A stretch of 64,000 bases of DNA. Origin: Gemella morbillorum. Lineage in GTDB: Bacteria > Bacillota > Bacilli > Staphylococcales > Gemellaceae. Positions 1 to 64,000 of the stretch are shown here, one piece after another. Under the pieces are notes generated by a model, which had not been told where the DNA came from, did no database searches, and worked only from the letters and a program-made list of their open reading frames with translations. Where the stretch lies: the NCBI RefSeq assembly GCF_900476045.1, contig NZ_LS483440.1, positions 1,364,001-1,428,000 of the forward strand, written 5' to 3'. Each line of letters begins with the position of its first letter. The stretch's first letter is position 1. The position numbers and the translations under genes were made by a program.

Positions 1-417
1 ATTATCTTTCTTATTTTCAAGAATATCTTTCTTATCTTCTTCAGCTTTCTTTTCTTCTTCTGGTTTTAATTCAGGTTTATTTTCTTTTTCTTTCTCTTTT
101 TCCTTTTCTACTGCATCTTTTTCTTTTGGTTTTTCAGTTTCCTTTTCTTTGTCTTTTTCTTCTGGTTTTGGTTTATCATCAACTACTGGTGGTTGTTCTG
201 GTGTAGTTGGTTCTGTTGGTTTAACCTCATCTTTAGGCTTTTCACCTTCTTCTTTTGGTTGTTCTGGTACTACTGGTTTATCATCAACTACTGGTGGTTG
301 TACATCTTCTACTGGTTTATTTACTACTTCATCATCAGAAGCCTTAACTACTCCTGTTCCACCTAACACTGCACTTGCGATAACTGTTGTTAAAATAATT
401 TTTGTTGTTTTATTCAT
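1..417 (-). CDS. Cell-surface protein, N-terminal part (runs off the left edge)
   Basis: The reading frame is open from an ATG at 417 to the first base of the window, giving 139 codons without a stop. The start is MNKTTKIILTTVIASAVLGG, a Sec signal peptide with a likely cleavage site after VVKA (about residue 25). The mature part is low complexity: proline-rich repeats such as PPVVDDKP occur twice, followed by a Lys/Glu/Pro stretch (KEKEKEKEN). The start is supported by a GTGAGGA ribosome site a few bases upstream. Such a spacer usually precedes or forms the stalk of a wall-anchored protein, but the anchor lies outside the window. It is downstream of and co-oriented with the Rep gene (77-base gap), so it may be cargo of the same element. 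The function is unknown. Confidence 0.75.
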   Translation of the reverse strand, partial: MNKTTKIILTTVIASAVLGGTGVVKASDDEVVNKPVEDVQPPVVDDKPVVPEQPKEEGEKPKDEVKPTEPTTPEQPPVVDDKPKPEEKDKEKETEKPKEKDAVEKEKEKEKENKPELKPEEEKKAEEDKKDILENKKDN

Positions 418-494
418 AATTGTTGTCCTCACTTTTTCTTTTTTTTTTATTTTTGCAAAAATAAAAAACATTAATATAATGTACCAATGCTTTT

Positions 495-1748
495 TTAATA
501 TAAATTTTCTATAACTTTTTGTTTTTTGTTTATGTAATCTTCTATTAACTTTTCCTTTTCCTTTTCATTAATTTTTGCGAAAGATACTATTTCGCCTATC
601 GTATCATAATCTTTATTTAACAATCCTTTTTCTTTAGCTTCTTGATCAGCTTGCAGAACTAACGCTAAAGAAGTAGAGGCTTGTGTTATTAAAAATGATT
701 TTTTTCTTTCTATTGTTTTTTGTTTCTTAACATTTTCAAACTTAAATTTCATTGAACCTTGAATCAACTGTTCCCATTTATCCCAATATTTTAATTTTTC
801 CTCTGTTTCAAATACTGAAAAATAACTATTTAATACCGATACTGATTTTTCTTTTAATCGTTTTGACTTTGAAATTTGCTTAAAAAATGAATTTGCTTTA
901 TCATCTCTCATTACTATTTCAAACCTGTTAAAGTTTAAATCAATTTCTTCATTTTCTTGTTGTAATTGTATTCCTTTTTTATAAAAACGTAAAAACAAAT
1001 TACTTTTCTTACTTCCACAATAAATAGTCATTCCTTTTGAAACTCCATTTTTTGTTTCATGCATAAAATTAAAACTCTGAAATTTTGTAACAATTAACTC
1101 ATTATGTTCACGTATTTTTTTTTCTAACTCTTCTAGTTCAAATAAAGGTGAAAAATCATCAATAGCAATATCTAACCGAGTAATTTTACCTTTATAAGCT
1201 ATTACTGTATCAAAGAAATCAAAATAATCTTCTTCCTTTTCAAATAATAATTCATCTAAAAGCCTGCAACCCTCACCAGTTATTTGTAAATTACAATGAT
1301 TATAACTTTCATCACCAAAAAATAAATTAATTCCTTTATATTCTAAACAAAACTTATAATTATAAAATCTTTTTTCAGAATATACTATGTCATTTTCACT
1401 TATTCTTAATAATGTAGAAAACATATTAATAACATCTCTTTTTTCAAAATAACTTTTTCTCATTGCATAAAATGTACATTGAAACCAATCCAAACCTATA
1501 AAAAGATTATCATTCACTTTATCAGTTATATCTACTACTTTAGATTTTACTGTTTTTTTAGTTTTTTCATATCTTTTTTTTAGTATTAATTCTACAAACT
1601 CTAATCTATCAACAAAAATTATATTATTTTCTTTCTTAGTTGATAGATTAGACCTATCAATTAATTTTCTAAGTCCGATTTTTGAAATTTTATAATCTAT
1701 AAAACTACAAAAATCATCACATTCAGAAATTGTAATATAATTTTTCAT
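495..1748 (-). CDS. Replication initiation factor (Rep_trans family)
   Basis: This 417-residue protein looks like a Rep_trans (rolling-circle initiator/relaxase) protein of the kind found in Tn916/ICEBs1-type elements and small plasmids. Visible motifs are GLDWFQCTF near residue 85, RLDIAIDDF near 190, and NRFEIVMRDDKA near 272, matching the conserved acidic and basic cores of the family. The first 60 residues resemble a small DNA-binding domain (ISKIGLRKLIDRSNL). Family members nick one strand at a nic site and prime rolling-circle replication or transfer. A GC-rich, dyad-rich region lies directly upstream, where the origin is usually found. The ATG at 1748 has AAAGGA nine bases upstream. 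No coupling ATPase, integrase or complete transfer gene accompanies it in the window. Confidence 0.8.
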   Translation of the reverse strand: MKNYITISECDDFCSFIDYKISKIGLRKLIDRSNLSTKKENNIIFVDRLEFVELILKKRYEKTKKTVKSKVVDITDKVNDNLFIGLDWFQCTFYAMRKSYFEKRDVINMFSTLLRISENDIVYSEKRFYNYKFCLEYKGINLFFGDESYNHCNLQITGEGCRLLDELLFEKEEDYFDFFDTVIAYKGKITRLDIAIDDFSPLFELEELEKKIREHNELIVTKFQSFNFMHETKNGVSKGMTIYCGSKKSNLFLRFYKKGIQLQQENEEIDLNFNRFEIVMRDDKANSFFKQISKSKRLKEKSVSVLNSYFSVFETEEKLKYWDKWEQLIQGSMKFKFENVKKQKTIERKKSFLITQASTSLALVLQADQEAKEKGLLNKDYDTIGEIVSFAKINEKEKEKLIEDYINKKQKVIENLY

Positions 1749-1824
1749 AAAGTATAATCCTTTTAAAGTAAAAATCGCTTTATATCAACGTTTTAATCAT
1801 TCACCATTTATACTTTTTTTATTT

Positions 1825-1854
1825 TAACCCCCCTTATTAGTTAGTTGGGGGTTA
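1825..1854. other. ICEBs1/Tn916-like nic-type inverted repeat (putative oriT or double-strand origin)
   Basis: Perfect 8-bp arms TAACCCCC (1825-1832) and GGGGGTTA (1847-1854) flank a 14-base loop containing TTATTAGTTAG. C-run/G-run inverted repeats with a TA-rich loop are the known form of the oriT nic region of ICEBs1-type elements, cut by Rep_trans relaxases. It is just upstream of the rep start, as expected. The exact nick position cannot be read from sequence. Confidence 0.6.
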
Positions 1855-1855
1855 A

Positions 1856-1962
1856 GCGTGCCAAAGGCACGCCTGCCTAGTAGCTTTTGCTTGTTTCGTC
1901 CTTGTTGCGTGCGGGCTTATCGCCCGTACTCACGTACTTACTCGCAAGCTACTTTTCGGCAG
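1856..1962. repeat. Nested GC-rich hairpins next to the putative origin
   Basis: Three dyads are stacked. GCGTGCC/GGCACGC pair at 1856-1862 and 1866-1872. CTGCC plus AGTAGCTT (1873-1886) pair with AAGCTACT (1946-1953) and GGCAG (1958-1962). Inside these, GTGCGGGC/GCCCGTAC pair at about 1909-1916 and 1922-1929 around a TTAT loop. The local GC content is far above the surrounding DNA. Long imperfect hairpins beside a rolling-circle nic site are typical of single-strand origins or relaxase-binding structures, so I infer an origin role. Confidence 0.55.
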
Positions 1963-2050
1963 TTTTTTTATTTTTTACCAACTAATAATAATTTGTTAAA
2001 TAAGAAGTTATATTGTTGTTTTAACTATATAACCTCTTATTTTAAATTAA

Positions 2051-2389
2051 TTACTTTTTATCATTTCCAACTACTGCTGAACCTTTACGCTTAATATCTT
2101 CAGCAGAAATTTTATGTAAAAGGTCGATTCTTTCTAATTCACCTTGTTTTAATTCTACTGCTGATACTTTTAATGTTACTTCACCAACTAATTCAACTGG
2201 TGTATCAGGCTCAAAATTAACTTCTTTTAAGAAAACAACGTCAAAAGTTTCCCCTACTTTATCAGAATATAAAGTTACTATATACTCTTTTTGACCTGGA
2301 AATCCGTATCTATCTTTTGAACGTGATTTTGTAAATTTTAAATTACCTAACATCTTTTCTACATCAACTACTATTTTATTAAATCTCAT
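2051..2389 (-). CDS. DUF961-like small protein of the Rep element
   Basis: A 112-residue protein beginning MRFNKIVVDVEKMLGNLKF. The start motif MRF..., the GxLKF segment and the V-E-L-V stretch near residue 65 resemble DUF961 proteins (Tn916 Orf22/23, ICEBs1 YdcP), which sit upstream of the relaxase in such elements. Their role is not settled, and a single-strand DNA association is only a guess. An AAGGAG site precedes the ATG. It is read in the same direction as rep, with the putative origin between them. The family assignment is by eye and moderately sure. Confidence 0.55.
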   Translation of the reverse strand: MRFNKIVVDVEKMLGNLKFTKSRSKDRYGFPGQKEYIVTLYSDKVGETFDVVFLKEVNFEPDTPVELVGEVTLKVSAVELKQGELERIDLLHKISAEDIKRKGSAVVGNDKK

Positions 2390-2912
2390 TATTTTTTAAT
2401 CTCCTTTATTATTCATTTTATTTTATTTTTTCTAACTTGATCTTTTAAAATATTTCTCTTTTCATTATTTTAACCACAAATAAAAAATGCCTAAAATTTT
2501 AATTTTAGGGATTTTAAAAGATATTCTTAATTTTATTAGTGATAAAAAGAAAAGAGTTTTTTATTAATACATATTTGATATTTTATAACATCTTTGCGAG
2601 TAATTTTTGTCGCTAGTTTAACATCATGGCGAATTACTTTATCGCTTAATTATAAACTACCGTTCGACCGATTAACGCACTTTAAAGTCATACAACCTAT
2701 TCAAATAATTAAAACTATAGAACTAGCGTTTTCTCCGTCTGCAAGATTGATATAGGAATACTTGCTTTTCCTCATTACTAATGTTATATTAATAATATGT
2801 ATTCATTCTAGAGTACATAAGTTATCTATTTATTAAACTTAAAATCAATTTTTATCCAATCGCTAAACTGATAAACATTTTATTTTAATAATCAGATAAT
2901 CTTTATTTAAAA

Positions 2913-2942
2913 GTCTAATCTTTTATTGATTAGGCTTTTTTC
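2913..2942 (+). terminator. Intrinsic terminator without an obvious upstream gene
   Basis: Stem GTCTAATC (2913-2920) and GATTAGGC (2928-2935) with one wobble pair is followed by a run of Ts. There is no plus-strand gene upstream of it within the window, so it may be a leftover of a gene displaced by the neighbouring element. Confidence 0.6.
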
Positions 2943-2990
2943 AATAATTAAATGTACAATTATTTGTTTCTAATTACTTTCTTATTAAAA

Positions 2991-3035
2991 TAAAAAAATA
3001 ATTAGCGTGGTTTTTATCTTTCCACACTAATTATT
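2991..3035 (-). terminator. Intrinsic terminator of the small membrane protein gene
   Basis: Fourteen-base arms at 2997-3010 and 3022-3035 pair with a single G-T wobble. On the minus strand the stem is followed by a T-rich tail (complement of the A run at 2992-2998), placing it just after the stop at 3084. Confidence 0.7.
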
Positions 3036-3083
3036 ATACACCCTAAATTTCTACACTTTTTCCTTTATGAATTATTATCTTTT

Positions 3084-3406
3084 CTACTTAAATAAATAAC
3101 TTAAACCTAGAAATAAAACTACTATCCCTCCAATAAAAATTAAATATCCTATTATTTTTAAACCTTTATCATACTTCATCTTAACTTCTATATTTTCTTG
3201 AATGCGTTCCAACTCCTCTTCAGTCATTCCTGCTAATAAATTATAGCTTTTTTTAAATAGCAAAAGATACGATGTATATATAAAGTATATAGTTAATAAA
3301 AGACAAGTTACCATCGTCCAAATATTGATATCCCCTATAAAAAAATATGATACAAAATTAACCACTCCTGCCGTTGCTGTTAAATAAATATATTTTTTTT
3401 ATTCAT
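3084..3406 (-). pseudogene. Small membrane protein, apparently frameshifted in a poly-A tract
   Basis: The open frame 3084-3365 (93 residues, GTG start) has two strongly hydrophobic segments around a conserved core SYNLLAGMTEEE. The GTG has no well-spaced ribosome site. A better start, ATG at 3406-3404 preceded by AGGTG, begins MNKK and then meets a run of eight As (3393-3400 read in reverse). Adding one A would join it in frame to the rest and supply a normal N-terminal membrane segment like that of the neighbouring paralogue. I therefore read it as a single-base homopolymer frameshift, phase variation or a sequencing error. The function is unknown; the core resembles DUF3784-like small membrane proteins. 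Confidence 0.55.
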
Positions 3407-3582
3407 TAGTTATCACCTACTAATTATATCTTAAGAATATATAGAGAGTTTAGATTATACTTTTAATTATGGCTTTAATTTAGCCCCTTTAAAATACATC
3501 TTTATATTATCCCAAAAGTTTAATCTTTTCTTTATTGTCTACTTTTTCATTTGTTTTAGTGAAATAAATTAATTTGTCTTGT

Positions 3583-3912
3583 TTATTTCACGTTATACTC
3601 ATAAATAAGATAAATTAAAAATAAAGCACCTACTAAAATAGTAACTCCAATCACTTGAGTTATTCTCTCATATTTTTTTAATTTTTCTGGATCTCTTTGT
3701 ATTTCTACAGCTTGTTCTTCTGTCATTCCAGCTAAAAGATTTATACTTTTTTTTACTATCGTAACATAAGCTGCATGTAATAAACTAATCAATATTATTA
3801 ACATACTGATTGTCACCCATAATTTACTATCCAACATAGATCCTATAACCATTGCCCCAATCCACAATATACTTTCTATTATATTAAGTATAATAAAATT
3901 TTTTCTACTCAT
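3583..3912 (-). CDS. Small membrane protein, paralogue of the neighbour
   Basis: This 109-residue protein has three hydrophobic stretches (about residues 8-27, 31-50 and 84-104). Its core KSINLLAGMTEEQ matches KSYNLLAGMTEEE of the adjacent gene, so the two are tandem paralogues. An AGAGGTG ribosome site precedes the ATG. The NLLAG..EE core between membrane helices recalls DUF3784-type proteins of unknown role. There is no signal for secretion beyond the first helix and no clear operon partner apart from the paralogue 220 bases downstream. Confidence 0.6.
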   Translation of the reverse strand: MSRKNFIILNIIESILWIGAMVIGSMLDSKLWVTISMLIILISLLHAAYVTIVKKSINLLAGMTEEQAVEIQRDPEKLKKYERITQVIGVTILVGALFLIYLIYEYNVK

Positions 3913-4319
3913 ATATTACACCTCTCATTTCATAATTTTTTTGTACATACTAGTAATCAAAAGTATTTATATGAGAATAAATTGAATAAGTAAGCAGTCT
4001 ACTAGTAAATCTAGTCCTATATACGTAAAACTCTTTTTACTGATATTCTCTATTTCCTCTTTATTAATTTCAAATACTTAGATTATTAAAAGATATTTTA
4101 TAACTAGTTTTAAATTATCTCACCACATTTATTAGTATTATAACACAGATAAAAACCATCATCAAGGTATATTAATAGGGCTTTTTGCCGGCTATGAAAC
4201 TCACCTGACTGCTTTAGATTAGATTGTAACACTACACAGATTGACTATTTTTTGGGTGATTCTTATTCATTTTTATCTTTCTTTGCTACACCTATACACT
4301 TTATAAATTATCTTAATAT
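3913..4319. other. Intergenic region, nothing recognised
   Basis: About 400 bases without a convincing gene. I see no terminator with a T run, no tRNA and no repeat shared with other parts of the window. It presumably holds the promoter of the minus-strand membrane protein gene near 3913-3990. Confidence 0.4.
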
Positions 4320-5096
4320 TTAAAAGTTATTGACTACCTTATATTTCTTCAAAATAAATTGAAGTTGTTCCCTCGTAACTTCTTTATTTTTATAATCAAT
4401 ATTCTCTAAGTTAAAATAGTTTAAAATCTTCCTTATACTAACATAACCTTCTTTAGCCACTACAATATGATCTAGCATTTCTATTCCTACTACATCGCCA
4501 ACTTCTATTAAATTAATAGTTGTCAGCAAATCTTCTATTGAAGGTGTAGGATCGCCGCTTGGATGATTATGTACACAAACGATACTGGCTGCGCTATTTT
4601 TTATTGCATTCTTAAAAACTTCTCGAGGGTGCACTACTGACATTGCTAGGCTTCCTTTAAACACTTCTCTTTTTTCTAAGATTTTCCCCTTAGTATCTAT
4701 ATCTAAAACAATAAAAAACTCTTGCGTCAAATTTTCCAATGATGATTTCAAAAACCTTGCGATAACTTCTGGACTATTACACTTTATATCCGGTATATCA
4801 GTTGAGTAAATACGACGTGCAAACTCAATATTTGCCAAAATATGAATCGCCTTCTCCTCTCCTATTCCTTTGTGTTTTGCAAGTTCATTAAACGTTGTTT
4901 CTCGTAATTTTGTTATACCACCAACATCTTCTAATATTGATGAAGCTAGCTCAATAACATTTTTATTTTTTGTTCCTGTTCTAAGTAAAATAGCTAAAAC
5001 TTCCTTATCACTTAAAGAAAATGCGCCATATTTTTTCAACTTTTCGCGTGGTCTATCTTCTTTACAAAATTCTTTTATCATATATCCTTTTACCAT
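4320..5096 (-). CDS. radC: RadC family protein (JAB/MPN domain)
   Basis: The 258-residue protein has an N-terminal helix-hairpin-helix-like part (residues about 20-95, ending GIGEEKAIHILANIE) and a C-terminal MPN/JAB domain with the metal motif HNHPSGDPTPSIED near residue 175-188 (H-x-H and a distal Asp). Family members (UPF0758) were long called DNA repair proteins, but the biochemical role is unclear. The length exceeds the usual 225 or so by a lysine-rich C-terminal tail of about 30 residues (NLENIDYKNKEVTREQ onward). The start has a strong GGGAGGG site and overlaps the end of comC by 7 bases, so the two genes are cotranscribed. A radC/comC neighbourhood is also known in Bacillus. Confidence 0.88.
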   Translation of the reverse strand: MVKGYMIKEFCKEDRPREKLKKYGAFSLSDKEVLAILLRTGTKNKNVIELASSILEDVGGITKLRETTFNELAKHKGIGEEKAIHILANIEFARRIYSTDIPDIKCNSPEVIARFLKSSLENLTQEFFIVLDIDTKGKILEKREVFKGSLAMSVVHPREVFKNAIKNSAASIVCVHNHPSGDPTPSIEDLLTTINLIEVGDVVGIEMLDHIVVAKEGYVSIRKILNYFNLENIDYKNKEVTREQLQFILKKYKVVNNF

Positions 5097-5818
5097 AGTA
5101 TTCCCTCCCTTATTAAAAGTACGCTAAAATAACCCAATGCTATAAATGGTACTAATGAAATTTTCGTCCCTCGTTTTACTTTCTTAAAAACAAGTATCCC
5201 TAATGCAAAAAATCCTGCATACAAAAATGTAAAAGCAAATAAATATATCCCTTCAAAAAAATTTAGATTAAGTACTAAAACGCAAAAAACTTTTATGTCT
5301 CCATAACCTAGACTTCCTCGTGTAATAAAGTATAAAACATGATAGATTACAACTAATAGTGACCATTCAAAAATATCAAAAAAATGAAAATTAAAGATTA
5401 ATAATCCTATATTCAATAACAAAAAAATATAAAATAACTCATCTACTACTTCTAGACATCTAACATCTTCTATCGCTATAAATATTAGATATATTAGAAT
5501 GCTAATATAAAATAAATTTAGAAAAATAAAATACTTATTAAAAATAAAATAAAAAATTAAAACAATTAACGTGAAAAATTCATATAAAAAGATATCAAAA
5601 GGTATCCTACTTTTGCAGTAACTACATCGTCCAAGTTTAAATAAATAGCTTACTATTGGAATTAAATCTAGAAAATTTAATTCTTTTTTACAAGTTGAAC
5701 ATTGACTTCGTCTGGTTAAAAAACTTCTTTTTTCTTCACTATCAACTAGACATTTAGTTGCACTAGCAAAAATAAGACCTATCAGCAAAATAGCAATATT
5801 ATAAATATAAGTTTCCAT
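5090..5818 (-). CDS. comC: Type IV prepilin peptidase (A24 family)
   Basis: This 242-residue polytopic membrane protein carries two cysteine pairs, C40-x2-C43 and C65-x2-C68, in the N-terminal cytoplasmic loop. It also has both catalytic aspartates of the A24 aspartic peptidase family, in AIEDVR (about residue 117) and in the GxGD motif SLGYGDIK. It would cleave and N-methylate the pseudopilins of the competence (ComG) system. No comG genes lie in the window. The start is supported by GGGAG eight bases upstream, and radC follows with a 7-base overlap. Confidence 0.9.
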   Translation of the reverse strand: METYIYNIAILLIGLIFASATKCLVDSEEKRSFLTRRSQCSTCKKELNFLDLIPIVSYLFKLGRCSYCKSRIPFDIFLYEFFTLIVLIFYFIFNKYFIFLNLFYISILIYLIFIAIEDVRCLEVVDELFYIFLLLNIGLLIFNFHFFDIFEWSLLVVIYHVLYFITRGSLGYGDIKVFCVLVLNLNFFEGIYLFAFTFLYAGFFALGILVFKKVKRGTKISLVPFIALGYFSVLLIREGILW

Positions 5819-5931
5819 TATATCACTCCCTATTTTAAAAAACTCCCTATATTTATTTTATCACATGCTTAGGTAGTATTCTACCTCGTTTTATTTTTTC
5901 TACTATATTATATGCTTATTTTTAAACAACA

Positions 5932-5992
5932 AAAAAGAGCAACTCGAAAATCATGATTTCAAATCAATTTTTCCGAGTCACTCGTTAAAGTT
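5932..5992 (-). terminator. Intrinsic terminator after the methionine lipoprotein gene
   Basis: Arms GAGCAACTCG (5938-5947) and CGAGTCACTC pair with two wobbles when read on the minus strand. There the stem is followed by a T run (AAAAAA at 5932-5937 on the plus strand). Confidence 0.65.
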
Positions 5993-6086
5993 TATTTAAG
6001 ATATTAACATACTTATATCTAAATATAGGTATATTTATTTTTTGCAATTTGCTTTCTATACGAACTTATAGTGTTACTAGCTAACA

Positions 6087-6944
6087 TTATTTAACAGGTA
6101 ATACTGCTCCATTCCATTTTTCTTTAATGAATTTTTGAGTGTCTTCTGATTTTAATGCTGCTAAAATTTTCTTAACAACTAGTTTATCTTTATCACCTTG
6201 GCGAACTGCTAAAATATTTCCATAAGGATTATCATCTGTAGCTTTTTCTACTAAAATTGGTTCTGTTGCCGCATTTAGTCCTGCATCAACTGCAAAGTTA
6301 GCATTGATTGATACTAAATCACCTTCTCCATTTTGATAGAATTGAGTCATTAATGCTGGATCATTTTCATAACTGAATTTTAAGTTTTTAGGGTTTTCTA
6401 CTACATCATCAAAAGTAGCATTAACTGGGTCTACTCCATCTTTGATTTTTACTAATCCTTCTGCTGAAAGAAGTTTAAGAACTCTTCCCCATTCAGCTTT
6501 GTTATTACTTACTAATACTTTTGCTCCATCTTTAAGATCTTTAACATTTTTAACTTTTTTAGAGTAAAGACCTATTGGTTCTAAGTGAACTGCACCAGCA
6601 TCCTCAATTTTATAACCATTTTCTTTTATAGCGTTTTTCAAGAATGGTACGTGTTGGAAATAGTTAATATCTATTTCTTTATCATTTAAAGTTTTATTTG
6701 GAATATAGTAGTCTTGGTATGTAATGATATCTAATTTAATACCTTCTTTTTCAAGTTGCGGTGCAACATGTTCTAATAATACTGCGTGTGGAACATTAGA
6801 TGCTCCTACTTTTATAGTTACAGGATTTTTCGGATCTAATTTCTCAACATCAATTCCTTTTTTCTCTTCTTTTGATGCACTAGAGCATCCGATTAATACA
6901 AATCCAAGCACAAAGCTTGTTACTAATAATAATAGTTTTTTCAT
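6087..6944 (-). CDS. metQ: Methionine ABC transporter substrate-binding lipoprotein (NlpA/MetQ family)
   Basis: A 285-residue lipoprotein with signal and lipobox LIGC (Cys20) followed by a full NlpA domain (VTIKVGASNVPHAVLLEHVA, the YFQHVPFL motif, and a C-terminal KWNGAVLPVK). Family members bind methionine outside the membrane for the MetNP transporter. The second ATG at 6944 is chosen because GGAG lies nine bases upstream of it but only three from the first ATG (6950). No metN or metP is adjacent, so it either works with a transporter encoded elsewhere or binds another ligand. A T-box leader directly upstream places it under control of tRNA charging, most likely tRNA-Met. Confidence 0.88.
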   Translation of the reverse strand: MKKLLLLVTSFVLGFVLIGCSSASKEEKKGIDVEKLDPKNPVTIKVGASNVPHAVLLEHVAPQLEKEGIKLDIITYQDYYIPNKTLNDKEIDINYFQHVPFLKNAIKENGYKIEDAGAVHLEPIGLYSKKVKNVKDLKDGAKVLVSNNKAEWGRVLKLLSAEGLVKIKDGVDPVNATFDDVVENPKNLKFSYENDPALMTQFYQNGEGDLVSINANFAVDAGLNAATEPILVEKATDDNPYGNILAVRQGDKDKLVVKKILAALKSEDTQKFIKEKWNGAVLPVK

Positions 6945-6997
6945 TATCATTTTCTCCTTTTATTGTTTAGATTATAATTTATTGTTCGAGCTTAAGT

Positions 6998-7262
6998 AAA
7001 ATAAAAACGCCCTTATCCTCCTAAGAGAATAAGGGCGAAACTAATTTCACGGTACCACCTTACTTTTTCGTAAATTACGAACTCATTTCACTACAATGGA
7101 TACGTCTAGAATTATCCAGAATAATGTGCGTTTGTAACGTAACGCCTACGAAAAAAGCTTGTGTTTTAAAACTCACTTTTTTTACCATTCAAACCATTTT
7201 CTCATATCATCTGCATTGTGTGCTTTCACCTACTCACACTCTCTGTAAAAGTTCGTATATGA
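6998..7262 (-). promoter_or_regulatory. T-box leader (probably Met-specific) of the metQ-like gene
   Basis: Read on the minus strand, the conserved T-box TAAGGTGGTACCGTG (complement of about 7048-7062) is followed by a terminator hairpin with arms CGCCCTTAT/ATAAGGGCG (7029-7037 and 7008-7016) and a T-rich tail. Stem I begins near 7260 with AGAGAG...GTGAAAGC. A candidate specifier ATG is at 7186-7188 in the context GAATGG. Uncharged tRNA would stabilise the antiterminator. The amino acid is inferred from the specifier and from the gene controlled. Confidence 0.85.
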
Positions 7263-7519
7263 TACTTATTTGAATATTGGTAATTTTTGAACTTGAGTAG
7301 ATAATAACATTTATTTTTTTTTATGTCAACACTTTTTCAAAAAAAATTTTAAATATATTAGCTTACTATTATCAAAGGAAATCGTTTGCATAGTACAATT
7401 GTGTAGACTGAGAGGACAAAAAAGAAAATAAAATTAAAACTGTTAAAAAGATTTCAATTATTTTTATGATTAATTATTCTTTTGTAACAGCTTTTAATTT
7501 TTATGTATTCTTTTTTATA
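7263..7519. other. Spacer with a likely minus-strand terminator
   Basis: Arms AAAACTGTTAAAAAG (about 7437-7451) and CTTTTGTAACAGCTTTT (about 7481-7497) can pair around a loop. The minus-strand product ends in a T-rich tail, so it probably terminates the hydrolase gene. No gene is seen here. Confidence 0.45.
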
Positions 7520-8287
7520 TTAGATTTTTAATGAATTTTCTTCTAACCAAGTATCTATAATTTTCACTGTGACATCCCGAAACTTCGGTGCTTCGTACAT
7601 ATGATCTGAACCTTGTATGATTTCTAGTTTAGAATTTTTATATCTTTTTGCAGTTGCTTTAGCAATGTTCGGACTAACCATGCGATCATCAGTTCCTGTG
7701 ATTACAAGCACTGGTTCATGTATCTTATTAAAATCAACATATGCTCCTTTTTGTTTGTCTAAAAAAGGTAAAGCCATTTGGAAATATGTGAATCCTGATT
7801 CTGGAACTAGTTTTGCAAACTCTAGCTCCTTGTCTTTTGAATCTTGATTATTCATGCAATAATCACAAAATGCATGTTTATACGGTGGCATAGGTTTTTT
7901 CCAAAATCCCCATCGTAAGAAATGTTTATAAAAACAAATTACCATACTAGGATAAAAAGCAAATATTCCCGCAGCAGGAGCTGTTCCCATTAAGATAAGA
8001 CCGGAAACCTTTGTTTTTTCAGCAACAAGTTGTGCTATTAATCCACCTAAGGAATGACCTAATACTAAGGGCGGTTCTTCTAAACTCTCTACTAATTTTA
8101 CAATGTCATCTGTGTATTCTCCTAAACTTACACGTCCCACTTTTTGTTCTACTTCTTCATAAGGCAAATCATGATAGCGTAATGAGGGTGTATGAACACG
8201 CAGTCCTAATTCTTCTAATTTATTTTTGAACTCTCCCCAAACATTTCCGTCACACCATGTGCCATGAATTAATACTATATCCTTCAT
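7520..8287 (-). CDS. Alpha/beta hydrolase
   Basis: The 255-residue protein has the alpha/beta hydrolase fold signature: oxyanion segment LIHGTW (residues 6-11), nucleophile elbow GHSLGG with Ser79, acid residue in VITGTDDR, and catalytic His in GSDHMYEA near residue 230. It has no signal peptide, so it is cytoplasmic. Substrate and pathway cannot be told; esterase, lipase and peptidase are all possible. It stands alone between a T-box gene and the thiamine operon. Confidence 0.82.
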   Translation of the reverse strand: MKDIVLIHGTWCDGNVWGEFKNKLEELGLRVHTPSLRYHDLPYEEVEQKVGRVSLGEYTDDIVKLVESLEEPPLVLGHSLGGLIAQLVAEKTKVSGLILMGTAPAAGIFAFYPSMVICFYKHFLRWGFWKKPMPPYKHAFCDYCMNNQDSKDKELEFAKLVPESGFTYFQMALPFLDKQKGAYVDFNKIHEPVLVITGTDDRMVSPNIAKATAKRYKNSKLEIIQGSDHMYEAPKFRDVTVKIIDTWLEENSLKI

Positions 8288-8383
8288 AAAGTTTAGCCCT
8301 CACTTAGCGAAATAATTTATACACTAATTATACTTGAAAACACCTTGTTTGGCAAATTCTAATAGAAACTATATAACCTTATC

Positions 8384-9031
8384 TTATTCCACATAATTTT
8401 TATATTCATTAATCATCTGCTCTACTGTTTGTTTTATACTCTCTGAATAAGAAATTGCTGAAATAATAGATACTCCTTCTACTCCGATAGCTGCTATATT
8501 TTTAATATCTTCTTTTTTTATCCCCCCTATTGCGACTATGGGTATCTCAGGAGCTAATTTACGCATTTTTTTTAACCCTTTATAACCTATATCTCCCCCC
8601 GCATCATTTTTTGAGATAGTACTATGAACAGGCCCAACTCCTATATAATCTACAAATTCTATTTTAGATTCTCTTAGCTCCTCTTCATTTCCAACTGATA
8701 AACCTATTATTTTATCCGGAAGTAACTTTCTAATTTTTTCAATATTTCCATCTCCCTGACCAACGTGAACCCCATCAGCATCTATTTCTAATGCTAACTC
8801 TATATCATCATTTACGATAAACGGTACATTGTATTTTTTACATAAATCCTGAATTTTTACTGCTAGTTCTACTTTTTCTTTACCTTCTAAAGCACCTTTA
8901 CCTTTTTCTCGAAATTGAAATAAAGTTATACCACCTTTTAAAGCATCTTCAACAACTGTATATAAATCCTTACCTAAGCAAGTAGTCGTTCCACAAATAA
9001 AATATAATTTTAATAGTTCTTTATTAAACAT
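8384..9031 (-). CDS. thiE: Thiamine-phosphate synthase
   Basis: A 215-residue TIM-barrel enzyme joining HMP-pyrophosphate and thiazole phosphate into thiamine phosphate. It has the family patterns FQFREKG near residue 40, the NDDIELAL segment, DGVHVGQGD, GVGPVHSTISK and AIGGIKKEDI. It is the last gene of tenA-thiD-thiM-thiE, one base after the thiM stop. The set covers salvage only, as no thiC or thiazole synthesis genes appear, so the cell must import or recycle HMP and thiazole. Confidence 0.93.
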   Translation of the reverse strand: MFNKELLKLYFICGTTTCLGKDLYTVVEDALKGGITLFQFREKGKGALEGKEKVELAVKIQDLCKKYNVPFIVNDDIELALEIDADGVHVGQGDGNIEKIRKLLPDKIIGLSVGNEEELRESKIEFVDYIGVGPVHSTISKNDAGGDIGYKGLKKMRKLAPEIPIVAIGGIKKEDIKNIAAIGVEGVSIISAISYSESIKQTVEQMINEYKNYVE

Positions 9032-9032
9032 C

Positions 9033-9815
9033 TTATTTCACCTTTTTAAATGTTTCTATATCTTTATCAGTAACTTCATATAACGCATTAATAAATTCAA
9101 CTTTAAACGTTCCTGGTAGATGTCCATTAGGACGCTTTTCTGCCATTTCCCCGGCAATATTATATGCTAACATTGCTGTTTCTAAAGATTTTAATTCTTG
9201 TCCTTTTTCTAATCCTATGAAACTTGCTAGAACTGCTCCTAATAAGCACCCTGTTCCAATAACTTTCGGCATCATTGCAGTTCCGTTATGGATAGTCACT
9301 ACCTCACCGTTAACAGCAATAGCATCAACTTCTCCAGTCACTATTATAGGAATATTAAATTTCTCATTTGCTGCTAACGCAATTTCATCAATATTATCGA
9401 CTCCAGCACTGTCTACTCCCTTAGAGGCTACATTTATGCCAACTAAAGATGCAATCTCTCCTGCATTTCCTCTTATAGCTGATAATTTATAATTAGTAAT
9501 TAAATCTTGAGCTACTTTTTTTCTATATTCTCCAGCTCCACAAGCAACTGGATCTAATACAGCTGGTACATTATACTCTTCTGCAATTTTTAATGCATCT
9601 TGATATAACTTCCAATTTTCATCTGTCAACGTCCCTATGTTTATTAAAAGTCCACCTGCATATCTTAGTAAATCTACCAAATCTTTTTTATATTCACTCA
9701 TAGCTGGTGAAGCACCTAATGCTACTAATCCATTTGCTGTGAAATTTTTCACTACATCATTAGTTATACAAATCACTAATGGTGCTTTTTCTTTTAATAA
9801 TTTTAAACTGGTCAT
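9033..9815 (-). CDS. thiM: Hydroxyethylthiazole kinase
   Basis: The 260-residue ribokinase-like enzyme phosphorylates the thiazole moiety of thiamine for salvage. Visible signatures are [21 protein letters not shown] near the N-terminus, [13 protein letters not shown]-like residues ([13 protein letters not shown]) and the late [13 protein letters not shown] segment with the catalytic Cys. Spacing is two bases to thiD upstream and one base to thiE downstream, so the genes are translated from one message. Confidence 0.93.
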
Positions 9816-9817
9816 AT

Positions 9818-10615
9818 TTATAAATCTCCTTTAAACACAATATGATTTACAGGTCCATTACCATGACCTATTCCCGGTGTATTTTTAATCGCTGCAGTAA
9901 TAAATTTTTTCCCAATATCTACAGCTTCAACTATACTTTTTCCCTTTGCTAATTCAGCGGTAATAACAGCTGAGAATGTACATCCTGTTCCATGTGTATG
10001 ATTAGTTTTAAATCTTTCACTAGTCCATACTTTCTTAGTACCATCATTCAAGAACAAATAATCTTTCGCTTCACCTGTTAGATGTCCACCTTTTATAACT
10101 ACAGACTTACATCCAACTTCATCGATAATAAACTTCCCTGCTCGATTTACATCGTCTTCAGTTACTATTTTAAAATCAACTATTTCTTCTGCTTCTGGTA
10201 CATTCGGTGTAATAATAGTAGCAAGTGGTAGTATCTCTTCTTTTAGATGTTTTCTAGCGACATCATCTATCAATTTATCTCCACTTGTCGCAACCATTAC
10301 TGGATCAACAACATAAGGAACATCTTTAGGTAAATATCTCTTAATTAATTTCATCATATCAGTATTTGCTATCATTCCAGTTTTTATACTATTAGGCATT
10401 ATATCATCAAATACACTTTTTAATTGTGCTTCTAATACATCTAATTCTAAGTTTCTTATCATTTGAACACCTAAAGTGTTTTGAGCAACTACACTAGTAA
10501 CTACAGCCATACCGTAAACTTCACGAGCTTGAAAACTTTTTAAATCAGCCATAATACCAGCTCCACCCGTTGGATCAGTCCCAGCGATAGTTAAAGCAAT
10601 ATTTAGTTTTGTCAT
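9818..10615 (-). CDS. thiD: Hydroxymethylpyrimidine kinase/phosphomethylpyrimidine kinase
   Basis: The 265-residue ribokinase-family enzyme phosphorylates HMP and HMP-phosphate. Signatures are [20 protein letters not shown] at the N-terminus, [14 protein letters not shown], and the C-terminal [16 protein letters not shown] active-site loop. It lies three bases after tenA and two bases before thiM. It uses pyrimidine released by TenA, which explains the pairing. Confidence 0.94.
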
Positions 10616-10618
10616 AAT

Positions 10619-11299
10619 CTACACCTCTAAATCCCAACGCTCTTGTGTATAAGCCATGTTGAAGAAGCGACGTTCATGTTCGCAACTTTCTAGGAAATTT
10701 TTAACAAGACGGGCTTTCCCTTCTTCACTCATAAATTCAGCTTCACGATTAATAATTTTATAATACTCTGTTAATACTTCATCTACTAGACCATCAGCAT
10801 AAAACTCTACCCAGAATTTTAAAGGATGATCTTCAGCTAAGTTATGATTTGCAAGAATTTTTCTAGCTACCATCTTATAAATCCAAGGACACGGTGCCAT
10901 TGCACTTAATGTTTCTGCCATACCGAATGCAAATGCATTATAGTACATATGCTTAATGTAATGATCTGCAGACGGATACCATTCTCCTCCTTTTATAATT
11001 TCATGGTAATCTTCTCCTACATAATCAGCTAAATTTTTATGAGCTGCGATTTCTTCATTTAATACAAAATTAATTTGACCTAGGAAAAAGTTTTTTTCAA
11101 CTTTATCATTACTTTTTGCCAAAAGCATTGCATAAATATCACTAAAGTTATCCAAATAAAGAGCATCAGCTTTTAGGTAATGCACAACTGCTTCCTTAGA
11201 TAAATTAGCATGAACTAAGCCTTGAATAAAACCATCATTATATATTTTATCAACAATCGGCAATGCCTTCTCTTCCATAATTTCAGTAATAAGTTTCAT
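10619..11299 (-). CDS. tenA: Thiaminase II / aminopyrimidine aminohydrolase
   Basis: The 226-residue all-helical TenA-family protein has the motif MAPCPWIY with the active-site Cys and several conserved acidic and aromatic positions (YADGLVDE, EHERRFF). It releases or deaminates the pyrimidine of degraded thiamine, feeding ThiD. The frame is open further upstream to 11347, but GAGGGGG lies eleven bases before the ATG at 11299, which begins MKLITEIMEEK. I use that start. It is the first gene behind the TPP riboswitch. Confidence 0.92.
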   Translation of the reverse strand: MKLITEIMEEKALPIVDKIYNDGFIQGLVHANLSKEAVVHYLKADALYLDNFSDIYAMLLAKSNDKVEKNFFLGQINFVLNEEIAAHKNLADYVGEDYHEIIKGGEWYPSADHYIKHMYYNAFAFGMAETLSAMAPCPWIYKMVARKILANHNLAEDHPLKFWVEFYADGLVDEVLTEYYKIINREAEFMSEEGKARLVKNFLESCEHERRFFNMAYTQERWDLEV

Positions 11300-11359
11300 A
11301 GGTGTATCCCCCTCAGTATATTTAATTTTTGTATAAAATAATATCACTTTAGATACATA

Positions 11360-11388
11360 AAAAAGCCCCTTACTAACGTAAGAGAACT
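11360..11388 (-). terminator. Riboswitch-controlled intrinsic terminator
   Basis: On the minus strand, stem TCTTAC/GTAAGG with wobbles is followed by GGGGC and a run of six Ts, between the TPP aptamer and tenA. It is probably the off-state terminator. The arms GATTATTC (11413-11420) and GAATAATC (11427-11434) next to the aptamer may take part in switching. Confidence 0.65.
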
Positions 11389-11449
11389 ATGAAAAATATA
11401 TTACAAATACGAGATTATTCTTTCTAGAATAATCCTAATTATATCCATT

Positions 11450-11530
11450 CACATTTCCTCCGCTAGCATTATCTAGATCAGGTCAAAGGGTCTAACTGTG
11501 TTATCTCAGCCTACAGGCTCCCCCAGTGAT
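11450..11530 (-). promoter_or_regulatory. TPP riboswitch (thi box)
   Basis: Read on the minus strand, the conserved pieces appear in order: GGGGGAGCC, CTGAGATAACAC, ACCCTTTGACCTGATC, TAGATAATGCTAGCG and GAGGAAATGTG. This is the THI element. It controls the tenA-thiD-thiM-thiE operon by premature termination when thiamine pyrophosphate is present. Confidence 0.95.
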
Positions 11531-11751
11531 TTTATTCTATTTATTTTTAAATCGTAGCACAGAAAAAAATAAATGTCAACAAATTAGTTTAAGGGTTTAC
11601 AACTTTAGTATAAATGATATTGGTTTAATACAAAAAAAGTTTTAATAATAATATTTTTATATTTTATAAAATAAAAAACACTAATATTGTGTCTAAATTG
11701 TGAACTAACTGTGAAATTTTGTAGTAAATTTTGCCTATTTTAGCCATTATA

Positions 11752-11803
11752 TGAGACTAATTATCATTTTTATCTTTATTTTTTTAATCTTTTGTAATAT
11801 AAT
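11752..11803 (+). promoter_or_regulatory. Promoter of the haem locus with a Fur-like box
   Basis: A -10 hexamer TATAAT is at 11798-11803, with a weak T-rich -35 near 11775-11780. TGAGACT-A-ATTATCA at 11752-11766 matches a 7-1-7 Fur inverted repeat in 12 of 14 arm positions, the right arm being perfect. This is consistent with iron repression of the surface haem genes. The assignment is inferred from sequence alone. Confidence 0.6.
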
Positions 11804-11861
11804 AATGTTGTAGATTAAAAAAATAATCAATCTATTTATAATAAAGGAGAACCTTACTTAA

Positions 11862-14800
11862 ATGAAAAATACAACATTATTAAAAGTTTTGTCTGCGACT
11901 GCAATATTCTCAGCAATTGCGGCAATCGAAGCATATGATCAAGATAACTTTACTTTTGCAGCAGAAACACCTGTTGTTGCAAGCAATTCGGCTGCAGCAA
12001 CTGCTCCAACAGTTACAACGCCGGCAACAACTACTACAAGCACTACTCCAGCTCATAACGCTGAAGAACCTGCTACTGTAGCACAAGATGTTAAAGCTTT
12101 AAAAGATGGAGAATATAATATTACTGCTGAAGCCTTAAAATTCTATGAAGAAGGTCGCCCTTCTATGGCTGCAGCTGCAATCGACATTGATAAAACAAAA
12201 TTAATTGTAAAAAATGGTCAATACTCTGTAAATGTTTCATTCAAATCTATCACATTTGGTGGACTTACTGGTTACTTAGGAAATTTAAAATACTATGACG
12301 GTGATAAAACTCATGAAAATCGTAAAGAAATTCAAGATAGCGAGTTTAAAGATTCAACTATAGTTGAGAATTATAGTGCCAGTGAAACTGACAATTTCGT
12401 AGATGTCTACAAAAAAGAATTTCCTGGTCGTACTGTTTATCCAAAAACAGTTAACTATAATGTAGATAAAAATAAAATCGATTCAAATAATAAACTAGAA
12501 ACATATACTGAAGTGTTTGTTCCTGTTATGGCTTCAATTAATCCAGCTTTCGGAACTCAAAAAATGACTTTAAAATTTGATTTATCATCTTTAGCTAGAA
12601 AAAAAGTAACAGCTAATAACTATGAAGCTGCAACTTACGAAAATCCTAACAAAGACGTTGAATACAAAGGAACTATTAAAAAAGACTTCCCTATCCACGT
12701 TCAAGGACATTTAAGAAATGCTAACAACAACGATGAAGAGTCATTATACGGTTCTGCATTAGATAGCTATGTTAAAGTTGAAAAAGTTGGAGATAAATAC
12801 AAATATACTCTAAGATTCAAAAAAGGTCTTGCTGATGTAGGTGGAGAATTCTATCCATTCGAATTACACAAAGTTGCATATCAAGGTAAAGATATTCCAT
12901 TAACTACTTTGGCATCAAACGGTAATACTTCAGTAAAAGAAGGATCAATCACTACCGATAAACTATTAGAAAAAATTCAATTAGATGGTACTGCTCCATA
13001 TCCTAACGGTGCTTTAATGTCACACTTTGTTACATTAAAACTATACTATGAAACAGCTACCGCCTATAAGGAAAGACCTGTAAAATTAGAAGATGTAGTT
13101 GCACCTGCTAAACCTAAACCAGTTAATCCTGCACCAACTACGCCAAAAGAAGAACCAAAACCAGCTACACCAACAGCTGCTGATCACAATGTTGATGCTG
13201 ATAAAGTTCCTAACACTTTCCCTACTACAGTTAAAGCTGAATTAAATGGTAGAACAACTGGTACTGCTTCAATCTATGAAAATGCATTTGTTAAAGATGT
13301 AAAAGTTGAAAAAGTTGGAGATAAATATCAATATACTATACAAGTTAAAGAAGGGAAATCTACTAACTTCTTATTACGTAATAAGCCATTCACAGTTTCT
13401 AAACTTACTTATAAAGGAACTGAAATTAACTTTACTGAAGTTGATGCTGCTACTAAGCTAAAAGAAGGGAAAATCTTAACTGATTCTCTTCTAGACAAAA
13501 TCCAAGTAGATGCTGTATTCAATGTTCAAACAAAAGGCGGTGCTAAACCTAGATTCGAAGACAGAACTGCTGAAAGTACAATAGCTTTAGACTTCCCTAA
13601 AGTTGAAAAACCTAAAGAAGTTACACCTGCTAAACCTTCAGTACCTGATCGTGAAGTAGTTGCTGATAAAGTTCCTACTACATTCCCAGCTACTGTTAAA
13701 GGAGAATTAAATGGTAGAACAACTGATTCAAGTTCAATCTACGAAGATGCGTTTGTTAAAGATGTAAAAGTTGAAAAAGTTGGAGATAAATATCAATACA
13801 CAATTCAAGTAAAAGAAGGAAAATCTTCTACTTACTTACTACGTAATAAACCATTTACAGTTTCTAAACTTACTTATAAAGGAACTGAAGTTAACTTTAC
13901 TGAAGTTGATGCTGCAACTAAACTTAAAGAAGGTAAAATCTTAACTGATTCTCTTCTTGATAAAATTCAAGTAGATACTGTAATCAGTGTTCAAACTAGA
14001 GGTGGAGCTAACCCTAGATTCGAAGAAAGAAATGCAGAAAACACTATTTCTTTAGACTTCCCTACTGCAGAAAAAGTAAAAGAAGAAGCTGCAAATAACT
14101 TAGTTCCAGCTATAATTAATAATGCCCATGAATCTAATAGAACTTCAATGGCAAATGATGCATTAGTACATGAAAAAACTCGTGTTGAAAAAGTAAATGA
14201 TACTTACAACTACTATCTAACATTTAAAGACTTAAATATCGGGTCTCTTGTAGGAACTGTAGATACTTTAACTGTTGATGGTACTGCAGCTGAAAGAACT
14301 GATCTTGGTGGTGAAAGCCATGAAAAAGTATTCCACTTCACAAGTCCTGAAAAATTAACTGAAAAAACTATTACATTCTCAGTATCAGTAGACGGCAAAC
14401 CATTAAGAGGTCATTCAAATGTTGCAGCAACACTTAAATTCAATTGGGGTAATGCTACTCCACTAACAGCTGATCAAGTAACATCATTACACAAAGATGA
14501 AACTACAAAAGCTCAAGCTGAAAAAGAAAGATTAGAAAAAGAAGCTGCTAAAGCCCAAGCTGAAAAAGAAAGATTAGAGAAAGAAGAAGCTGCTAGAGTT
14601 CAAGCTGAAAAAGAAAGACTTGAAAAAGAAAAAGCTCAAAAAGCTGAAGCTGATCGTCTTGAAAAAGAAAGATTAGAAAAAGAAGCTGCTGCTAAAGCTC
14701 AAGCTGAAAAAGAAAGACTTGAAAAAGAAAAAGCTCAAAAAGCTGAAGCTGATCGTCTTGAAAAAGAAAGATTAGAAAAAGAAGCTGCCGCTAAAGCCGA

Positions 14801-15923
14801 AAAAGAAAGACTTGAAAAAGAAAAAGCTCTAAAAGAAGCTGTTGAAAAAATCCAAGCTGAAAACAAAAAAATTGAAGAACAAGCTAAAAAAGATGCTGAA
14901 ACTACTAAAGAAACAGTAACTAAATTAGAAGCTGCTAAAGCTCAATTAGAAAAACTAGTTAAAGAAAAAGAAGAAGCAATTAGTAAAGCTACTTCTGAAT
15001 CTGAAAAAGAAAAATTAACTACAGAAAAAACTGCAGCTGAAAGAGAACTTACAGCTAAAGTAACTGAATTAAAAACTGAAACTGAAAAAGCAGTTAAACT
15101 TGAAAATAAAGTCAAAGAAATTGAAAAATTAGAAAAAGTTAAAAATGAAGCAGTAAAAGACATTGCTAATGATAAGTCTTTAAGTAAAGAAGAAGCTAAA
15201 CAATTAGAAGCAATTGTAAAAACTGCATCTCTAAAAGATACATTAGTAGCCAAAGTTGTAGAAAATGGTTCAACTGAAGAAATTAAAGTTTCATTCGATA
15301 ACACTGCTGTAAAAGCAACTAAATTCGTAGTAGAAAAAGCTAATGAAAAAACTGTTGCAAAAGTTGAAGAACTAGTTAAGAAAGCTGATGAAAATCTAAA
15401 CGTTGTTAAAACAATCGATCTTCGCTTCACTGATGATAATGGAGCTGTAATTAACAAACAAGGTGAAACTCGTACAGTTACTGTTGCTGTGGTAGCTAAT
15501 GAAGGTGAAAAACTAGAAGTTTACTACGTAAATGGAGACAAATTAGAAAAAGTTCCTAGTGTTTATAAAGATGGAAAACTTACATTCTTCACTAGCCACT
15601 TCAGTTTATATGCAATTGTAAAAACTGTTGCATCTAATCAAGATACTTCAGTACCTGTAAAACCTGATACTCCAGATAATAAAGTTACAAACAAAGAAAC
15701 AAAATCTGAAACTAAAGAACAAAACGTAAAAGAAGAAGCTGAAGCAACTCCACAAAATATCTTCGGTGAAGTAGAAAAAACTGTTTCTCAAAATACTTCT
15801 CAAACTGTAACTAAAGGACTTAAACAATTAGCTAAAACTGGACTAAATGCAACAGCAACTGCTGGATTAGGTGTATTAGCACTACTATCTGCTTTAGTAT
15901 TACGTAGAAAAAATAACAAATAA
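11862..15923 (+). CDS. Large multi-NEAT wall-anchored haem/haemoprotein-binding protein
   Basis: The 1353-residue protein starts with a signal peptide (to about residue 33), a Thr/Ala/Pro spacer (40-75), and a NEAT domain (about 80-243) with SM (RPSMAAAA) and VPVM segments. Three further NEAT-like domains follow at about 275-400, 450-580 and 607-737. The last two are close repeats, and all three have Tyr in place of the SM Met (ESLYGSA, SIYENAF). A fifth NEAT (746-865) has RTSMAND. Then come a Lys/Glu/Ala coiled coil (882-1092, repeated EKERLEKE), a beta-rich module (1120-1270), and a C-terminal anchor LAKTG, hydrophobic segment and RRKNNK. It probably captures haem or haemoglobin at the surface. 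GGAG precedes the ATG. LAKTG lacks the usual Pro of LPXTG. Confidence 0.85.
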   Translation: MKNTTLLKVLSATAIFSAIAAIEAYDQDNFTFAAETPVVASNSAAATAPTVTTPATTTTSTTPAHNAEEPATVAQDVKALKDGEYNITAEALKFYEEGRPSMAAAAIDIDKTKLIVKNGQYSVNVSFKSITFGGLTGYLGNLKYYDGDKTHENRKEIQDSEFKDSTIVENYSASETDNFVDVYKKEFPGRTVYPKTVNYNVDKNKIDSNNKLETYTEVFVPVMASINPAFGTQKMTLKFDLSSLARKKVTANNYEAATYENPNKDVEYKGTIKKDFPIHVQGHLRNANNNDEESLYGSALDSYVKVEKVGDKYKYTLRFKKGLADVGGEFYPFELHKVAYQGKDIPLTTLASNGNTSVKEGSITTDKLLEKIQLDGTAPYPNGALMSHFVTLKLYYETATAYKERPVKLEDVVAPAKPKPVNPAPTTPKEEPKPATPTAADHNVDADKVPNTFPTTVKAELNGRTTGTASIYENAFVKDVKVEKVGDKYQYTIQVKEGKSTNFLLRNKPFTVSKLTYKGTEINFTEVDAATKLKEGKILTDSLLDKIQVDAVFNVQTKGGAKPRFEDRTAESTIALDFPKVEKPKEVTPAKPSVPDREVVADKVPTTFPATVKGELNGRTTDSSSIYEDAFVKDVKVEKVGDKYQYTIQVKEGKSSTYLLRNKPFTVSKLTYKGTEVNFTEVDAATKLKEGKILTDSLLDKIQVDTVISVQTRGGANPRFEERNAENTISLDFPTAEKVKEEAANNLVPAIINNAHESNRTSMANDALVHEKTRVEKVNDTYNYYLTFKDLNIGSLVGTVDTLTVDGTAAERTDLGGESHEKVFHFTSPEKLTEKTITFSVSVDGKPLRGHSNVAATLKFNWGNATPLTADQVTSLHKDETTKAQAEKERLEKEAAKAQAEKERLEKEEAARVQAEKERLEKEKAQKAEADRLEKERLEKEAAAKAQAEKERLEKEKAQKAEADRLEKERLEKEAAAKAEKERLEKEKALKEAVEKIQAENKKIEEQAKKDAETTKETVTKLEAAKAQLEKLVKEKEEAISKATSESEKEKLTTEKTAAERELTAKVTELKTETEKAVKLENKVKEIEKLEKVKNEAVKDIANDKSLSKEEAKQLEAIVKTASLKDTLVAKVVENGSTEEIKVSFDNTAVKATKFVVEKANEKTVAKVEELVKKADENLNVVKTIDLRFTDDNGAVINKQGETRTVTVAVVANEGEKLEVYYVNGDKLEKVPSVYKDGKLTFFTSHFSLYAIVKTVASNQDTSVPVKPDTPDNKVTNKETKSETKEQNVKEEAEATPQNIFGEVEKTVSQNTSQTVTKGLKQLAKTGLNATATAGLGVLALLSALVLRRKNNK
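14505..14830 (+). repeat. Tandem coding repeats of the coiled-coil stalk
   Basis: Blocks of about 33-36 bases coding for KAQAEKERLEKE-type units recur, for example at 14505-14590 and 14640-14760, where an arrangement with ADRLEKERLEKEAA is duplicated almost exactly. Such repeats expand and contract by recombination and probably set the reach of the protein. They lie inside the gene and are not a CRISPR array. Confidence 0.8.
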
Positions 15924-15938
15924 TATAAAACAAACTCT

Positions 15939-15971
15939 TATACAAAGGGATAATTTATCCCTTTGTATAAA
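15939..15971. repeat. Perfect 13-bp inverted repeat between two NEAT genes
   Basis: Arms TTATACAAAGGGA (15939-15951) and TCCCTTTGTATAA (15959-15971) match exactly. No T run follows, so it is a weak terminator at best. It could be an mRNA processing or stability hairpin, or a partial attenuator separating the large gene from the next. Confidence 0.6.
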
Positions 15972-16009
15972 GTCATGTATAAAGAAATATAAGGAGAATT
16001 CAAGATAAG

Positions 16010-17419
16010 ATGAAAGCAAATAAATTATTAAAAGTTCTGTCCGCAGCAACTATCATCTCTACTTTTGCTGTGGTAGAAAACTTTATACAAGGCAATACTA
16101 CATTTGCTATAGAAAATAATGTTGTTGCATCAAAAGATGTAAAAAATCTTCCTGATGGAGAATATAATATCACTGCTGAGGCTCTTAAATTCTACGAAGA
16201 AGGTAAACCTTCTATGGCTGCTGCTGCAATCGACATTGATAAAACAAAATTAATCGTGAAAAATGGTCAATACTCTGTAAATGTTTCATTCAAATCTATC
16301 ACATTTGGTGGACTTACTGGTTACTTAGGAAATTTAAAATACTATAACGGTGATAAAACTCATAAAAATCGTAAAGAAATTCAAGATAGCGAGTTTAAAG
16401 ATTCAACTATAGTTGAGAATTATAGTGCCAGTGAAACTGACAATTTCGTAGATGTCTACAAAAAAGAATTCCCTGGTCGTACTGTTTATCCAAAAACAGT
16501 TAACTATAATGTAGATAAAAATAAAATCGATTCAAATAATAAACTAGAAACATATACTGAAGTGTTTGTTCCTGTTATGGCTTCTATTGATGAAAGATTT
16601 GGAACTCAAAGAATGATTCTAAAATTTGATTTAAGCAATGCATTAAATACGGTAACGAATAGTCAACCAACTCCAGCTAAGCCTGCAGAAACACCTAAAA
16701 ATACTCAACCTTCTGACAAACCTGCAGATCAAGGTACTAAACCTACAAATAGCGCTTCTACTACAACTAAACCTGTAGTAACTACTCCTGCTCCAAAAAC
16801 AACTCCTGCAGCTACTCAAGAACAAGGTGAAGAACGTACAGTTACTTTCTACGATAACGTAACTGCTTCACTACTAAATGCATATGAAGCAGGTCGTGCA
16901 TCTATGGGGAATGCAGCATTAGATGGTATTACAGTTTATAAAGATGGCGACACATATCACTACATCGTGCGTTTCCACGATATTAAAATTGGAACACTAA
17001 CTGACGGTATTAAACGCTTCTGGGTTAACGGAACTGAATATCCTGTTACCAGCACAGGTGGCGCTATGAATCAAGTTCAAACCCACTTCACATCAAATGA
17101 GAAATTAACTAATATTCCTGTATCAGTATTCGTACCAACAATGGAAAGCATTATGCCGGGTGCTGGTAAAAAAGATGCAATTCTTAGACTAAACTGGTCT
17201 AACGCCACAGAAAGACAAGGAAAAGCTTTTGTTACAGATGGTAACCCTGGACCAAGTGCCGCTGGTAATGGCGCTGGACCTTTAACTCCAAAAGGTGGAC
17301 GTCTAAACAATGGACGACTATCTAATACTGGATTAGAAACATCATCATCAATTCTTGCAGGAGCTCTTACTCTAATTAGTGCCTTCATTGTTTATAGAAG
17401 AAAACAAAATGAAAAATAG
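16010..17419 (+). CDS. Wall-anchored two-NEAT haem-binding protein
   Basis: The 469-residue protein has a signal peptide (about 1-32), a first NEAT domain (about 50-210) almost identical in DNA to NEAT1 of the preceding gene, a Pro/Thr-rich linker (212-280), and a second NEAT (282-405) with RASMGNAA and VPTMESIM. It ends with the anchor LSNTG, a hydrophobic stretch and the basic tail YRRKQNEK. Both domains hold the two-methionine pattern expected for haem coordination. AAGGAG precedes the ATG. The start residues match those of the large neighbour, so it is a truncated paralogue or a product of duplication. LSNTG is unusual for a sortase substrate. Confidence 0.85.
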   Translation: MKANKLLKVLSAATIISTFAVVENFIQGNTTFAIENNVVASKDVKNLPDGEYNITAEALKFYEEGKPSMAAAAIDIDKTKLIVKNGQYSVNVSFKSITFGGLTGYLGNLKYYNGDKTHKNRKEIQDSEFKDSTIVENYSASETDNFVDVYKKEFPGRTVYPKTVNYNVDKNKIDSNNKLETYTEVFVPVMASIDERFGTQRMILKFDLSNALNTVTNSQPTPAKPAETPKNTQPSDKPADQGTKPTNSASTTTKPVVTTPAPKTTPAATQEQGEERTVTFYDNVTASLLNAYEAGRASMGNAALDGITVYKDGDTYHYIVRFHDIKIGTLTDGIKRFWVNGTEYPVTSTGGAMNQVQTHFTSNEKLTNIPVSVFVPTMESIMPGAGKKDAILRLNWSNATERQGKAFVTDGNPGPSAAGNGAGPLTPKGGRLNNGRLSNTGLETSSSILAGALTLISAFIVYRRKQNEK

Positions 17420-17462
17420 TAAGATAATACCCCGCTAATAAGCATACTATTATCTACTCCAA

Positions 17463-17490
17463 AAGGCGGGAAAACTTCCCGTCTTTCTTA
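17463..17490 (+). terminator. Possible terminator after the two-NEAT gene
   Basis: Arms CGGGAA (17467-17472) and TTCCCG (17476-17481) with a short loop are followed by a T-rich tail. It would separate the wall-anchored genes from the membrane-anchored one, although readthrough is likely. Confidence 0.5.
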
Positions 17491-17529
17491 TTAAAAATTA
17501 AATAATACAAAAGAAAGTGAGTTTATACA

Positions 17530-18846
17530 ATGAAACGAATTTTAAAACTGTTAACGATAGTTATTGCTACATTAACGTTTATAGTTACATCTAGTAATGT
17601 TCCTTTCGTTAAAAATGTACATGCTGCTGACAGAGTATATAGCGTTCCTGTGGAACTATGGCACGCTGAAAATAGTGGTCGTCTTTCTATGGGGAACAAT
17701 GCACTAGCTACACATGCTACTGTAAACGTTCATGATAATAACACCTCTACTATTTCTGTTCAATTCACACCGATGGATTTTAGTAATATGCATGGTCACT
17801 TATTATCACTAAGTATTTATTCATCTCCACTTTTTTCTGGAAGCCTAACTGCTGCTTCAGTAACAAGTTCTTATAATGACACTAATTTAAATGGAGGGAC
17901 TAGTACATACCCAAGAACTCTTAGCTTTAACTTTGGAGAAGCTAAACCTGATAAAGTTGGTGTTAGAATTGCGGTTGATGCCATGAACCAAATTATGGGT
18001 GGTGATGCATCTCAAAATGCTATTATTAAATTTAACTGGTCAGCTGCTTCTTTAGTATCAGGTTCTGAGGATAATTCTAAAGATAAAGATAAAAAAGAAA
18101 ACGATAAGAAAAAAGAAGAAAAAAATAAAGACAAAAAAGATGAGAATAAGGCACCTGAAGGATTTGTTGCTAAAAAATTAGAAGACTATTTCAAAGCTGA
18201 TCAAAAAACAAAAAATCCTGGTCTTTATAACCTTGACATTACAGGTTCATATCTAAACCCTATTACTGGTGTTACTGCTGATGGTGGGACTAAAAACACT
18301 GCTATAGGTGAAGGTATGGTTCAAGGTGTCATCTCTCCTATTAATGCAGGTGGTGACTTAAACGAAGCTCTTAAAAATCAAAAATCTAATGGTGAAAAGC
18401 GTTGGTCTAAAGCTATGCTTCAACGTACAAAAGATGGAAAATTATACGCAACTGTACGTGTTCACCTAATGAATTGGGTTCAACGTAGTAAAGAACAAGG
18501 TCCTTTCATTAAAGTTCTTCAAAAAGATGGAGAATTCAAACAAGTTACTGCTACTGAAACTAAAGTTCATATTGAACAATATAAAGATAGCTATGTTGAT
18601 TATCGTTTTGAAGTGCCAAATGAAAACTTCTTAGCTATGGTACAAATGTATATAGAACCTATGAATCGACCAGTTCGATATTTCGTAGAAGTTAATACTG
18701 ATACTATTAAAAATGGAAATGATGGCTTAGATATGGAAGTTATTAAAGAAACAAACTACGTACCTTACTATGTTGGCGGAGGTATCGGAGTTCTTGTAAT
18801 AGCTGCCGGAGCTTTCTTTGCTCTTAAAAAAAGAAAAAATAATTAG
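17530..18846 (+). CDS. Membrane-anchored Shp-like haem-binding protein
   Basis: The 438-residue protein has a signal peptide (ending about VHAA, residue 34) and a NEAT/Shp haem domain (36-176). The latter contains RLSMGNNA, a GHLLSLSIYSS segment and AMNQIMGG, the two Met positions that bind haem axially in streptococcal Shp. A Lys/Asp/Glu-rich linker (185-212) follows, then a second beta-rich domain (215-400) of unknown role (HLMNWVQ, FEVPNENFLAMVQM). It ends in a membrane segment and KKRKNN with no sortase motif. It likely passes haem from the wall proteins to the lipoprotein immediately downstream (10-base gap). It is longer than Shp (about 290) because of the extra domain. Confidence 0.8.
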   Translation: MKRILKLLTIVIATLTFIVTSSNVPFVKNVHAADRVYSVPVELWHAENSGRLSMGNNALATHATVNVHDNNTSTISVQFTPMDFSNMHGHLLSLSIYSSPLFSGSLTAASVTSSYNDTNLNGGTSTYPRTLSFNFGEAKPDKVGVRIAVDAMNQIMGGDASQNAIIKFNWSAASLVSGSEDNSKDKDKKENDKKKEEKNKDKKDENKAPEGFVAKKLEDYFKADQKTKNPGLYNLDITGSYLNPITGVTADGGTKNTAIGEGMVQGVISPINAGGDLNEALKNQKSNGEKRWSKAMLQRTKDGKLYATVRVHLMNWVQRSKEQGPFIKVLQKDGEFKQVTATETKVHIEQYKDSYVDYRFEVPNENFLAMVQMYIEPMNRPVRYFVEVNTDTIKNGNDGLDMEVIKETNYVPYYVGGGIGVLVIAAGAFFALKKRKNN

Positions 18847-18856
18847 GAGATAATTC

Positions 18857-19816
18857 ATGAAAAGAAAACTATCCCTACTATTTACACTACTATTAGCCAG
18901 TATTCTAGTTCTTACTGCTTGTTCATCACAAAATAAAGCTGGTAACACTACTGGAACTGATCCTAATCTAGCTGATAAAGCTTTTAATGAAACGATAGAT
19001 TTAACAGGTGTAAATAAAGATAAAAAATCTGAAGAGGAAAATGGTAAACGTGTCATAATGGACTCTGTAGCTTTAGCTCAAGTCGCAAATGTGCTTGATA
19101 TTAAATTAGCAGGGGTGCCTACTACGAAATTAGGTCGTATGCCTAAAAGATATGACAACACTGTTCAAATCGGACTTCCTATGAATCCAAATATGGAAGT
19201 TATCAAGTCAATTAATCCTTCTATTGTATATGCTCCAGATAGTTTGCAAGACTGGATAAAAGAAGGATTCGAGAAAAATAAAATCCCTTATAAATTTGTA
19301 GATATTCGTAGTGTTAACGGATTATACGCTATTACAGAAGATCTTGCAAAAGAATTTGGTAAAGTTGAAAAATTCAATAAATTAAAAAAAGAACATGATG
19401 AATTTTTCACTAAGTTCAATGAAAAAATTGCAAATAAAAAGAAACCAAAAGTTTTAGTTCTTATGGGATTACCTGGAAGTTACATGGCTGCCACTGAAAA
19501 ATCTTATGTGGGTAACCTAGTAAAATTAGCTGGTGGTGAAAATATCATTAAAGGTAATGAAGAGTTTAAAAACCTAAACTTAGAAACAGCTTTAAACGAT
19601 AAACCAGACTTTATATTACGAACTGCTCATGCTATGCCTGAGACAGTAACTGAAATGTTTAAGAAAGAATTTGAAAACAATAAGAGTTGGTCACACTTTG
19701 ATGCGGTAAAAAATAATAAAGTTATCGACTTAGATAGCTCAATGTTTGGTATGACAGCTACATACGATTACCAAAAAGGATTAGAAAGTCTATACAGTAT
19801 TTTCTATAGTAACTAA
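18857..19816 (+). CDS. isdE: Haem ABC transporter substrate-binding lipoprotein (IsdE/HtsA-like)
   Basis: The 319-residue lipoprotein has lipobox LTAC (Cys22) and a class III periplasmic-binding fold (GRMPKRYD, INPSIVYAPD, the VLVLMGLPGSY segment). Met in IGLPMNP and His in LRTAHAMPE stand where IsdE and HtsA place their Met/His haem ligands. It would receive haem from the surface NEAT proteins and deliver it to the permease. GGAG precedes the ATG. A strong terminator follows, and the permease and ATPase genes start beyond it. Confidence 0.85.
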   Translation: MKRKLSLLFTLLLASILVLTACSSQNKAGNTTGTDPNLADKAFNETIDLTGVNKDKKSEEENGKRVIMDSVALAQVANVLDIKLAGVPTTKLGRMPKRYDNTVQIGLPMNPNMEVIKSINPSIVYAPDSLQDWIKEGFEKNKIPYKFVDIRSVNGLYAITEDLAKEFGKVEKFNKLKKEHDEFFTKFNEKIANKKKPKVLVLMGLPGSYMAATEKSYVGNLVKLAGGENIIKGNEEFKNLNLETALNDKPDFILRTAHAMPETVTEMFKKEFENNKSWSHFDAVKNNKVIDLDSSMFGMTATYDYQKGLESLYSIFYSN

Positions 19817-19821
19817 TACTT

Positions 19822-19858
19822 AAAACCAGAAGTAGCACATTGCTACCTCTGGTTTTTT
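19822..19858 (+). terminator. Strong intrinsic terminator within the haem locus
   Basis: Arms AACCAGAAGTAGCA and TGCTACCTCTGGTT pair over most of their length (19824-19854), followed by a T run. It stops most transcripts before the permease. Confidence 0.85.
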
Positions 19859-19922
19859 ACATAATTTAAATTATAAACTACATATGTTATACTAAACATA
19901 TAACTATATAAGGAGGTTCTTG

Positions 19923-20897
19923 ATGTTTAACAACAAAAAAACAATCACTTTTTCTGTTCTTATTCTACTTTTATTAAGTACAGTATTTTTTGCAGCGAAT
20001 AGTGGTAGTATAAAAGCTAGCGTTGGACAATTAGCTGTTGGTATCTTTACTGGAGAATACGCCAATGTTAATGCAATTATCGACGTTCGTTTCCCAAGAA
20101 TTATTATAACTATATTAGTCGGTGCTGCTCTTGGTGTAAGTGGTTTATTACTACAAACTGTATTGAAGAACCCACTTGTTGATCCGAGTATTATAGGCGT
20201 TTCTAGTGGAGCTAGCCTATTTTTATACTTAGGATTAGGATTATTCCCTCAATTTTTGCTGTTTAAATCAGTGTTTTCTATCATCGGTGGTGTCATTGGT
20301 TTCTTAATTATTTATTACTTAGCTGGTAGAACAAAAAACAATGTTAAAATAATTTTAATAGGTATTGCTATTAGCTATTTCTTCACAGGAATATTAAATT
20401 CTATGCAATACATGAACCAAACGAACTCTACTACTTCATCAGCATTTAAAACTGTCGGTTTAGGAACTAAAAACTGGGATGATGTTTCATTATTATTAAG
20501 TTGGATTCCTATTTTACTAATTATCAGTTTCTTCTTAGCAAAACTATGTAATATCTTCGCTTTAGATGATAATATTATTAGTTCACTAGGAATCAATATT
20601 AATATGATTCGCCTGCTAATCTCATTTATTGCGGTAGCTCTTGCTTCTGTATCTACAGCTGTTGCTGGTGTTATGGTCTTTTTAGCTCTTATTACACCTC
20701 ATATTGCTAAAATTATAATTGGTAGAAATCATATCTATACTATTCCATTTAGTGCTTTACTTGGAGCGTTTATTCTACTATTATTTGATACAATCGGTCG
20801 TGTTATTTTCGCGCCAATCGAAATACCTGCTGATTTAATAATGATGATTATCGGTGGACCTGCATTTATTATTTTAGTTAAGAAAGGAGTAAGTTAA
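19923..20897 (+). CDS. isdF: Haem/iron ABC transporter permease (FecCD family)
   Basis: The 324-residue protein has nine to ten hydrophobic segments and FecCD patterns such as RFPRIIITILVGAALGVSG, NPLVDPSIIGVSSGA and GVMVFLALITPHIAK. AGGAGG lies six bases before the ATG at 19923, so the upstream in-frame TTG (19920) is not used. It would dimerise in the membrane and import haem delivered by the lipoprotein. It overlaps the ATPase start by one base. Confidence 0.88.
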   Translation: MFNNKKTITFSVLILLLLSTVFFAANSGSIKASVGQLAVGIFTGEYANVNAIIDVRFPRIIITILVGAALGVSGLLLQTVLKNPLVDPSIIGVSSGASLFLYLGLGLFPQFLLFKSVFSIIGGVIGFLIIYYLAGRTKNNVKIILIGIAISYFFTGILNSMQYMNQTNSTTSSAFKTVGLGTKNWDDVSLLLSWIPILLIISFFLAKLCNIFALDDNIISSLGININMIRLLISFIAVALASVSTAVAGVMVFLALITPHIAKIIIGRNHIYTIPFSALLGAFILLLFDTIGRVIFAPIEIPADLIMMIIGGPAFIILVKKGVS

Positions 20898-21661
20898 TGG
20901 AAAACATAATAGAAATTAATAACCTTACATTTAAGTATAATAATAAAAATACTCTTTTCGAAAAACTCAATGTAGATATTGAAAAAGGTAAAATTACTAC
21001 CCTACTTGGTAAAAATGGATGTGGTAAGAGTACACTTATAAAAATATTAGCAAAAAATTTAAACTATAATTCTGGAAGCGTGAAAATCGAAGGTAAAGAA
21101 TTAAATTCATATTCATTAAAAGAACTTGCGAGTATTCTTGCGATTGTTTATCAAAAGAATGAAACTCCAAGAGAAATTACTGTTTATGATATGGTTAGTT
21201 TCGCTCGTCTTCCTTATCAAAATATTTTCTTTTATAAACCTAACGCTAGTGATGTTGAAAAAATTGAATTTGCTCTTGAAAAAACTAATTTAAAAACCTA
21301 TAGAGATAAACGTGTAGATGAATTGTCTGGTGGTCAACTTCAACGTGTTTACATCGCAATGGCGTTAGCACAAAGCACTGATATTATTATATTAGACGAA
21401 CCTACGACCTTCCTTGATATAAAATATCAAAAATCTATAATGCAACTTGTTAGAGATCTTAATAAATCTTTAGGAATTACTATTATCATGGTACTACATG
21501 ATATAAATCAAGCATTGGCATACAGTGATAATATTATTGCTCTTCTTGATGGAAAAGTTATAAAGAATGATAAAGCTGAGAACTTCTTTGATGAAGAGCT
21601 TCTAAACAAACTTTATGATGCTGATATCAAAATAGAAGATGGAAAAGTAATTAGTTGGTAA
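20897..21661 (+). CDS. Haem ABC transporter ATP-binding protein
   Basis: The 254-residue protein has a Walker A motif GKNGCGKST, ABC signature LSGGQLQ and Walker B IIILDEPTT followed by FLDI. The ATG overlaps the stop of the permease (TAATG), implying translational coupling. It powers haem import in the FecCD system. It is the last gene of the haem locus and is followed by a hairpin terminator and mobile-element debris. Confidence 0.9.
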   Translation: MENIIEINNLTFKYNNKNTLFEKLNVDIEKGKITTLLGKNGCGKSTLIKILAKNLNYNSGSVKIEGKELNSYSLKELASILAIVYQKNETPREITVYDMVSFARLPYQNIFFYKPNASDVEKIEFALEKTNLKTYRDKRVDELSGGQLQRVYIAMALAQSTDIIILDEPTTFLDIKYQKSIMQLVRDLNKSLGITIIMVLHDINQALAYSDNIIALLDGKVIKNDKAENFFDEELLNKLYDADIKIEDGKVISW

Positions 21662-21685
21662 CTTTACTAACAATATATGAAAAAA

Positions 21686-21740
21686 TTAAATCAATCGCTA
21701 TGTCTAAGTATTAATATTTAGATATGGCGATGATTTTATA
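21686..21740 (+). terminator. Terminator of the haem locus
   Basis: Arms AAATCAATCGCTA (21688-21700) and TGGCGATGATTTT (21725-21737) pair with mismatches around an A/T-rich inner dyad (TCTAA/TTAGA). Confidence 0.6.
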
Positions 21741-21862
21741 TCTGTAAAGGTTGTTAATGTTATTTCAGCAATCTTTAAATACTGTTATATCAACGTTTAT
21801 GAGAATTTATCCTTCAAAAGGTAGAGCGAAAGCTAGAGTAGTTAATAAGTTAATTCAGCAAT

Positions 21863-22060
21863 CTAATCTAAATAAATGCTGACTACTTCTAGCTTTCTTT
21901 GAGGTGCTAACTCTGCGCAAGTATCCGTAGTAGTTAACATTGACTTATGCCCCATTCTGACTTGGAGTTCTTTCCAATTTGTACCTACATTAAGCAACAT
22001 TGAATCATGAGTGTGTCGGAACAAATGGAAACCATAATCTGGTGATCCTAGACTTACTAA
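21863..22060 (-). pseudogene. Tyrosine recombinase (integrase) C-terminal remnant
   Basis: Read on the minus strand from about 22060 to a TAG at 21863, the frame gives GFHLFRHTHDSMLLN, GTNWKELQVRMGHKSM and ELAPQRKLEVV. These are the box II (H-x-x-R-H-T-H) and C-terminal parts of a phage/ICE-type integrase. There is no N-terminal half or start codon. The position of the catalytic Tyr (usually T-M-D-T-Y-A) reads T-T-D-T-C-A, so the enzyme would be dead even if expressed. Confidence 0.75.
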
Positions 22061-22061
22061 T

Positions 22062-22125
22062 TGAAAATGATAAAATAAGAATGTACAGTTTTGATAAAAT
22101 AAAAATGTACAAATAGGTTATAATA
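22062..22125. repeat. Short direct repeat next to the IS remnant
   Basis: TGATAAAATAAGAATGTACA and GATAAAATAAAAATGTACA occur in tandem (about 22068-22111). A TATAAT follows at about 22120-22125. Probably the promoter end of an inserted element that was later truncated. Confidence 0.4.
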
Positions 22126-22139
22126 GTGCATATTATCAG

Positions 22140-22358
22140 TTTCACTACCAGATTTGGCACAGCATTTATTCGACAAACCTCATTGAGTCTCTTAATAAAG
22201 AAATCAAACGTCAAACGAAAAAGAAGGTTTTTCCTAACGAGGAGTCTCTGGAACGTTACTTAGTTACTTTGTTTGAAGATTATAATTTCAAGCAAAGTCA
22301 ACGAATCCATAAAGGGTTTGGCCAACGTTATGACACACTCGAAAGCTTATTTGATTAA
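22140..22358 (+). pseudogene. IS256-family transposase C-terminal remnant
   Basis: The frame ending in TAA at 22356-22358 gives NLIESLNKEIKR, VFPNEESLERYL and the end GQRYDTLESLFD, the C-terminal core of an IS256-family transposase. There is no start and the bulk of the gene is missing. After the stop, TTTACACATACTTATTGACA near 22381-22401 resembles the terminal sequence that follows IS256-family transposases. Confidence 0.7.
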
Positions 22359-22504
22359 TACTCCGTAACTCTATTTGAGCGTTTACACATACTTATTGAC
22401 AGTATCAACATGATACGAGTAGGTATTTCTTGTGAGTAAATTTCATCAAAAAATTTCATAGATAAGTCGTATATATAATCATAGTAAAGTAGTAAAAATA
22501 GTTG

Positions 22505-22843
22505 TTATCCTAGTTGATTAAAAAAATCTCTGATTTCCTCATCTTTTATAAAATAATATATAATTTTCCCCTCTCTTCTAGTGTCCAAGATGTTTCCATT
22601 GGCTAGTTTACGAAGATGGTGGGATGCAGATGCCATACTGAGATCTAGTAAACAGGCTATATCACAGACACAGAGTTCTTCAACAGCAAGGAGGTAAAAG
22701 ATGATATTTATCTGTTTATTATCGGTAAACTTTGTTAAAATGCGAAGTGATTTTTGGACTTTTTCCTTTTCAAGGTAATTCATTGCGGTTGTAACATTTT
22801 GTTGATTTATAATATTCACTTGGCAGATACTATCTTTTTTCAT
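22505..22843 (-). CDS. cadX: Cadmium-responsive ArsR/SmtB-family regulator
   Basis: A 112-residue winged-helix repressor. Cys7, Cys58 and Cys60 occupy the positions used by CadC for Cd binding (ELCVC at 56-60). CadC's fourth ligand, Cys11, is an Ile here. The recognition helix is in SMASASHHLRKL. The start at 22843 is preceded by AGGAG; the frame is open further upstream but overlaps cadD. It follows cadD by 11 bases, the same arrangement as the cadDX operons of staphylococci and streptococci, and probably represses its own operon. Confidence 0.87.
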   Translation of the reverse strand: MKKDSICQVNIINQQNVTTAMNYLEKEKVQKSLRILTKFTDNKQINIIFYLLAVEELCVCDIACLLDLSMASASHHLRKLANGNILDTRREGKIIYYFIKDEEIRDFFNQLG

Positions 22844-22854
22844 AATATTTTCTC

Positions 22855-23469
22855 CTAGCCTAACATAGTCCATAGCATGTCAAAACTGTTATTTTCAATC
22901 AGGATATATATCCCCAATCCTAAATAAACAACGGCAATAAACCATCTGCTATATTTTTCCAAAGTTTCTTCAACAGATGGGACTTGTGCCAATTTTTGGG
23001 CAGAAAAAACCAAGAGATAAATCATGACTAGAAATGTAAGTAAAGCCACTATCAAATCCACTAAATTTAATGTAATAAAATATGGGACAAAGATACCAAT
23101 ATTGTCGGCACCGCAACTTGCAAAAGTAATCATAGCGACTAGAAAAATCAGGTTTTTATTATCTTTGCGCAACCCTTCTTTGGCAATAGCTTCTCCATCA
23201 GAATCTCCTAAAAGCAAAACTTTGAGACCTAAGAAAATTGGAATCAAACCGAGCAAACCTAAAATCTCTTTACTAGGAATATAATGTAAGACAAACGCAA
23301 AAAGTAAACTTAGCAATATTAGACTAACAGAGCCTAGAAATTGTCCTAAATAGATGTTAATGATGTCTTTTCTGCTTTTTCTTTTGGCAAAAAATAACAT
23401 TAGGATAATAAGTAAGTCTACGGCTGTCCCAGAATACAGGATTATTGAAGTAACAACATTTTGAATCAT
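22855..23469 (-). CDS. cadD: CadD family cadmium resistance transporter
   Basis: The 204-residue protein has five to six membrane segments and family stretches such as GADNIGIFVPYF and the FLGQFLGS-like IYLGQFLGSVSL. CadD gives cadmium resistance, probably by export (LysE-like superfamily). GAGGTG lies just before the ATG at 23469; the upstream in-frame ATG (23481) overlaps that ribosome site and is not used. First gene of the cadDX pair. Confidence 0.88.
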   Translation of the reverse strand: MIQNVVTSIILYSGTAVDLLIILMLFFAKRKSRKDIINIYLGQFLGSVSLILLSLLFAFVLHYIPSKEILGLLGLIPIFLGLKVLLLGDSDGEAIAKEGLRKDNKNLIFLVAMITFASCGADNIGIFVPYFITLNLVDLIVALLTFLVMIYLLVFSAQKLAQVPSVEETLEKYSRWFIAVVYLGLGIYILIENNSFDMLWTMLG

Positions 23470-23479
23470 AAAACACCTC

Positions 23480-23530
23480 ATTCAAATATATTTTTGAATA
23501 TATTATAACATTGAACTTTGTAGATGTCAA
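23480..23530 (-). promoter_or_regulatory. cadDX promoter and CadC-type operator
   Basis: On the minus strand, TTGACA (23525-23530) and TATAAT (23502-23507) are 17 bases apart. Just downstream, ATTCAAA/TTTGAAT arms at 23480-23486 and 23493-23499 form a dyad very like the TCAAATA...TATTTGA operator bound by CadC. A repressor there would block transcription until cadmium binds. Confidence 0.8.
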
Positions 23531-23571
23531 CTTCAACTTCACCAAAATATAGATAAGAGTTAGTGTACCAA

Positions 23572-23610
23572 ATATTAAAAAGTCCTGCCATCGAAATGAT
23601 AGCAGGACTT
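23572..23610 (-). terminator. Terminator-like hairpin upstream of the cad promoter
   Basis: Arms AAGTCCTGC and GCAGGACTT (within 23578-23608) pair well, and on the minus strand a T run follows. No intact gene precedes it, so it is probably a leftover of the mobile DNA that carried cadDX. Confidence 0.5.
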
Positions 23611-24230
23611 AACTTCAATATCCAACTGATATATTTATCTAAAAAAGGTAAAGTTTTTATTAATTTGTAGTGCGATGTAATGAGTTTCAAAAAATCAAAA
23701 ATCAATTAAAATCAATATTTTGACATCTATTGACATGTACTGAAACCCTTACTTAACCTCTAAAAAATAACAAATAGCACCTCTTCTAAAACTATTAAAA
23801 TTAATGTTTTACAATATTCATTATTAACTTCCTTCAGAATTTGTTGAGTACTGTCTATAGTTACTGCAGCATCACTACTTTTAAAATATAGAGTATTAAC
23901 TATGAGAAAATTAAACTATATTTCTCTAGAAGATTCTTACACAGCTCTTCGCAACTTGAACTTTAGTGAATCAATGATTTTCCCTCGTGAGACTGAAGAA
24001 GAATAAAATATAAAAAAGCTGACCTCAACTTAGATTATTATCAAAACTCTGAGGTAAGTTTTATTTTTTAAAAAACTAATTATCCATAAAACATAAAAGA
24101 ATTATATTTATATCTTTTTTATGATATTTTTCAAAATCTTTTCAAAGTATAATTAATTCTCTTCTTACTTTCTCTAAAAATTTTTTGTAGGACTATTATT
24201 ATCTTATTACTTTATAATAAATCATCATCC
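23611..24230. other. Region with only a short possible ORF
   Basis: No recognisable gene lies here. A 34-codon frame at 23902-24006 (plus strand, MRKLNYISLEDSY...FPRETEEE) resembles the end of a longer protein and has no clear ribosome site. It is followed at about 24015-24060 by an ACCTCA/TGAGGT hairpin with T runs on both sides. It may be a fragment left by recombination. Confidence 0.4.
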
Positions 24231-24284
24231 TTGACAAAGATTTCAATTAATGTTTTAATATACCCTATAGGGGTATATAGGAGG
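24231..24284 (+). promoter_or_regulatory. CstR-type operator and promoter of the rhodanese genes
   Basis: TTGACA at 24231-24236 is followed 17 bases later by TTTAAT (24254-24259). A perfect dyad ATATACCC (24258-24265) - TATAG - GGGTATAT (24271-24278) overlaps the -10 end and start region, and AGGAGG follows directly. C-run/G-run dyads of this form are the known operators of CsoR/CstR repressors, and a cstR gene lies 0.8 kb away. Confidence 0.85.
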
Positions 24285-24292
24285 AAAACAAA

Positions 24293-24598
24293 ATGTTTTT
24301 TTTATTCACAAAAATTGACAGTATTTCTACTACTGAATTAGAAAATAAATTAAAGGAAAATATTCAATTAATTGACGTAAGAACACCTGGTGAATTTAGA
24401 AGAGGCCATATAAAAAACGCAAAAAATATTCCACTAAATGAAATCAGCAACTTCACTCCAATAGCTGACAAAAAAATATATGTAATTTGTCACTCTGGAG
24501 CAAGAAGTAAACTTGCCGCAAAGAAACTTAAAAAAAGAGGTTTCGATGTTATTAATGTTCAAGGTGGAATGCATGCATGGCGAGGTAAAGTAGTTTAA
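24293..24598 (+). CDS. Single-domain rhodanese
   Basis: The 101-residue protein is one rhodanese domain with the DVRTPGEFRRGHI start and active-site loop C-H-S-G-A-R. It transfers sulfane sulfur through the loop Cys. It is the first gene behind the CstR-type operator, so it is probably induced by persulfide or sulfide. A second rhodanese follows 94 bases later. There is no signal peptide; the first residues MFFLFTKI are hydrophobic but too short for a membrane anchor. Confidence 0.88.
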   Translation: MFFLFTKIDSISTTELENKLKENIQLIDVRTPGEFRRGHIKNAKNIPLNEISNFTPIADKKIYVICHSGARSKLAAKKLKKRGFDVINVQGGMHAWRGKVV

Positions 24599-24692
24599 AA
24601 TCAGACTATAAATAATTTAACTCTGTTAAAAACACAACAATTTATCAGACTAATACAGTAGTTAAATTTAGTAATATTGAAAGGAATCAACT

Positions 24693-24989
24693 ATGAAAAA
24701 TAATATTTCAATGAAAGATTTTTATGAAAAGTATAATAATGAGGAACTTACGATTCTTGATGTAAGAGAAAATCACGAATATGCAGCTGGTTATATACCT
24801 TCTGCTCAAAATTTTCCTTTAAGTAGTCTTGGTATAGAATTCACTAAATTAGATAAAAATCAAAAATACTATGTAATATGTCAAGCAGGTGGACGTTCAG
24901 CTAGGGCATATGATTTTCTAGAGGCTCAAGGATTCGATATAATAAATATCGAAGGTGGTATGAGTAATTGGCCTGGAGAAAAAAAATAA
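24693..24989 (+). CDS. Single-domain rhodanese
   Basis: The 98-residue rhodanese domain has DVRENHEYAAGYIPSA and active-site loop C-Q-A-G-G-R. The loop differs from that of the preceding gene, suggesting a different acceptor. AAAGGA precedes the ATG. It is probably cotranscribed with the upstream rhodanese, and a bidirectional terminator at 25066-25103 follows. Confidence 0.88.
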   Translation: MKNNISMKDFYEKYNNEELTILDVRENHEYAAGYIPSAQNFPLSSLGIEFTKLDKNQKYYVICQAGGRSARAYDFLEAQGFDIINIEGGMSNWPGEKK

Positions 24990-25065
24990 AATATTAAACA
25001 ATAAAAACAACCAAATTTTACTATATTGAAATTCTCTGTAATACAAAATTAATACATCATCAAAA

Positions 25066-25103
25066 AAAACTTGTTCCTAAGATTAGTTAGGAACAAGGCT
25101 TTT
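25066..25103. terminator. Bidirectional terminator between rhodanese and cstR
   Basis: Arms CTTGTTCCTA (25070-25079) and TAGGAACAAG (25088-25097) are perfect, with A and T runs on each side, serving the convergent genes. Confidence 0.85.
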
Positions 25104-25118
25104 TATTATTTCTTTAAA

Positions 25119-25376
25119 CTATTTACTCTTTACTATATATTTTATAGCTTTTTCTATTTTTTCTTTCTGTTCAAAGGGATTTTCTAAAGGATTATTAATA
25201 CATTCCATAAGATTCTCTGTTATTAGCAACTCAATAACACGATCAACGCTTGAACGAACTGCACTTAATTGAGTTATTATATCAATACACTCTCTCTCTT
25301 CTTCTATCATTTTTTGAATCCCTCTTAGTTGCCCTTCTGAGCGCTTAAGACGTGTAATATACTTTGAATTTGCCAT
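25119..25376 (-). CDS. cstR: CsoR-family persulfide-sensing repressor (CstR-like)
   Basis: The 85-residue helical protein of the CsoR/FrmR (DUF156) family carries Cys30 (EREC) and Cys59 (ENLMEC). The copper ligand His of CsoR is replaced (ITENLMEC), as in CstR, which reacts with persulfides through its two cysteines. Neighbouring rhodanese genes with a matching operator support this reading over copper sensing. It is transcribed convergently to them. Confidence 0.85.
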   Translation of the reverse strand: MANSKYITRLKRSEGQLRGIQKMIEEERECIDIITQLSAVRSSVDRVIELLITENLMECINNPLENPFEQKEKIEKAIKYIVKSK

Positions 25377-25519
25377 ATTTATTTTCCTCAGTAAATTTTT
25401 TTTAATTATACCTTGAATAATTTATTTTGTCAAAACTTTGAAAATCCTGAAAATCTAATTTCTCTTGTTATTTCCAAAAAATCAAATCAATTAAAATACA
25501 TTATTATATACTCGGTATA

Positions 25520-26548
25520 TTAACAATTAATTTTCAAAGTAAATTTACTACCCTTTCCATACTCACTTTCTACTAATATGTCTCCATTTATTTGTAAGGC
25601 TAACTGTTTCGCTATTGCCAAACCTAATCCATAACCACCAGTTTTCATATTTCTTGATGCTTCAACACGATATAATCTTTTAAAAATATTATCAATCTCT
25701 TCTTCTTTTATACCACAACCTTCATCAATTATAGAAATAGATAATTCTTGATTTTGTATTTCAGCAACTATTTCTATTTTTGTACCACTTGGTGAATATT
25801 TAAATGCATTACCTATCAAATTCACGATAATTCTTTGTATTTTATTGTAATTACTTACTATTTTAGCATTCTCAGGAATAACTTTAATAAAAATATCTCT
25901 ATTTTCCTTTTCTGCTCGCAACTTAAACTCTGACATACAGTCAATCAATAATTTGTCTAAAAATATTGTTTTATTTTTATCATCTTCACTAGTATCTTTT
26001 ACACTTAAAGTTAAATAATTTAATTCTTCAACAAGTTTATTCAATCTTGTTGTTTGACGACAAATTGTTTCTAGATAATATTTATATTCTTCTCCTTTTA
26101 TTATTCCGTCTAACATTCCTTCTGCCGTTGATTGAATTGAAGTTATAGGAGTTTTAATATCATGTGATAATTGGGCTATCATAAGGGATTTTTCTTTTTC
26201 ACTTTCTTCCAATGATTCAAAACTTTCTTTTAAATGTTTTGCCATTTCATTGAATGATAACGATAATTCTCTAAACTCAGTAGGACCTTCTACAGTATTA
26301 CTAATATCAAAATTTTTCTCACTTATACTAATCGTTTGTCTCTTTAGAACACGTAATGACTTAAATACACCTTTTAATAATATAATACTAATTGTAGCTC
26401 CAATTAGCCCCGCAATTATTGTAATCACAACTATAAAATATGTATCTTTTTTTTCAATTAACATTAAATTTGAAGCCCAAAAAACAGCCATAATAGTTAT
26501 TAAAAATGATAAAATATATCCAACAATAATATAATCTCTTAATTTCAT
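25520..26548 (-). CDS. Sensor histidine kinase
   Basis: The 342-residue protein has two membrane helices (about 5-28 and 40-62) with almost no extracellular loop, a HAMP linker, a DHp domain with phospho-acceptor His129 in LSHDIKTP, and a HATPase domain (NLIGNAFKYS, GYGLGLAIAKQ). The short loop suggests it senses within the membrane or via a partner. ATG 26548 is chosen because AAAGGA lies nine bases upstream; earlier in-frame ATGs overlap the response regulator gene. It ends with an ordinary C-terminus. The stimulus is unknown. Confidence 0.9.
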   Translation of the reverse strand: MKLRDYIIVGYILSFLITIMAVFWASNLMLIEKKDTYFIVVITIIAGLIGATISIILLKGVFKSLRVLKRQTISISEKNFDISNTVEGPTEFRELSLSFNEMAKHLKESFESLEESEKEKSLMIAQLSHDIKTPITSIQSTAEGMLDGIIKGEEYKYYLETICRQTTRLNKLVEELNYLTLSVKDTSEDDKNKTIFLDKLLIDCMSEFKLRAEKENRDIFIKVIPENAKIVSNYNKIQRIIVNLIGNAFKYSPSGTKIEIVAEIQNQELSISIIDEGCGIKEEEIDNIFKRLYRVEASRNMKTGGYGLGLAIAKQLALQINGDILVESEYGKGSKFTLKINC

Positions 26549-26568
26549 ACTATATTTCCTTTCCATTT

Positions 26569-27258
26569 TTAAACTTGTTTTTCCATTTTGTATCCTAGAC
26601 CCCATACAGTTTTTACACTTGGTGTTTTTTTTGTCGAATATTTCGTTAAAATTCTTCTTAAAGAGTGTATATGCACATTTAGCGTGTTTGCATCTTCTAC
26701 ATATTCATCTTGCCAAATTTTTTCATACAATTCTGTTTTAGAAAAAACACGATCCGGATTATTAGCCAGTAGCCATAATAATTCAAAAGATTTCACGGTT
26801 AGTTCTAATTGTCTATCATTTACCATAGCAATTCTACTACTATAGTTAATTTCTAAATCACCTAGAGTTGAAATATTTTCACTACTATTTTTTTCAATTC
26901 TACGTAGTATATTTTTAACTCTTAAAACTAATTCTCTTGGACTAAATGGTTTTACTATATAATCATCTGCTCCCAAACTTAAAGCGTAGATTTTATCTGG
27001 CTCTGTTGTTTTCGCTGTTATGAATAAAAATGGTTGTTCCTCATCTAAATACTGTACTTCGCTGATTAAATCATAGCCATCCATATTTGGCATCATTATA
27101 TCTGTAATTATTAAAGAATATTTATTTTTCTTGTATTTCTCTAAAGCTTCTTTACCATCATTAGCGATATCAACATCATATCCATCTTGCTCTAAATATC
27201 GTTTATTTATCTCCGTTATTTCTATTTCATCATCTACTAATAAAATTTTATTAACCAT
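26569..27258 (-). CDS. OmpR-family response regulator
   Basis: The 229-residue protein has a receiver domain (acidic VDDE, phospho-acceptor Asp53 in ITDIMMPNMDG, Lys in VKPFSP) and a winged-helix DNA-binding domain ending VKTVWGLGYKME. It pairs with the kinase that starts 20 bases later. The divergence from upstream is small: a strong terminator of the SSURE gene lies just before it, so its own promoter must fall in about 80 bases or it depends on readthrough. Confidence 0.92.
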   Translation of the reverse strand: MVNKILLVDDEIEITEINKRYLEQDGYDVDIANDGKEALEKYKKNKYSLIITDIMMPNMDGYDLISEVQYLDEEQPFLFITAKTTEPDKIYALSLGADDYIVKPFSPRELVLRVKNILRRIEKNSSENISTLGDLEINYSSRIAMVNDRQLELTVKSFELLWLLANNPDRVFSKTELYEKIWQDEYVEDANTLNVHIHSLRRILTKYSTKKTPSVKTVWGLGYKMEKQV

Positions 27259-27275
27259 ATTTAACTCCTCTTATC

Positions 27276-27312
27276 AAAATAGTACTATACAATAAAAGTA
27301 TAGCACTATTTC
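27276..27312 (-). terminator. Terminator of the SSURE surface protein gene
   Basis: Arms AAAATAGTACTATAC (27276-27290) and GTATAGCACTATTT (27298-27311) pair over nearly the full length, with T-rich ends. Read on the minus strand it follows the stop at 27341. Confidence 0.85.
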
Positions 27313-27340
27313 GATAAAATCTACAAGTTTATTTTATTTA

Positions 27341-28897
27341 TTAATTATTTTTTCTTCTGAATCCTAATAGACCTAAGAAGCTTGCAATGATTAATCCTAG
27401 TATTCCAGTATTTGATGAATTTGTTGAACTCATTGTTCCTTCAGGTGCCGCACTTGTTTTTGGTAGCATACCTTTTTTCATCATTCCATTACTCATATGA
27501 GTATTCATAGTCATATTATCTTGCGTAATATCTTTATTCATATGAGAATCCATAGTCATATTTTCTGGCATCATATCTTCACCTGGTTTCATATCCATTT
27601 GCTTAGTTTCTTTATGTAGATTTATAGTCACTTCTTTTGTTGCTACTACGTTTGTTAGATCCGCTTTTCCGTCTTTTTCACCGTATACTTTGATTGTTGC
27701 TTTGTAGCTTTGTGTTCCATTAGCTTTTAATAAATCTAGTAATTCTTTATCTGATTTTCCTTTTGTTCCTTCTAGGTCTACTTCATAGAAGTATAATCCT
27801 TTTCCTAGTTTTTCTAATGGTAATAATGCTGGATTTTTCGCTGATCCATTATCTGACCATGGTGCCTTATCTGATGATTTTAAGATTAATCTTGTTAACA
27901 TTCCATTTCCACCGAAGAATTCATAAGGAATTACTTGGTTTACTCCTGCTGTGAATGGTCCTGGGAAGTTTGCTTTATCTAAGTATTTAGCTGGTACATC
28001 TACTGTATCTTTTGTATTCTCCATTACTGCTTTTTTAACTTCATTAACACTTGTAAGACCATTTAGATTTACATTTACATCTTTTGTCGCTACTACGTTT
28101 GTTAGATCCGCTTTTCCGTCTTTTTCACCGTATACTTTGATTGTTGCTTTGTAGCTTTGTGTTCCATTAGCTTTTAATAAATCTAGTAATTCTTTATCCG
28201 ATTTTCCTTTTGTTCCTTCTAGGTCTACTTCATAGAAGTATAATCCTTTTCCTAGTTTTTCTAATGGTAATAATGCTGGATTTTTCGCTGATCCGTTATC
28301 TGACCATGGTGCTTTATCAGATGATTTTAAGATTAAGCGAGTTAACATTCCATCTCCACCGAAGAATTCATAAGGAATTACTTGGTTTACTCCTGCTGTG
28401 AATGGTCCTGGGAAGTTTGCTTTATCTAAGTATTTAGCTGGTACATCGATTGTATCTTTTGTATTCTCCATTACTGCTTTTTTAACTTCAACTGGAGTTG
28501 TTTGTGATTCTGCTACATCTTTTGCCTGTTTTATTAAATTATTCACATCAGTTTCTTTTGATTCAATACTTACTTCTTTTTCTGATTTTACTTCAGATTG
28601 TTTCTCAGCACTTACAACATTTTTTGCTTCAACTGTACTTTTCTCAACTTGTTTTGTTTCTTTTCCTACAGTATTTACTTTGTTTTCAATTACTTTAGAT
28701 TCAGTTGCATCATCTACTTGTTTATTTTCTACATTTTGAACTACAGGAGCTTTATCTTGTAAATCACTCGCATGAGCTTCTCCACTGCCAACAACTATAA
28801 AAATTCCGCTAGCAATTGCAGCTGACACCACACCAACACTAACTTTTCTGATTGCCCATTTTGTAAAATTTTCTGATTTAATAAAGTTATTTTTCAT
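27341..28897 (-). CDS. SSURE-repeat wall protein with a methionine-rich stalk
   Basis: The 518-residue protein has a YSIRK-like signal (KWAIRKVSVGVVSAA), a Lys/Glu/Val-rich spacer (45-135), and two nearly identical SSURE domains (about 138-280 and 287-430, 149 residues apart). SSURE domains bind fibronectin in streptococci. A 44-residue stretch then holds 13 methionines and two His (NMTMDSHM, NMTMNTHM). The C-terminus has LPKTS followed 24 residues later by SSNTG, the hydrophobic segment and FRRKNN. The real sorting motif is uncertain: LPKTS has Ser at the last place and unusual spacing, SSNTG has normal spacing. GGAG precedes the ATG. Confidence 0.85.
   Translation of the reverse strand: MKNNFIKSENFTKWAIRKVSVGVVSAAIASGIFIVVGSGEAHASDLQDKAPVVQNVENKQVDDATESKVIENKVNTVGKETKQVEKSTVEAKNVVSAEKQSEVKSEKEVSIESKETDVNNLIKQAKDVAESQTTPVEVKKAVMENTKDTIDVPAKYLDKANFPGPFTAGVNQVIPYEFFGGDGMLTRLILKSSDKAPWSDNGSAKNPALLPLEKLGKGLYFYEVDLEGTKGKSDKELLDLLKANGTQSYKATIKVYGEKDGKADLTNVVATKDVNVNLNGLTSVNEVKKAVMENTKDTVDVPAKYLDKANFPGPFTAGVNQVIPYEFFGGNGMLTRLILKSSDKAPWSDNGSAKNPALLPLEKLGKGLYFYEVDLEGTKGKSDKELLDLLKANGTQSYKATIKVYGEKDGKADLTNVVATKEVTINLHKETKQMDMKPGEDMMPENMTMDSHMNKDITQDNMTMNTHMSNGMMKKGMLPKTSAAPEGTMSSTNSSNTGILGLIIASFLGLLGFRRKNN
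27625..28487 (-). repeat. Two direct repeats of the SSURE domain
   Basis: Sequences around 27625-28040 recur at about 28072-28487 with only scattered differences, an offset of 447 bases (149 codons). They arose by internal duplication or gene conversion. Confidence 0.85.
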
Positions 28898-29112
28898 TTG
28901 TATTTTTCTCCTCTTATTAATACTTTATTATCAAAACTTTTTGTTTGATGAATACAGTATACCTTATGGATATTAACTAACTATTAGTAAAAGTTAAAAT
29001 ATTTCTTAAATAGTTATTATTAAAATATTATCTTTAAAATATATTAATATATATGATCTTCCTTAGATTTCTGACAATTCCGAAAAAAGTTTTAATTTTT
29101 TACCAAAAAGTA

Positions 29113-29141
29113 TTGACAAAAAAAAAATCTTATGTTACTAT
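29113..29141 (+). promoter_or_regulatory. Promoter of the metE T-box leader
   Basis: TTGACA (29113-29118) and TACTAT (29136-29141) are 17 bases apart, upstream of the first T-box. Confidence 0.65.
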
Positions 29142-29157
29142 TCCTTTAACAGTTTTA

Positions 29158-29400
29158 AAAGCGATGAAGTGAAGAGCAATATTACTTAATTGTTAGAGAC
29201 CTTTTGGTTGGTGAAAAAAAGGATTTGAGTATATTGTAAATGGTCACAGAGCTAAACTAATGAGTAGTAATGAGTTAGTTTCGGTTGATTACCGTTAACA
29301 ATCGTAGAGGTAAAATTAAAGTTTATTTAAGATTATAAAATTGGGTGGTAACACGGTCATTTCGTCCCTTGTGTTACTACCCTTTTGTCGTATTTAAGAC
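29158..29400 (+). promoter_or_regulatory. T-box leader, first of two, upstream of metE
   Basis: The T-box GGGTGGTAACACGG is at 29343-29356. The terminator pairs GGGTGGTAACAC with GTGTTACTACCC (29371-29382), followed by a short T run. Stem I starts near 29160 and a candidate specifier ATG is at 29240-29242 in the context AAATGG. Methionine is inferred from this and from the gene. Confidence 0.85.
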
Positions 29401-29445
29401 TGAATAAAAAATATTTTATACAAATTAATATAATAACTATGAAAA

Positions 29446-29700
29446 GATGAGTAGAAAAAAGGATTTACACCAGAGAGTCTCAGTTGCTGAAAAGAGATTA
29501 ATGAATTTTTTTGAATATGGTCTTTGAGTTTTAATTATCGAGCGATAGTTAGATAATTACGCACAAAACAGCGTTAAAATTTTAATGAGGTGGAAAGAGT
29601 TAAATAATTTTAGACTGTTCCATAAAATAAGGTGGTACCACGTATAAAACGCACGTCCTTAGACAATATTAGATTATTGTTTAAGGGCGTTTTTATTTTT
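29446..29700 (+). promoter_or_regulatory. T-box leader, second of two, upstream of metE
   Basis: The T-box AAGGTGGTACCACG is at about 29628-29642. The terminator CGTCCTTAGACAAT...TTGTTTAAGGGCG ends near 29690, followed by a T run. A candidate specifier ATG is at 29517-29519 (ATATGG). It is a full second leader in series with the first, so readthrough of both terminators would be needed. Confidence 0.85.
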
Positions 29701-29749
29701 ATAATTCTATAACATATACAAAAATTTTAAATTTCAGGAGGAAAGATTA

Positions 29750-31990
29750 ATGACAAGAATTTCAAGTTTAGGTTACCCACGTTTAGGGGAAAAAAGAGAA
29801 TGGAAAAAATTGATAGAAGGATATTGGGCTCGCAATGTTCGCCAAAATGAACTATTTGAGGAAGCTGGAAAGTTACGTCGTGAATTTATCAAAAAACAAT
29901 TTGATGCTGGCTTAGATTTAATTCCAGTTGGTGATTTTTCATTATATGATCATATTTTAGATTTATCAGTTCAATTCAACATTATTCCAAAACGTTTTGA
30001 AGAAAGAGAAGTCGATGTAGACTTGTTCTTTGATATCGCTCGTGGTAACAAAGATAATGTTGCATCTGCATTGAAAAAATGGTTTAATACAAATTATCAC
30101 TATATCGTGCCAGAATGGAAAGATATTAACCCTAAATTAAATAATACTCGCCTTCTTGACTTATATAAAGAAGCAAAAGAAATCATAGGAGATAAAGCAA
30201 AGCCGGTTATTACTGGACCTATTACATATGTTGCTTTATCAAGTGGATTAGACGAAGGCGAACTTGAAAAAGCTGTAGATAAATTAGTTCCACTTTATAC
30301 ACAAGTATTCAAAGAATTAGTTGATGCTGGGGCTACTTATATTCAAGTAGATGAACCAATTTTCGTTACTGATGAAGGAAAAAACTACATAGAGCTAGCT
30401 CATAAAGTTTATAATCATTTCAATAATGAAGTAAATGCTAAATTTATCTTCCAAACTTATTTTGAAGCTCTAGTTGAAGCTAAAGAACTTGTAGATTTAC
30501 CTGTTGCATTTGGATTAGATTTTGTTCACGGTAGAGAAGAAAATTTAGCTAATATAAAAGCTGGGTTATTCAAAGATAAAGAAGTTTTTGCTGGGGTTGT
30601 TGATGGACGTAATGTTTGGAGTAATGACTTCGTAGATAGTTCTGCATTATTAGAAGAGCTTAAATCAAATGTTGCTGAATTAGTAATCCAACCTTCTTGT
30701 TCACTTCTGCATGTTCCAGTTACAACAAAAAATGAAACAGAATTAGAAGAAACTTTACTAAATGGTTTAGCCTTTGCTGATCAAAAACTAGTAGAACTTA
30801 ACTTGCTAGCGAATAAATTAGACGGTAAAGAAGATGCAGCCTATGAAAAACATGTTAATGATTTTAATAAGTTACAATCAGCTGATTTTAGAAACCTTGA
30901 ATTAGAATCAATCGACAACGTTCGTTCGACTCGCCTATCTGATTATAAAGTTCGTCGTGAAGTTCAAAATAAAAAATTCAATTTACCATTATTACCAACA
31001 ACTACTATTGGATCATTCCCTCAATCTAAACAAGTACGTCTTCAACGTGCATTATGGAAAAAAGGTGAATTATCTAATGAAGAGTATGAAAAATTCATTG
31101 AGGATGAAATTGCACGTTGGATAAAAATTCAAGAAGATCTTGATATCGATGTATTGGTTCATGGTGAATTTGAACGTACAGATATGGTTGAGTTCTTTGG
31201 TCAACGTTTTGCAGGATTTGCTTCTACAAAATTTGGTTGGGTTCAATCGTATGGTTCTCGTGGAGTAAAACCACCAATCATTTATGGAGATGTTAAACAT
31301 GTTGAAGCTGTAACTGTTAAAGAAACTGCCTATGCTCAAAGTCTAACTAATCGTCCTGTAAAAGGTATGTTGACTGGACCAGTTACGATACTAAACTGGT
31401 CATTTGAAAGAACTGATATTTCTAAAGCAGAAATTTTCAATCAAATAGCTATTGCTCTTAAAAATGAAATTGATCTTCTAGAAAAAGCTGGAATTTCAAT
31501 TATCCAAGTTGATGAACCTGCTATTCGTGAAGGATTACCTCTAAGAGATAATAAGAAAGAACAATATCTTGAAGAAGCAGTATTCTCATTCCGTTTAGCT
31601 ACTTCATCAGTAAAAGATGAGACACAAATTCATACACATATGTGTTATTCTAATTTCGACGAAATAATTGATTCTATCCGAGCTTTAGATGCTGATGTTA
31701 TTTCTATCGAAACTAGTAGAAGCCACGGGGAATTAATCTCTGCATTCGAAACAGCAATTTATCCTTTAGGTATCGGTCTTGGAGTTTATGATATCCACTC
31801 ACCTCGCGTGCCAACTAAAGAAGAAATCCGTACTAATATCTTACGTCCTCTTCAAAAATTATCTAAAGAACAATTCTGGATTAACCCTGATTGTGGATTA
31901 AAAACTCGTGCAGAAAAAGAAACAATTGAAGCATTAGAAGTTTTAGTTGAGGTAACTAAAGAAATAAGAAATGAACTTTCCGCTAAATAG
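29750..31990 (+). CDS. metE: Cobalamin-independent methionine synthase
   Basis: The 746-residue protein has the two-barrel MetE organisation. The C-terminal zinc ligands appear in [10 protein letters not shown] and NPDCGLKTR, and the catalytic [11 protein letters not shown] segment is present. It makes methionine from homocysteine and methyltetrahydropteroyl-triglutamate. AGGAGG precedes the ATG. The next gene provides the methyl donor, and 10 bases separate them. Control is by two T-boxes. Confidence 0.96.
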
Positions 31991-32000
31991 GAGGGTTTAT

Positions 32001-33842
32001 ATGAGAAATTTATTAGAGAGATTAGAAAAAGATGTACTCGTAGCTGACGGAGCTATGGGTACAGCTCTCTATGGTAACGGCTTAGAAAGTTGTCATGAAT
32101 ATAATAATATTTCTAATCCAGATTCTGTAGAGAAAATCCATAGAGCTTATATTGAAGCAGGGGCTGATATTATTCAAACAAATACCTATGCTGCCAAAAA
32201 ATGTCAATTAAAAACTTATGGTTATGAAGATAAATTTGAAGAAATTAATATTAGAGCGGCTGAAATAGCACGTAAGGCTGCTGGGCAAGACACTATTGTT
32301 TTCGGTACTATCGGTGCAATTCGTGGTCTTCGCGAATGCGAGCTAACGCTAGAAACTATTGTCAAGGAAACACTTGATCAAGTAAAAGTACTTCTATCAA
32401 CCGATAAAATCGATGCATTATTGTTTGAAACATATTATGATCAAGAAGAAATTCGTGCAGTATTAACTGAAGCAAGAAAGCTAACTAACCTACCAATTAT
32501 CACTAATATTTCATTATTAGAAGCAGGTATTACTCAAAATGGTGAAAAAGTAACAGATGCCTTAAGTACTCTTGTTAATTTAGGTGCTGATGTTGTTGGA
32601 CTAAATTGCCATTTGGGTCCATATCATATGATAAAGAGTCTAAAACAAGTTCCTTTGTTTGCTCAAAGTTATTTATCAGCTTATCCTAACGCCAGTTTAT
32701 TACAATTAACTCAAACCACACATGGTAACGAATATCGTTTTAGAAAAAATTCTGCATACTTTGAACAAAGTGCTAAGCTATTAGTTGAAGAAGGTGTCAG
32801 ATTAATTGGTGGTTGTTGTGGTACTACCCCTGAGCATATCCGTGCGATAAAACGAGGTATTAAAAATCTAAAACCGATAAGAAGAAAAATAATCACTCCT
32901 CTTCCTGCAGAAGAAGAGCTTATTCGAGTAGCAAATAATAATCCTACAATTGTAGATAAAGCAAAAAAACAGGTCACTATAATTGCCGAATTAGATCCAC
33001 CAAAACATCTAAATATAGATACGTTTATTGAGGGGGCAAAAGCTATAGATAAGAAAAATATTGAAGCTATAACTTTGGCAGATAATTCTTTAGCAAGTAC
33101 TAGAATTTGTAATTTAGCTACAGCTGCTTTATTAAAAGAGCATATTACTACACCTACCTTGCTACATTTGACATGTCGGGATCATAACCTTATCGGCTTA
33201 CAGTCTCGACTTATGGGATTTGATCTTCTTGGTATCAATAATATACTTGCCATTACAGGTGATCCAAGTAAGCTGGGAGATTTCCCTGGAGCTACTAGCG
33301 TATATGATGTAACTAGCCTTAAATTAATACCCTTTATTAAACAACTTAATGATGGACTTGGATACAATGGTGCATCACTTAAGAAAGTTACCAACTTTAC
33401 AGTTGCTGCGGCATATAATCCAAATGTTCGAGATTTATCAAAAACAAAACGATTAGTTGAGAAAAAAATTAAGTCCGGTGCTGATTACTTTATTACTCAA
33501 CCTGTTTTTGAATCAGATAAAATTGTACAATTAGCAGAGTTTGTCGCTGATTATCCTGATACACCGTTCTTCTTAGGAATTATGCCTATTACTAGTTATA
33601 ATAATGCTATTTTCCTACATAATGAAGTCCCAGGAATCAAATTGTCAGAAGATTTTTTAGCCAAACTAGAAAAGGTAAAGGATGATAAAGCACTTTGTCA
33701 AAAAGTAGCTTTAGAAGAAAGTAAAAAACTACTTGATGTCGCATTAAAACACTTCAATGGAATTTATTTAATAACTCCATTTACAAAATATGATCTTACT
33801 ATTGAATTAATAGATTATATAGAAAAAAATAAGACTAAATAA
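32001..33842 (+). CDS. Bifunctional homocysteine S-methyltransferase / methylenetetrahydrofolate reductase
   Basis: The 613-residue fusion has an N-terminal homocysteine methyltransferase half (about 1-300: ADGAMGTALYG, GLNCHLGP, zinc motif GGCCGTTPEH) and a C-terminal MetF half (about 320-613: AELDPPKH, NILAITGDPSK, TQPVFESDK, PFFLGIMPI). The second half makes the methyl-folate used by MetE. It resembles YitJ-type proteins. The start at 32001 is chosen because GGAGGG lies just upstream; a longer frame reaches back into metE but lacks a site. A shared hairpin at 33863-33896 ends the operon. Confidence 0.92.
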   Translation: MRNLLERLEKDVLVADGAMGTALYGNGLESCHEYNNISNPDSVEKIHRAYIEAGADIIQTNTYAAKKCQLKTYGYEDKFEEINIRAAEIARKAAGQDTIVFGTIGAIRGLRECELTLETIVKETLDQVKVLLSTDKIDALLFETYYDQEEIRAVLTEARKLTNLPIITNISLLEAGITQNGEKVTDALSTLVNLGADVVGLNCHLGPYHMIKSLKQVPLFAQSYLSAYPNASLLQLTQTTHGNEYRFRKNSAYFEQSAKLLVEEGVRLIGGCCGTTPEHIRAIKRGIKNLKPIRRKIITPLPAEEELIRVANNNPTIVDKAKKQVTIIAELDPPKHLNIDTFIEGAKAIDKKNIEAITLADNSLASTRICNLATAALLKEHITTPTLLHLTCRDHNLIGLQSRLMGFDLLGINNILAITGDPSKLGDFPGATSVYDVTSLKLIPFIKQLNDGLGYNGASLKKVTNFTVAAAYNPNVRDLSKTKRLVEKKIKSGADYFITQPVFESDKIVQLAEFVADYPDTPFFLGIMPITSYNNAIFLHNEVPGIKLSEDFLAKLEKVKDDKALCQKVALEESKKLLDVALKHFNGIYLITPFTKYDLTIELIDYIEKNKTK

Positions 33843-33862
33843 AATATTAAATGTATATAAAT

Positions 33863-33896
33863 AAAACCTAGATAGATTTTACACTATCTAGGTTTT
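33863..33896. terminator. Bidirectional terminator
   Basis: Arms AAAACCTAGATAG (33863-33875) and CTATCTAGGTTTT (33884-33896) are perfect. The hairpin serves the met operon and the convergent YlbF-like gene. Confidence 0.85.
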
Positions 33897-33900
33897 ACTA

Positions 33901-34254
33901 TTATTTATTTCCATATTTTTCGAAAAGCTCATCTAATGGTTTATACATTATTTTGTTTAAATCTTCAATTAAAAATTGTAATTTTTGTTGAGCATGTACA
34001 AACTCTAAGAATTTAGCATTTTCCATTAATTTTTGTTGAATTTCTTCAAATACTTGTAATTCTTCTTCTGTTGGTTGTGCTCCTGTTTGAGCACTCTCCA
34101 TTAATTCTTTTTGTTTACCTACAAATTCTGTATACAATGAATTAGCTTCTTCATCTGCGTATAATCCTTCTGACGCCGCTACTGAAGCTTTATACTCGTC
34201 ACTTTCCCTTAATGCTCTTTCAAATTCATTTGCTTTATCATAAATATTTACCAT
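33901..34254 (-). CDS. YlbF/YmcA family protein
   Basis: The 117-residue, mainly helical protein (DUF964) has the patterns ALRESDEYKASVAASEGL and FVHAQQKLQFLIEDLNKIMY. In Bacillus, relatives YlbF and YmcA form a complex with YaaT that works with RNase Y in mRNA processing; here this is only inferred. It has no transmembrane segment or signal and lies downstream of no obvious partner. Confidence 0.82.
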   Translation of the reverse strand: MVNIYDKANEFERALRESDEYKASVAASEGLYADEEANSLYTEFVGKQKELMESAQTGAQPTEEELQVFEEIQQKLMENAKFLEFVHAQQKLQFLIEDLNKIMYKPLDELFEKYGNK

Positions 34255-34354
34255 AGTTATATACCTCCTTATCTGTATGAATTTATTATATCACAGTTTT
34301 ATCTCCTTTAACAATTAAAATTTTGATTTTATCATTTTTCCTATTGTCTTTATA

Positions 34355-36379
34355 TTAATACCACCATAATTTTTGATAACGATGGCCTATCTGTAGAGAT
34401 AAATCTTTTCTATTTTGATCTGCTCCATTGATATAGAGCTTCCCTGCGGTATACATATCTATCATTTCGTTAGGAACACTTGATATTACGATACTTCCAT
34501 TGTTGTCACTTTCTATTTGCGAGAATCTCACACCATAATCTCCTGCTGGAAGGTCATCAAAATACCAACGAAGTGTATAAGTCTGAAGCGGGATTTCCCA
34601 ATATAATTCTCTATATATAAACTCATGCTCACGCACTACTTTATTATCTTTTTTATCTATAATTTCAACTTTGTATTTTGAATTATTTTTTTCATCATAA
34701 GATGATATATATCCTCTAACATAGTTAAAACTGCGTGTGGCTTTGAATGTTTGCTCTACTTCTGTATCCCTATTCACACGAACAATTCCATCTCGAAGAT
34801 AATTATCTGTTGCATAAATACTTATTCCATTGATAACACGAGAATCATAGTCTAAATTCATTGAATATGATGGTCGTAAGAAGCTATCACTTCCTATTTG
34901 TAGTGAGAATACTATAGCAAATGCTATATATAATTTTTTCTTATATTTATCAAAAATCGTTGTTTCATATCTTTCAGCAAACAATATTAGACCTTTTGCT
35001 CCTAAGATAAAAATAATTGGCATCCATGCATAAACATAACGTGGTTTAGCTTCCCAAATTAAATGGAACATAAATACTCCAAAAATAATAATTTGGAATA
35101 AGAAACACGATGTTATATATTCTTTTCTTCTCTTATAAATATAATATACCATCCCAAATAAAATAACTACATATATCATCTGTGAGATATAAATGAAGAA
35201 GCTATTATTACTACCATAGAATAACTGCCATAAAAATCCATCTCCATCTCGTAATGCACGCGTACCATTCGTATAATTTATCGTACCATCACTCCAATTA
35301 CCACGAATTTTTAAAACAAACATTAATAAATTCAAGAAGAAAGGACGATGCGTCAGTCGATTGAATAATAGACCAAAGTCATCCGCAGCTTTATTCTGAC
35401 TTAAATACGTAAATTGGAAATCTTGCCAGTTATAACTTCCTCCCTGAATACTCATTCCCATCATAACCCAGTGAAGCATTGGGAATCTATATCCAGCATC
35501 TTGGAAGAAACCATAATGATTCCATAACATATCAAAACCTTTGCCAAAAACTACAAAAGATATTCCAAATGTAACTATAAGTAATAGCAAATTTTTATAC
35601 CATTTGAAAAATAATAAGTAAACTATCAGTGCTGGGATAATAATTATTATGTTTGATCTTAAGTTCCAACCAAAAGCTACAATTACCGCAACAGCTATAA
35701 TATGTTTACTTCTAAAAATAAAACTTCCATCAGATGGAATCAAAACATAAATAATAAGAGCTACTAATATAACCATCAAACTATCAGAATAGTAAAATAA
35801 ACTATACATTTGGAATGGAATATATACTAGCATTAAACCTAAAATTATAGTTTGTTTTTGTTTTGACAATAGTTTCCCTGCTGTTTTAAATGTTAAATAC
35901 ATCGTTGCAGAAGTAATTGCAAAGCAGAAAATATGTAATGTCCATATTTCTGATATATGAAGGTATCCAGCAATTCTATAAAGCCAATATAGAATTATAG
36001 TAGGATTAATATTATTAGGATAAACTAAAAAATATCTCTCTCCAGAAAATTTACCATAATTCAGCATATAGTGTGCTTCATTTTCAATCTCTGCTCCATC
36101 AGAAAAATTCAATGTATCCATCGATAATATAATTGCCTGAAAAACCAAGTAAACTAAAACTATAATCCTATTATATTTTTTTAATCCTTGTTCATTTGTT
36201 GCTAATATCTTTTTTACAATATAAATAAAAATTATAAAAAATACTGGTACACCTAATAATAGTGCTAAAGGATTTAATATACGTTCATACACAAAAGGTG
36301 CTACATATGCCCAAATTAATGCTACCGCAAATAGTGAGATAAAAGCATATGAAAATACATTATGTAATATTCTTCTCAT
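34355..36379 (-). CDS. Polytopic membrane glycosyltransferase-like protein
   Basis: The 674-residue protein has a dozen or so hydrophobic segments over residues 1-500 and an extracellular C-terminal domain (about 505-674). The acidic loop DGAEIENEAHYML after the third or fourth helix and the late WEAKPRYVYAW motif are like GT-C glycosyltransferases that use polyprenyl-phosphate sugars. The exact family is not recognised. It is one base downstream of a GT2 gene, so the pair may charge a lipid with a sugar and transfer it outside, for wall polymer or lipid decoration. Substrate is unknown. Confidence 0.65.
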   Translation of the reverse strand: MRRILHNVFSYAFISLFAVALIWAYVAPFVYERILNPLALLLGVPVFFIIFIYIVKKILATNEQGLKKYNRIIVLVYLVFQAIILSMDTLNFSDGAEIENEAHYMLNYGKFSGERYFLVYPNNINPTIILYWLYRIAGYLHISEIWTLHIFCFAITSATMYLTFKTAGKLLSKQKQTIILGLMLVYIPFQMYSLFYYSDSLMVILVALIIYVLIPSDGSFIFRSKHIIAVAVIVAFGWNLRSNIIIIIPALIVYLLFFKWYKNLLLLIVTFGISFVVFGKGFDMLWNHYGFFQDAGYRFPMLHWVMMGMSIQGGSYNWQDFQFTYLSQNKAADDFGLLFNRLTHRPFFLNLLMFVLKIRGNWSDGTINYTNGTRALRDGDGFLWQLFYGSNNSFFIYISQMIYVVILFGMVYYIYKRRKEYITSCFLFQIIIFGVFMFHLIWEAKPRYVYAWMPIIFILGAKGLILFAERYETTIFDKYKKKLYIAFAIVFSLQIGSDSFLRPSYSMNLDYDSRVINGISIYATDNYLRDGIVRVNRDTEVEQTFKATRSFNYVRGYISSYDEKNNSKYKVEIIDKKDNKVVREHEFIYRELYWEIPLQTYTLRWYFDDLPAGDYGVRFSQIESDNNGSIVISSVPNEMIDMYTAGKLYINGADQNRKDLSLQIGHRYQKLWWY

Positions 36380-36380
36380 A

Positions 36381-37382
36381 TTATCCTCTATCCTTTCTAT
36401 TTAAATAATTTGCAAATAATATTGGAGACATATTTATCATAGCTTTACTAATAAAAGTATCGCTTTCAAAATAATTCTTTTTAGATTTTATAAGCTCAAG
36501 CAATTTTTCCTCTCCTGCCATATCATCGTGCATTCGCAATACATCAAAAAATAAATATCCACATAAAAGGTTTAAACTATTCTCATAGCTTTTACCTGCT
36601 TTAAATTCTTCTATTTTTTCTGTTGCCAACATTATTCTTCGTGTTGAAGCATCAATCATCGCTTGATTACGAACAGTTTTTTCTTCTTTTAATTCTATAT
36701 ATCCTACACGTGAACTTTGACATACTTTCCCAGCTATATCAAAAGTTTTTAATTTAAAATATAGATTCTCAAGAGATAACATGTCTTCTTGAAATCTTAA
36801 ATTATAGACATCAAGAAACTTTTTCTTAAACATACATGATGTCAAATTATAATCTAAATCACTCTTAAATTGTTTAATCTCTTCTTCTAAATACTTTTTA
36901 CCTGTTACGACTGCTTCACCTAAAATATTACTATAATTGTCTCTCGTCAAAATAGCTATATCTAAACTTTTATCAATTACAAGACCATATAAATTTTCAA
37001 TATAATCAGGTTTTAGTCTAATATTTTCTTCTAAAAAAACAACGTATTCACCTTTGGCAAATTCTAAAGCACAATTTTTAGCTGATGAATTTGATCCAAG
37101 TTGTTTCTTTATATAATTTAGTCTGCTGCTATCATAAGTTGAAATGAATTCTTCTACTTCTGTACTTGATGAATCATCTACAACAATAATTTCAAATTCT
37201 TGAAAACTTTGTTTAAGAATATTCTCCAAAATTGATTTTAATCTAGTTATATTTCTAAAGGCAGCTATAACCACCGTTACTTTTGTTTTATTGGTTGTTT
37301 TTATTTTTTTTACTAATATTTCTTTTCCTAAAAGCATTGTATCTAAAAAAATGTCTTTAGTTCTATCTAGTGTTTTTGTCAT
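36381..37382 (-). CDS. Family 2 glycosyltransferase
   Basis: The 333-residue protein has a GT-A fold: VTVVIAAFRN, IIVVDDSSS and the acidic EYVVFLEEN segment. No membrane helix is seen. The start at 37382 has GAGGAAA upstream; an earlier ATG (37400) overlaps that site. It ends one base before the polytopic protein, so they are translated together and probably share a pathway. The sugar is unknown. Confidence 0.8.
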   Translation of the reverse strand: MTKTLDRTKDIFLDTMLLGKEILVKKIKTTNKTKVTVVIAAFRNITRLKSILENILKQSFQEFEIIVVDDSSSTEVEEFISTYDSSRLNYIKKQLGSNSSAKNCALEFAKGEYVVFLEENIRLKPDYIENLYGLVIDKSLDIAILTRDNYSNILGEAVVTGKKYLEEEIKQFKSDLDYNLTSCMFKKKFLDVYNLRFQEDMLSLENLYFKLKTFDIAGKVCQSSRVGYIELKEEKTVRNQAMIDASTRRIMLATEKIEEFKAGKSYENSLNLLCGYLFFDVLRMHDDMAGEEKLLELIKSKKNYFESDTFISKAMINMSPILFANYLNRKDRG

Positions 37383-37522
37383 AATTTTTCCTCTATACAT
37401 TAGGATTTATATTCTAATAATTATATCATAAAAAATATATTTTTTCATTTGTTAACTGGTTGTTCATATACTTATATAGACCAAATCTAATTAGTTATAA
37501 TATATAATCCATTTTTAATAAT

Positions 37523-37570
37523 AAAAAAAACTCTTAAAGTACATAGTTATAATACTTTAAAAGTTTTTTT
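37523..37570 (-). terminator. Terminator of the YhgE/Pip gene
   Basis: AAAAAAACTCTTAAAGTA and TACTTTAAAAGTTTTTTT form an A/T-rich dyad with runs at both ends, just after the stop at 37574. Confidence 0.65.
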
Positions 37571-37573
37571 GTT

Positions 37574-39724
37574 TTACAAGAATAATTTTGATTTTTCTCG
37601 CTCAGCGCTTAATTTTTTAGAGCGAGATTTTAAATGAACTAAAATAGTACCGCTTATCAACGTTATTACTATACCAATTAGTAATATTTTCATATCTCGT
37701 TGGGCTGCTGGTATATATACTCCACCTACCGCTTCTCTTAACAATCCTATTGAATAAGTAAATGGTATTTTAGGATATAATGCTTGGAAAAAGCTCGAAG
37801 TCATTTGAATTGGGAAGGTTCCTCCTGAACTTCCTAATTGAAGCACCAACAATATAATACAAATAGCTTTTCCTACATTTCCTAAAAGGTGTACTATAGT
37901 ATATATGATAGACGAAAATAAGGCCGATATTAATAAACCATAAAAAACAAATCTATATGGCGACACTGCTTGTGTCCCAAGGACATACATATCTCCTAGT
38001 GTAATTACCAATGTTTGAAACAATGATATTACTAAAAATAGTATCCAACGTCCAAAATACTTCTCACATGGTTTATATTTACCTTCTTCATCTTCCACTT
38101 TTGTAGTTAATAACGATGACATAAGTAGTGCTCCAACCCATATTGATAACACTGTATAAAATGGAGTCATTGCAGAACCATAATTTTTAATATGGTACAA
38201 TTTATTCTCACTAAGCTGAACAGGATTTGCAAAAAATTCTGCTTGTTGTTTATAGTCTACTTTCAATAAATTAAACAACATATTTGTATTTGTTCCTGCT
38301 TCTGCCTTTTTAATCTCTTCGGTTAGCTTTTTAATTTTTCCTTTTGCTTCTGGTAATTCTTTTTGTATAGTTATTAACTTAGCATGAGCTCTTTGAATTT
38401 TCACCTCTGTACTTAATATCTTTGCTTCTACTTCTGGTAGTTCATTTTGAGCTCCTATAATTAGCTTAGAGATTTCATTAATATTTATATCTGCTTTAGT
38501 TAACACTTTAGCAACTAGCGGAGCAATATCGTCATTCAACCTGTTATCTATATTTGTTGATATTTCGTTAATACGTTTTGTTCTATCAACAAAATCTTTC
38601 TTAATATCATCTGCTATTTCATCATAGTTATCTATATTAGTATAAATTTTATTATTTACTTCTTTAACTTTAGTTAAATCATTTTCCAATGTATTGATCT
38701 TATTTAATTGATTTTGAAGTATGTTCTCTCCTGATAATTCATTTAAATACTCAAAAATGTTTTTTACAACACGTAGTCTTTCTTCTGCCGCTTCTAGTCG
38801 AGTATTTAACAACTTCAGTTTTTCTTTTATTTCTTCTACATTATCTGGTTTACTTTGAATTTTTTGAGCAAGACTATTTGCTTCTCCTGAAACATCTTCT
38901 ACAACTTTTAAATGATTGCTAATTAGAGGCAGCAATTTCTCATTAAAACTTTGTATATTATTAATTGTTATATCAGCCTTATCTGCTAACATAATACTAT
39001 TGGTAGCAAATCTATCAATATCCGGCAAAGCCTGTTGAATAGTATTAAGAATCTTTTGTCCCTGTTCAGTCTTACCTATTAGTTCAGATACAACATTTTC
39101 GTAATTTGAGAAATTATCGTTTAATTTAAAAATCTCTTCCTTCATCTTCTCTATTGAAGGTAAATTTTGTTCAAATTTAATTCCAGCCTCATGTAACTTC
39201 TCAAAAATAACACCATTAGCTATTTCTACGAAAGATTTGCTGATATTATTCGCAATCGCTGAAGCTCCACTATTTGTTATTTTTGGACTTATAGCATTTA
39301 TTTTTTCATTAACAGTATACTCAATAGTAGCCTTCTTAGGAAATCCTCGACTTACGGATGTTAAATCTTCACTAAAATTTTTAGGAATCACTATACTTGC
39401 ATAATAATCTCCTATTCTCACACCTTCTTCAGCTTCTTGTTTATTGCTAACAAACTGCCAATCAAGGTTTTTATTGTTTTTTAGCCCTTCTACCAAATTC
39501 TCTCCTAGATTGACTTTTTGTCCGCTCACCTCAGCACCACTATCTTCTGTAACTACTGCAACTTTTATATTATTGGTATGACCATATGGATCCCATGCTG
39601 AAAGTATATTTGGCCATGCATACATTGAAGGTAATAGAATTAGACCAATTATAACTATCCACGTCCTTGTTTTTCGAAAAATCTCCCTTATATCATTTTG
39701 AAAAATTTCTATAATATTTTTCAA
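37574..39724 (-). CDS. YhgE/Pip domain membrane protein
   Basis: The 716-residue protein has one N-terminal membrane helix (about 20-42, followed by YAWPNILSAWDPYG), a long extracellular helical/coiled-coil domain (about 190-475), and five to six C-terminal helices (from about 515: LSIWVGALLMSSLL, ending in HLKSRSKKLSAE). This is the YhgE/Pip architecture, related to ABC-2 permeases, EsaA of type VII secretion, and phage infection protein Pip. There is no type VII locus in the window, so the role is not assigned. Confidence 0.85.
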   Translation of the reverse strand: MKNIIEIFQNDIREIFRKTRTWIVIIGLILLPSMYAWPNILSAWDPYGHTNNIKVAVVTEDSGAEVSGQKVNLGENLVEGLKNNKNLDWQFVSNKQEAEEGVRIGDYYASIVIPKNFSEDLTSVSRGFPKKATIEYTVNEKINAISPKITNSGASAIANNISKSFVEIANGVIFEKLHEAGIKFEQNLPSIEKMKEEIFKLNDNFSNYENVVSELIGKTEQGQKILNTIQQALPDIDRFATNSIMLADKADITINNIQSFNEKLLPLISNHLKVVEDVSGEANSLAQKIQSKPDNVEEIKEKLKLLNTRLEAAEERLRVVKNIFEYLNELSGENILQNQLNKINTLENDLTKVKEVNNKIYTNIDNYDEIADDIKKDFVDRTKRINEISTNIDNRLNDDIAPLVAKVLTKADININEISKLIIGAQNELPEVEAKILSTEVKIQRAHAKLITIQKELPEAKGKIKKLTEEIKKAEAGTNTNMLFNLLKVDYKQQAEFFANPVQLSENKLYHIKNYGSAMTPFYTVLSIWVGALLMSSLLTTKVEDEEGKYKPCEKYFGRWILFLVISLFQTLVITLGDMYVLGTQAVSPYRFVFYGLLISALFSSIIYTIVHLLGNVGKAICIILLVLQLGSSGGTFPIQMTSSFFQALYPKIPFTYSIGLLREAVGGVYIPAAQRDMKILLIGIVITLISGTILVHLKSRSKKLSAEREKSKLFL

Positions 39725-39845
39725 ACTACAAGACCCCTTTCATTCAAAAATATTAGAGATATTATATATCTCTAAATGGTGATACTCTATTTTAGCAAAA
39801 AAGACATCTATTGTCAAAATACTTTCACTAATTAAATTAAAGTTG

Positions 39846-40496
39846 CTATTCTAAATACAAAACAACATTTTCTCTAGTTGATTTTTTTAAATCTATTATT
39901 CGTTGATTACTGCTACCTCTAAAACGCAAGCTTAAGTCTTTTAAAAAAATCATAAATGGTCCATCTACCAAAACATCACATAAGGATAGCAATTCTTTTT
40001 TATCTTCACTTCCGTTTAAAAGTTGTTCATAAGTATAACCACTATAAACCCAGATATCTTTTTCATATCCAAACTCTTCTCGTACTCTTTTGGCTAAAGA
40101 AACTGCAACTTGTGTATTTAAAAAGGGTTCTCCTCCAAGAATAGTTAAACCTTGAACATATGTATGTCTTAAGTCATCTATTATTTTATCTTCCACTTCT
40201 TTTGTGTACTCTTGCCCTACATTAAAATTTTGAATACTTTCGTTAAAACATTCTTTGCATGCAAACAAACAACCACTTAAATATATTGAACACCTTATGC
40301 CTTCACCATCTACAAACTGAAACGGTTTGTAATCTGCATATTTTTTCTTTGAATAATTAGCCGCAATCCAAAAATCTTGAGGGTCTTTATATGTCTTAAT
40401 AAGACATGTTGGTTTATCTATATTTTTTTTAGTATCACTATATTCAGACATATCTATTGTCTTAAATATTGTTCTTAATTTTTCTTCTCTTGACAT
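39846..40496 (-). CDS. nrdG: Anaerobic ribonucleotide reductase activating protein
   Basis: The 216-residue radical-SAM protein has the 4Fe-4S motif Cys76-x3-Cys80-x2-Cys83, and the GGEPFLN and DVLVDGPF segments of NrdG. It generates the glycyl radical of NrdD. It is about 50 residues longer at the N-terminus than short NrdGs. Its usual partner nrdD is not adjacent. A divergent pcp gene lies 142 bases away. Confidence 0.87.
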   Translation of the reverse strand: MSREEKLRTIFKTIDMSEYSDTKKNIDKPTCLIKTYKDPQDFWIAANYSKKKYADYKPFQFVDGEGIRCSIYLSGCLFACKECFNESIQNFNVGQEYTKEVEDKIIDDLRHTYVQGLTILGGEPFLNTQVAVSLAKRVREEFGYEKDIWVYSGYTYEQLLNGSEDKKELLSLCDVLVDGPFMIFLKDLSLRFRGSSNQRIIDLKKSTRENVVLYLE

Positions 40497-40638
40497 TTTA
40501 TCACCCCTGTTTAATTATAATATCACTTTTAAAAATCAATTACCAATTTTTTATGAAGTATTTTAAAAATCACTATTTTAAATTTTAGAAAACTGCTTTA
40601 TAATAAGTATATCACCTAAAATAACGAGGAATTTTAAT

Positions 40639-41286
40639 ATGCGTATTCTTATTACGGGATTCGATAGCTTCGGTGGAGAAAATATCAATCCTTCTAATCT
40701 TGCAATTAATAAATTGCCTAATAAATTAAAAAATATAGAAATTAAAAAAGTGACTTTGCCTACTGTGTTTAAAGAATCTTCAGCCATTCTTGAAGAGAAT
40801 ATATATAGCTTTAATCCACATATTGTTATTTGTGTTGGCCAGGCTGGTGGACGTGATAAAATTACAGTTGAACGTGTTGCTATAAATATCGATGATGCAC
40901 GTATAGCAGATAACAAAAATAATTCGCCTATAGATGAACCTATCCGTAAAGATGGGGAAACTGCTTATTTTTCTACTCTTCCTATTAAGGCTCTTGTAGC
41001 TGAGTTAACAAAAAATAATATTCCAGCTGCTATTTCTAATACTGCTGGCACATTTGTTTGTAATCATATTATGTATGAAACTCTTTACTTATCAAAAACA
41101 AAATTCAATAATATTTCTGCTGGTTTTATACATATTCCCTATATTAGAGAACAAGTTAAAAATAAACCAAATACCCCTTTTATGGAACTTGAAATGATAA
41201 TAGATGCACTAAAAATAATTATTGAAACTTCTGCTGAATTTTATCAAAGAAATGATATAAAAATAACTGGCGGATATGAACATTAA
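40639..41286 (+). CDS. pcp: Pyrrolidone-carboxylate peptidase
   Basis: The 215-residue C15 cysteine peptidase removes N-terminal pyroglutamate. Signatures are ITGFDSFGGENINPS at the start, CVGQAGGRDKITVERVAIN with the catalytic Glu, the nucleophile in NTAGTFVCNHIMYE, and His in AGFIHIPY. The start has GAGGAA upstream. The MATE gene follows 45 bases later. Confidence 0.93.
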   Translation: MRILITGFDSFGGENINPSNLAINKLPNKLKNIEIKKVTLPTVFKESSAILEENIYSFNPHIVICVGQAGGRDKITVERVAINIDDARIADNKNNSPIDEPIRKDGETAYFSTLPIKALVAELTKNNIPAAISNTAGTFVCNHIMYETLYLSKTKFNNISAGFIHIPYIREQVKNKPNTPFMELEMIIDALKIIIETSAEFYQRNDIKITGGYEH

Positions 41287-41331
41287 TTCTTTAATATATC
41301 CCAAAAATAGAAATCTAACTAGGAGGCTTTT

Positions 41332-42693
41332 GTGAAAAATTCTACAATAGAAAATCCACTTGGTATTAAGCCAATAAAAAAATTACTTATATCTTTTGCT
41401 TGGCCAGCAATAACAGCAAATATAATAAACGCATTATATAGCATTGTTGATCAAATCTTTATCGGGCAAGGAGTTGGTTATTTGGGGAATGCAGCAACTA
41501 ACATAGCTTTCCCTATAACTACTATATGCCTTGCTCTTGGTCTTATGATTGGTATTGGCGCAGCCGCTAATTTCAACCTAGAACTTGGTCGAGGAAATCC
41601 AGAAAAAGCTAAAGCTGTTGTTGGAACATCCGTAACATCACTATTTATTATAGGTGTTATTTTAACAATTTTAATTCATATATTTTTAGAACCACTTATG
41701 TACGCTTTTGGTTCTACTGATGAAATATTACCCTATGCAAAAACATTTGCTGGTATTTCTTCTTTAGGTATCCCTTTTTTACTTCTGTCAATTAGTACCA
41801 ACCCAATGGTTCGTTCTGATAATAGTCCGAAGTATTCTATGTACGCCATAGTATGGGGTGCCGTTTTAAATATTATTCTAAATCCCATTTTTATTTTTGG
41901 ATTTGGATGGGGAATTGCTGGTTCTGCTTGGGCTACTGTTATTAGCCAATTTATATCAGCAGCAATACTATTATTTTATTTTCCTAGATTTAAGAGTGTT
42001 AAATTCCATAAGGAAGATTTTAAACCTAAGTTTTCATTATTAAAAATATCTATAGCTTTAGGAATGACATCATTTGTTTTTCAAGGTTCTAGTATGATTA
42101 TTCAAATTGTAACTAATAACTTACTTAATACCTATGGTTCACAATCTATTTACGGTAATGATATACCTATTGCAGTAGCTGGAATTGTAGCCAAAGTTAA
42201 TATAATATTTGTTTCTATAATTATCGGTCTCGTCCAAGGAGCTCAACCTATTTTTGGTTTCAACTATGGAGCAAAAGATTACAATCGTGTACGTGAAACT
42301 ATGCACTATATGATGAAATACGCGATAATTATCTCTGTAGTATTCTTTTCAATATTTGAGCTATTTCCTAAACAAATTGTTGCTGCCTTTGGTAATGGTA
42401 ACGAACTATATTTTGAATTCGCTGTTAAATATATGAGATTTTTCTTATTATTTACTTTTATCAACGGTATTCATATTTCTAGTTCAACATTTTTTTCTGC
42501 TATTGGTAAACCCAAAATTGGTGTTACAGTAGCACTTACTAAACAAATGATTATTTTATTGCCTATGTTATTAACATTATCTCATTTCTTTGGGATTGAT
42601 GGTATAATATATGCCACACCTATAACTGATATTTGTGCATTTAGTGTTTCATTATTTTTCTTAACTAGAGAATTCAGACGCATGCCAAAATAA
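41332..42693 (+). CDS. MATE-family multidrug/Na+ efflux transporter
   Basis: The 453-residue protein has twelve predicted membrane segments in two homologous halves, with family stretches PAITANIINALYSIVDQIFIGQG and the second half GLVQGAQPIFGFNYGA. GTG at 41332 is the start, with AGGAGG seven bases upstream. Substrates of such exporters vary and cannot be told here. Terminated by a hairpin at 42701-42734. Confidence 0.9.
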   Translation: MKNSTIENPLGIKPIKKLLISFAWPAITANIINALYSIVDQIFIGQGVGYLGNAATNIAFPITTICLALGLMIGIGAAANFNLELGRGNPEKAKAVVGTSVTSLFIIGVILTILIHIFLEPLMYAFGSTDEILPYAKTFAGISSLGIPFLLLSISTNPMVRSDNSPKYSMYAIVWGAVLNIILNPIFIFGFGWGIAGSAWATVISQFISAAILLFYFPRFKSVKFHKEDFKPKFSLLKISIALGMTSFVFQGSSMIIQIVTNNLLNTYGSQSIYGNDIPIAVAGIVAKVNIIFVSIIIGLVQGAQPIFGFNYGAKDYNRVRETMHYMMKYAIIISVVFFSIFELFPKQIVAAFGNGNELYFEFAVKYMRFFLLFTFINGIHISSSTFFSAIGKPKIGVTVALTKQMIILLPMLLTLSHFFGIDGIIYATPITDICAFSVSLFFLTREFRRMPK

Positions 42694-42700
42694 ACACAAA

Positions 42701-42736
42701 AATAGTCTATAGTTTTTTAAAACTATAGACTATTTT
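42701..42736. terminator. Bidirectional terminator
   Basis: Arms AATAGTCTATAGTTTT and AAAACTATAGACTATT are perfect and flanked by A and T runs, between the MATE gene and the convergent sortase gene. Confidence 0.85.
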
Positions 42737-42741
42737 TCTTA

Positions 42742-43539
42742 TTATCTTGTTGCTACATATTTAAGATCATCTTTGTGTTTTGCCAAGAAATCATTCATTT
42801 CATTATCTGGGATTAGACGAAGATATAGATTTGAACGAATTGTTTCATCTTCTTCACGGCAAGTTGACAATACAAGATACTTATCATTTCCTTTTAATTG
42901 GACATTATCATTTTTAGTTCTAGCATCTTTCTTAACATTTGTTAATTGTTTTAGGAAATCTTCATCATTTTCGAAATCTAAACGGTAAAATGATGTTGTT
43001 TCTGGAACAATTGTTAAGAACGCTACTTCATAATAATATTTTCTTTCTGGAGTCTCAATCACAACATATTTGTGCTGATCCATAAACTCTTGTTTATCAT
43101 AAAAATTCACGTCATTAAACATACGATTGTCTCCAACCTTACTTCCACGCGCGTGACCAAATAACCAAGTTAATCTGTCACCAAAGTTTTTATTATTATC
43201 AGCATCCATAAATACTGTACCTAGGTAAGGAACCATTTTCCCTTCAAAAGTTTTATCTAAATATGTTTCGTTATCATTAGTTTGAACAACAGGCTCATCT
43301 AATTTTGTTCCTGGAGCATAAACGTACGCCACTACTTCATTATTAATCTTAGATAAATCAGCAAAACGTTTTGTTAAATATTCTTTTTCTTCTGCGCTTA
43401 CTTTATACGTTGCTTGTGATGAATTTGAATTAGAATTATCGTCTTTACTACATCCTGATACAGATACAGCAGAAACCACCAAAGCAATTGCTAATAGTAA
43501 GGTAGAAAAAATCTTTTTAAAATTAAATACTTTTTTCAT
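42742..43539 (-). CDS. srtB: Class B sortase with a lipoprotein signal
   Basis: The 265-residue protein has the class B sortase catalytic set: His129 in LFGHARG, Cys227 in VLSTC, and Arg235 in ETIRSNLYLRL. Its N-terminus is a signal peptide with lipobox VSGC (Cys30), then a Ser/Asn linker, whereas most sortases have an uncleaved N-terminal membrane helix. It is therefore probably a lipid-anchored enzyme. Class B sortases often anchor haem-binding NEAT proteins, but no substrate is adjacent and the NEAT genes are about 23 kb away. The ATG is preceded by a GAGGGG site. Confidence 0.85.
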   Translation of the reverse strand: MKKVFNFKKIFSTLLLAIALVVSAVSVSGCSKDDNSNSNSSQATYKVSAEEKEYLTKRFADLSKINNEVVAYVYAPGTKLDEPVVQTNDNETYLDKTFEGKMVPYLGTVFMDADNNKNFGDRLTWLFGHARGSKVGDNRMFNDVNFYDKQEFMDQHKYVVIETPERKYYYEVAFLTIVPETTSFYRLDFENDEDFLKQLTNVKKDARTKNDNVQLKGNDKYLVLSTCREEDETIRSNLYLRLIPDNEMNDFLAKHKDDLKYVATR

Positions 43540-43632
43540 TGTATTTTCCCCTCATATTTTAGTTTACTTCTTTGTATTATACACTATATTTTTTATTTTT
43601 TCTATTAATTTTGTATATATAGTTTTAAATTC

Positions 43633-43956
43633 TTATCTAACAACTACTGCTGTTCCTGTTACAGTAACAAGCAACATGTTACTTCCGTTATTTCCAAGAC
43701 CATCAAAATCAATTCTTATCCCAATAACAGCATTCGCTCCCATAGCCTCTGCTCGCTCTTCTAATTCTTTTAATGCTAGAAGTCGCGCTTGAATAATTTC
43801 ATCTTCATATCCTTGAGAACGTCCTCCAAAAAAATTACGAAGACCTGCTCCAATATCTTTTATAAAGTTAATTCCAGCTACTACTTCCCCAGTAGCAAGT
43901 CCTTTATACTCCACTATTTCCATACCTGGAACATCTTGTGTTGTTGTAATTATCAT
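43633..43956 (-). CDS. YbjQ family (UPF0145) protein
   Basis: The 107-residue protein has the YbjQ pattern: [20 protein letters not shown], the loop [11 protein letters not shown], and [14 protein letters not shown]. The family forms pentameric rings of unclear role. The start is ATG 43956, with GGGAGG seven bases upstream. It is followed by no close gene and lies 38 bases after lplA, so they may be cotranscribed. Confidence 0.87.
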
Positions 43957-43994
43957 GTTAATTCCTCCCATTTTATAATTTTTTATATTTATAA

Positions 43995-44984
43995 TTAGTC
44001 AACTAGAATATCTATTACCTCTTCTAGTGTTGCTCCTAAGAAGTATGAATTGATATCTATTTGCTCTAGTACTTTCTGAATATCTTCTTTTTGGTATTTT
44101 ACCCCTACCAATTTCTTAGCAATATCTTCAACATCCATCACTCCAAAGAAATCTCCAAAGAACTTAATACTCGTAATAGCACCTTGCTCTACCATAATGT
44201 TAGCTTCAATTTTACCTGTTTTAAGCCTTCTATTACGCTTAATATTGAAATCTGGATTTTTTCCATATACCCAATCCCAAGAGTTGTTTTTTTCTTCTTG
44301 TATTGCTAAAATAGCTTTTTCATCTTCTTCAGTAGCAACAAAGTCAGTCATTTCATATTTTTCACTCATATATTTTTTAAGTGCTACTACGAAATCTGCT
44401 ACTGTCATTTCTTGATTAGGTAAGTGATTTTTAATGTTTGTAACTCTTGAACGAACTGATTTGATACCTTTTGACTCAATTTTATCTTTTGATACTTTTA
44501 AAGCATTTGCTAATACTGAAGTATCAACATCAAACATTAAACATCCATGATGCATAATACGTCCTGAACGAACATATTGTGCATTTCCACAGAATTTTTG
44601 TCCGTCTATTTCAAGGTCATTACGTCCTGTAAACTCAGCTTTTACGCCTAATGAAGCCAATGCATCTATAACTGGTTGTGAAAATGATTTAAAATCAAAC
44701 TCTTCTCCGCTGCGTCCATTAGAAATAATAGTATAATTCAAATTATTTAAATCATGATAGACAGCTCCTCCACCACTTACACGACGAACTATTTTTATAT
44801 CATTGTCTTCACAGAATCTTTGGTTAACTTCTTCTGTTGTATTTTGGTTTTTACCTACTACTATACATGGTGAATTTATCCATAACATAAAAACATCATC
44901 TTTCTTAGCAAGCTCATTAAATGCATAAAGCTCTAACGCTGTATTGTAGCGTGGATCATTACTTTTTGATTCTATATATATCAT
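43995..44984 (-). CDS. lplA: Lipoate-protein ligase A
   Basis: The 329-residue protein has the LplA signatures [36 protein letters not shown] and the C-terminal accessory domain (from about residue 245). It attaches scavenged lipoate to the lipoyl domains of E2 and E3 encoded nearby (48-53 kb). AAGGAG precedes the ATG. Confidence 0.92.
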
Positions 44985-45167
44985 TTTATTCTCCTTAGTT
45001 TATAAAACTTATTTCTTTATAATTTATTATAATACAAAAAGCATTTTTCATAAACAAAAATACTTTTATTTTTCATAAAAGAATTGAACTTTTCAAACAA
45101 ACTTAGCTTATATTATGATATAATAAAAGGATAATTAGAAAAATACTTTAAAGGAGTTCCTCTATTT

Positions 45168-46184
45168 ATGACGAAAATTATTTTAACTGGTGATAGACCA
45201 ACTGGAAAACTTCATTTAGGTCACTATGTTGGCTCTTTAAAAAACAGAGTTGCTTTACAAAATGAAAAAGATACCGATATTTTTATTATGATTGCCGATC
45301 AACAAGCTCTTACTGATAATGCTGATAACCCTGAAAAAGTTATTCAAAACATTACAGAAGTTGCTTTAGACTATTTAGCTGTTGGTATTGATCCAACTAA
45401 GTCTACTGTCTTTATTCAATCACAAATTCCACAGCTTGCTGAATTGTATATGTATTATATGAACTTAGTAACAGTATCAAGACTTCAACGTAACCCTACT
45501 GTTAAACAAGAAATAAATGATAAAAAATTCGGAGAAAGCATACCTGCTGGATTCTTCACTTATCCAGTTAGTCAAGCAGCTGACATAACTGCATTTAAAG
45601 CTACGCACGTGCCAGTAGGAGAAGATCAAAAACCTATGCTTGAACAAACACGTGAAATTGTTAGAGACTTCAATAGAACTTATAACAAAGAAGTTCTTGT
45701 CCTTCCGGAAATAGTACTTCCTCCAAAAAATCACGCACGTCTTGTAGGAATCGACGGACAAGGTAAGATGAGCAAAAGTCTTAACAATGGTATCTATCTA
45801 GGAGATAGTGAAGAAAATATCAAAGCTAAAATCATGAAAATGTACACTGATCCTAATCACATTCGTGTTGAAGATCCTGGGCAAGTTGAAGGAAATGTTG
45901 TCTTCACATACTTAGATATTTTTGATCCACGTACTGACGAAGTAGCTGAACTAAAAGAACACTACAGACGTGGTGGCCTTGGCGATATGAAACTTAAACG
46001 ACGTCTTAACGAAGTTATGCAAGAGTACTTACGCCCAATTAGAGAGCGTCGCGAGGAATTCGCAAAAGATAAAGCTGAAGTATATAATATGCTAAAAGCT
46101 GGTAGTGAAAAAGCAGAAAAAGTTGCTGCTGCTACACTTGATGATGTAAAAGATGCAATGGGAATTAATTATTTTAAAAAATAA
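45168..46184 (+). CDS. trpS: Tryptophan--tRNA ligase
   Basis: The 338-residue class I synthetase has HLGHY (HIGH-type) near residue 17 and KMSKS near residue 203. AAGGAG precedes the ATG. No T-box is seen in the 180-base upstream gap. A DNA/RNA nuclease gene follows 86 bases later. Confidence 0.96.
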
Positions 46185-46270
46185 ATTTTATTACACTATA
46201 AGGTAATCAACCTCCAATAAAGGATGTAAATTATTTAATATTTTATGTAATAAATTATTAAGGAGATACT

Positions 46271-47005
46271 ATGGCTAAAAGAAGAAAAAAACAGTTTTCT
46301 CTATTCTCAATAATTTCAATTTTAATAATTATTCTTATCTCACTTATCATAAGTCGATATACCTTTAATAAAGGTAATTCTACTACGTCATTCCAAGAAA
46401 CATCAACTATTCCTCAAGATGTTATTAAGTCACTAACTGCTCCAAGTGAAAATGAAGCAAATGATAATACTAAATATAAGATTTTAAACAATAACAATCC
46501 ATATTTTAGTAAAGAGGATTTATCTACAACATCTTTTGAAAATTACAGTCCACTAGATAGTCTAGGACGTGTCGGACAAGCCAATGGCATTATTGGTGTA
46601 GAACTTATGCCTACTGATCGTCGTGGAGAAATAGCACATATTCGTCCTAGTGGTTGGCAAAGTAACAGAGGTAGTCATATCTATGATCGTTGTCACCTTA
46701 TTGCATTTCAACTAGCTGGCGAAAATGATAATAATAGAAATTTAATGACTGGAACAAGATTTATGAATCTCAACATGATTCCTTTTGAAAATGAAGTTGC
46801 AGATTATGTTAAAAAAACAAAAAAACATGTTCGTTATCGTGTTACTCCTGTATTTAAAGATAACGATCTTGTTGCTCAAGGCGTTATTATGGAAGCTATG
46901 TCTGTAGAAGATAACGGAGCAAGTGTAAAGTACAATGTCTTTATCTACAACTTCCAAAAAGGGGTAGTAATTGATTATAAAACTGGAAAATATACTACAA
47001 AATAA
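46271..47005 (+). CDS. Membrane-anchored or secreted DNA/RNA non-specific endonuclease
   Basis: The 244-residue protein has a basic start, one N-terminal membrane helix (about 12-32), then a nuclease domain with the catalytic YDRCHLIAFQ motif (DRGH-type, with Cys instead of Gly), Asn-rich metal region NDNNRNLMTGTRFMN and VADYVKKT. Relatives include EndA-type nucleases of streptococci. It would act at the cell surface, in DNA uptake or nucleotide scavenging. AAGGAG precedes the ATG. Confidence 0.85.
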   Translation: MAKRRKKQFSLFSIISILIIILISLIISRYTFNKGNSTTSFQETSTIPQDVIKSLTAPSENEANDNTKYKILNNNNPYFSKEDLSTTSFENYSPLDSLGRVGQANGIIGVELMPTDRRGEIAHIRPSGWQSNRGSHIYDRCHLIAFQLAGENDNNRNLMTGTRFMNLNMIPFENEVADYVKKTKKHVRYRVTPVFKDNDLVAQGVIMEAMSVEDNGASVKYNVFIYNFQKGVVIDYKTGKYTTK

Positions 47006-47006
47006 C

Positions 47007-47048
47007 AAAATAGACTTTGGAGTCAAAAATGACTTCAAAGTCTATTTT
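47007..47048. terminator. Bidirectional terminator
   Basis: Arms AAAATAGACTTTGGAGTC (47007-47024) and GACTTCAAAGTCTATTTT (47031-47048) pair with one mismatch. Confidence 0.85.
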
Positions 47049-47050
47049 CA

Positions 47051-47452
47051 TTAATTTTTCTTTATAAATTTTTCAGCTATAGCTAAACTTATTACTAGCA
47101 ATAAAATTGCTCCTGACCATATTAAGACACTATATGGATTATCATGTTGAACAATTATAAGTCTTACTATTGCTGTTATACCTATATAAATGAAATACCT
47201 CAATGGAAAATGATAATTATTTTTGAAATATTTCACTATCAACGCTACAAACTCAAAATATAAAAAGAATACTACAATTTCTTCAATAAAGTTTTGATAA
47301 CTTCCTTGTGAAGTTAAAAATTTCATCCCTTCATTAAAGATTTCTTTTGCTTCTATCAATAAACCAAATGATAATAAAATCCCTATTATAAGCAATCCAA
47401 GGTTCATTACCCATAAAAATATATTTGATATGTTTTTAGCAAATTTATCCAT
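47051..47452 (-). CDS. PsiE-like membrane protein
   Basis: The 133-residue protein has four membrane segments and the PsiE-type core FLYFEFVALIVKYFKNNYHF...YIGITAIVRLIIVQH. The Escherichia relative is induced by phosphate starvation; function is unknown. ATG 47452 has AAAGGAG upstream, and an earlier in-frame ATG (47491) is not supported. Confidence 0.78.
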   Translation of the reverse strand: MDKFAKNISNIFLWVMNLGLLIIGILLSFGLLIEAKEIFNEGMKFLTSQGSYQNFIEEIVVFFLYFEFVALIVKYFKNNYHFPLRYFIYIGITAIVRLIIVQHDNPYSVLIWSGAILLLVISLAIAEKFIKKN

Positions 47453-47599
47453 CACACTCTCCTTTAATATTTTCTGTAATAAATTTAACATAAACTAAAT
47501 TATATGTCATTTTATCAGCTCATATCTTCTTTTTTTCTGGGCATATCTTTTATCTTTTATTTATTTTAATGGTAAAATAGTAACAGATTGGAGATTTTT

Positions 47600-48157
47600 A
47601 TGATAGAACTAAAATATATAAAAAAAGAAAATTTAGAAGAATTATATAATGTTATTTATACCTCTGAAAATCCTGAGTGGAGTAAATATAACGCACCATA
47701 TTTTAATGAATATAAATTTATAGATTTTGATGTTTTTCTTTTAACTAATCATCATGAATTTTATCTTAGCGATAGATGCTGTGGAATTTTTGTTAATAAT
47801 AAATTAATTGGCATTGTAACACGTCATTGGGAATGTTTTGCTACACGTTGGTTAGAAATCGGTATTATTATTTATGATGAATCTTACTGGTCTCGTGGAA
47901 TTGGACAAAAAGCCCTAAAAAAATGGATAAAAGATTGTTTTATCAAATACCCCGAGATTGAACGAGTAGGTCTGACGACATGGAGTGGTAATCATGGAAT
48001 GATGCGTCTTGCTGAAAAATTGGGATTAATTCTTGAGGGAAGACTTCGCAAAGTTAGGTACTATAATGGTACTTATTATGATTCAGTAAAATACGGAATA
48101 CTGCGTGAAGAGTTTTTTAATATCCAAGTTGAAAATGAGCATTCTAATAAATTATAA
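47600..48157 (+). CDS. GNAT family acetyltransferase
   Basis: The 185-residue GNAT protein has the acetyl-CoA binding segment with SYWSRGIGQKALKKW and the GNHGMMRLAEKLGLILEGRLRKVRYYNG end typical of RimJ/RimL-like enzymes. ATG 47600 has GGAG six bases upstream. Substrate (protein N-terminus, drug or small amine) is not known. Confidence 0.85.
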   Translation: MIELKYIKKENLEELYNVIYTSENPEWSKYNAPYFNEYKFIDFDVFLLTNHHEFYLSDRCCGIFVNNKLIGIVTRHWECFATRWLEIGIIIYDESYWSRGIGQKALKKWIKDCFIKYPEIERVGLTTWSGNHGMMRLAEKLGLILEGRLRKVRYYNGTYYDSVKYGILREEFFNIQVENEHSNKL

Positions 48158-48172
48158 TAACTTTAACCTTAC

Positions 48173-48205
48173 AAAAAGCGACTAACATTGTGTTAGTCGC
48201 TTTTC
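48173..48205. terminator. Bidirectional terminator
   Basis: AAAAAGCGACTAACA (48173-48187) pairs with TGTTAGTCGCTTTT (48191-48204). It ends the GNAT gene and the convergent dehydrogenase operon. Confidence 0.85.
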
Positions 48206-48224
48206 TCTTATATTTAAACTTATA

Positions 48225-49973
48225 CTATTTTGTTTTTTTCTTAGGTGCATGGATACACATATCGATGCAATCAGCCATAGCTTCGTATAATGCTTCTGAG
48301 TATGTTGGGTGTCCATGAATTATATCCATTACATCATCAATAGTCATTTCAGTTTGGATTAATGTAGAACCTTCGTTGATGATTTCCGCAGCAACTGGAC
48401 CTACAATATGAATACCTAAAATTTCTCTATACTTAGTATCCATAATTACTTTTACAAATCCTTCACCTTGATTAGATGCCAATGAACGTCCGTTAGCAGC
48501 AAAGTTAAATCTACCAACTTTAACATCATATTTTTCACGTGCTTGGTCTTCAGTTAAACCAACCATAGCAATCTCTGGGTGTGTATAAATTGCTGCTGGT
48601 GTAGATTTAAGATCAACTCTCTTAGAATGACCCATTGCATTTTCAGCTGCAACTTCTCCCATCTTGAATGCTGCATGAGCTAACATCTTAGTACCATTGA
48701 TATCTCCTGGTGCATAGATTCCTTTAATAGATGTTTCCATGTACTCGTCAACTTTAACACGTCCACGTTCCATTTCAAATTTATCTGCTAATTCACCTAG
48801 ACATGTATTATCTGGAACACGTCCGATAGATAGTAATACTTTATCAGCAACTACATCTTCTTTACCTTCAACTTTTACTACTACTTCGTGACCTTTATCA
48901 ATGATTTCTAATAATTTAGTTGAAGTAAGTACATTAATACCTTGTTTTCTAAATTGTTTTTCTAATGCTACAGACGCATCTTTATCCATATTAGCGATTA
49001 GTCTATCTGCCATTTCAACGATAGTAACTTTAGAACCAAATGTAGCAAATGCTTGCCCTAATTCAGAACCAATTACTCCACCACCGATTACAGCTAATCT
49101 TGATGGTACTTCTTTAATGTCTAAGAATTCATCACTTGTAAGAACTTTTTCACTGTCCATACCTGGAATATTAATTCTACTTACTTTAGAACCTCCAGCT
49201 AAAATTACTCTATCAGCGTCAATTGTTGTGTGCTCGTCAACAACAACTTTTTTATCAGCTGTAAGTTGTCCAACACCATTGAATACTTTAACTCCGTAAG
49301 ATTTAAGTAATCCTGCTACTCCACCAGATAATGTTTTAGATACTTTATCTTTAACTGCTACAGTTTTCTCCATGTCAACTGTAAATGCATCATTTACAAG
49401 TTTAATACCACGGTCTTTTGCAGAACGAATGTAGTTAATAATTTCTGCATTGTGTAAGAATGTTTTTGTTGGAATACATCCACGATTTAAGCATGTTCCA
49501 CCTAATTCACGATTTTCTACTAATGCTACTTTTCCACCTAATTGAGCTGCTTTAATCGCCGCTACATATCCTGCAGGTCCACCACCAATTACAGCTACGT
49601 CATATTCACCACGACGTTCACGTTTTAGCAATACATCTTCTTTTTTAGTTTCAGGAACTTTAACGTCTGCTGCTACTTCTTTTACTACTTCTTGAGCTAC
49701 TGCAGTTGCACCATCTGCTCCAGAAACTTCTTCTCCAGGTTGTCCAATCCATGCTATAGTTTGAACTACAGGTACAGTTGACCCAGCTGGATAAAGAATT
49801 TTTAATAAAGTTCCGCTAGCTTCAGCCTCAACTTCCATATTAACTTTGTCAGTTACGATTTCTAGTAGGACTTCTCCTTCTTTTACTTCGTCACCTTCTT
49901 GCTTAAACCATTGTACGATTTCGCCTTCTTCCATTTCACTTCCGGCTTTTGGCATAATAACTTCTACTGCCAT
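48225..49973 (-). CDS. lpdA: Dihydrolipoamide dehydrogenase (E3) with N-terminal lipoyl domain
   Basis: The 582-residue protein has a lipoyl domain (about 1-80, TDKVNMEVE with the lipoyl Lys) and, after an Ala/Val linker, a flavoprotein disulfide reductase (from about 125). The latter has GGPAGYVAAI, the redox pair in GGTCLNRGCIPTK, and GGGVIGSELG. It re-oxidises the lipoyl groups of E2. The lipoyl segment is nearly identical to that of the E2 gene just upstream, so it arose by duplication. It is last in the E1alpha-E1beta-E2-E3 operon. Confidence 0.94.
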   Translation of the reverse strand: MAVEVIMPKAGSEMEEGEIVQWFKQEGDEVKEGEVLLEIVTDKVNMEVEAEASGTLLKILYPAGSTVPVVQTIAWIGQPGEEVSGADGATAVAQEVVKEVAADVKVPETKKEDVLLKRERRGEYDVAVIGGGPAGYVAAIKAAQLGGKVALVENRELGGTCLNRGCIPTKTFLHNAEIINYIRSAKDRGIKLVNDAFTVDMEKTVAVKDKVSKTLSGGVAGLLKSYGVKVFNGVGQLTADKKVVVDEHTTIDADRVILAGGSKVSRINIPGMDSEKVLTSDEFLDIKEVPSRLAVIGGGVIGSELGQAFATFGSKVTIVEMADRLIANMDKDASVALEKQFRKQGINVLTSTKLLEIIDKGHEVVVKVEGKEDVVADKVLLSIGRVPDNTCLGELADKFEMERGRVKVDEYMETSIKGIYAPGDINGTKMLAHAAFKMGEVAAENAMGHSKRVDLKSTPAAIYTHPEIAMVGLTEDQAREKYDVKVGRFNFAANGRSLASNQGEGFVKVIMDTKYREILGIHIVGPVAAEIINEGSTLIQTEMTIDDVMDIIHGHPTYSEALYEAMADCIDMCIHAPKKKTK

Positions 49974-50029
49974 ATTATAATCACTCCTTAATACACTTTA
50001 TCTTGTTTTCTTCTATTATTATATCATTA

Positions 50030-51418
50030 TTAGATTAGTAATGATAGTGGATTTTCGATAGCTTCTTTCAGAGTCTTCATGAATTTAGCTCCTTCTAATC
50101 CGTCAACTACACGGTGATCTGCTGTTAATGTTAATGTCATAATAGGTCTTACAGTGATTTCACCATTTAATACTACAGGTTTTTGAACTGTAGCACTTAC
50201 TCCTAAAATTGCTGTGTTAGGTTGGTTGATAATCGGCACGAAGCTCTTAACTCCATACATACCTAAGTTACTGATTGTAAATGTTGAATCTGCCATTTCA
50301 TCTGGTTTTAATTTACCAGCAAGAGCTTTTGTTGTAATTTCTTTAGAAGCTACTACAAGCTCTTTTAGACTCATCTTATCAGCACCTTTAATTACTGGTA
50401 CTACTAACCCACTATCCATACCTACTGCAATTGATAAGTTAACGTAGTGGTGTAGATACATTTCTTTTTCATCACTTGATAATGAAGCATTCACATATGG
50501 GTGTTTCATTAATGATTTAATTACTGCTAATGAAATGAAGTCTGTAACTGTTGCTTTTTTACCAGTTTCTTCGATAATTGCATCAACAACTTTTTTACGT
50601 AATGCTAATAGTTCAGTCATATCAACTTCTACATTAACAACAAACGTTGGTGCACTAAAGTAAGATTCACTCATACGTTTAGAAATAACTTTACGCATTG
50701 GTGACATTGGTACTGTTTCAACAACACCCCATTGATTTTCGTTTGGCTCTTTAACAGATTTTTTGCTAGGAGCTGCAATTTCTTCTTTCTTAGCTGGAGC
50801 TGCTTTTGGAGCTCCATTAAGTACTGAAAGAATATCAGCTTTCATAACCTTACCATTAGGTCCTGTTCCTACTATACTCTCAGCATTAATTCCTTCCATT
50901 TGCGCTATACGTGCTGCAAGTGGTGAAATTTTAACTTTAGAGTTAAGTTTATATTCTAATACATCATCTTTATGGATACGACCTTTAGATCCTGTTCCTT
51001 GAACTTTAGATAAATCAATTCCTTTTTTACGCGCATATGCTCTTGCAGCTGGTGTTGCACGAATACCAGAATAGTCTACCACTTCAACTTCTTTTACAGG
51101 TGTGTAGTCAACTTTTTTCTCAACTATTGTTTCAGCTGGCGCAACTTCTCCTGTTTCGCTAGCACCTGGAATAGCTTCACCTGGTTCACCTATCCAAGCA
51201 ATTGTTTTAACAACTGGTACAACATCTCCTGCTTGAGCTAAAATTTTTAATAATGTTCCGCTAGCATCAGCTTCAACTTCCATATTTACTTTGTCTGTTA
51301 CAATCTCTAAAAGGACTTCTCCTGCTTCGACATGGTCTCCTTCATTTTTAAACCATTGTACGATTTCGCCCTCTTCCATTTCACTACCGGCTTTTGGCAT
51401 TATAACCTCTACTGCCAT
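50030..51418 (-). CDS. pdhC: Dihydrolipoamide acyltransferase (E2) of pyruvate/acetoin-type dehydrogenase
   Basis: The 462-residue protein has one lipoyl domain (about 1-80), two E3/E1-binding-type segments (ATPAARAYARKKG and SPLAARIAQMEG), and a catalytic domain ending with the HRVVDG motif. It transfers the acyl group to CoA. Presence of two peripheral subunit-binding-like segments is notable. Confidence 0.92.
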   Translation of the reverse strand: MAVEVIMPKAGSEMEEGEIVQWFKNEGDHVEAGEVLLEIVTDKVNMEVEADASGTLLKILAQAGDVVPVVKTIAWIGEPGEAIPGASETGEVAPAETIVEKKVDYTPVKEVEVVDYSGIRATPAARAYARKKGIDLSKVQGTGSKGRIHKDDVLEYKLNSKVKISPLAARIAQMEGINAESIVGTGPNGKVMKADILSVLNGAPKAAPAKKEEIAAPSKKSVKEPNENQWGVVETVPMSPMRKVISKRMSESYFSAPTFVVNVEVDMTELLALRKKVVDAIIEETGKKATVTDFISLAVIKSLMKHPYVNASLSSDEKEMYLHHYVNLSIAVGMDSGLVVPVIKGADKMSLKELVVASKEITTKALAGKLKPDEMADSTFTISNLGMYGVKSFVPIINQPNTAILGVSATVQKPVVLNGEITVRPIMTLTLTADHRVVDGLEGAKFMKTLKEAIENPLSLLI

Positions 51419-51449
51419 GTTTTATTCACATCCTTCGCTAACTATATTT

Positions 51450-52442
51450 TTATTTTTTATTTACAGCTTTTTTAATTGTTGCTTTGATGTCTTCAACATC
51501 AGGTACAACTAATTTTTCTAAGTTTTTAGCTGATGGAATGTTAGTGTCGGCTCCTGCAACACGGTAAATTGGGCTATCTAAGAAATCAAATGCATCACTT
51601 TCTGCGATACGTGCAACGATTTCTCCTCCAAATCCACCAGTTTTGAATGAGTCGTGACATACTACTAATTTTCCTGTTTTTTGTACAGATTTAACTATTA
51701 AGTCTGTATCTAATGGTACTAATGTAATTGGGTCTACTACTTCTACTGAGATTCCTTCTTGTTTTAATTCTTCTGCAGCTTGTAAACTACGTTCTAACAT
51801 TCTTCCCCAAGATACTAATGTTACGTCAGTACCCTCAGCTTTGATATCACCTTTTCCAATTACACCAACTTTACCTAATTCCACCTCACCTTTACGTCCA
51901 AATAACGCTTTAGGCTCGATGTAGATAACTGGGTTGTTATCTCTGATTGCAGCTCTTAAGATTGAGTAAACATCTCCTGCAGTACCTGGTGCTACTACTT
52001 TAAGACCTGGAATGTGACAGAACCATGCTTCTAAAGCTTTACAGTGTTGAGCAGCCGCTCCAGTTCCAGAACCAGATGCACAACGATAAGTAACTGGCAC
52101 TTGAACTTCTCCACCTAACATATAACGCATTGGTGCTGCTTGGTTAACGATAGCATCCATACCAATTGTTACGAAGTCCATAAATGTTACGTCTACGATT
52201 GGACGCATACCTACTGATGCTGCTCCAGCCGCAGCTCCACAAATTGCAGCTTCACTAATAGGTGTGTCGATAACACGTTCAGAACCAAATTCTTCCAACA
52301 TACCTACTGTTGTACCGAAGTCCCCTCCGAAAATACCTACATCTTCACCCATTAAAAATACATTTTCATCTTCACGCATTTCGTGAGTCATAGCTTCTTT
52401 TATGGCTTCACGAATTGTCATAATTTTTGTTTCTTTAGTCAT
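51450..52442 (-). CDS. pdhB: 2-oxoacid dehydrogenase E1 component, beta subunit
   Basis: The 330-residue protein has the transketolase-like E1beta fold: MGEDVGIFGGDFG, DTPISEAAICGAAAGA, and CHDSFKTGGFGGEIVARI. With E1alpha it decarboxylates pyruvate (or acetoin). Acetoin and pyruvate E1 are hard to tell apart by sequence. Confidence 0.92.
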   Translation of the reverse strand: MTKETKIMTIREAIKEAMTHEMREDENVFLMGEDVGIFGGDFGTTVGMLEEFGSERVIDTPISEAAICGAAAGAASVGMRPIVDVTFMDFVTIGMDAIVNQAAPMRYMLGGEVQVPVTYRCASGSGTGAAAQHCKALEAWFCHIPGLKVVAPGTAGDVYSILRAAIRDNNPVIYIEPKALFGRKGEVELGKVGVIGKGDIKAEGTDVTLVSWGRMLERSLQAAEELKQEGISVEVVDPITLVPLDTDLIVKSVQKTGKLVVCHDSFKTGGFGGEIVARIAESDAFDFLDSPIYRVAGADTNIPSAKNLEKLVVPDVEDIKATIKKAVNKK

Positions 52443-52497
52443 AACTATTTATCTCCTATTATATAAAATATTATTTAAATTATTTTAAACTAAAATA

Positions 52498-53478
52498 TTA
52501 GTCAGCGTAGTTATCTTGGAACGCAATTGAACCATCAGCAAATGGTGATTCTTTAGCAAATTCTACTGCTTCGTTGATAGTTGCTATTGATCTATCTTCA
52601 ATTTCTTTTAATTCTGCTTCTGTAGCAATTCCATTTTCTAATAAGTAATTTTTATATTTTACGTTAGGATCTTTAAGTTTCCATTCAGCAACTTCTTCAC
52701 GGCTACGATATTTACCAGCATCAGAAGCTGAGTGTCCAAACCATCTGTAAGATACTGCTTCTACTAAAACAGGTCCTTTACCACTTCTAGCGTGTTCGAT
52801 AGCTTCTTGCATTGCATCATATACTGCTAATACGTCATTACCATCTTCTACATGGATTCCTTTGATTCTATATGAAGCTGCACGCTCAGTAATCTTTTCA
52901 ACACGCATACATCTTTCTTGCGCCATTGAGATACCATATTTATTATTGATTACGTAGAAAATAAGTGGTAAATCCCAGTTAGATGCCATGTTTAAGCACT
53001 CATGGAAGCTTCCTTCGTTAGTAGCACCATCACCCATACAGCAAATAACAATATTTCCTGTTTTTTTCATTTTTTGAGCTAGAGCGGCACCAGTACTTAA
53101 TCCGTGTCCACCACCTACGATACCATTACATCCCATGTTTCCTTGTTCAAGGTCATAAACGTGCATACTTCCACCACGTCCTTTACATTGACCCGTTTCT
53201 TTACCTAGGATTTCAGCCATCATACGATCAATTTCTATACCTTTAGCAATAGTTTGACCGTGACCACGGTGATTAGAAAACATTAGGTCTTCTTTTCTTA
53301 ACGGATAAATAGCTCCAACGTTAGCCGCTTCCTCTCCTACTGAATAGTGAGTCATACCGTGAACTAAACCACGAGAGTATAGTTTACTTAACTCCATATC
53401 AAAATCTCTAATAAGGTGCATTAGTTCATACATTTCTAAATGCTCTTGTTTAGTTAAATCTTTTGATGTTTTTACCAT
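52498..53478 (-). CDS. pdhA: 2-oxoacid dehydrogenase E1 component, alpha subunit
   Basis: The 326-residue protein has the thiamine diphosphate motif GDGATNEGSFHECLN...NNKYGIS and the phosphorylation-loop-type SDAGKYRS. It is of the short, acetoin-dehydrogenase-like class (AcoA), though in Gram-positives this class often serves as pyruvate dehydrogenase. ATG 53478 has GGAGG upstream. A lactate permease gene is divergent. Confidence 0.9.
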   Translation of the reverse strand: MVKTSKDLTKQEHLEMYELMHLIRDFDMELSKLYSRGLVHGMTHYSVGEEAANVGAIYPLRKEDLMFSNHRGHGQTIAKGIEIDRMMAEILGKETGQCKGRGGSMHVYDLEQGNMGCNGIVGGGHGLSTGAALAQKMKKTGNIVICCMGDGATNEGSFHECLNMASNWDLPLIFYVINNKYGISMAQERCMRVEKITERAASYRIKGIHVEDGNDVLAVYDAMQEAIEHARSGKGPVLVEAVSYRWFGHSASDAGKYRSREEVAEWKLKDPNVKYKNYLLENGIATEAELKEIEDRSIATINEAVEFAKESPFADGSIAFQDNYAD

Positions 53479-53965
53479 AATAACCTCCAAAGTTTGTGTA
53501 TATATTTATTAAATGTATATAAATTATGTTTTAATCATATATTACGTTTATAATATACAACGTTTCTTTTTAAAAGTCAAATTTCCAATCTCAATAAAAT
53601 AATAATATTTATCTAGATAAAATTTGGCGATTTGTATCAATATAAAATACCTCTGTGATGATACAGGATTATAAATTTTTGCTTATTTACTATATAATAT
53701 CATTTTTTAAATCATAAATTTTTATGAGTATTTATCGTCTTTTTTATGAATACAGAATAATAAATATAAATTCTATTAATCTTTAAATTATTTTTTTTAA
53801 TAATATATATCTTTTTTTAATTTTTATTATTAAGAACAATATTTTTGTATTTTACAGCTTTTCCAACCTTAATTTATATTTTTTAGTATTTTATAAAAAT
53901 TGCACTTAATTAGTAATTTTCTTAAAAATATGTAAACTTTATATTGCAGAATTCAAGCAAAGCTA
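53479..53965. other. AT-rich divergent intergenic region
   Basis: About 490 bases between the dehydrogenase operon and the lactate permease. It contains long T/A runs but no gene or strong hairpin that I could identify. It should hold the pdhA promoter on the minus strand. Confidence 0.4.
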
Positions 53966-53995
53966 TTGCATAAATATATTTTTTGGGTGTATAAT
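53966..53995 (+). promoter_or_regulatory. Likely lactate permease promoter
   Basis: TTGCAT at 53966-53971 and TATAAT at 53990-53995 are 18 bases apart, about 35 bases before the start codon. No operator dyad is obvious. The 53479-53965 region upstream is very AT-rich and shows no gene. Confidence 0.6.
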
Positions 53996-54029
53996 CCTAT
54001 GTACTAAAAAACTTAGAAGGAGTATTAAA

Positions 54030-55676
54030 ATGTTTTTAAATACTGTTTGGAGTCAGCAATACAATCCAAGCGGCAATATTTGGGTATCTGCCGCCATCGC
54101 TGTGCTTCCTATTATTATTTTTCTTATTTCATTAGTTATCTTTAAATTAAAAGGTTATACAGCAGGGGCTTTAAGTATTCTGAGCTCAGCTATTATAGCT
54201 TATACCTTTTATAAAATGCCAGTCGACAAAATTGCTGGTGCAGCTGAACAAGGAGTAGTCTCAGGTTTATGGCCTGTTGCTAGCATTGTTCTATCTGCAA
54301 TATTTTTATATAAACTAACTGTCAAAATTGGATGTTTTGACATTATAAAACAAAGTATTTCATCAATATCATCTGATAAAAGAATTCAAGTTCTTCTTAT
54401 TGCATTTTCTTTTAATGCGTTTTTAGAAGGTGCAGCCGGTTTTGGAGCACCTGTTGCTATTACTGCTGCTATTTTAGTCGGTCTAGGTTTTAAACCTTTA
54501 CAAGCTGCTGCTATCTGTTTAGTTGCAAATATTGCTGGTGGTGCTTATGGTGCAATGGGTATTCCCGTGACAATTCCAGCAAGTCTTACTGAGTTAGATG
54601 CAGTATCTCTAGGGAAAGCTACTTCGATTATTTTATGCCTAGTAACACTTATCGTAACTTTCTTATTGGTATTTATGGTAGATGGGCTTAAAGGAATAAA
54701 AGAAACTCTTCCTGCAATTTTAGTTTCAGGTGGATCTTTCGCTATCACACAGTTTATTTTCTTAAATTTTGTTGGTCCAGAATTAGTTGATGTAGTTTCT
54801 GCAATTATTAGTTTACTTTCATTAGTTATATTCTTAAGATTCTGGAGTCCAAAAAATATTTTATCAATAGAACAAAATATACTGGAAGAAAAACAAGAAC
54901 TCTCTCTAAAAAAAGTAACTACAGCTTGGTTACCATTTATTTTATTAACTTTATTTGTTACTATTTTGAATACTAGTTTCTTTAAACAATTAATTCAAAA
55001 CGGTAACCCCAAAATTGGTCAAAAACCTGGAGTTTTAAATTCTTTAATCTTTAATTTTCCTTATTATATAGATGGTACTGTAGCTAAAGTTGCTCCTATT
55101 ACTAAGGATCCTACACCTATAAAAGCTATATTTAGTTTTGCACCTTTTACGTCAACTACTACAGCTATAGCTCTTGCTGCTATTCTTACTATAATAATTT
55201 TTAGAGTACGTGGTCGCATAATTAAACTAGTTTTAAAAGAAACTTTCCTTGAACTTTGGTCACCTATTCTTACTATATGTTCAGTTTTAGCATTTGCTTA
55301 TATTTCTACATACTCAGGAATGTCTTCTACTTTAGGATTAGCATTAGCAAATACCGGAAAAATATTCCCATTACTTTCTCCTATTCTAGGTTGGATTGGA
55401 GTATTTCTTACTGGATCTGTTGTTAATAGTGGTTCACTATTTGCAGGTTTACAATCTATTACCGCTTCTCAGATTGGTGTAGATCCTACATTATTAGTAG
55501 CTGCGAATATCACAGGAGGAGCTATCGCAAAAATGATTTCACCTCAGTCAATTGCTGTTGCTGCTGCTGCTGTAGGTTTAGTAAATAAGGATAGTGAGAT
55601 TTTCAAAGAAACCATTAAATGGAGTATTATCTTACTTATTTTTGCAGGTATACTGAATTTAATACTTACACATTAA
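54030..55676 (+). CDS. lctP: L-lactate permease
   Basis: The 548-residue protein has thirteen or so membrane segments and LctP family signatures (AFSFNAFLEGAAGFGAPVAI, ATSIILCLVTLIVTF, NTGKIFPLLSPILGWIGVFLTGS and GAIAKMISPQSIAVA). It imports L-lactate with protons. Together with the dehydrogenase complex it suggests use of external lactate as carbon source. AGAAGGAG precedes the ATG. Confidence 0.92.
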   Translation: MFLNTVWSQQYNPSGNIWVSAAIAVLPIIIFLISLVIFKLKGYTAGALSILSSAIIAYTFYKMPVDKIAGAAEQGVVSGLWPVASIVLSAIFLYKLTVKIGCFDIIKQSISSISSDKRIQVLLIAFSFNAFLEGAAGFGAPVAITAAILVGLGFKPLQAAAICLVANIAGGAYGAMGIPVTIPASLTELDAVSLGKATSIILCLVTLIVTFLLVFMVDGLKGIKETLPAILVSGGSFAITQFIFLNFVGPELVDVVSAIISLLSLVIFLRFWSPKNILSIEQNILEEKQELSLKKVTTAWLPFILLTLFVTILNTSFFKQLIQNGNPKIGQKPGVLNSLIFNFPYYIDGTVAKVAPITKDPTPIKAIFSFAPFTSTTTAIALAAILTIIIFRVRGRIIKLVLKETFLELWSPILTICSVLAFAYISTYSGMSSTLGLALANTGKIFPLLSPILGWIGVFLTGSVVNSGSLFAGLQSITASQIGVDPTLLVAANITGGAIAKMISPQSIAVAAAAVGLVNKDSEIFKETIKWSIILLIFAGILNLILTH

Positions 55677-55684
55677 AAAAAGAA

Positions 55685-55711
55685 GAGTTGACAAATAAGT
55701 CAACTCCTTTT
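55685..55711. terminator. Bidirectional terminator
   Basis: GAGTTGAC (55685-55692) and GTCAACTC (55699-55706) pair perfectly with A and T runs on both sides. Confidence 0.8.
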
Positions 55712-55712
55712 T

Positions 55713-55904
55713 CTATGCTACATGCTCATTACAATGGCAATCTCCTGTTTTACAGTTACCGCACTCGCAGTCTTCTTTTGCATTATGACAACCGCACTCG
55801 CAGCCATCTTGACATTTACAAGTACCTTCTTTGCAATTGCCGCATTCGCAATTTTCTACAGCATCATGACAATGGCAGTGATGTTCACATTCACATTTAT
55901 TCAT
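55713..55904 (-). CDS. Metallothionein-like Cys/His-rich protein
   Basis: The true start is ATG 55904 (GGGGG eight bases upstream), giving 63 residues with 17 Cys (27 percent) and 7 His and no aromatic residue. The Cys are in C-x-C and C-x2-C pairs, with a repeated unit ECGNCK at residues 20-25 and 47-52. Such a pattern is a strong mark of thiolate metal clusters (Zn, Cd or Cu(I)). I do not recognise a named family. It has its own promoter and a terminator. Confidence 0.8.
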   Translation of the reverse strand: MNKCECEHHCHCHDAVENCECGNCKEGTCKCQDGCECGCHNAKEDCECGNCKTGDCHCNEHVA

Positions 55905-55938
55905 TTTAATATCCCCCTTCGGTTTCATATATTTTAAT

Positions 55939-55966
55939 TTTATACCGGTTATAACAGTAAAGTCAA
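55939..55966 (-). promoter_or_regulatory. Promoter of the metallothionein-like gene
   Basis: On the minus strand TTGACT (55961-55966) and TATAAA (55939-55944) are 16 bases apart. The spacer holds a near-palindrome around ACCGGT (about 55942-55952), a possible metal-regulator site. Confidence 0.55.
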
Positions 55967-56021
55967 TAGATTTTCGTCTAAAGGAAACATTTCGATTTAT
56001 AAACAAAAAACACTAGTAAAG

Positions 56022-56060
56022 TAAAGAATCTTAAAGAAAATTATTTCTTCAAGATTCCCA
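56022..56060 (-). terminator. Terminator of the mannitol operon
   Basis: AAAGAATCTTAAAG and CTTCAAGATTCCC pair through GAATCTT/AAGATTC on the minus strand, after mtlD. Confidence 0.65.
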
Positions 56061-56063
56061 TTT

Positions 56064-57212
56064 TTATATTAACTTCTCGTAACTATCTTTTATTTTATTT
56101 AACAATACTTCATCAGTTAATTCTGTTACTTCACGTAGTGTTTCAACTACACCTTTTTCTACGATTAACTCCGCAAGCTTTAGAGATTGTTCATCTTCAA
56201 TTGATTTAAATGTCAGTATATATGAACATGCTTTTAATAAAGCTGAATTAGGCAATCCTAACTCCTCAGTTTCCCTAATAGGTTTAATAAATCTTTCATT
56301 ATAACCTAATTTTCTAATAGGTGTGCGACAAATTCTAGAAACATTGTCTACTATACGAGGATTCTCAAAACGTTTAATAGTTTTATTTCTATACGCTGTC
56401 ATCTCCTCTTTAGAAAATCCCCATTTTTTCTCAAGCAATGCACTAGTTTCTTCTAAGACAGCAATAAAGTCTTTTCTAACTTCTGTATGCTTGGCTCCAT
56501 CAGATACCAACTCTATACCTAAATAGTTAGCTATGTAACTAAGAGCGGCATGCCCCGTATTTACTGTGAATAATTTTCTTTCAATAAACGGATTTAAATC
56601 TTTTACGTAGTGTACATTTTCTATATTTTTATTTTTTTCTACTTTTATCTTATCTTCTTCTATAACCCATTCACAAAACTTCTCTACTTCTACTAATAGT
56701 ACATCCTCATGCTTTTGGGCTGGAACTATTCTATCTACCGCTGAATTCGGAAAACCTACACATGCCTCTACAAATTTTTGTTCTTCTTCTGTAAGCTGCT
56801 TATAAATTTCTTGTTTTAGAAAATCTGATCCTGCTATCATATTTTCACAAGCAATAATATCTAATAATTTTGTGTTATTATTTGCAACTTTTAATTTCAA
56901 ACCTTCTGCAATATCTTTTGCTATTATAGGTAGCACATTTGGTCCTATAGATGTAGTAACGAGTTCGACCTCTCCTATAGCTTTGTAAAGTTCTTCTTTT
57001 TCCTCCGCTATATTTAAAGCATCAAAATTATTTAGCTCTATTTCTTCTATATTCTCATCTAATATTTTTATAGTATATGTGTCACGGCATTTTAAACCAT
57101 TGACTACATCTTTATTAATATCTACAAATGTTATATGATATCCCGATTTATTAAGTAGTTCCCCTATAAAACCACGTCCTATATTCCCTGCTCCAAAATG
57201 TAAATTTTTCAT
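56064..57212 (-). CDS. mtlD: Mannitol-1-phosphate 5-dehydrogenase
   Basis: The 382-residue protein starts with the NAD-binding loop FGAGNIGRGFIG and contains the family KxxxxNTGHA segment (KLFTVNTGHAALSYIANYLG). It oxidises mannitol-1-phosphate to fructose-6-phosphate. It follows mtlF by 33 bases in the mannitol operon. Confidence 0.95.
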   Translation of the reverse strand: MKNLHFGAGNIGRGFIGELLNKSGYHITFVDINKDVVNGLKCRDTYTIKILDENIEEIELNNFDALNIAEEKEELYKAIGEVELVTTSIGPNVLPIIAKDIAEGLKLKVANNNTKLLDIIACENMIAGSDFLKQEIYKQLTEEEQKFVEACVGFPNSAVDRIVPAQKHEDVLLVEVEKFCEWVIEEDKIKVEKNKNIENVHYVKDLNPFIERKLFTVNTGHAALSYIANYLGIELVSDGAKHTEVRKDFIAVLEETSALLEKKWGFSKEEMTAYRNKTIKRFENPRIVDNVSRICRTPIRKLGYNERFIKPIRETEELGLPNSALLKACSYILTFKSIEDEQSLKLAELIVEKGVVETLREVTELTDEVLLNKIKDSYEKLI

Positions 57213-57245
57213 TATAATACCTTCTTAACTTATATTTAGATTTTA

Positions 57246-57689
57246 TTATTCTACTTCTGACAATAAAGTTATTACTTCTTCTTCCGTAGCTGCATTCACT
57301 AGTTTAATAACATTTTCTTGTTCAGAACAGAAAATTGCAATTTTTGATAAAAGTTCCAAGTGCTCTCCATCTTTTCCAGCAATACCAAATACGATAAACA
57401 CCATTTTATCTTCAGTATCTTCTGGCTTAGAAAATGAAACTCCTCCTGGTATTTGTATTATTGAAATTCCTGTGCTTTTTATCGATTTTTTAGCCTCATC
57501 TGTCCCGTGCGGAATAGCGATAAAATTCCCCATATATGTCGATACTATTTCCTCCCTTTCTAACATTGCTGGAATATAGTCAGCATCAACATATCCATTT
57601 TCTACTAAGATTTCTCCAGCTTTTCTTATTGCTTCTTCTTTATTACTAATTTCTTGCCCTAACCTAATATCTTGTTTTTTTAAATTCAT
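57246..57689 (-). CDS. mtlF: PTS mannitol EIIA component
   Basis: The 147-residue protein has the active-site His in NFIAIPHGTDEAK. It takes phosphate from HPr and passes it to the EIIB domain of MtlA. A 34-base operator-like motif and a TATAAT lie upstream (57737-57796), so the mtlF-mtlD pair has its own promoter besides readthrough. Confidence 0.93.
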   Translation of the reverse strand: MNLKKQDIRLGQEISNKEEAIRKAGEILVENGYVDADYIPAMLEREEIVSTYMGNFIAIPHGTDEAKKSIKSTGISIIQIPGGVSFSKPEDTEDKMVFIVFGIAGKDGEHLELLSKIAIFCSEQENVIKLVNAATEEEVITLLSEVE

Positions 57690-57736
57690 CTTAGATTCTC
57701 CTTCTAGTTTTATGCTTTCTTAATCTTTATAAATTT

Positions 57737-57796
57737 ATTATACCTTGTCATAATTATCTAAACAATATCAAAGTCGGCAAAATAATCTTTGCCAAA
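57737..57796 (-). promoter_or_regulatory. Second mannitol promoter with an MtlR-type motif
   Basis: On the minus strand a 34-base motif (57763-57796) contains the dyad TTTGCC/GGCAAA and ends ACTTTGATATTG; TATAAT follows at 57737-57742, 20 bases later. An almost identical motif lies before mtlA with the same spacing. Confidence 0.75.
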
Positions 57797-57852
57797 ATAG
57801 AGTTATATAAAAATGATGGCTATCAGTAATTTTTTACCGATAACCACTATTC

Positions 57853-59835
57853 TTATAATTGGAGTATATAATTTTTTAAAATTAACTCTACTTTTGTTAA
57901 TATAAAATTCTTGTTCTTACTAGTTAGAGCTTCTCCAAAAATCTTATCATCCAATATAGCTATACTTATTTGACTAAGTAGTTCTGTATACTCTTGTTCA
58001 TTTGGACTTACCATAATTATAAAATATTCAACCCTTTGTTCCTCTCCCATTGCATCTTTCATAGCCAGAACATTGTTAAGTGAACATATTATTATAAACG
58101 GTTCTGCTAGCTCTTTATCTAATGTATGGAAAAGAGCTATATCGGTATTAGGAATTACAACCGAACTTTTGTTATGTCTATCTAATAAACTATCAACTAT
58201 TTCCTCTTTATTATTTATTACTAATGCAGAGTTTTCAAATATATTATCCAATATCTCTTCATTATTTTTTGTATTATCAGCTACAATATACTCTGTATTT
58301 TTTAAAATTATTTGGCATGCGCTACCTAACTTATCTATATTAAATGAATCCTCGCTCTTAACAAAATCATTTCTTTTAAAACTTCGACTAGCTAGTATTC
58401 TCTCCTGTATCAAACTTATATCTTTTTCTTTAAGTATAGTTGGAATTAGTAAGTAATCAATATCTTGCTCTAACTCAATCGTTGAGATAACTACATCATA
58501 ATTGTTCACCAATGACTTCGTTACTTTGCTTGGAATCGTATATTCTAAATTTTTTATTTCTGGAATATTTTTTCGTATTTGACTACCTAATATTTTGGAA
58601 CTTCCTATTCCACTAGCACATATTACCAGTGCTCTAATAAAGTTTTTTCGATATATTTGTTCAAAACTAGAAGCAAAATGAATAACTATGTAACTTAATT
58701 CTGTTGAATTAAAATTTATTTCATCAAAAACAACAAGTAGTTCTGATTTTATTATCAAATATAGTTCATTATAGTTTTTCAATACAAACTCAAGCAATTC
58801 ATCATTTTCTTCTGTTAAATTCATTTGGTGTCTTTTGATAGCTGATTCTACATGAGCAATAAGACCACTTGAAAGATTGGTATCTTGTGTAAAATCAATA
58901 TTCATTTTTTCTGATACATATTTTATCAATAAATTTATTTTATACACTAATGTATATGAGTACTTATCGTTAAAATATGAAAGTTGTTCTATTAAACGAC
59001 AAGTTTTCAATATTTTAATAAGAAATTGGATAATATCTTCTGTAATATCAAAATCAACAATCTCTTTAGAGGCATTTAATAACGATATAATACTATTATA
59101 TTCTTGAGCTGTAAAGTTTTCTTTAATCTCAGTTGTATAAGATATTCTAAGAAATACTACATTTAAACTTATAAGTATTTTCTTTATACTTGAATCTGTG
59201 TATAAATTAAAGACATCAAGATGTTTATTTTCATAAAATACTTTTTTTATAAGGTCAAAATTCAAGAATTTTATAAAAGGATTACTTGATAAAATATCAC
59301 GATTATTTAATCTAGTGAAGAACTCTTCATCACTTATTTCATTGCATAATAGTGAAATCAGCAATACTCTACGGTCTACTTCCTTACCTTCTATTTCTAT
59401 CCCTTGACCTTTTTTTCTAATTAAAGTTAATTTATAGTCAAATAATATTTTTTCTATTGTAGTTATTGTTGATGCTACTGTATTGTAGCTAAGCATTAAT
59501 TTTTCAGAAATATCTTTTATTGAAGTGTCTTCATTTAAGATTAAAAAGCACAATATTAAAGTTAATCTTGTTTCTGTTGAATATGCATAATCTTCAAAAT
59601 TCGTCTCAAATAATGATGAATCTAATGAAGATACATTTCCCTTTAGTATATACCTAGACTTTTCCTTAACCAGCTCTATTCCTAATCGTTGAAGTGAATC
59701 TTCTAAATTTTTTATTTCTCTATATAGTGTTCTCTCTTTTATTTTTGTTGCTTTGGCTATTTCTTTTATACTTAATGCTTCACCAATATTTTTCAATAAA
59801 ATTTGTAGTATAAATTTTTCGCGTTCGTTAAACAT
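57853..59835 (-). CDS. mtlR: MtlR-type PTS-regulated transcriptional activator
   Basis: The 660-residue protein has an N-terminal helix-turn-helix region (ATKIKERTLYREIKNLE), two PRD regulation domains (middle; His residues such as HVESAIKRHQM), an EIIB-like domain with a Cys in LVICASGIGSSK, and a C-terminal EIIA-like domain. Phosphorylation by PTS proteins sets activity. ATG 59835 has GGAGG upstream. It sits between mtlA and mtlF. Confidence 0.9.
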   Translation of the reverse strand: MFNEREKFILQILLKNIGEALSIKEIAKATKIKERTLYREIKNLEDSLQRLGIELVKEKSRYILKGNVSSLDSSLFETNFEDYAYSTETRLTLILCFLILNEDTSIKDISEKLMLSYNTVASTITTIEKILFDYKLTLIRKKGQGIEIEGKEVDRRVLLISLLCNEISDEEFFTRLNNRDILSSNPFIKFLNFDLIKKVFYENKHLDVFNLYTDSSIKKILISLNVVFLRISYTTEIKENFTAQEYNSIISLLNASKEIVDFDITEDIIQFLIKILKTCRLIEQLSYFNDKYSYTLVYKINLLIKYVSEKMNIDFTQDTNLSSGLIAHVESAIKRHQMNLTEENDELLEFVLKNYNELYLIIKSELLVVFDEINFNSTELSYIVIHFASSFEQIYRKNFIRALVICASGIGSSKILGSQIRKNIPEIKNLEYTIPSKVTKSLVNNYDVVISTIELEQDIDYLLIPTILKEKDISLIQERILASRSFKRNDFVKSEDSFNIDKLGSACQIILKNTEYIVADNTKNNEEILDNIFENSALVINNKEEIVDSLLDRHNKSSVVIPNTDIALFHTLDKELAEPFIIICSLNNVLAMKDAMGEEQRVEYFIIMVSPNEQEYTELLSQISIAILDDKIFGEALTSKNKNFILTKVELILKNYILQL

Positions 59836-59986
59836 ACAGCCTCCAAGTTCGTTAAAAAATACCAAAAATTATCTTCTTTATAATTATAAAATTTATGACT
59901 CCCTCTTAGTAATGCAGATTGCTTTGCCTAAGAAGAAGTCATAAACACTACCGTTTCTATTCACAAAATATTATATAGTTTTTTAC

Positions 59987-61420
59987 CTATTTTTGCAAAT
60001 TCTCAACGATTTCATCATATTTTGGACTATTTAGGAAATTATCTACTGAAATATGTAGAGCTTTTCCATTCATTTGTTTTGCTCGTGGAGTTAATTCATT
60101 TTGAGTTACAATTAATAATCCACTTTCTTCAGTTAAGTTTCTGATTGCTACATTTGTTACTTCATAATCAAGTCCTGCTTTTTTCACTTTATTACGTAGA
60201 ATAGATGCTCCCATTGCTGAGCTTCCCATTCCTGCATCACATGCAAAGATAATTCTCTTAACATCTGCATAAGATGTTTCTCCATCAGTTCCCACTGAAA
60301 CTTCTTGTCCTTTTGCTTCGGCTTTCATACTGCTAACTTGGCTTTGTGCAGCTTCTAAATCACCTTCACCTTTATCACGTTTTAAAATAATACTTGCGAT
60401 AACAAATGTTACTAGAGTAGAAACAATCACACCTGTTGCAACTGCAAAATAACTTCCTTGTGCTGTTTGAGCAAATACTGCTAAAATACTACCTGGTGAC
60501 GCCGGGGCACGAAGTCCTGCATCTAGTAATTGGAAGGTTGCTGTACCACTAACTCCCCCTGCCATTGCTGCAATGATTAATGAAGGTTTCATTAAAATAT
60601 ATGGGAAATAGATTTCGTGAATTCCACCAATAAAATGAATAACTGCTGCTCCTGGTGCTGATGCTTTTGCTGAACCTTTTCCAAAGAACATATATGCAAG
60701 TAAAATACCAAATCCAACACCTGGGTTGGCTTCTAATAAGTATAATACAGATTTACCTGTATTTAATGCTTGTTCTGTTGCTATTGGAGTTAAAATTCCA
60801 TGGTTAATTGCATTATTTAAGAACAAGATTTTTGCTGGTTCAATAAAGATATTAGCAAGTGGTAATAAGTGTGCGTTAATTATAACATCAACTCCAGCAC
60901 TTAGTGCATTTGTAATAACCTTAACAACCGGCCCAATTCCAAAATAACCTAAAATTGCTAAAATGAAACCTAATATACCAGCAGAGAAGTTATTAACTAA
61001 CATCTCTAATCCAGTTTTTATTTTTGGTTGAACAGCCTTGTCAAATTTTTTCATCAAGTAAGCCGCTATTGGTCCCATAACCATTGCTCCAAGGAACATT
61101 GGTGTCCCACCTAAGCCTTTTTCTGTAATAGTTACTGTCCCTACTATTACACCCATAGTTGCAATCGCTGCAACCACTCCTCCACGTTCATCATGAACAT
61201 TTTTACCAGCTGAATAAGAAATTAATAGTGGTAATAAGAAAAAGATCATTGGTGAAACTAATGCTGCAAGTTGAGCATTTGGCGCCCATCCTGTTGGAAT
61301 AAATAAAGCTGTAATAAGACCCCAAGCGATAAAAGCACCAATATTTGGCATTACCATACCTGAAAGTGCAGTACCAACTTTTTGAACTAAGACTTTTAGC
61401 CCGTTTTTATTTTCGTTCAT
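59987..61420 (-). CDS. mtlA: PTS mannitol transporter EIIBC
   Basis: The 477-residue protein has an EIIC domain of eight or so membrane segments (about 20-345, with the GGIHEIYFPYIL loop) and an EIIB domain with phosphorylation Cys in IIFACDAGMGSSAMG. It lacks a fused EIIA, which is supplied by mtlF. It imports and phosphorylates mannitol. Its promoter carries the first copy of the MtlR-type motif. Confidence 0.94.
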   Translation of the reverse strand: MNENKNGLKVLVQKVGTALSGMVMPNIGAFIAWGLITALFIPTGWAPNAQLAALVSPMIFFLLPLLISYSAGKNVHDERGGVVAAIATMGVIVGTVTITEKGLGGTPMFLGAMVMGPIAAYLMKKFDKAVQPKIKTGLEMLVNNFSAGILGFILAILGYFGIGPVVKVITNALSAGVDVIINAHLLPLANIFIEPAKILFLNNAINHGILTPIATEQALNTGKSVLYLLEANPGVGFGILLAYMFFGKGSAKASAPGAAVIHFIGGIHEIYFPYILMKPSLIIAAMAGGVSGTATFQLLDAGLRAPASPGSILAVFAQTAQGSYFAVATGVIVSTLVTFVIASIILKRDKGEGDLEAAQSQVSSMKAEAKGQEVSVGTDGETSYADVKRIIFACDAGMGSSAMGASILRNKVKKAGLDYEVTNVAIRNLTEESGLLIVTQNELTPRAKQMNGKALHISVDNFLNSPKYDEIVENLQK

Positions 61421-61461
61421 AAATATAAATCTCCTTTGTTTTTTCTTTAACTTATAAATTC

Positions 61462-61521
61462 ATTATACCTTTTGATTTTTGTACATACAATATCAAAGTA
61501 GGCAAAGTAAATTTTGCCAAA
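61462..61521 (-). promoter_or_regulatory. mtlA promoter with an MtlR-type motif
   Basis: The motif at 61488-61521 contains TTTGCC (61516-61511 on minus) and the same ACTTTGATATTG end as the one before mtlF. TATAAT follows at 61462-61467, 20 bases later. The dyad GGCAAA...TTTGCC is present. No other gene in the window has this motif. Confidence 0.75.
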
Positions 61522-61748
61522 TTGAAATTTTGTCAAAATTACTTGATGCAACAAAAAATTGAAAAAAAAACTATGGTATAATAAAATAAAGAAAAATATA
61601 AGGGGAAAAATCCATTAATTAATATATCATTAATTTTATTATTAGATAATTGTTGATAAAAATAAAATACCTACTGAAAAAATTATTTTAGACATTTTGT
61701 TCAATTTCTTGGCTATTGTTTTATTTATTATAGGAGGTGCGCTTATCT

Positions 61749-62144
61749 ATGAAAAAAAGTAACTATTTATTTGGTTTTTATATTGTATTTATTACAATGT
61801 TAGGGATTTATGCTTATACCTCAACACCTTTATTTTATTATTTATCGCTTCCACCTTATATTGGAGGTGGTTTTTGGTTTTATTTTCGAGAAAAAGAGAA
61901 ATTGGAAATAAAAACAACTAGAATTTTAACATTACTTAAGTTTGAATGCACTACCTATTGGCCTTTTATTTTAATTTTCGTTTTATTGTTATTTGTTTAT
62001 AATTCTAAGCTATCTATTGGAATTCCATATTATCCTCTTCTTTATCTTATTGTGGCTATCTTATTGATACTCTATATTACAATACGCTATAAACGCTCAA
62101 GTTTAGTACGTCAAGAAATCAAAACAAAAAAATCAGTTCATTAA
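61749..62144 (+). CDS. Small polytopic membrane protein of unknown function
   Basis: The 131-residue protein has four hydrophobic segments (about 8-26, 28-45, 70-90 and 95-115) with basic cytoplasmic loops (REKEKLEIKTTR, RYKRSSLVRQ). GGAGG lies 11 bases before ATG 61749. It is convergent with plsY and overlaps its stop by 4 bases. I do not recognise a family. Confidence 0.55.
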   Translation: MKKSNYLFGFYIVFITMLGIYAYTSTPLFYYLSLPPYIGGGFWFYFREKEKLEIKTTRILTLLKFECTTYWPFILIFVLLLFVYNSKLSIGIPYYPLLYLIVAILLILYITIRYKRSSLVRQEIKTKKSVH

Positions 62145-62162
62145 CGAACTGATTTTTTTATT
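62126..62162. terminator. Bidirectional terminator embedded in coding ends
   Basis: ATCAGTTC and GAACTGAT (about 62131-62153) form a hairpin with A and T runs. It spans the stop codons of the membrane protein gene and of plsY. Confidence 0.75.
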
Positions 62163-62740
62163 TTCTTTACACTAAAGTACTTATCAAATGATTCTTCTAT
62201 ATCTTTTATCGCTACTACACTTAATAATACAACTGTTATTATAAATAATCCTAGTATTAAAAATTTAGGATTTTCTACATAATTCAAATACGTAATAAGT
62301 GGTAAACTTGAATAAAAACCTATAGTTAAACTTTTAACAATAATTCCTATTACTAATGTGCATAAAATTAACACTAAAACTAAGTTAAGTGACAATGCAG
62401 TCATGCAACCAAAAAATGTTGCTACTCCTTTTCCACCTTTGAAGCGGAAAATTATCGGTTTAATATGTCCTAACACTACTAAAACTATCGCACTATAAAT
62501 GACCCAATCATTAGCATTTAAAATCTTAAGCATAATAACTACTAAAAAACCTTTGAAGAAATCTACTACTAATACAAAAACAAATGATCTTGCTCCTAGT
62601 ACTCGTCCAGCATTTCTTGCACCAACATTTCCTGAGCCTTTATTTGTAAATTCTTCTTTATAAATTTTTTCTAATAACTTGCCACCCATTATATTCCCAA
62701 GAAAATAAGCAACAATAATATAAATAATATTTGTAATCAT
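62141..62740 (-). CDS. plsY: Glycerol-3-phosphate acyltransferase
   Basis: The 199-residue protein has five membrane segments and PlsY motifs GSGNVGARNAGRV and FKGGKGVATFFG. It uses acyl-phosphate to start phospholipid synthesis. It overlaps the end of the upstream UPF0104 gene by 4 bases, so the two are translationally linked. Confidence 0.95.
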   Translation of the reverse strand: MITNIIYIIVAYFLGNIMGGKLLEKIYKEEFTNKGSGNVGARNAGRVLGARSFVFVLVVDFFKGFLVVIMLKILNANDWVIYSAIVLVVLGHIKPIIFRFKGGKGVATFFGCMTALSLNLVLVLILCTLVIGIIVKSLTIGFYSSLPLITYLNYVENPKFLILGLFIITVVLLSVVAIKDIEESFDKYFSVKKIKKSVR

Positions 62741-63702
62741 AATTTTTCTCCTCTCTTTAGTTTATCTTTTAATATTTTAAGTCCTTCACTTAGGAACATT
62801 AAACATCCTATTGAAAATGGTACTACATAATATGCTAAGCGATATATGATAATTGTTGCACCGATAATTTCAGGATTAATGCCTAGATTTTTTAAACCGA
62901 TTAATACTAATGTATCAAAAGTTCCAAGTCCTCCAGGTATCATCGTGAGTAACCCTACTATTGAGGCGACTATAATTACACCCATAACTTGAAGTTCTTT
63001 ATCTGCTACTACATCTCCTGTATAAAAGTAAAGAATAACTAAAATAATTATTGCGGCAAAAACCCATTCTAAAAAAGAAATAATTGTAAGTTTTACACTC
63101 AAATATCTATCTGTACGTATTCTAGGTTTTCTTAAATTAAAAAATAAATATAACGGTAAAAACAATGACATTAATAATAATGAATAATAGAAAATTTCAT
63201 TACCTTCATATAATGCCTGCCCGGGAAAAACATTTAGTACTACAAAGATTGATAGTAAACTTATTCCAGACAGCATTGAAACTAAAATCATTCCAATTGC
63301 AGTTACAAGTGTTTTTCCATTTTTTGTATACGGCTTATACATATAATACCTTAAGCCTGCTCCAATAAATCCTCCAAAACCTAATACCATGTTCAGCGTA
63401 TTAGTCATGAAACTTATTTTAAAAATTCGCAATGAGGACATATTCTTCGTAAGATTAATCGCTTTCAAAACAAAGTAGTCGTATAAACATAAAATACTTA
63501 TACCTAAAAGACCTAATAACAGGATAAACAAGAATCTTACATTACCTATCTGTAAAGTTAAATAATGTATTTTTTTGAAATCAAGACTTATAATTTCTTT
63601 TTTAAAATAAGAAAAAATCAAATAAAATATTAACAATCCTAAAACTATTTGAACTATATTTTTTAAATAATTAAAAGATTTTTTATCTTTCATATTTTGC
63701 AT
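62737..63702 (-). CDS. UPF0104/YbhN-type membrane protein
   Basis: The 321-residue protein has seven or eight membrane segments and the family motif GGLGTFDTLVLIGL near residue 265. It resembles the flippase/membrane part of lysylphosphatidylglycerol synthase (MprF) and YbhN proteins but has no cytosolic transferase domain. A lipid-related role is suggested by its overlap with plsY, but is unproved. AAGGA precedes the ATG. Confidence 0.8.
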   Translation of the reverse strand: MQNMKDKKSFNYLKNIVQIVLGLLIFYLIFSYFKKEIISLDFKKIHYLTLQIGNVRFLFILLLGLLGISILCLYDYFVLKAINLTKNMSSLRIFKISFMTNTLNMVLGFGGFIGAGLRYYMYKPYTKNGKTLVTAIGMILVSMLSGISLLSIFVVLNVFPGQALYEGNEIFYYSLLLMSLFLPLYLFFNLRKPRIRTDRYLSVKLTIISFLEWVFAAIIILVILYFYTGDVVADKELQVMGVIIVASIVGLLTMIPGGLGTFDTLVLIGLKNLGINPEIIGATIIIYRLAYYVVPFSIGCLMFLSEGLKILKDKLKRGEKL

Positions 63703-63804
63703 TTTACTTTTCCTTAAATAATATTTTTCTTACTAATCATAACATTTTATAATATTTTTTTCAATACAATTAGTTATTTAGCCATATAGCAATTACTATT
63801 TACA

Positions 63805-63987
63805 CTAATCAACATATTCATATAATTCCCTTTGGTAGGTATTATATAGTTCTGGATAACCTTTTTCTACCGCTACCAAAAATGTTTTCCTAATTTTATT
63901 GACTTTTTGAACATATATAACAAGAAATATTAATATCAATATTATTACATACATTAAAACTATTCCCAAAAAGACCTCCATCTTCAT
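63805..63987 (-). CDS. Small single-span membrane protein (possibly truncated at the edge)
   Basis: The 60-residue frame starts MKMEVFLGIVLMYVI, has one hydrophobic helix (about 5-25) and a charged tail. No good ribosome site is visible before the ATG at 63987, and the frame stays open to the window edge, so it may be part of a longer gene. Function is unknown. Confidence 0.35.
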   Translation of the reverse strand: MKMEVFLGIVLMYVIILILIFLVIYVQKVNKIRKTFLVAVEKGYPELYNTYQRELYEYVD

Positions 63988-64000
63988 ATGATGACCAGTA

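Follow-up and report, generated by a model that had tools for sequence, protein, structure and literature searches.

The locus described here raises the question of whether all of its NEAT domains hold haem or whether some of them take another ligand. The window analysed is a 64,000-nucleotide stretch of Gemella morbillorum DNA. It encodes three NEAT-containing proteins (p1, p2 and p3), and genes for an IsdE-type lipoprotein and an ABC transporter lie directly downstream of p3. The features are as follows, in window positions.

11862..15923, + strand: p1, a 1353-aa secreted surface protein, LPXTG-like (LAKTG), with five NEATs and a charged coil (ORF; domain homology)
12090..12596, + strand: p1 NEAT1, two-Met class, S101-M102 and M223 of VPVM (Pfam NEAT 1e-6, below the curated cut-off; Shr NEAT2 9w5y profile 3.8e-13)
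12666..13076, + strand: p1 NEAT2, Tyr class, S294-L-Y296, with M386 and conserved H388 in strand 8 (fold model; staphylococcal relatives)
13194..13601, + strand: p1 NEAT3, Tyr class, S470-I-Y472, strands 7-8 without a conserved ligand (84% identity to NEAT4; conservation)
13659..14069, + strand: p1 NEAT4, Tyr class, S625-I-Y627 (AF2 model; Foldseek; VIA)
14085..14477, + strand: p1 NEAT5, SM only, S762-M763, with D844 in the second-Met column (orthologue alignment; tree)
16010..17419, + strand: p2, a surface protein of 469 aa whose NEATs are both of the two-Met class (M69/M190; M299/M378)
17638..18054, + strand: p3 N-terminal NEAT, two-Met class, M54 and M152 of AMNQIM (Met-type profile in genome, 6e-11; SM and AM columns)
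18217..18729, + strand: p3 true Shp haem-binding domain, M263 in GEGMVQG and M378 in EPMNRP (Pfam HemeBinding_Shp 1.2e-24; 2q7a alignment)
18857..19816, + strand: IsdE-like haem-binding lipoprotein (NCBIfam IsdE TIGR03659, 322.9 bits, above cut-off)
19920..20897, + strand: FecCD-family permease of the haem ABC transporter (Pfam FecCD 5.4e-75)
20897..21661, + strand: ABC ATPase of the haem transporter (Pfam ABC_tran 2.5e-33)

Four other Gemella genomes encode full-length relatives of p1, and in 2 more the relatives are shorter or split. No Fur-box-like site was found within the window at ≤3 mismatches to the single 19-base consensus used.

NEAT domains are sorted by motif: YxxxY marks haem binding and (F/Y)YH(Y/F) haemoglobin binding, and the two-Met domains form a third type. 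The S/YxxxY motif is absent from the strand-8 regions of p1 NEAT1-5 and p2 NEAT1/2. The two-Met type is known from Shr of Streptococcus pyogenes, in which the axial haem ligands are Met390/Met475 (NEAT1) and Met997/Met1107 (NEAT2) (PMC12796733). The same combination of a lip SM and a strand-7 Met occurs in p1 NEAT1 (M102/M223), both NEATs of p2 and the N-terminal NEAT of p3, and in all four domains the Mets line up with SM and VFVPIM in Shr NEAT2 (PDB 9w5y). Searched against 9w5y, p2 NEAT1 matched at E 2.7e-7 and the NEAT1 profile at 3.8e-13, with the Mets in register. Because these columns are homologous, chance is ruled out for the shared two-Met pattern, although p1 NEAT1 and p2 NEAT1 are 93% identical and are therefore not independent instances. 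We predict that the Met pairs of the four domains are bis-methionyl haem ligands of the Shr type. The first-pass annotation had assigned SM plus a second Met to p1 NEAT1 and both p2 NEATs, and the match to the Shr ligand columns bears this out.

The same annotation had described an Shp-like domain with SM and a Met in AMNQIM. The two Mets are present, the first M of AMNQIM (M152) occupying the second-Met column, but they belong to a plain Met-type NEAT. Further along p3, at residues ~230-400, is the true Shp domain, in which M263 and M378 are in register with Met66 and Met153 of Shp (PDB 2q7a, PF11545); the 87-residue spacing in Shp was checked. The C-terminal part of p3 thus resembles Shp in having both ligand Mets and a C-terminal membrane segment, whereas the two-Met NEAT ahead of it is an addition relative to Shp.

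The last NEAT of p1 keeps SM (M763) without a second Met, as had been noted from the letters alone; Asp844 stands in that column. Across seven Gemella orthologues SM is always kept (7/7), the second-Met column is always D, N or G (7/7) and H851 is conserved.

NEAT2-4 of p1 depart further from the two-Met pattern. They were initially said to have Tyr in place of SM; SM is indeed missing and the lip does carry a Tyr, but it stands one residue beyond the Met position. In a gap-free alignment of SIYEDAF with SMANDAL, the Ser is kept, the Met is replaced by Ile or Leu (Thr in staphylococci) and the Tyr comes one residue later, in a column that is Ala or Gly in Met-type domains. Ser27 and Tyr29 are invariant across 15 Tyr-class domains from two genera, and the residue between them varies (S[ILT]Y). 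The bis-methionyl pair is absent from p1 NEAT2-5, since NEAT5 lacks the second Met and the lip Met is replaced by I/L in NEAT2-4. NEAT3 and NEAT4, which are 84% identical, lack any conserved Met, His, Cys or Tyr in strands 7-8, in either genus. Strand 8 of NEAT2 is unlike theirs (ALMSHFV), with Met386 and with His388, which is conserved in staphylococci too. These residues suggest that NEAT2 may differ in function from NEAT3/4, and it may bind haem via Met386/His388. NEAT2 also has two non-canonical segments that are very conserved in the two genera, RNAxNNxE before the lip and DVGGEFY after strand 3.

Pfam does not recognise most of these domains. The Pfam NEAT model (PF05031) had no match over the whole of p1 at E up to 1, nor to NEAT2, NEAT4 or NEAT5 each queried alone; NEAT1 alone reached 29.7 bits, below the curated cut-off of 32.8. 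Structure prediction, which the first-pass annotation had proposed, gave NEAT folds for both NEAT2 and NEAT4. The NEAT fold is a beta-sandwich of eight strands with a 3-10 helix in the lip. The AF2 model of NEAT4 (pLDDT 80.4) shows eight strands, plus a short helix spanning residues 30-32; Foldseek matched it to IsdC (E 1.5e-6), and in VIA all 44 listed NEAT/Shp entries scored Z 7.0-11.2, against 5.9 for the top non-NEAT entry. The NEAT2 model is of low confidence (pLDDT 64), with VIA Z of 7.0-9.6 to NEATs against 6.7 for the best non-NEAT. The Tyr-class profile, run against PDB sequences, matched no NEAT, and the link to NEATs was therefore taken from profile-profile comparison and predicted folds. 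The Tyr and Met classes matched each other at E 2.5e-9 (probability 96), a relationship independently supported in genome searches. The possibility that NEAT2-4 are not NEAT domains, as the blindness of Pfam to them might imply, is rejected on this fold and profile evidence; NEAT2-4 are predicted NEAT folds.

Direct comparison of the Tyr-class profile gave nothing with staphylococcal haem NEATs, haemoglobin NEATs or NEAT1, so its similarity runs only via domains of the NEAT5 and p2 NEAT2 type. In the tree, NEAT2-4 fall in a monophyletic Tyr class (support 100/100) with NEAT5 as its sister (93/92). From these profiles and trees we infer that the Tyr class derives from Met-type NEATs, with one origin.

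Among the genomes sampled in phylum and class searches, Tyr-class domains occurred only in Gemella and two staphylococci, apparently S. capitis/S. caprae. There, a Tyr-class block is part of IsdL/IsdM-type proteins and shares 44-49% identity with p1 NEAT2-4 (~48% for the NEAT2 relatives). It precedes, on the N-terminal side, a haem-binding NEAT of the YxxxY rather than the two-Met kind, and an IsdH/B-like N1-linker-N2 unit occurs as well in one of the pair of proteins. A published survey, which found no haemoglobin-binding NEAT in S. caprae (PMC7303328), missed the Tyr-class domains of these proteins.

What NEAT2-4 bind has to be judged from these residues and their setting. Because few or none of the residues that grip iron remain and the domains recur only in a small number of staphylococcal haem-uptake proteins, the ligand is probably something other than free haem, and perhaps haemoglobin; that NEAT2-4 bind a haemoprotein is our hypothesis. 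Our main reading, to which we give a probability of about 0.5, is that this is a Gemella haem-uptake locus in which NEAT2-4 form a Ser-x-Tyr NEAT subfamily acting as a putative protein-docking module. The bis-methionyl NEATs of p1, p2 and p3, together with the Shp domain at what would be the membrane end of p3, would hand haem to the IsdE-type ABC importer. The Tyr-class block, with its putative single origin from Met-type NEATs and, in NEAT3/4, no evident iron ligand, would dock a protein, most likely haemoglobin or another haemoprotein. The docked source would then be presented to the adjoining haem NEATs, which are NEAT1 and NEAT5 in p1 and the YxxxY NEAT in the IsdL/IsdM-type proteins. More tentatively, this unrecognised subfamily may have arisen once by loss of both Mets and turned into a haemoprotein receptor separately from the haemoglobin-binding Isd NEATs, the block having later moved between Gemella and staphylococci, where it might supply Isd proteins of the S. 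capitis/S. caprae type with the haemoglobin receptor missing from the published survey.

It is doubtful that NEAT2-4 still bind haem through other ligands, namely His388/Met386 in NEAT2 and the lip Tyr and Ser in NEAT3/4. A missing recognised ligand is not proof of no haem binding, because haem-binding NEATs without YxxxY are known (PMC5026354). The invariant lip Ser has a counterpart in Shr NEAT1, where it hydrogen-bonds a haem propionate (PMC12796733), the NEAT2 strand-8 His is conserved in two genera, and the NEAT2-4 models are slightly nearer to haem-binding NEATs (for NEAT4, Z 11.2 against 8.0 to haemoglobin-binding NEATs). However, the two Mets seen in the ancestor-like domains are gone, and strands 7-8 of NEAT3/4 offer no conserved replacement in either genus.

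Comparison with the haemoglobin-binding Isd NEATs counts against the docking reading. IsdH NEAT1/NEAT2 and IsdB NEAT1 resemble the Tyr class in being NEAT folds without YxxxY that lie N-terminal to a haem NEAT, but the Isd haemoglobin-binding motif, (F/Y)YH(Y/F) (PMC7815599), is absent from the Tyr class, which has S[ILT]Y instead and no profile match to these domains. A joint clade with IsdH N1/N2 that leaves out the Met NEATs was rejected (AU p=0.0145), long branches limiting the force of the test. Pfam reported no helical IsdB/H linker between p1 NEAT4 and NEAT5. The missing haemoglobin motif and the two NEAT2 segments kept in both genera would suit an adhesin for a non-haem host or bacterial ligand, haem binding having been lost as unneeded. 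We consider this unlikely, as the Tyr class adjoins haem-uptake genes in Gemella and sits inside Isd-type proteins in staphylococci. NEAT2-4 are under strong purifying selection (dN/dS 0.02-0.19; NEAT1 0.20-0.28, NEAT5 0.22-0.72), and this constraint, stronger than on the haem NEATs, together with the invariant lip motif is unexpected of plain spacers. A role as spacers or stabilisers that hold NEAT1 and NEAT5 out from the wall is improbable, even though the repeats are tandem and near-identical and motif-less NEATs have been proposed to be structural in some cases (PMC4143258).

Unlike Shr, p1-p3 have no haemoglobin-interacting (HID) domain detectable by Pfam. ChtD/ChtE of Clostridium perfringens, compared by description only, have non-YxxxY NEATs like those of Gemella, and ChtE keeps the Shp Met pair according to its authors; the available part of that report (PMC5026354) does not describe a Tyr-class domain.

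In a 2025 paper (PMC12796733) the two-Met NEAT type is presented as a hallmark of S. pyogenes that other Gram-positives do not share, and the present locus extends it to Gemella. The Tyr class adds a fourth NEAT type, unseen by Pfam and apparently derived from the two-Met type. Its presence in staphylococci that are apparently S. capitis/S. caprae makes the survey's statement on S. caprae testable. If the Tyr class binds a haemoprotein, haemoglobin recognition would have arisen twice on the NEAT fold.

The three adjacent surface-protein genes, p1, p2 and p3, lie in a Gemella genome of 1.76 Mb:

11862-15923, + strand, p1, surface protein of 1353 aa
16010-17419, + strand, p2, surface protein of 469 aa
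17530-18846, + strand, p3, surface protein of 438 aa

Genes for an IsdE-type lipoprotein (322.9 bits to the NCBIfam equivalog), a FecCD permease and an ABC ATPase follow 3' on the same strand, and p1-p2-p3 and these importer genes form a surface haem-uptake locus. The sorting signals of p1 (LAKTG, 15828-15920) and p2 (LSNTG, 17324-17416) replace LPXTG and score under the curated LPXTG cut-off. A second NEAT protein of 1229 aa is encoded elsewhere in the genome (L052:4356-8042); it has an N-terminal NEAT with SM ... VFVPVM, a further SM NEAT near residue 850 and a C-terminal module similar to the one in p1. NEAT proteins were catalogued in a 2020 Gemella survey, the available sections of which contain no haem-ligand analysis (PMC7136413).

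The first-pass annotation had split the NEAT domains into a two-Met class and a Tyr class. We find that the split is real, with corrections. The Shr NEAT2 crystal structure (9w5y) was matched by p1 NEAT1 in a profile search (3.8e-13) and by p2 NEAT1 in a single-sequence search (2.7e-7), with SM aligned to SM and VPVM to VPIM. The p2-NEAT2-type profile aligned to the 9w5y chain at both Mets. The N-terminal NEAT of p3 has SM at residues 53-54 and, in the second-Met column, M152, the first M of AMNQIM. The axial haem ligands in Shr are Met390/Met475 (NEAT1) and Met997/Met1107 (NEAT2) (PMC12796733), and all four domains carry SM and a second Met in the ligand columns, as had been proposed. These four cases represent three lineages, because p1 NEAT1 and p2 NEAT1 are 93% identical (12090-12596 versus 16139-16639). 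The p2 NEAT1-type domain of another genome (G004) is only ~72% identical to p1 NEAT1, and the sequences suggest that, in this lineage, gene conversion or a duplication recently took place between p1 and its neighbour p2. In a further genome (G005), an upstream NEAT1-type gene has an in-frame stop within the NEAT domain (L049:3506-4030, minus strand). Two-Met-type NEATs also exist outside streptococci: two Met-type matches, with SM ... VDMM, lie in an S-layer-like protein from a distant genome within the phylum, and C. perfringens ChtE is reported to retain the Shp Met pair (PMC5026354).

The AMNQIM domain had been called Shp-like. Its two Mets stand, but its Shp identity does not: it is a Met-type NEAT (Met-type profile, 6e-11), and the Shp domain is p3 residues ~230-400 (18217..18729; Pfam HemeBinding_Shp, 1.2e-24). 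Aligned to 2q7a, GEGMVQG (M263) lies over GQGMVEG and EPMNRP (M378) over EPMGRE; the 2q7a positions under these Mets are 87 apart, fitting Met66 and Met153. p3 therefore has two haem-type domains in series.

NEAT5, the last NEAT of p1, retains SM and lacks the second Met, as first described: SM is present in 7/7 orthologues, the second-Met position is D, N or G, and all seven share a His in the strand 7-8 region. Since either single-Met mutant of Shr NEAT2 still held haem (PMC12796733), NEAT5 may, by analogy, still be a haem binder.

Neither Pfam nor a PDB sequence search gave a match for NEAT2-4, which are predicted from structural models to be NEAT folds. The NEAT4 model (pLDDT 80.4) matched IsdC (Foldseek E 1.5e-6, VIA Z 11.2), with NEAT/Shp entries occupying the ranking as far as Z 7.0 and no non-NEAT fold above 5.9; the poorer NEAT2 model (pLDDT 64) gave the same list of matches, with Z up to 9.6. 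Their sequence relatives are NEAT5 and p2 NEAT2 (hhalign E 4.6e-9 and 2.5e-9), a link on which independent genome searches agree in both directions. The annotation placed Tyr where SM would be. SM is indeed absent and a lip Tyr present, but the position was wrong: S-I-Y-E-D-A-F aligns without gaps over S-M-A-N-D-A-L, so that Ser is unchanged, Met becomes Ile/Leu and Tyr falls one residue later. Ser and Tyr are invariant in 15 Tyr-class domains from two genera, with I, L or T between them. The motif is thus SxY and not a Tyr-for-Met swap; in the NEAT4 model it runs directly into the short lip helix.

NEAT2-4-type domains occur in seven of the nine Gemella genomes examined, in none of six sister-genus genomes, and in two further genomes of the same order. 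The latter are staphylococcal, because their proteins have YSIRK signals, an IsdC-type neighbour and YxxxY haem NEATs and, in one genome, an IsdH/B-like N1-linker-N2 unit. IsdL NEAT1 of the S. capitis/S. caprae pair is reported to carry H166I and Y167E; in the available text, IsdL is counted as three NEATs and Tyr-class domains between them are not described (PMC7303328). The staphylococcal N1 lip, FYIEA, fits both substitutions, and we infer that the two genomes are this pair. Their IsdL/IsdM-type proteins (loci L104:8969-12793 and L105:10245-12434) each have two or three Tyr-class NEATs, unreported by Pfam and in the available part of the published survey. Block order is the same in both genera: NEAT2 type, NEAT3 type, haem-type NEAT. 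Gemella genome G001 encodes the Tyr block together with NEAT5 as a 664-aa protein of its own that lacks NEAT1 (L046:4532-6523), so the block is able to exist apart from a two-Met NEAT. The NEAT2-type coding region of Gemella genome G007 is broken across two frames (ORF lengths 178 and 489 aa; minus-strand gene, L051 about 3790-4190 in + strand numbering; G007:C5:352801-353209), a frameshift or assembly error.

The Tyr class is a single clade (100/100), sister to NEAT5 (93/92) and nested among Met-type Gemella NEATs. Trees uniting it with Isd haemoglobin-binding NEATs (AU p 0.0145) or with staphylococcal haem NEATs (AU p 0.0167) were rejected, which is moderate evidence because the tree has long branches. 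A single staphylococcal Tyr clade was also rejected (AU p 2.8e-7) and NEAT2-type domains cluster across genera; the subtypes are therefore older than the split or transfer. Transfer between genera is suggested because the NEAT2-type domains of staphylococci cluster with a single Gemella lineage. Read plainly, the series is one of stepwise loss, from both Mets to SM only (NEAT5) to neither, with Tyr gained. Against four close genomes, dN/dS was 0.02-0.19 for NEAT2-4, 0.20-0.28 for NEAT1 and 0.22-0.72 for NEAT5, making NEAT2-4 the most constrained p1 domains.

By analogy with the Shr-Shp-HtsA and Isd systems, haem would pass from p1 NEAT1 to p2, p3 and the importer. NEAT2-4 would be a docking module for a haemoprotein. 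We favour docking because these domains are constrained, NEAT3 and NEAT4 lack iron ligands (in strands 7-8 no Met, His, Cys or Tyr is conserved), and the block adjoins haem-type NEATs of different haem chemistries in two genera, two-Met in one and YxxxY in the other. NEAT2 has M386 (Gln in staphylococci) and a conserved H388 and may itself bind haem, so predictions for it are kept separate. NEAT2-4 might instead bind another ligand or serve as a spacer. Counting against docking, the Isd haemoglobin motif and Isd linker are absent; if NEAT2-4 do dock a haemoprotein, haem extraction would therefore differ from that of IsdB/IsdH.

Haemoprotein binding is thus a plausible, putative role for the Tyr class. 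The analysis newly provides the lip register, the correct Shp domain and the separation of NEAT2, and adds a cryptic Tyr-class domain family common to Gemella and staphylococcal Isd proteins.
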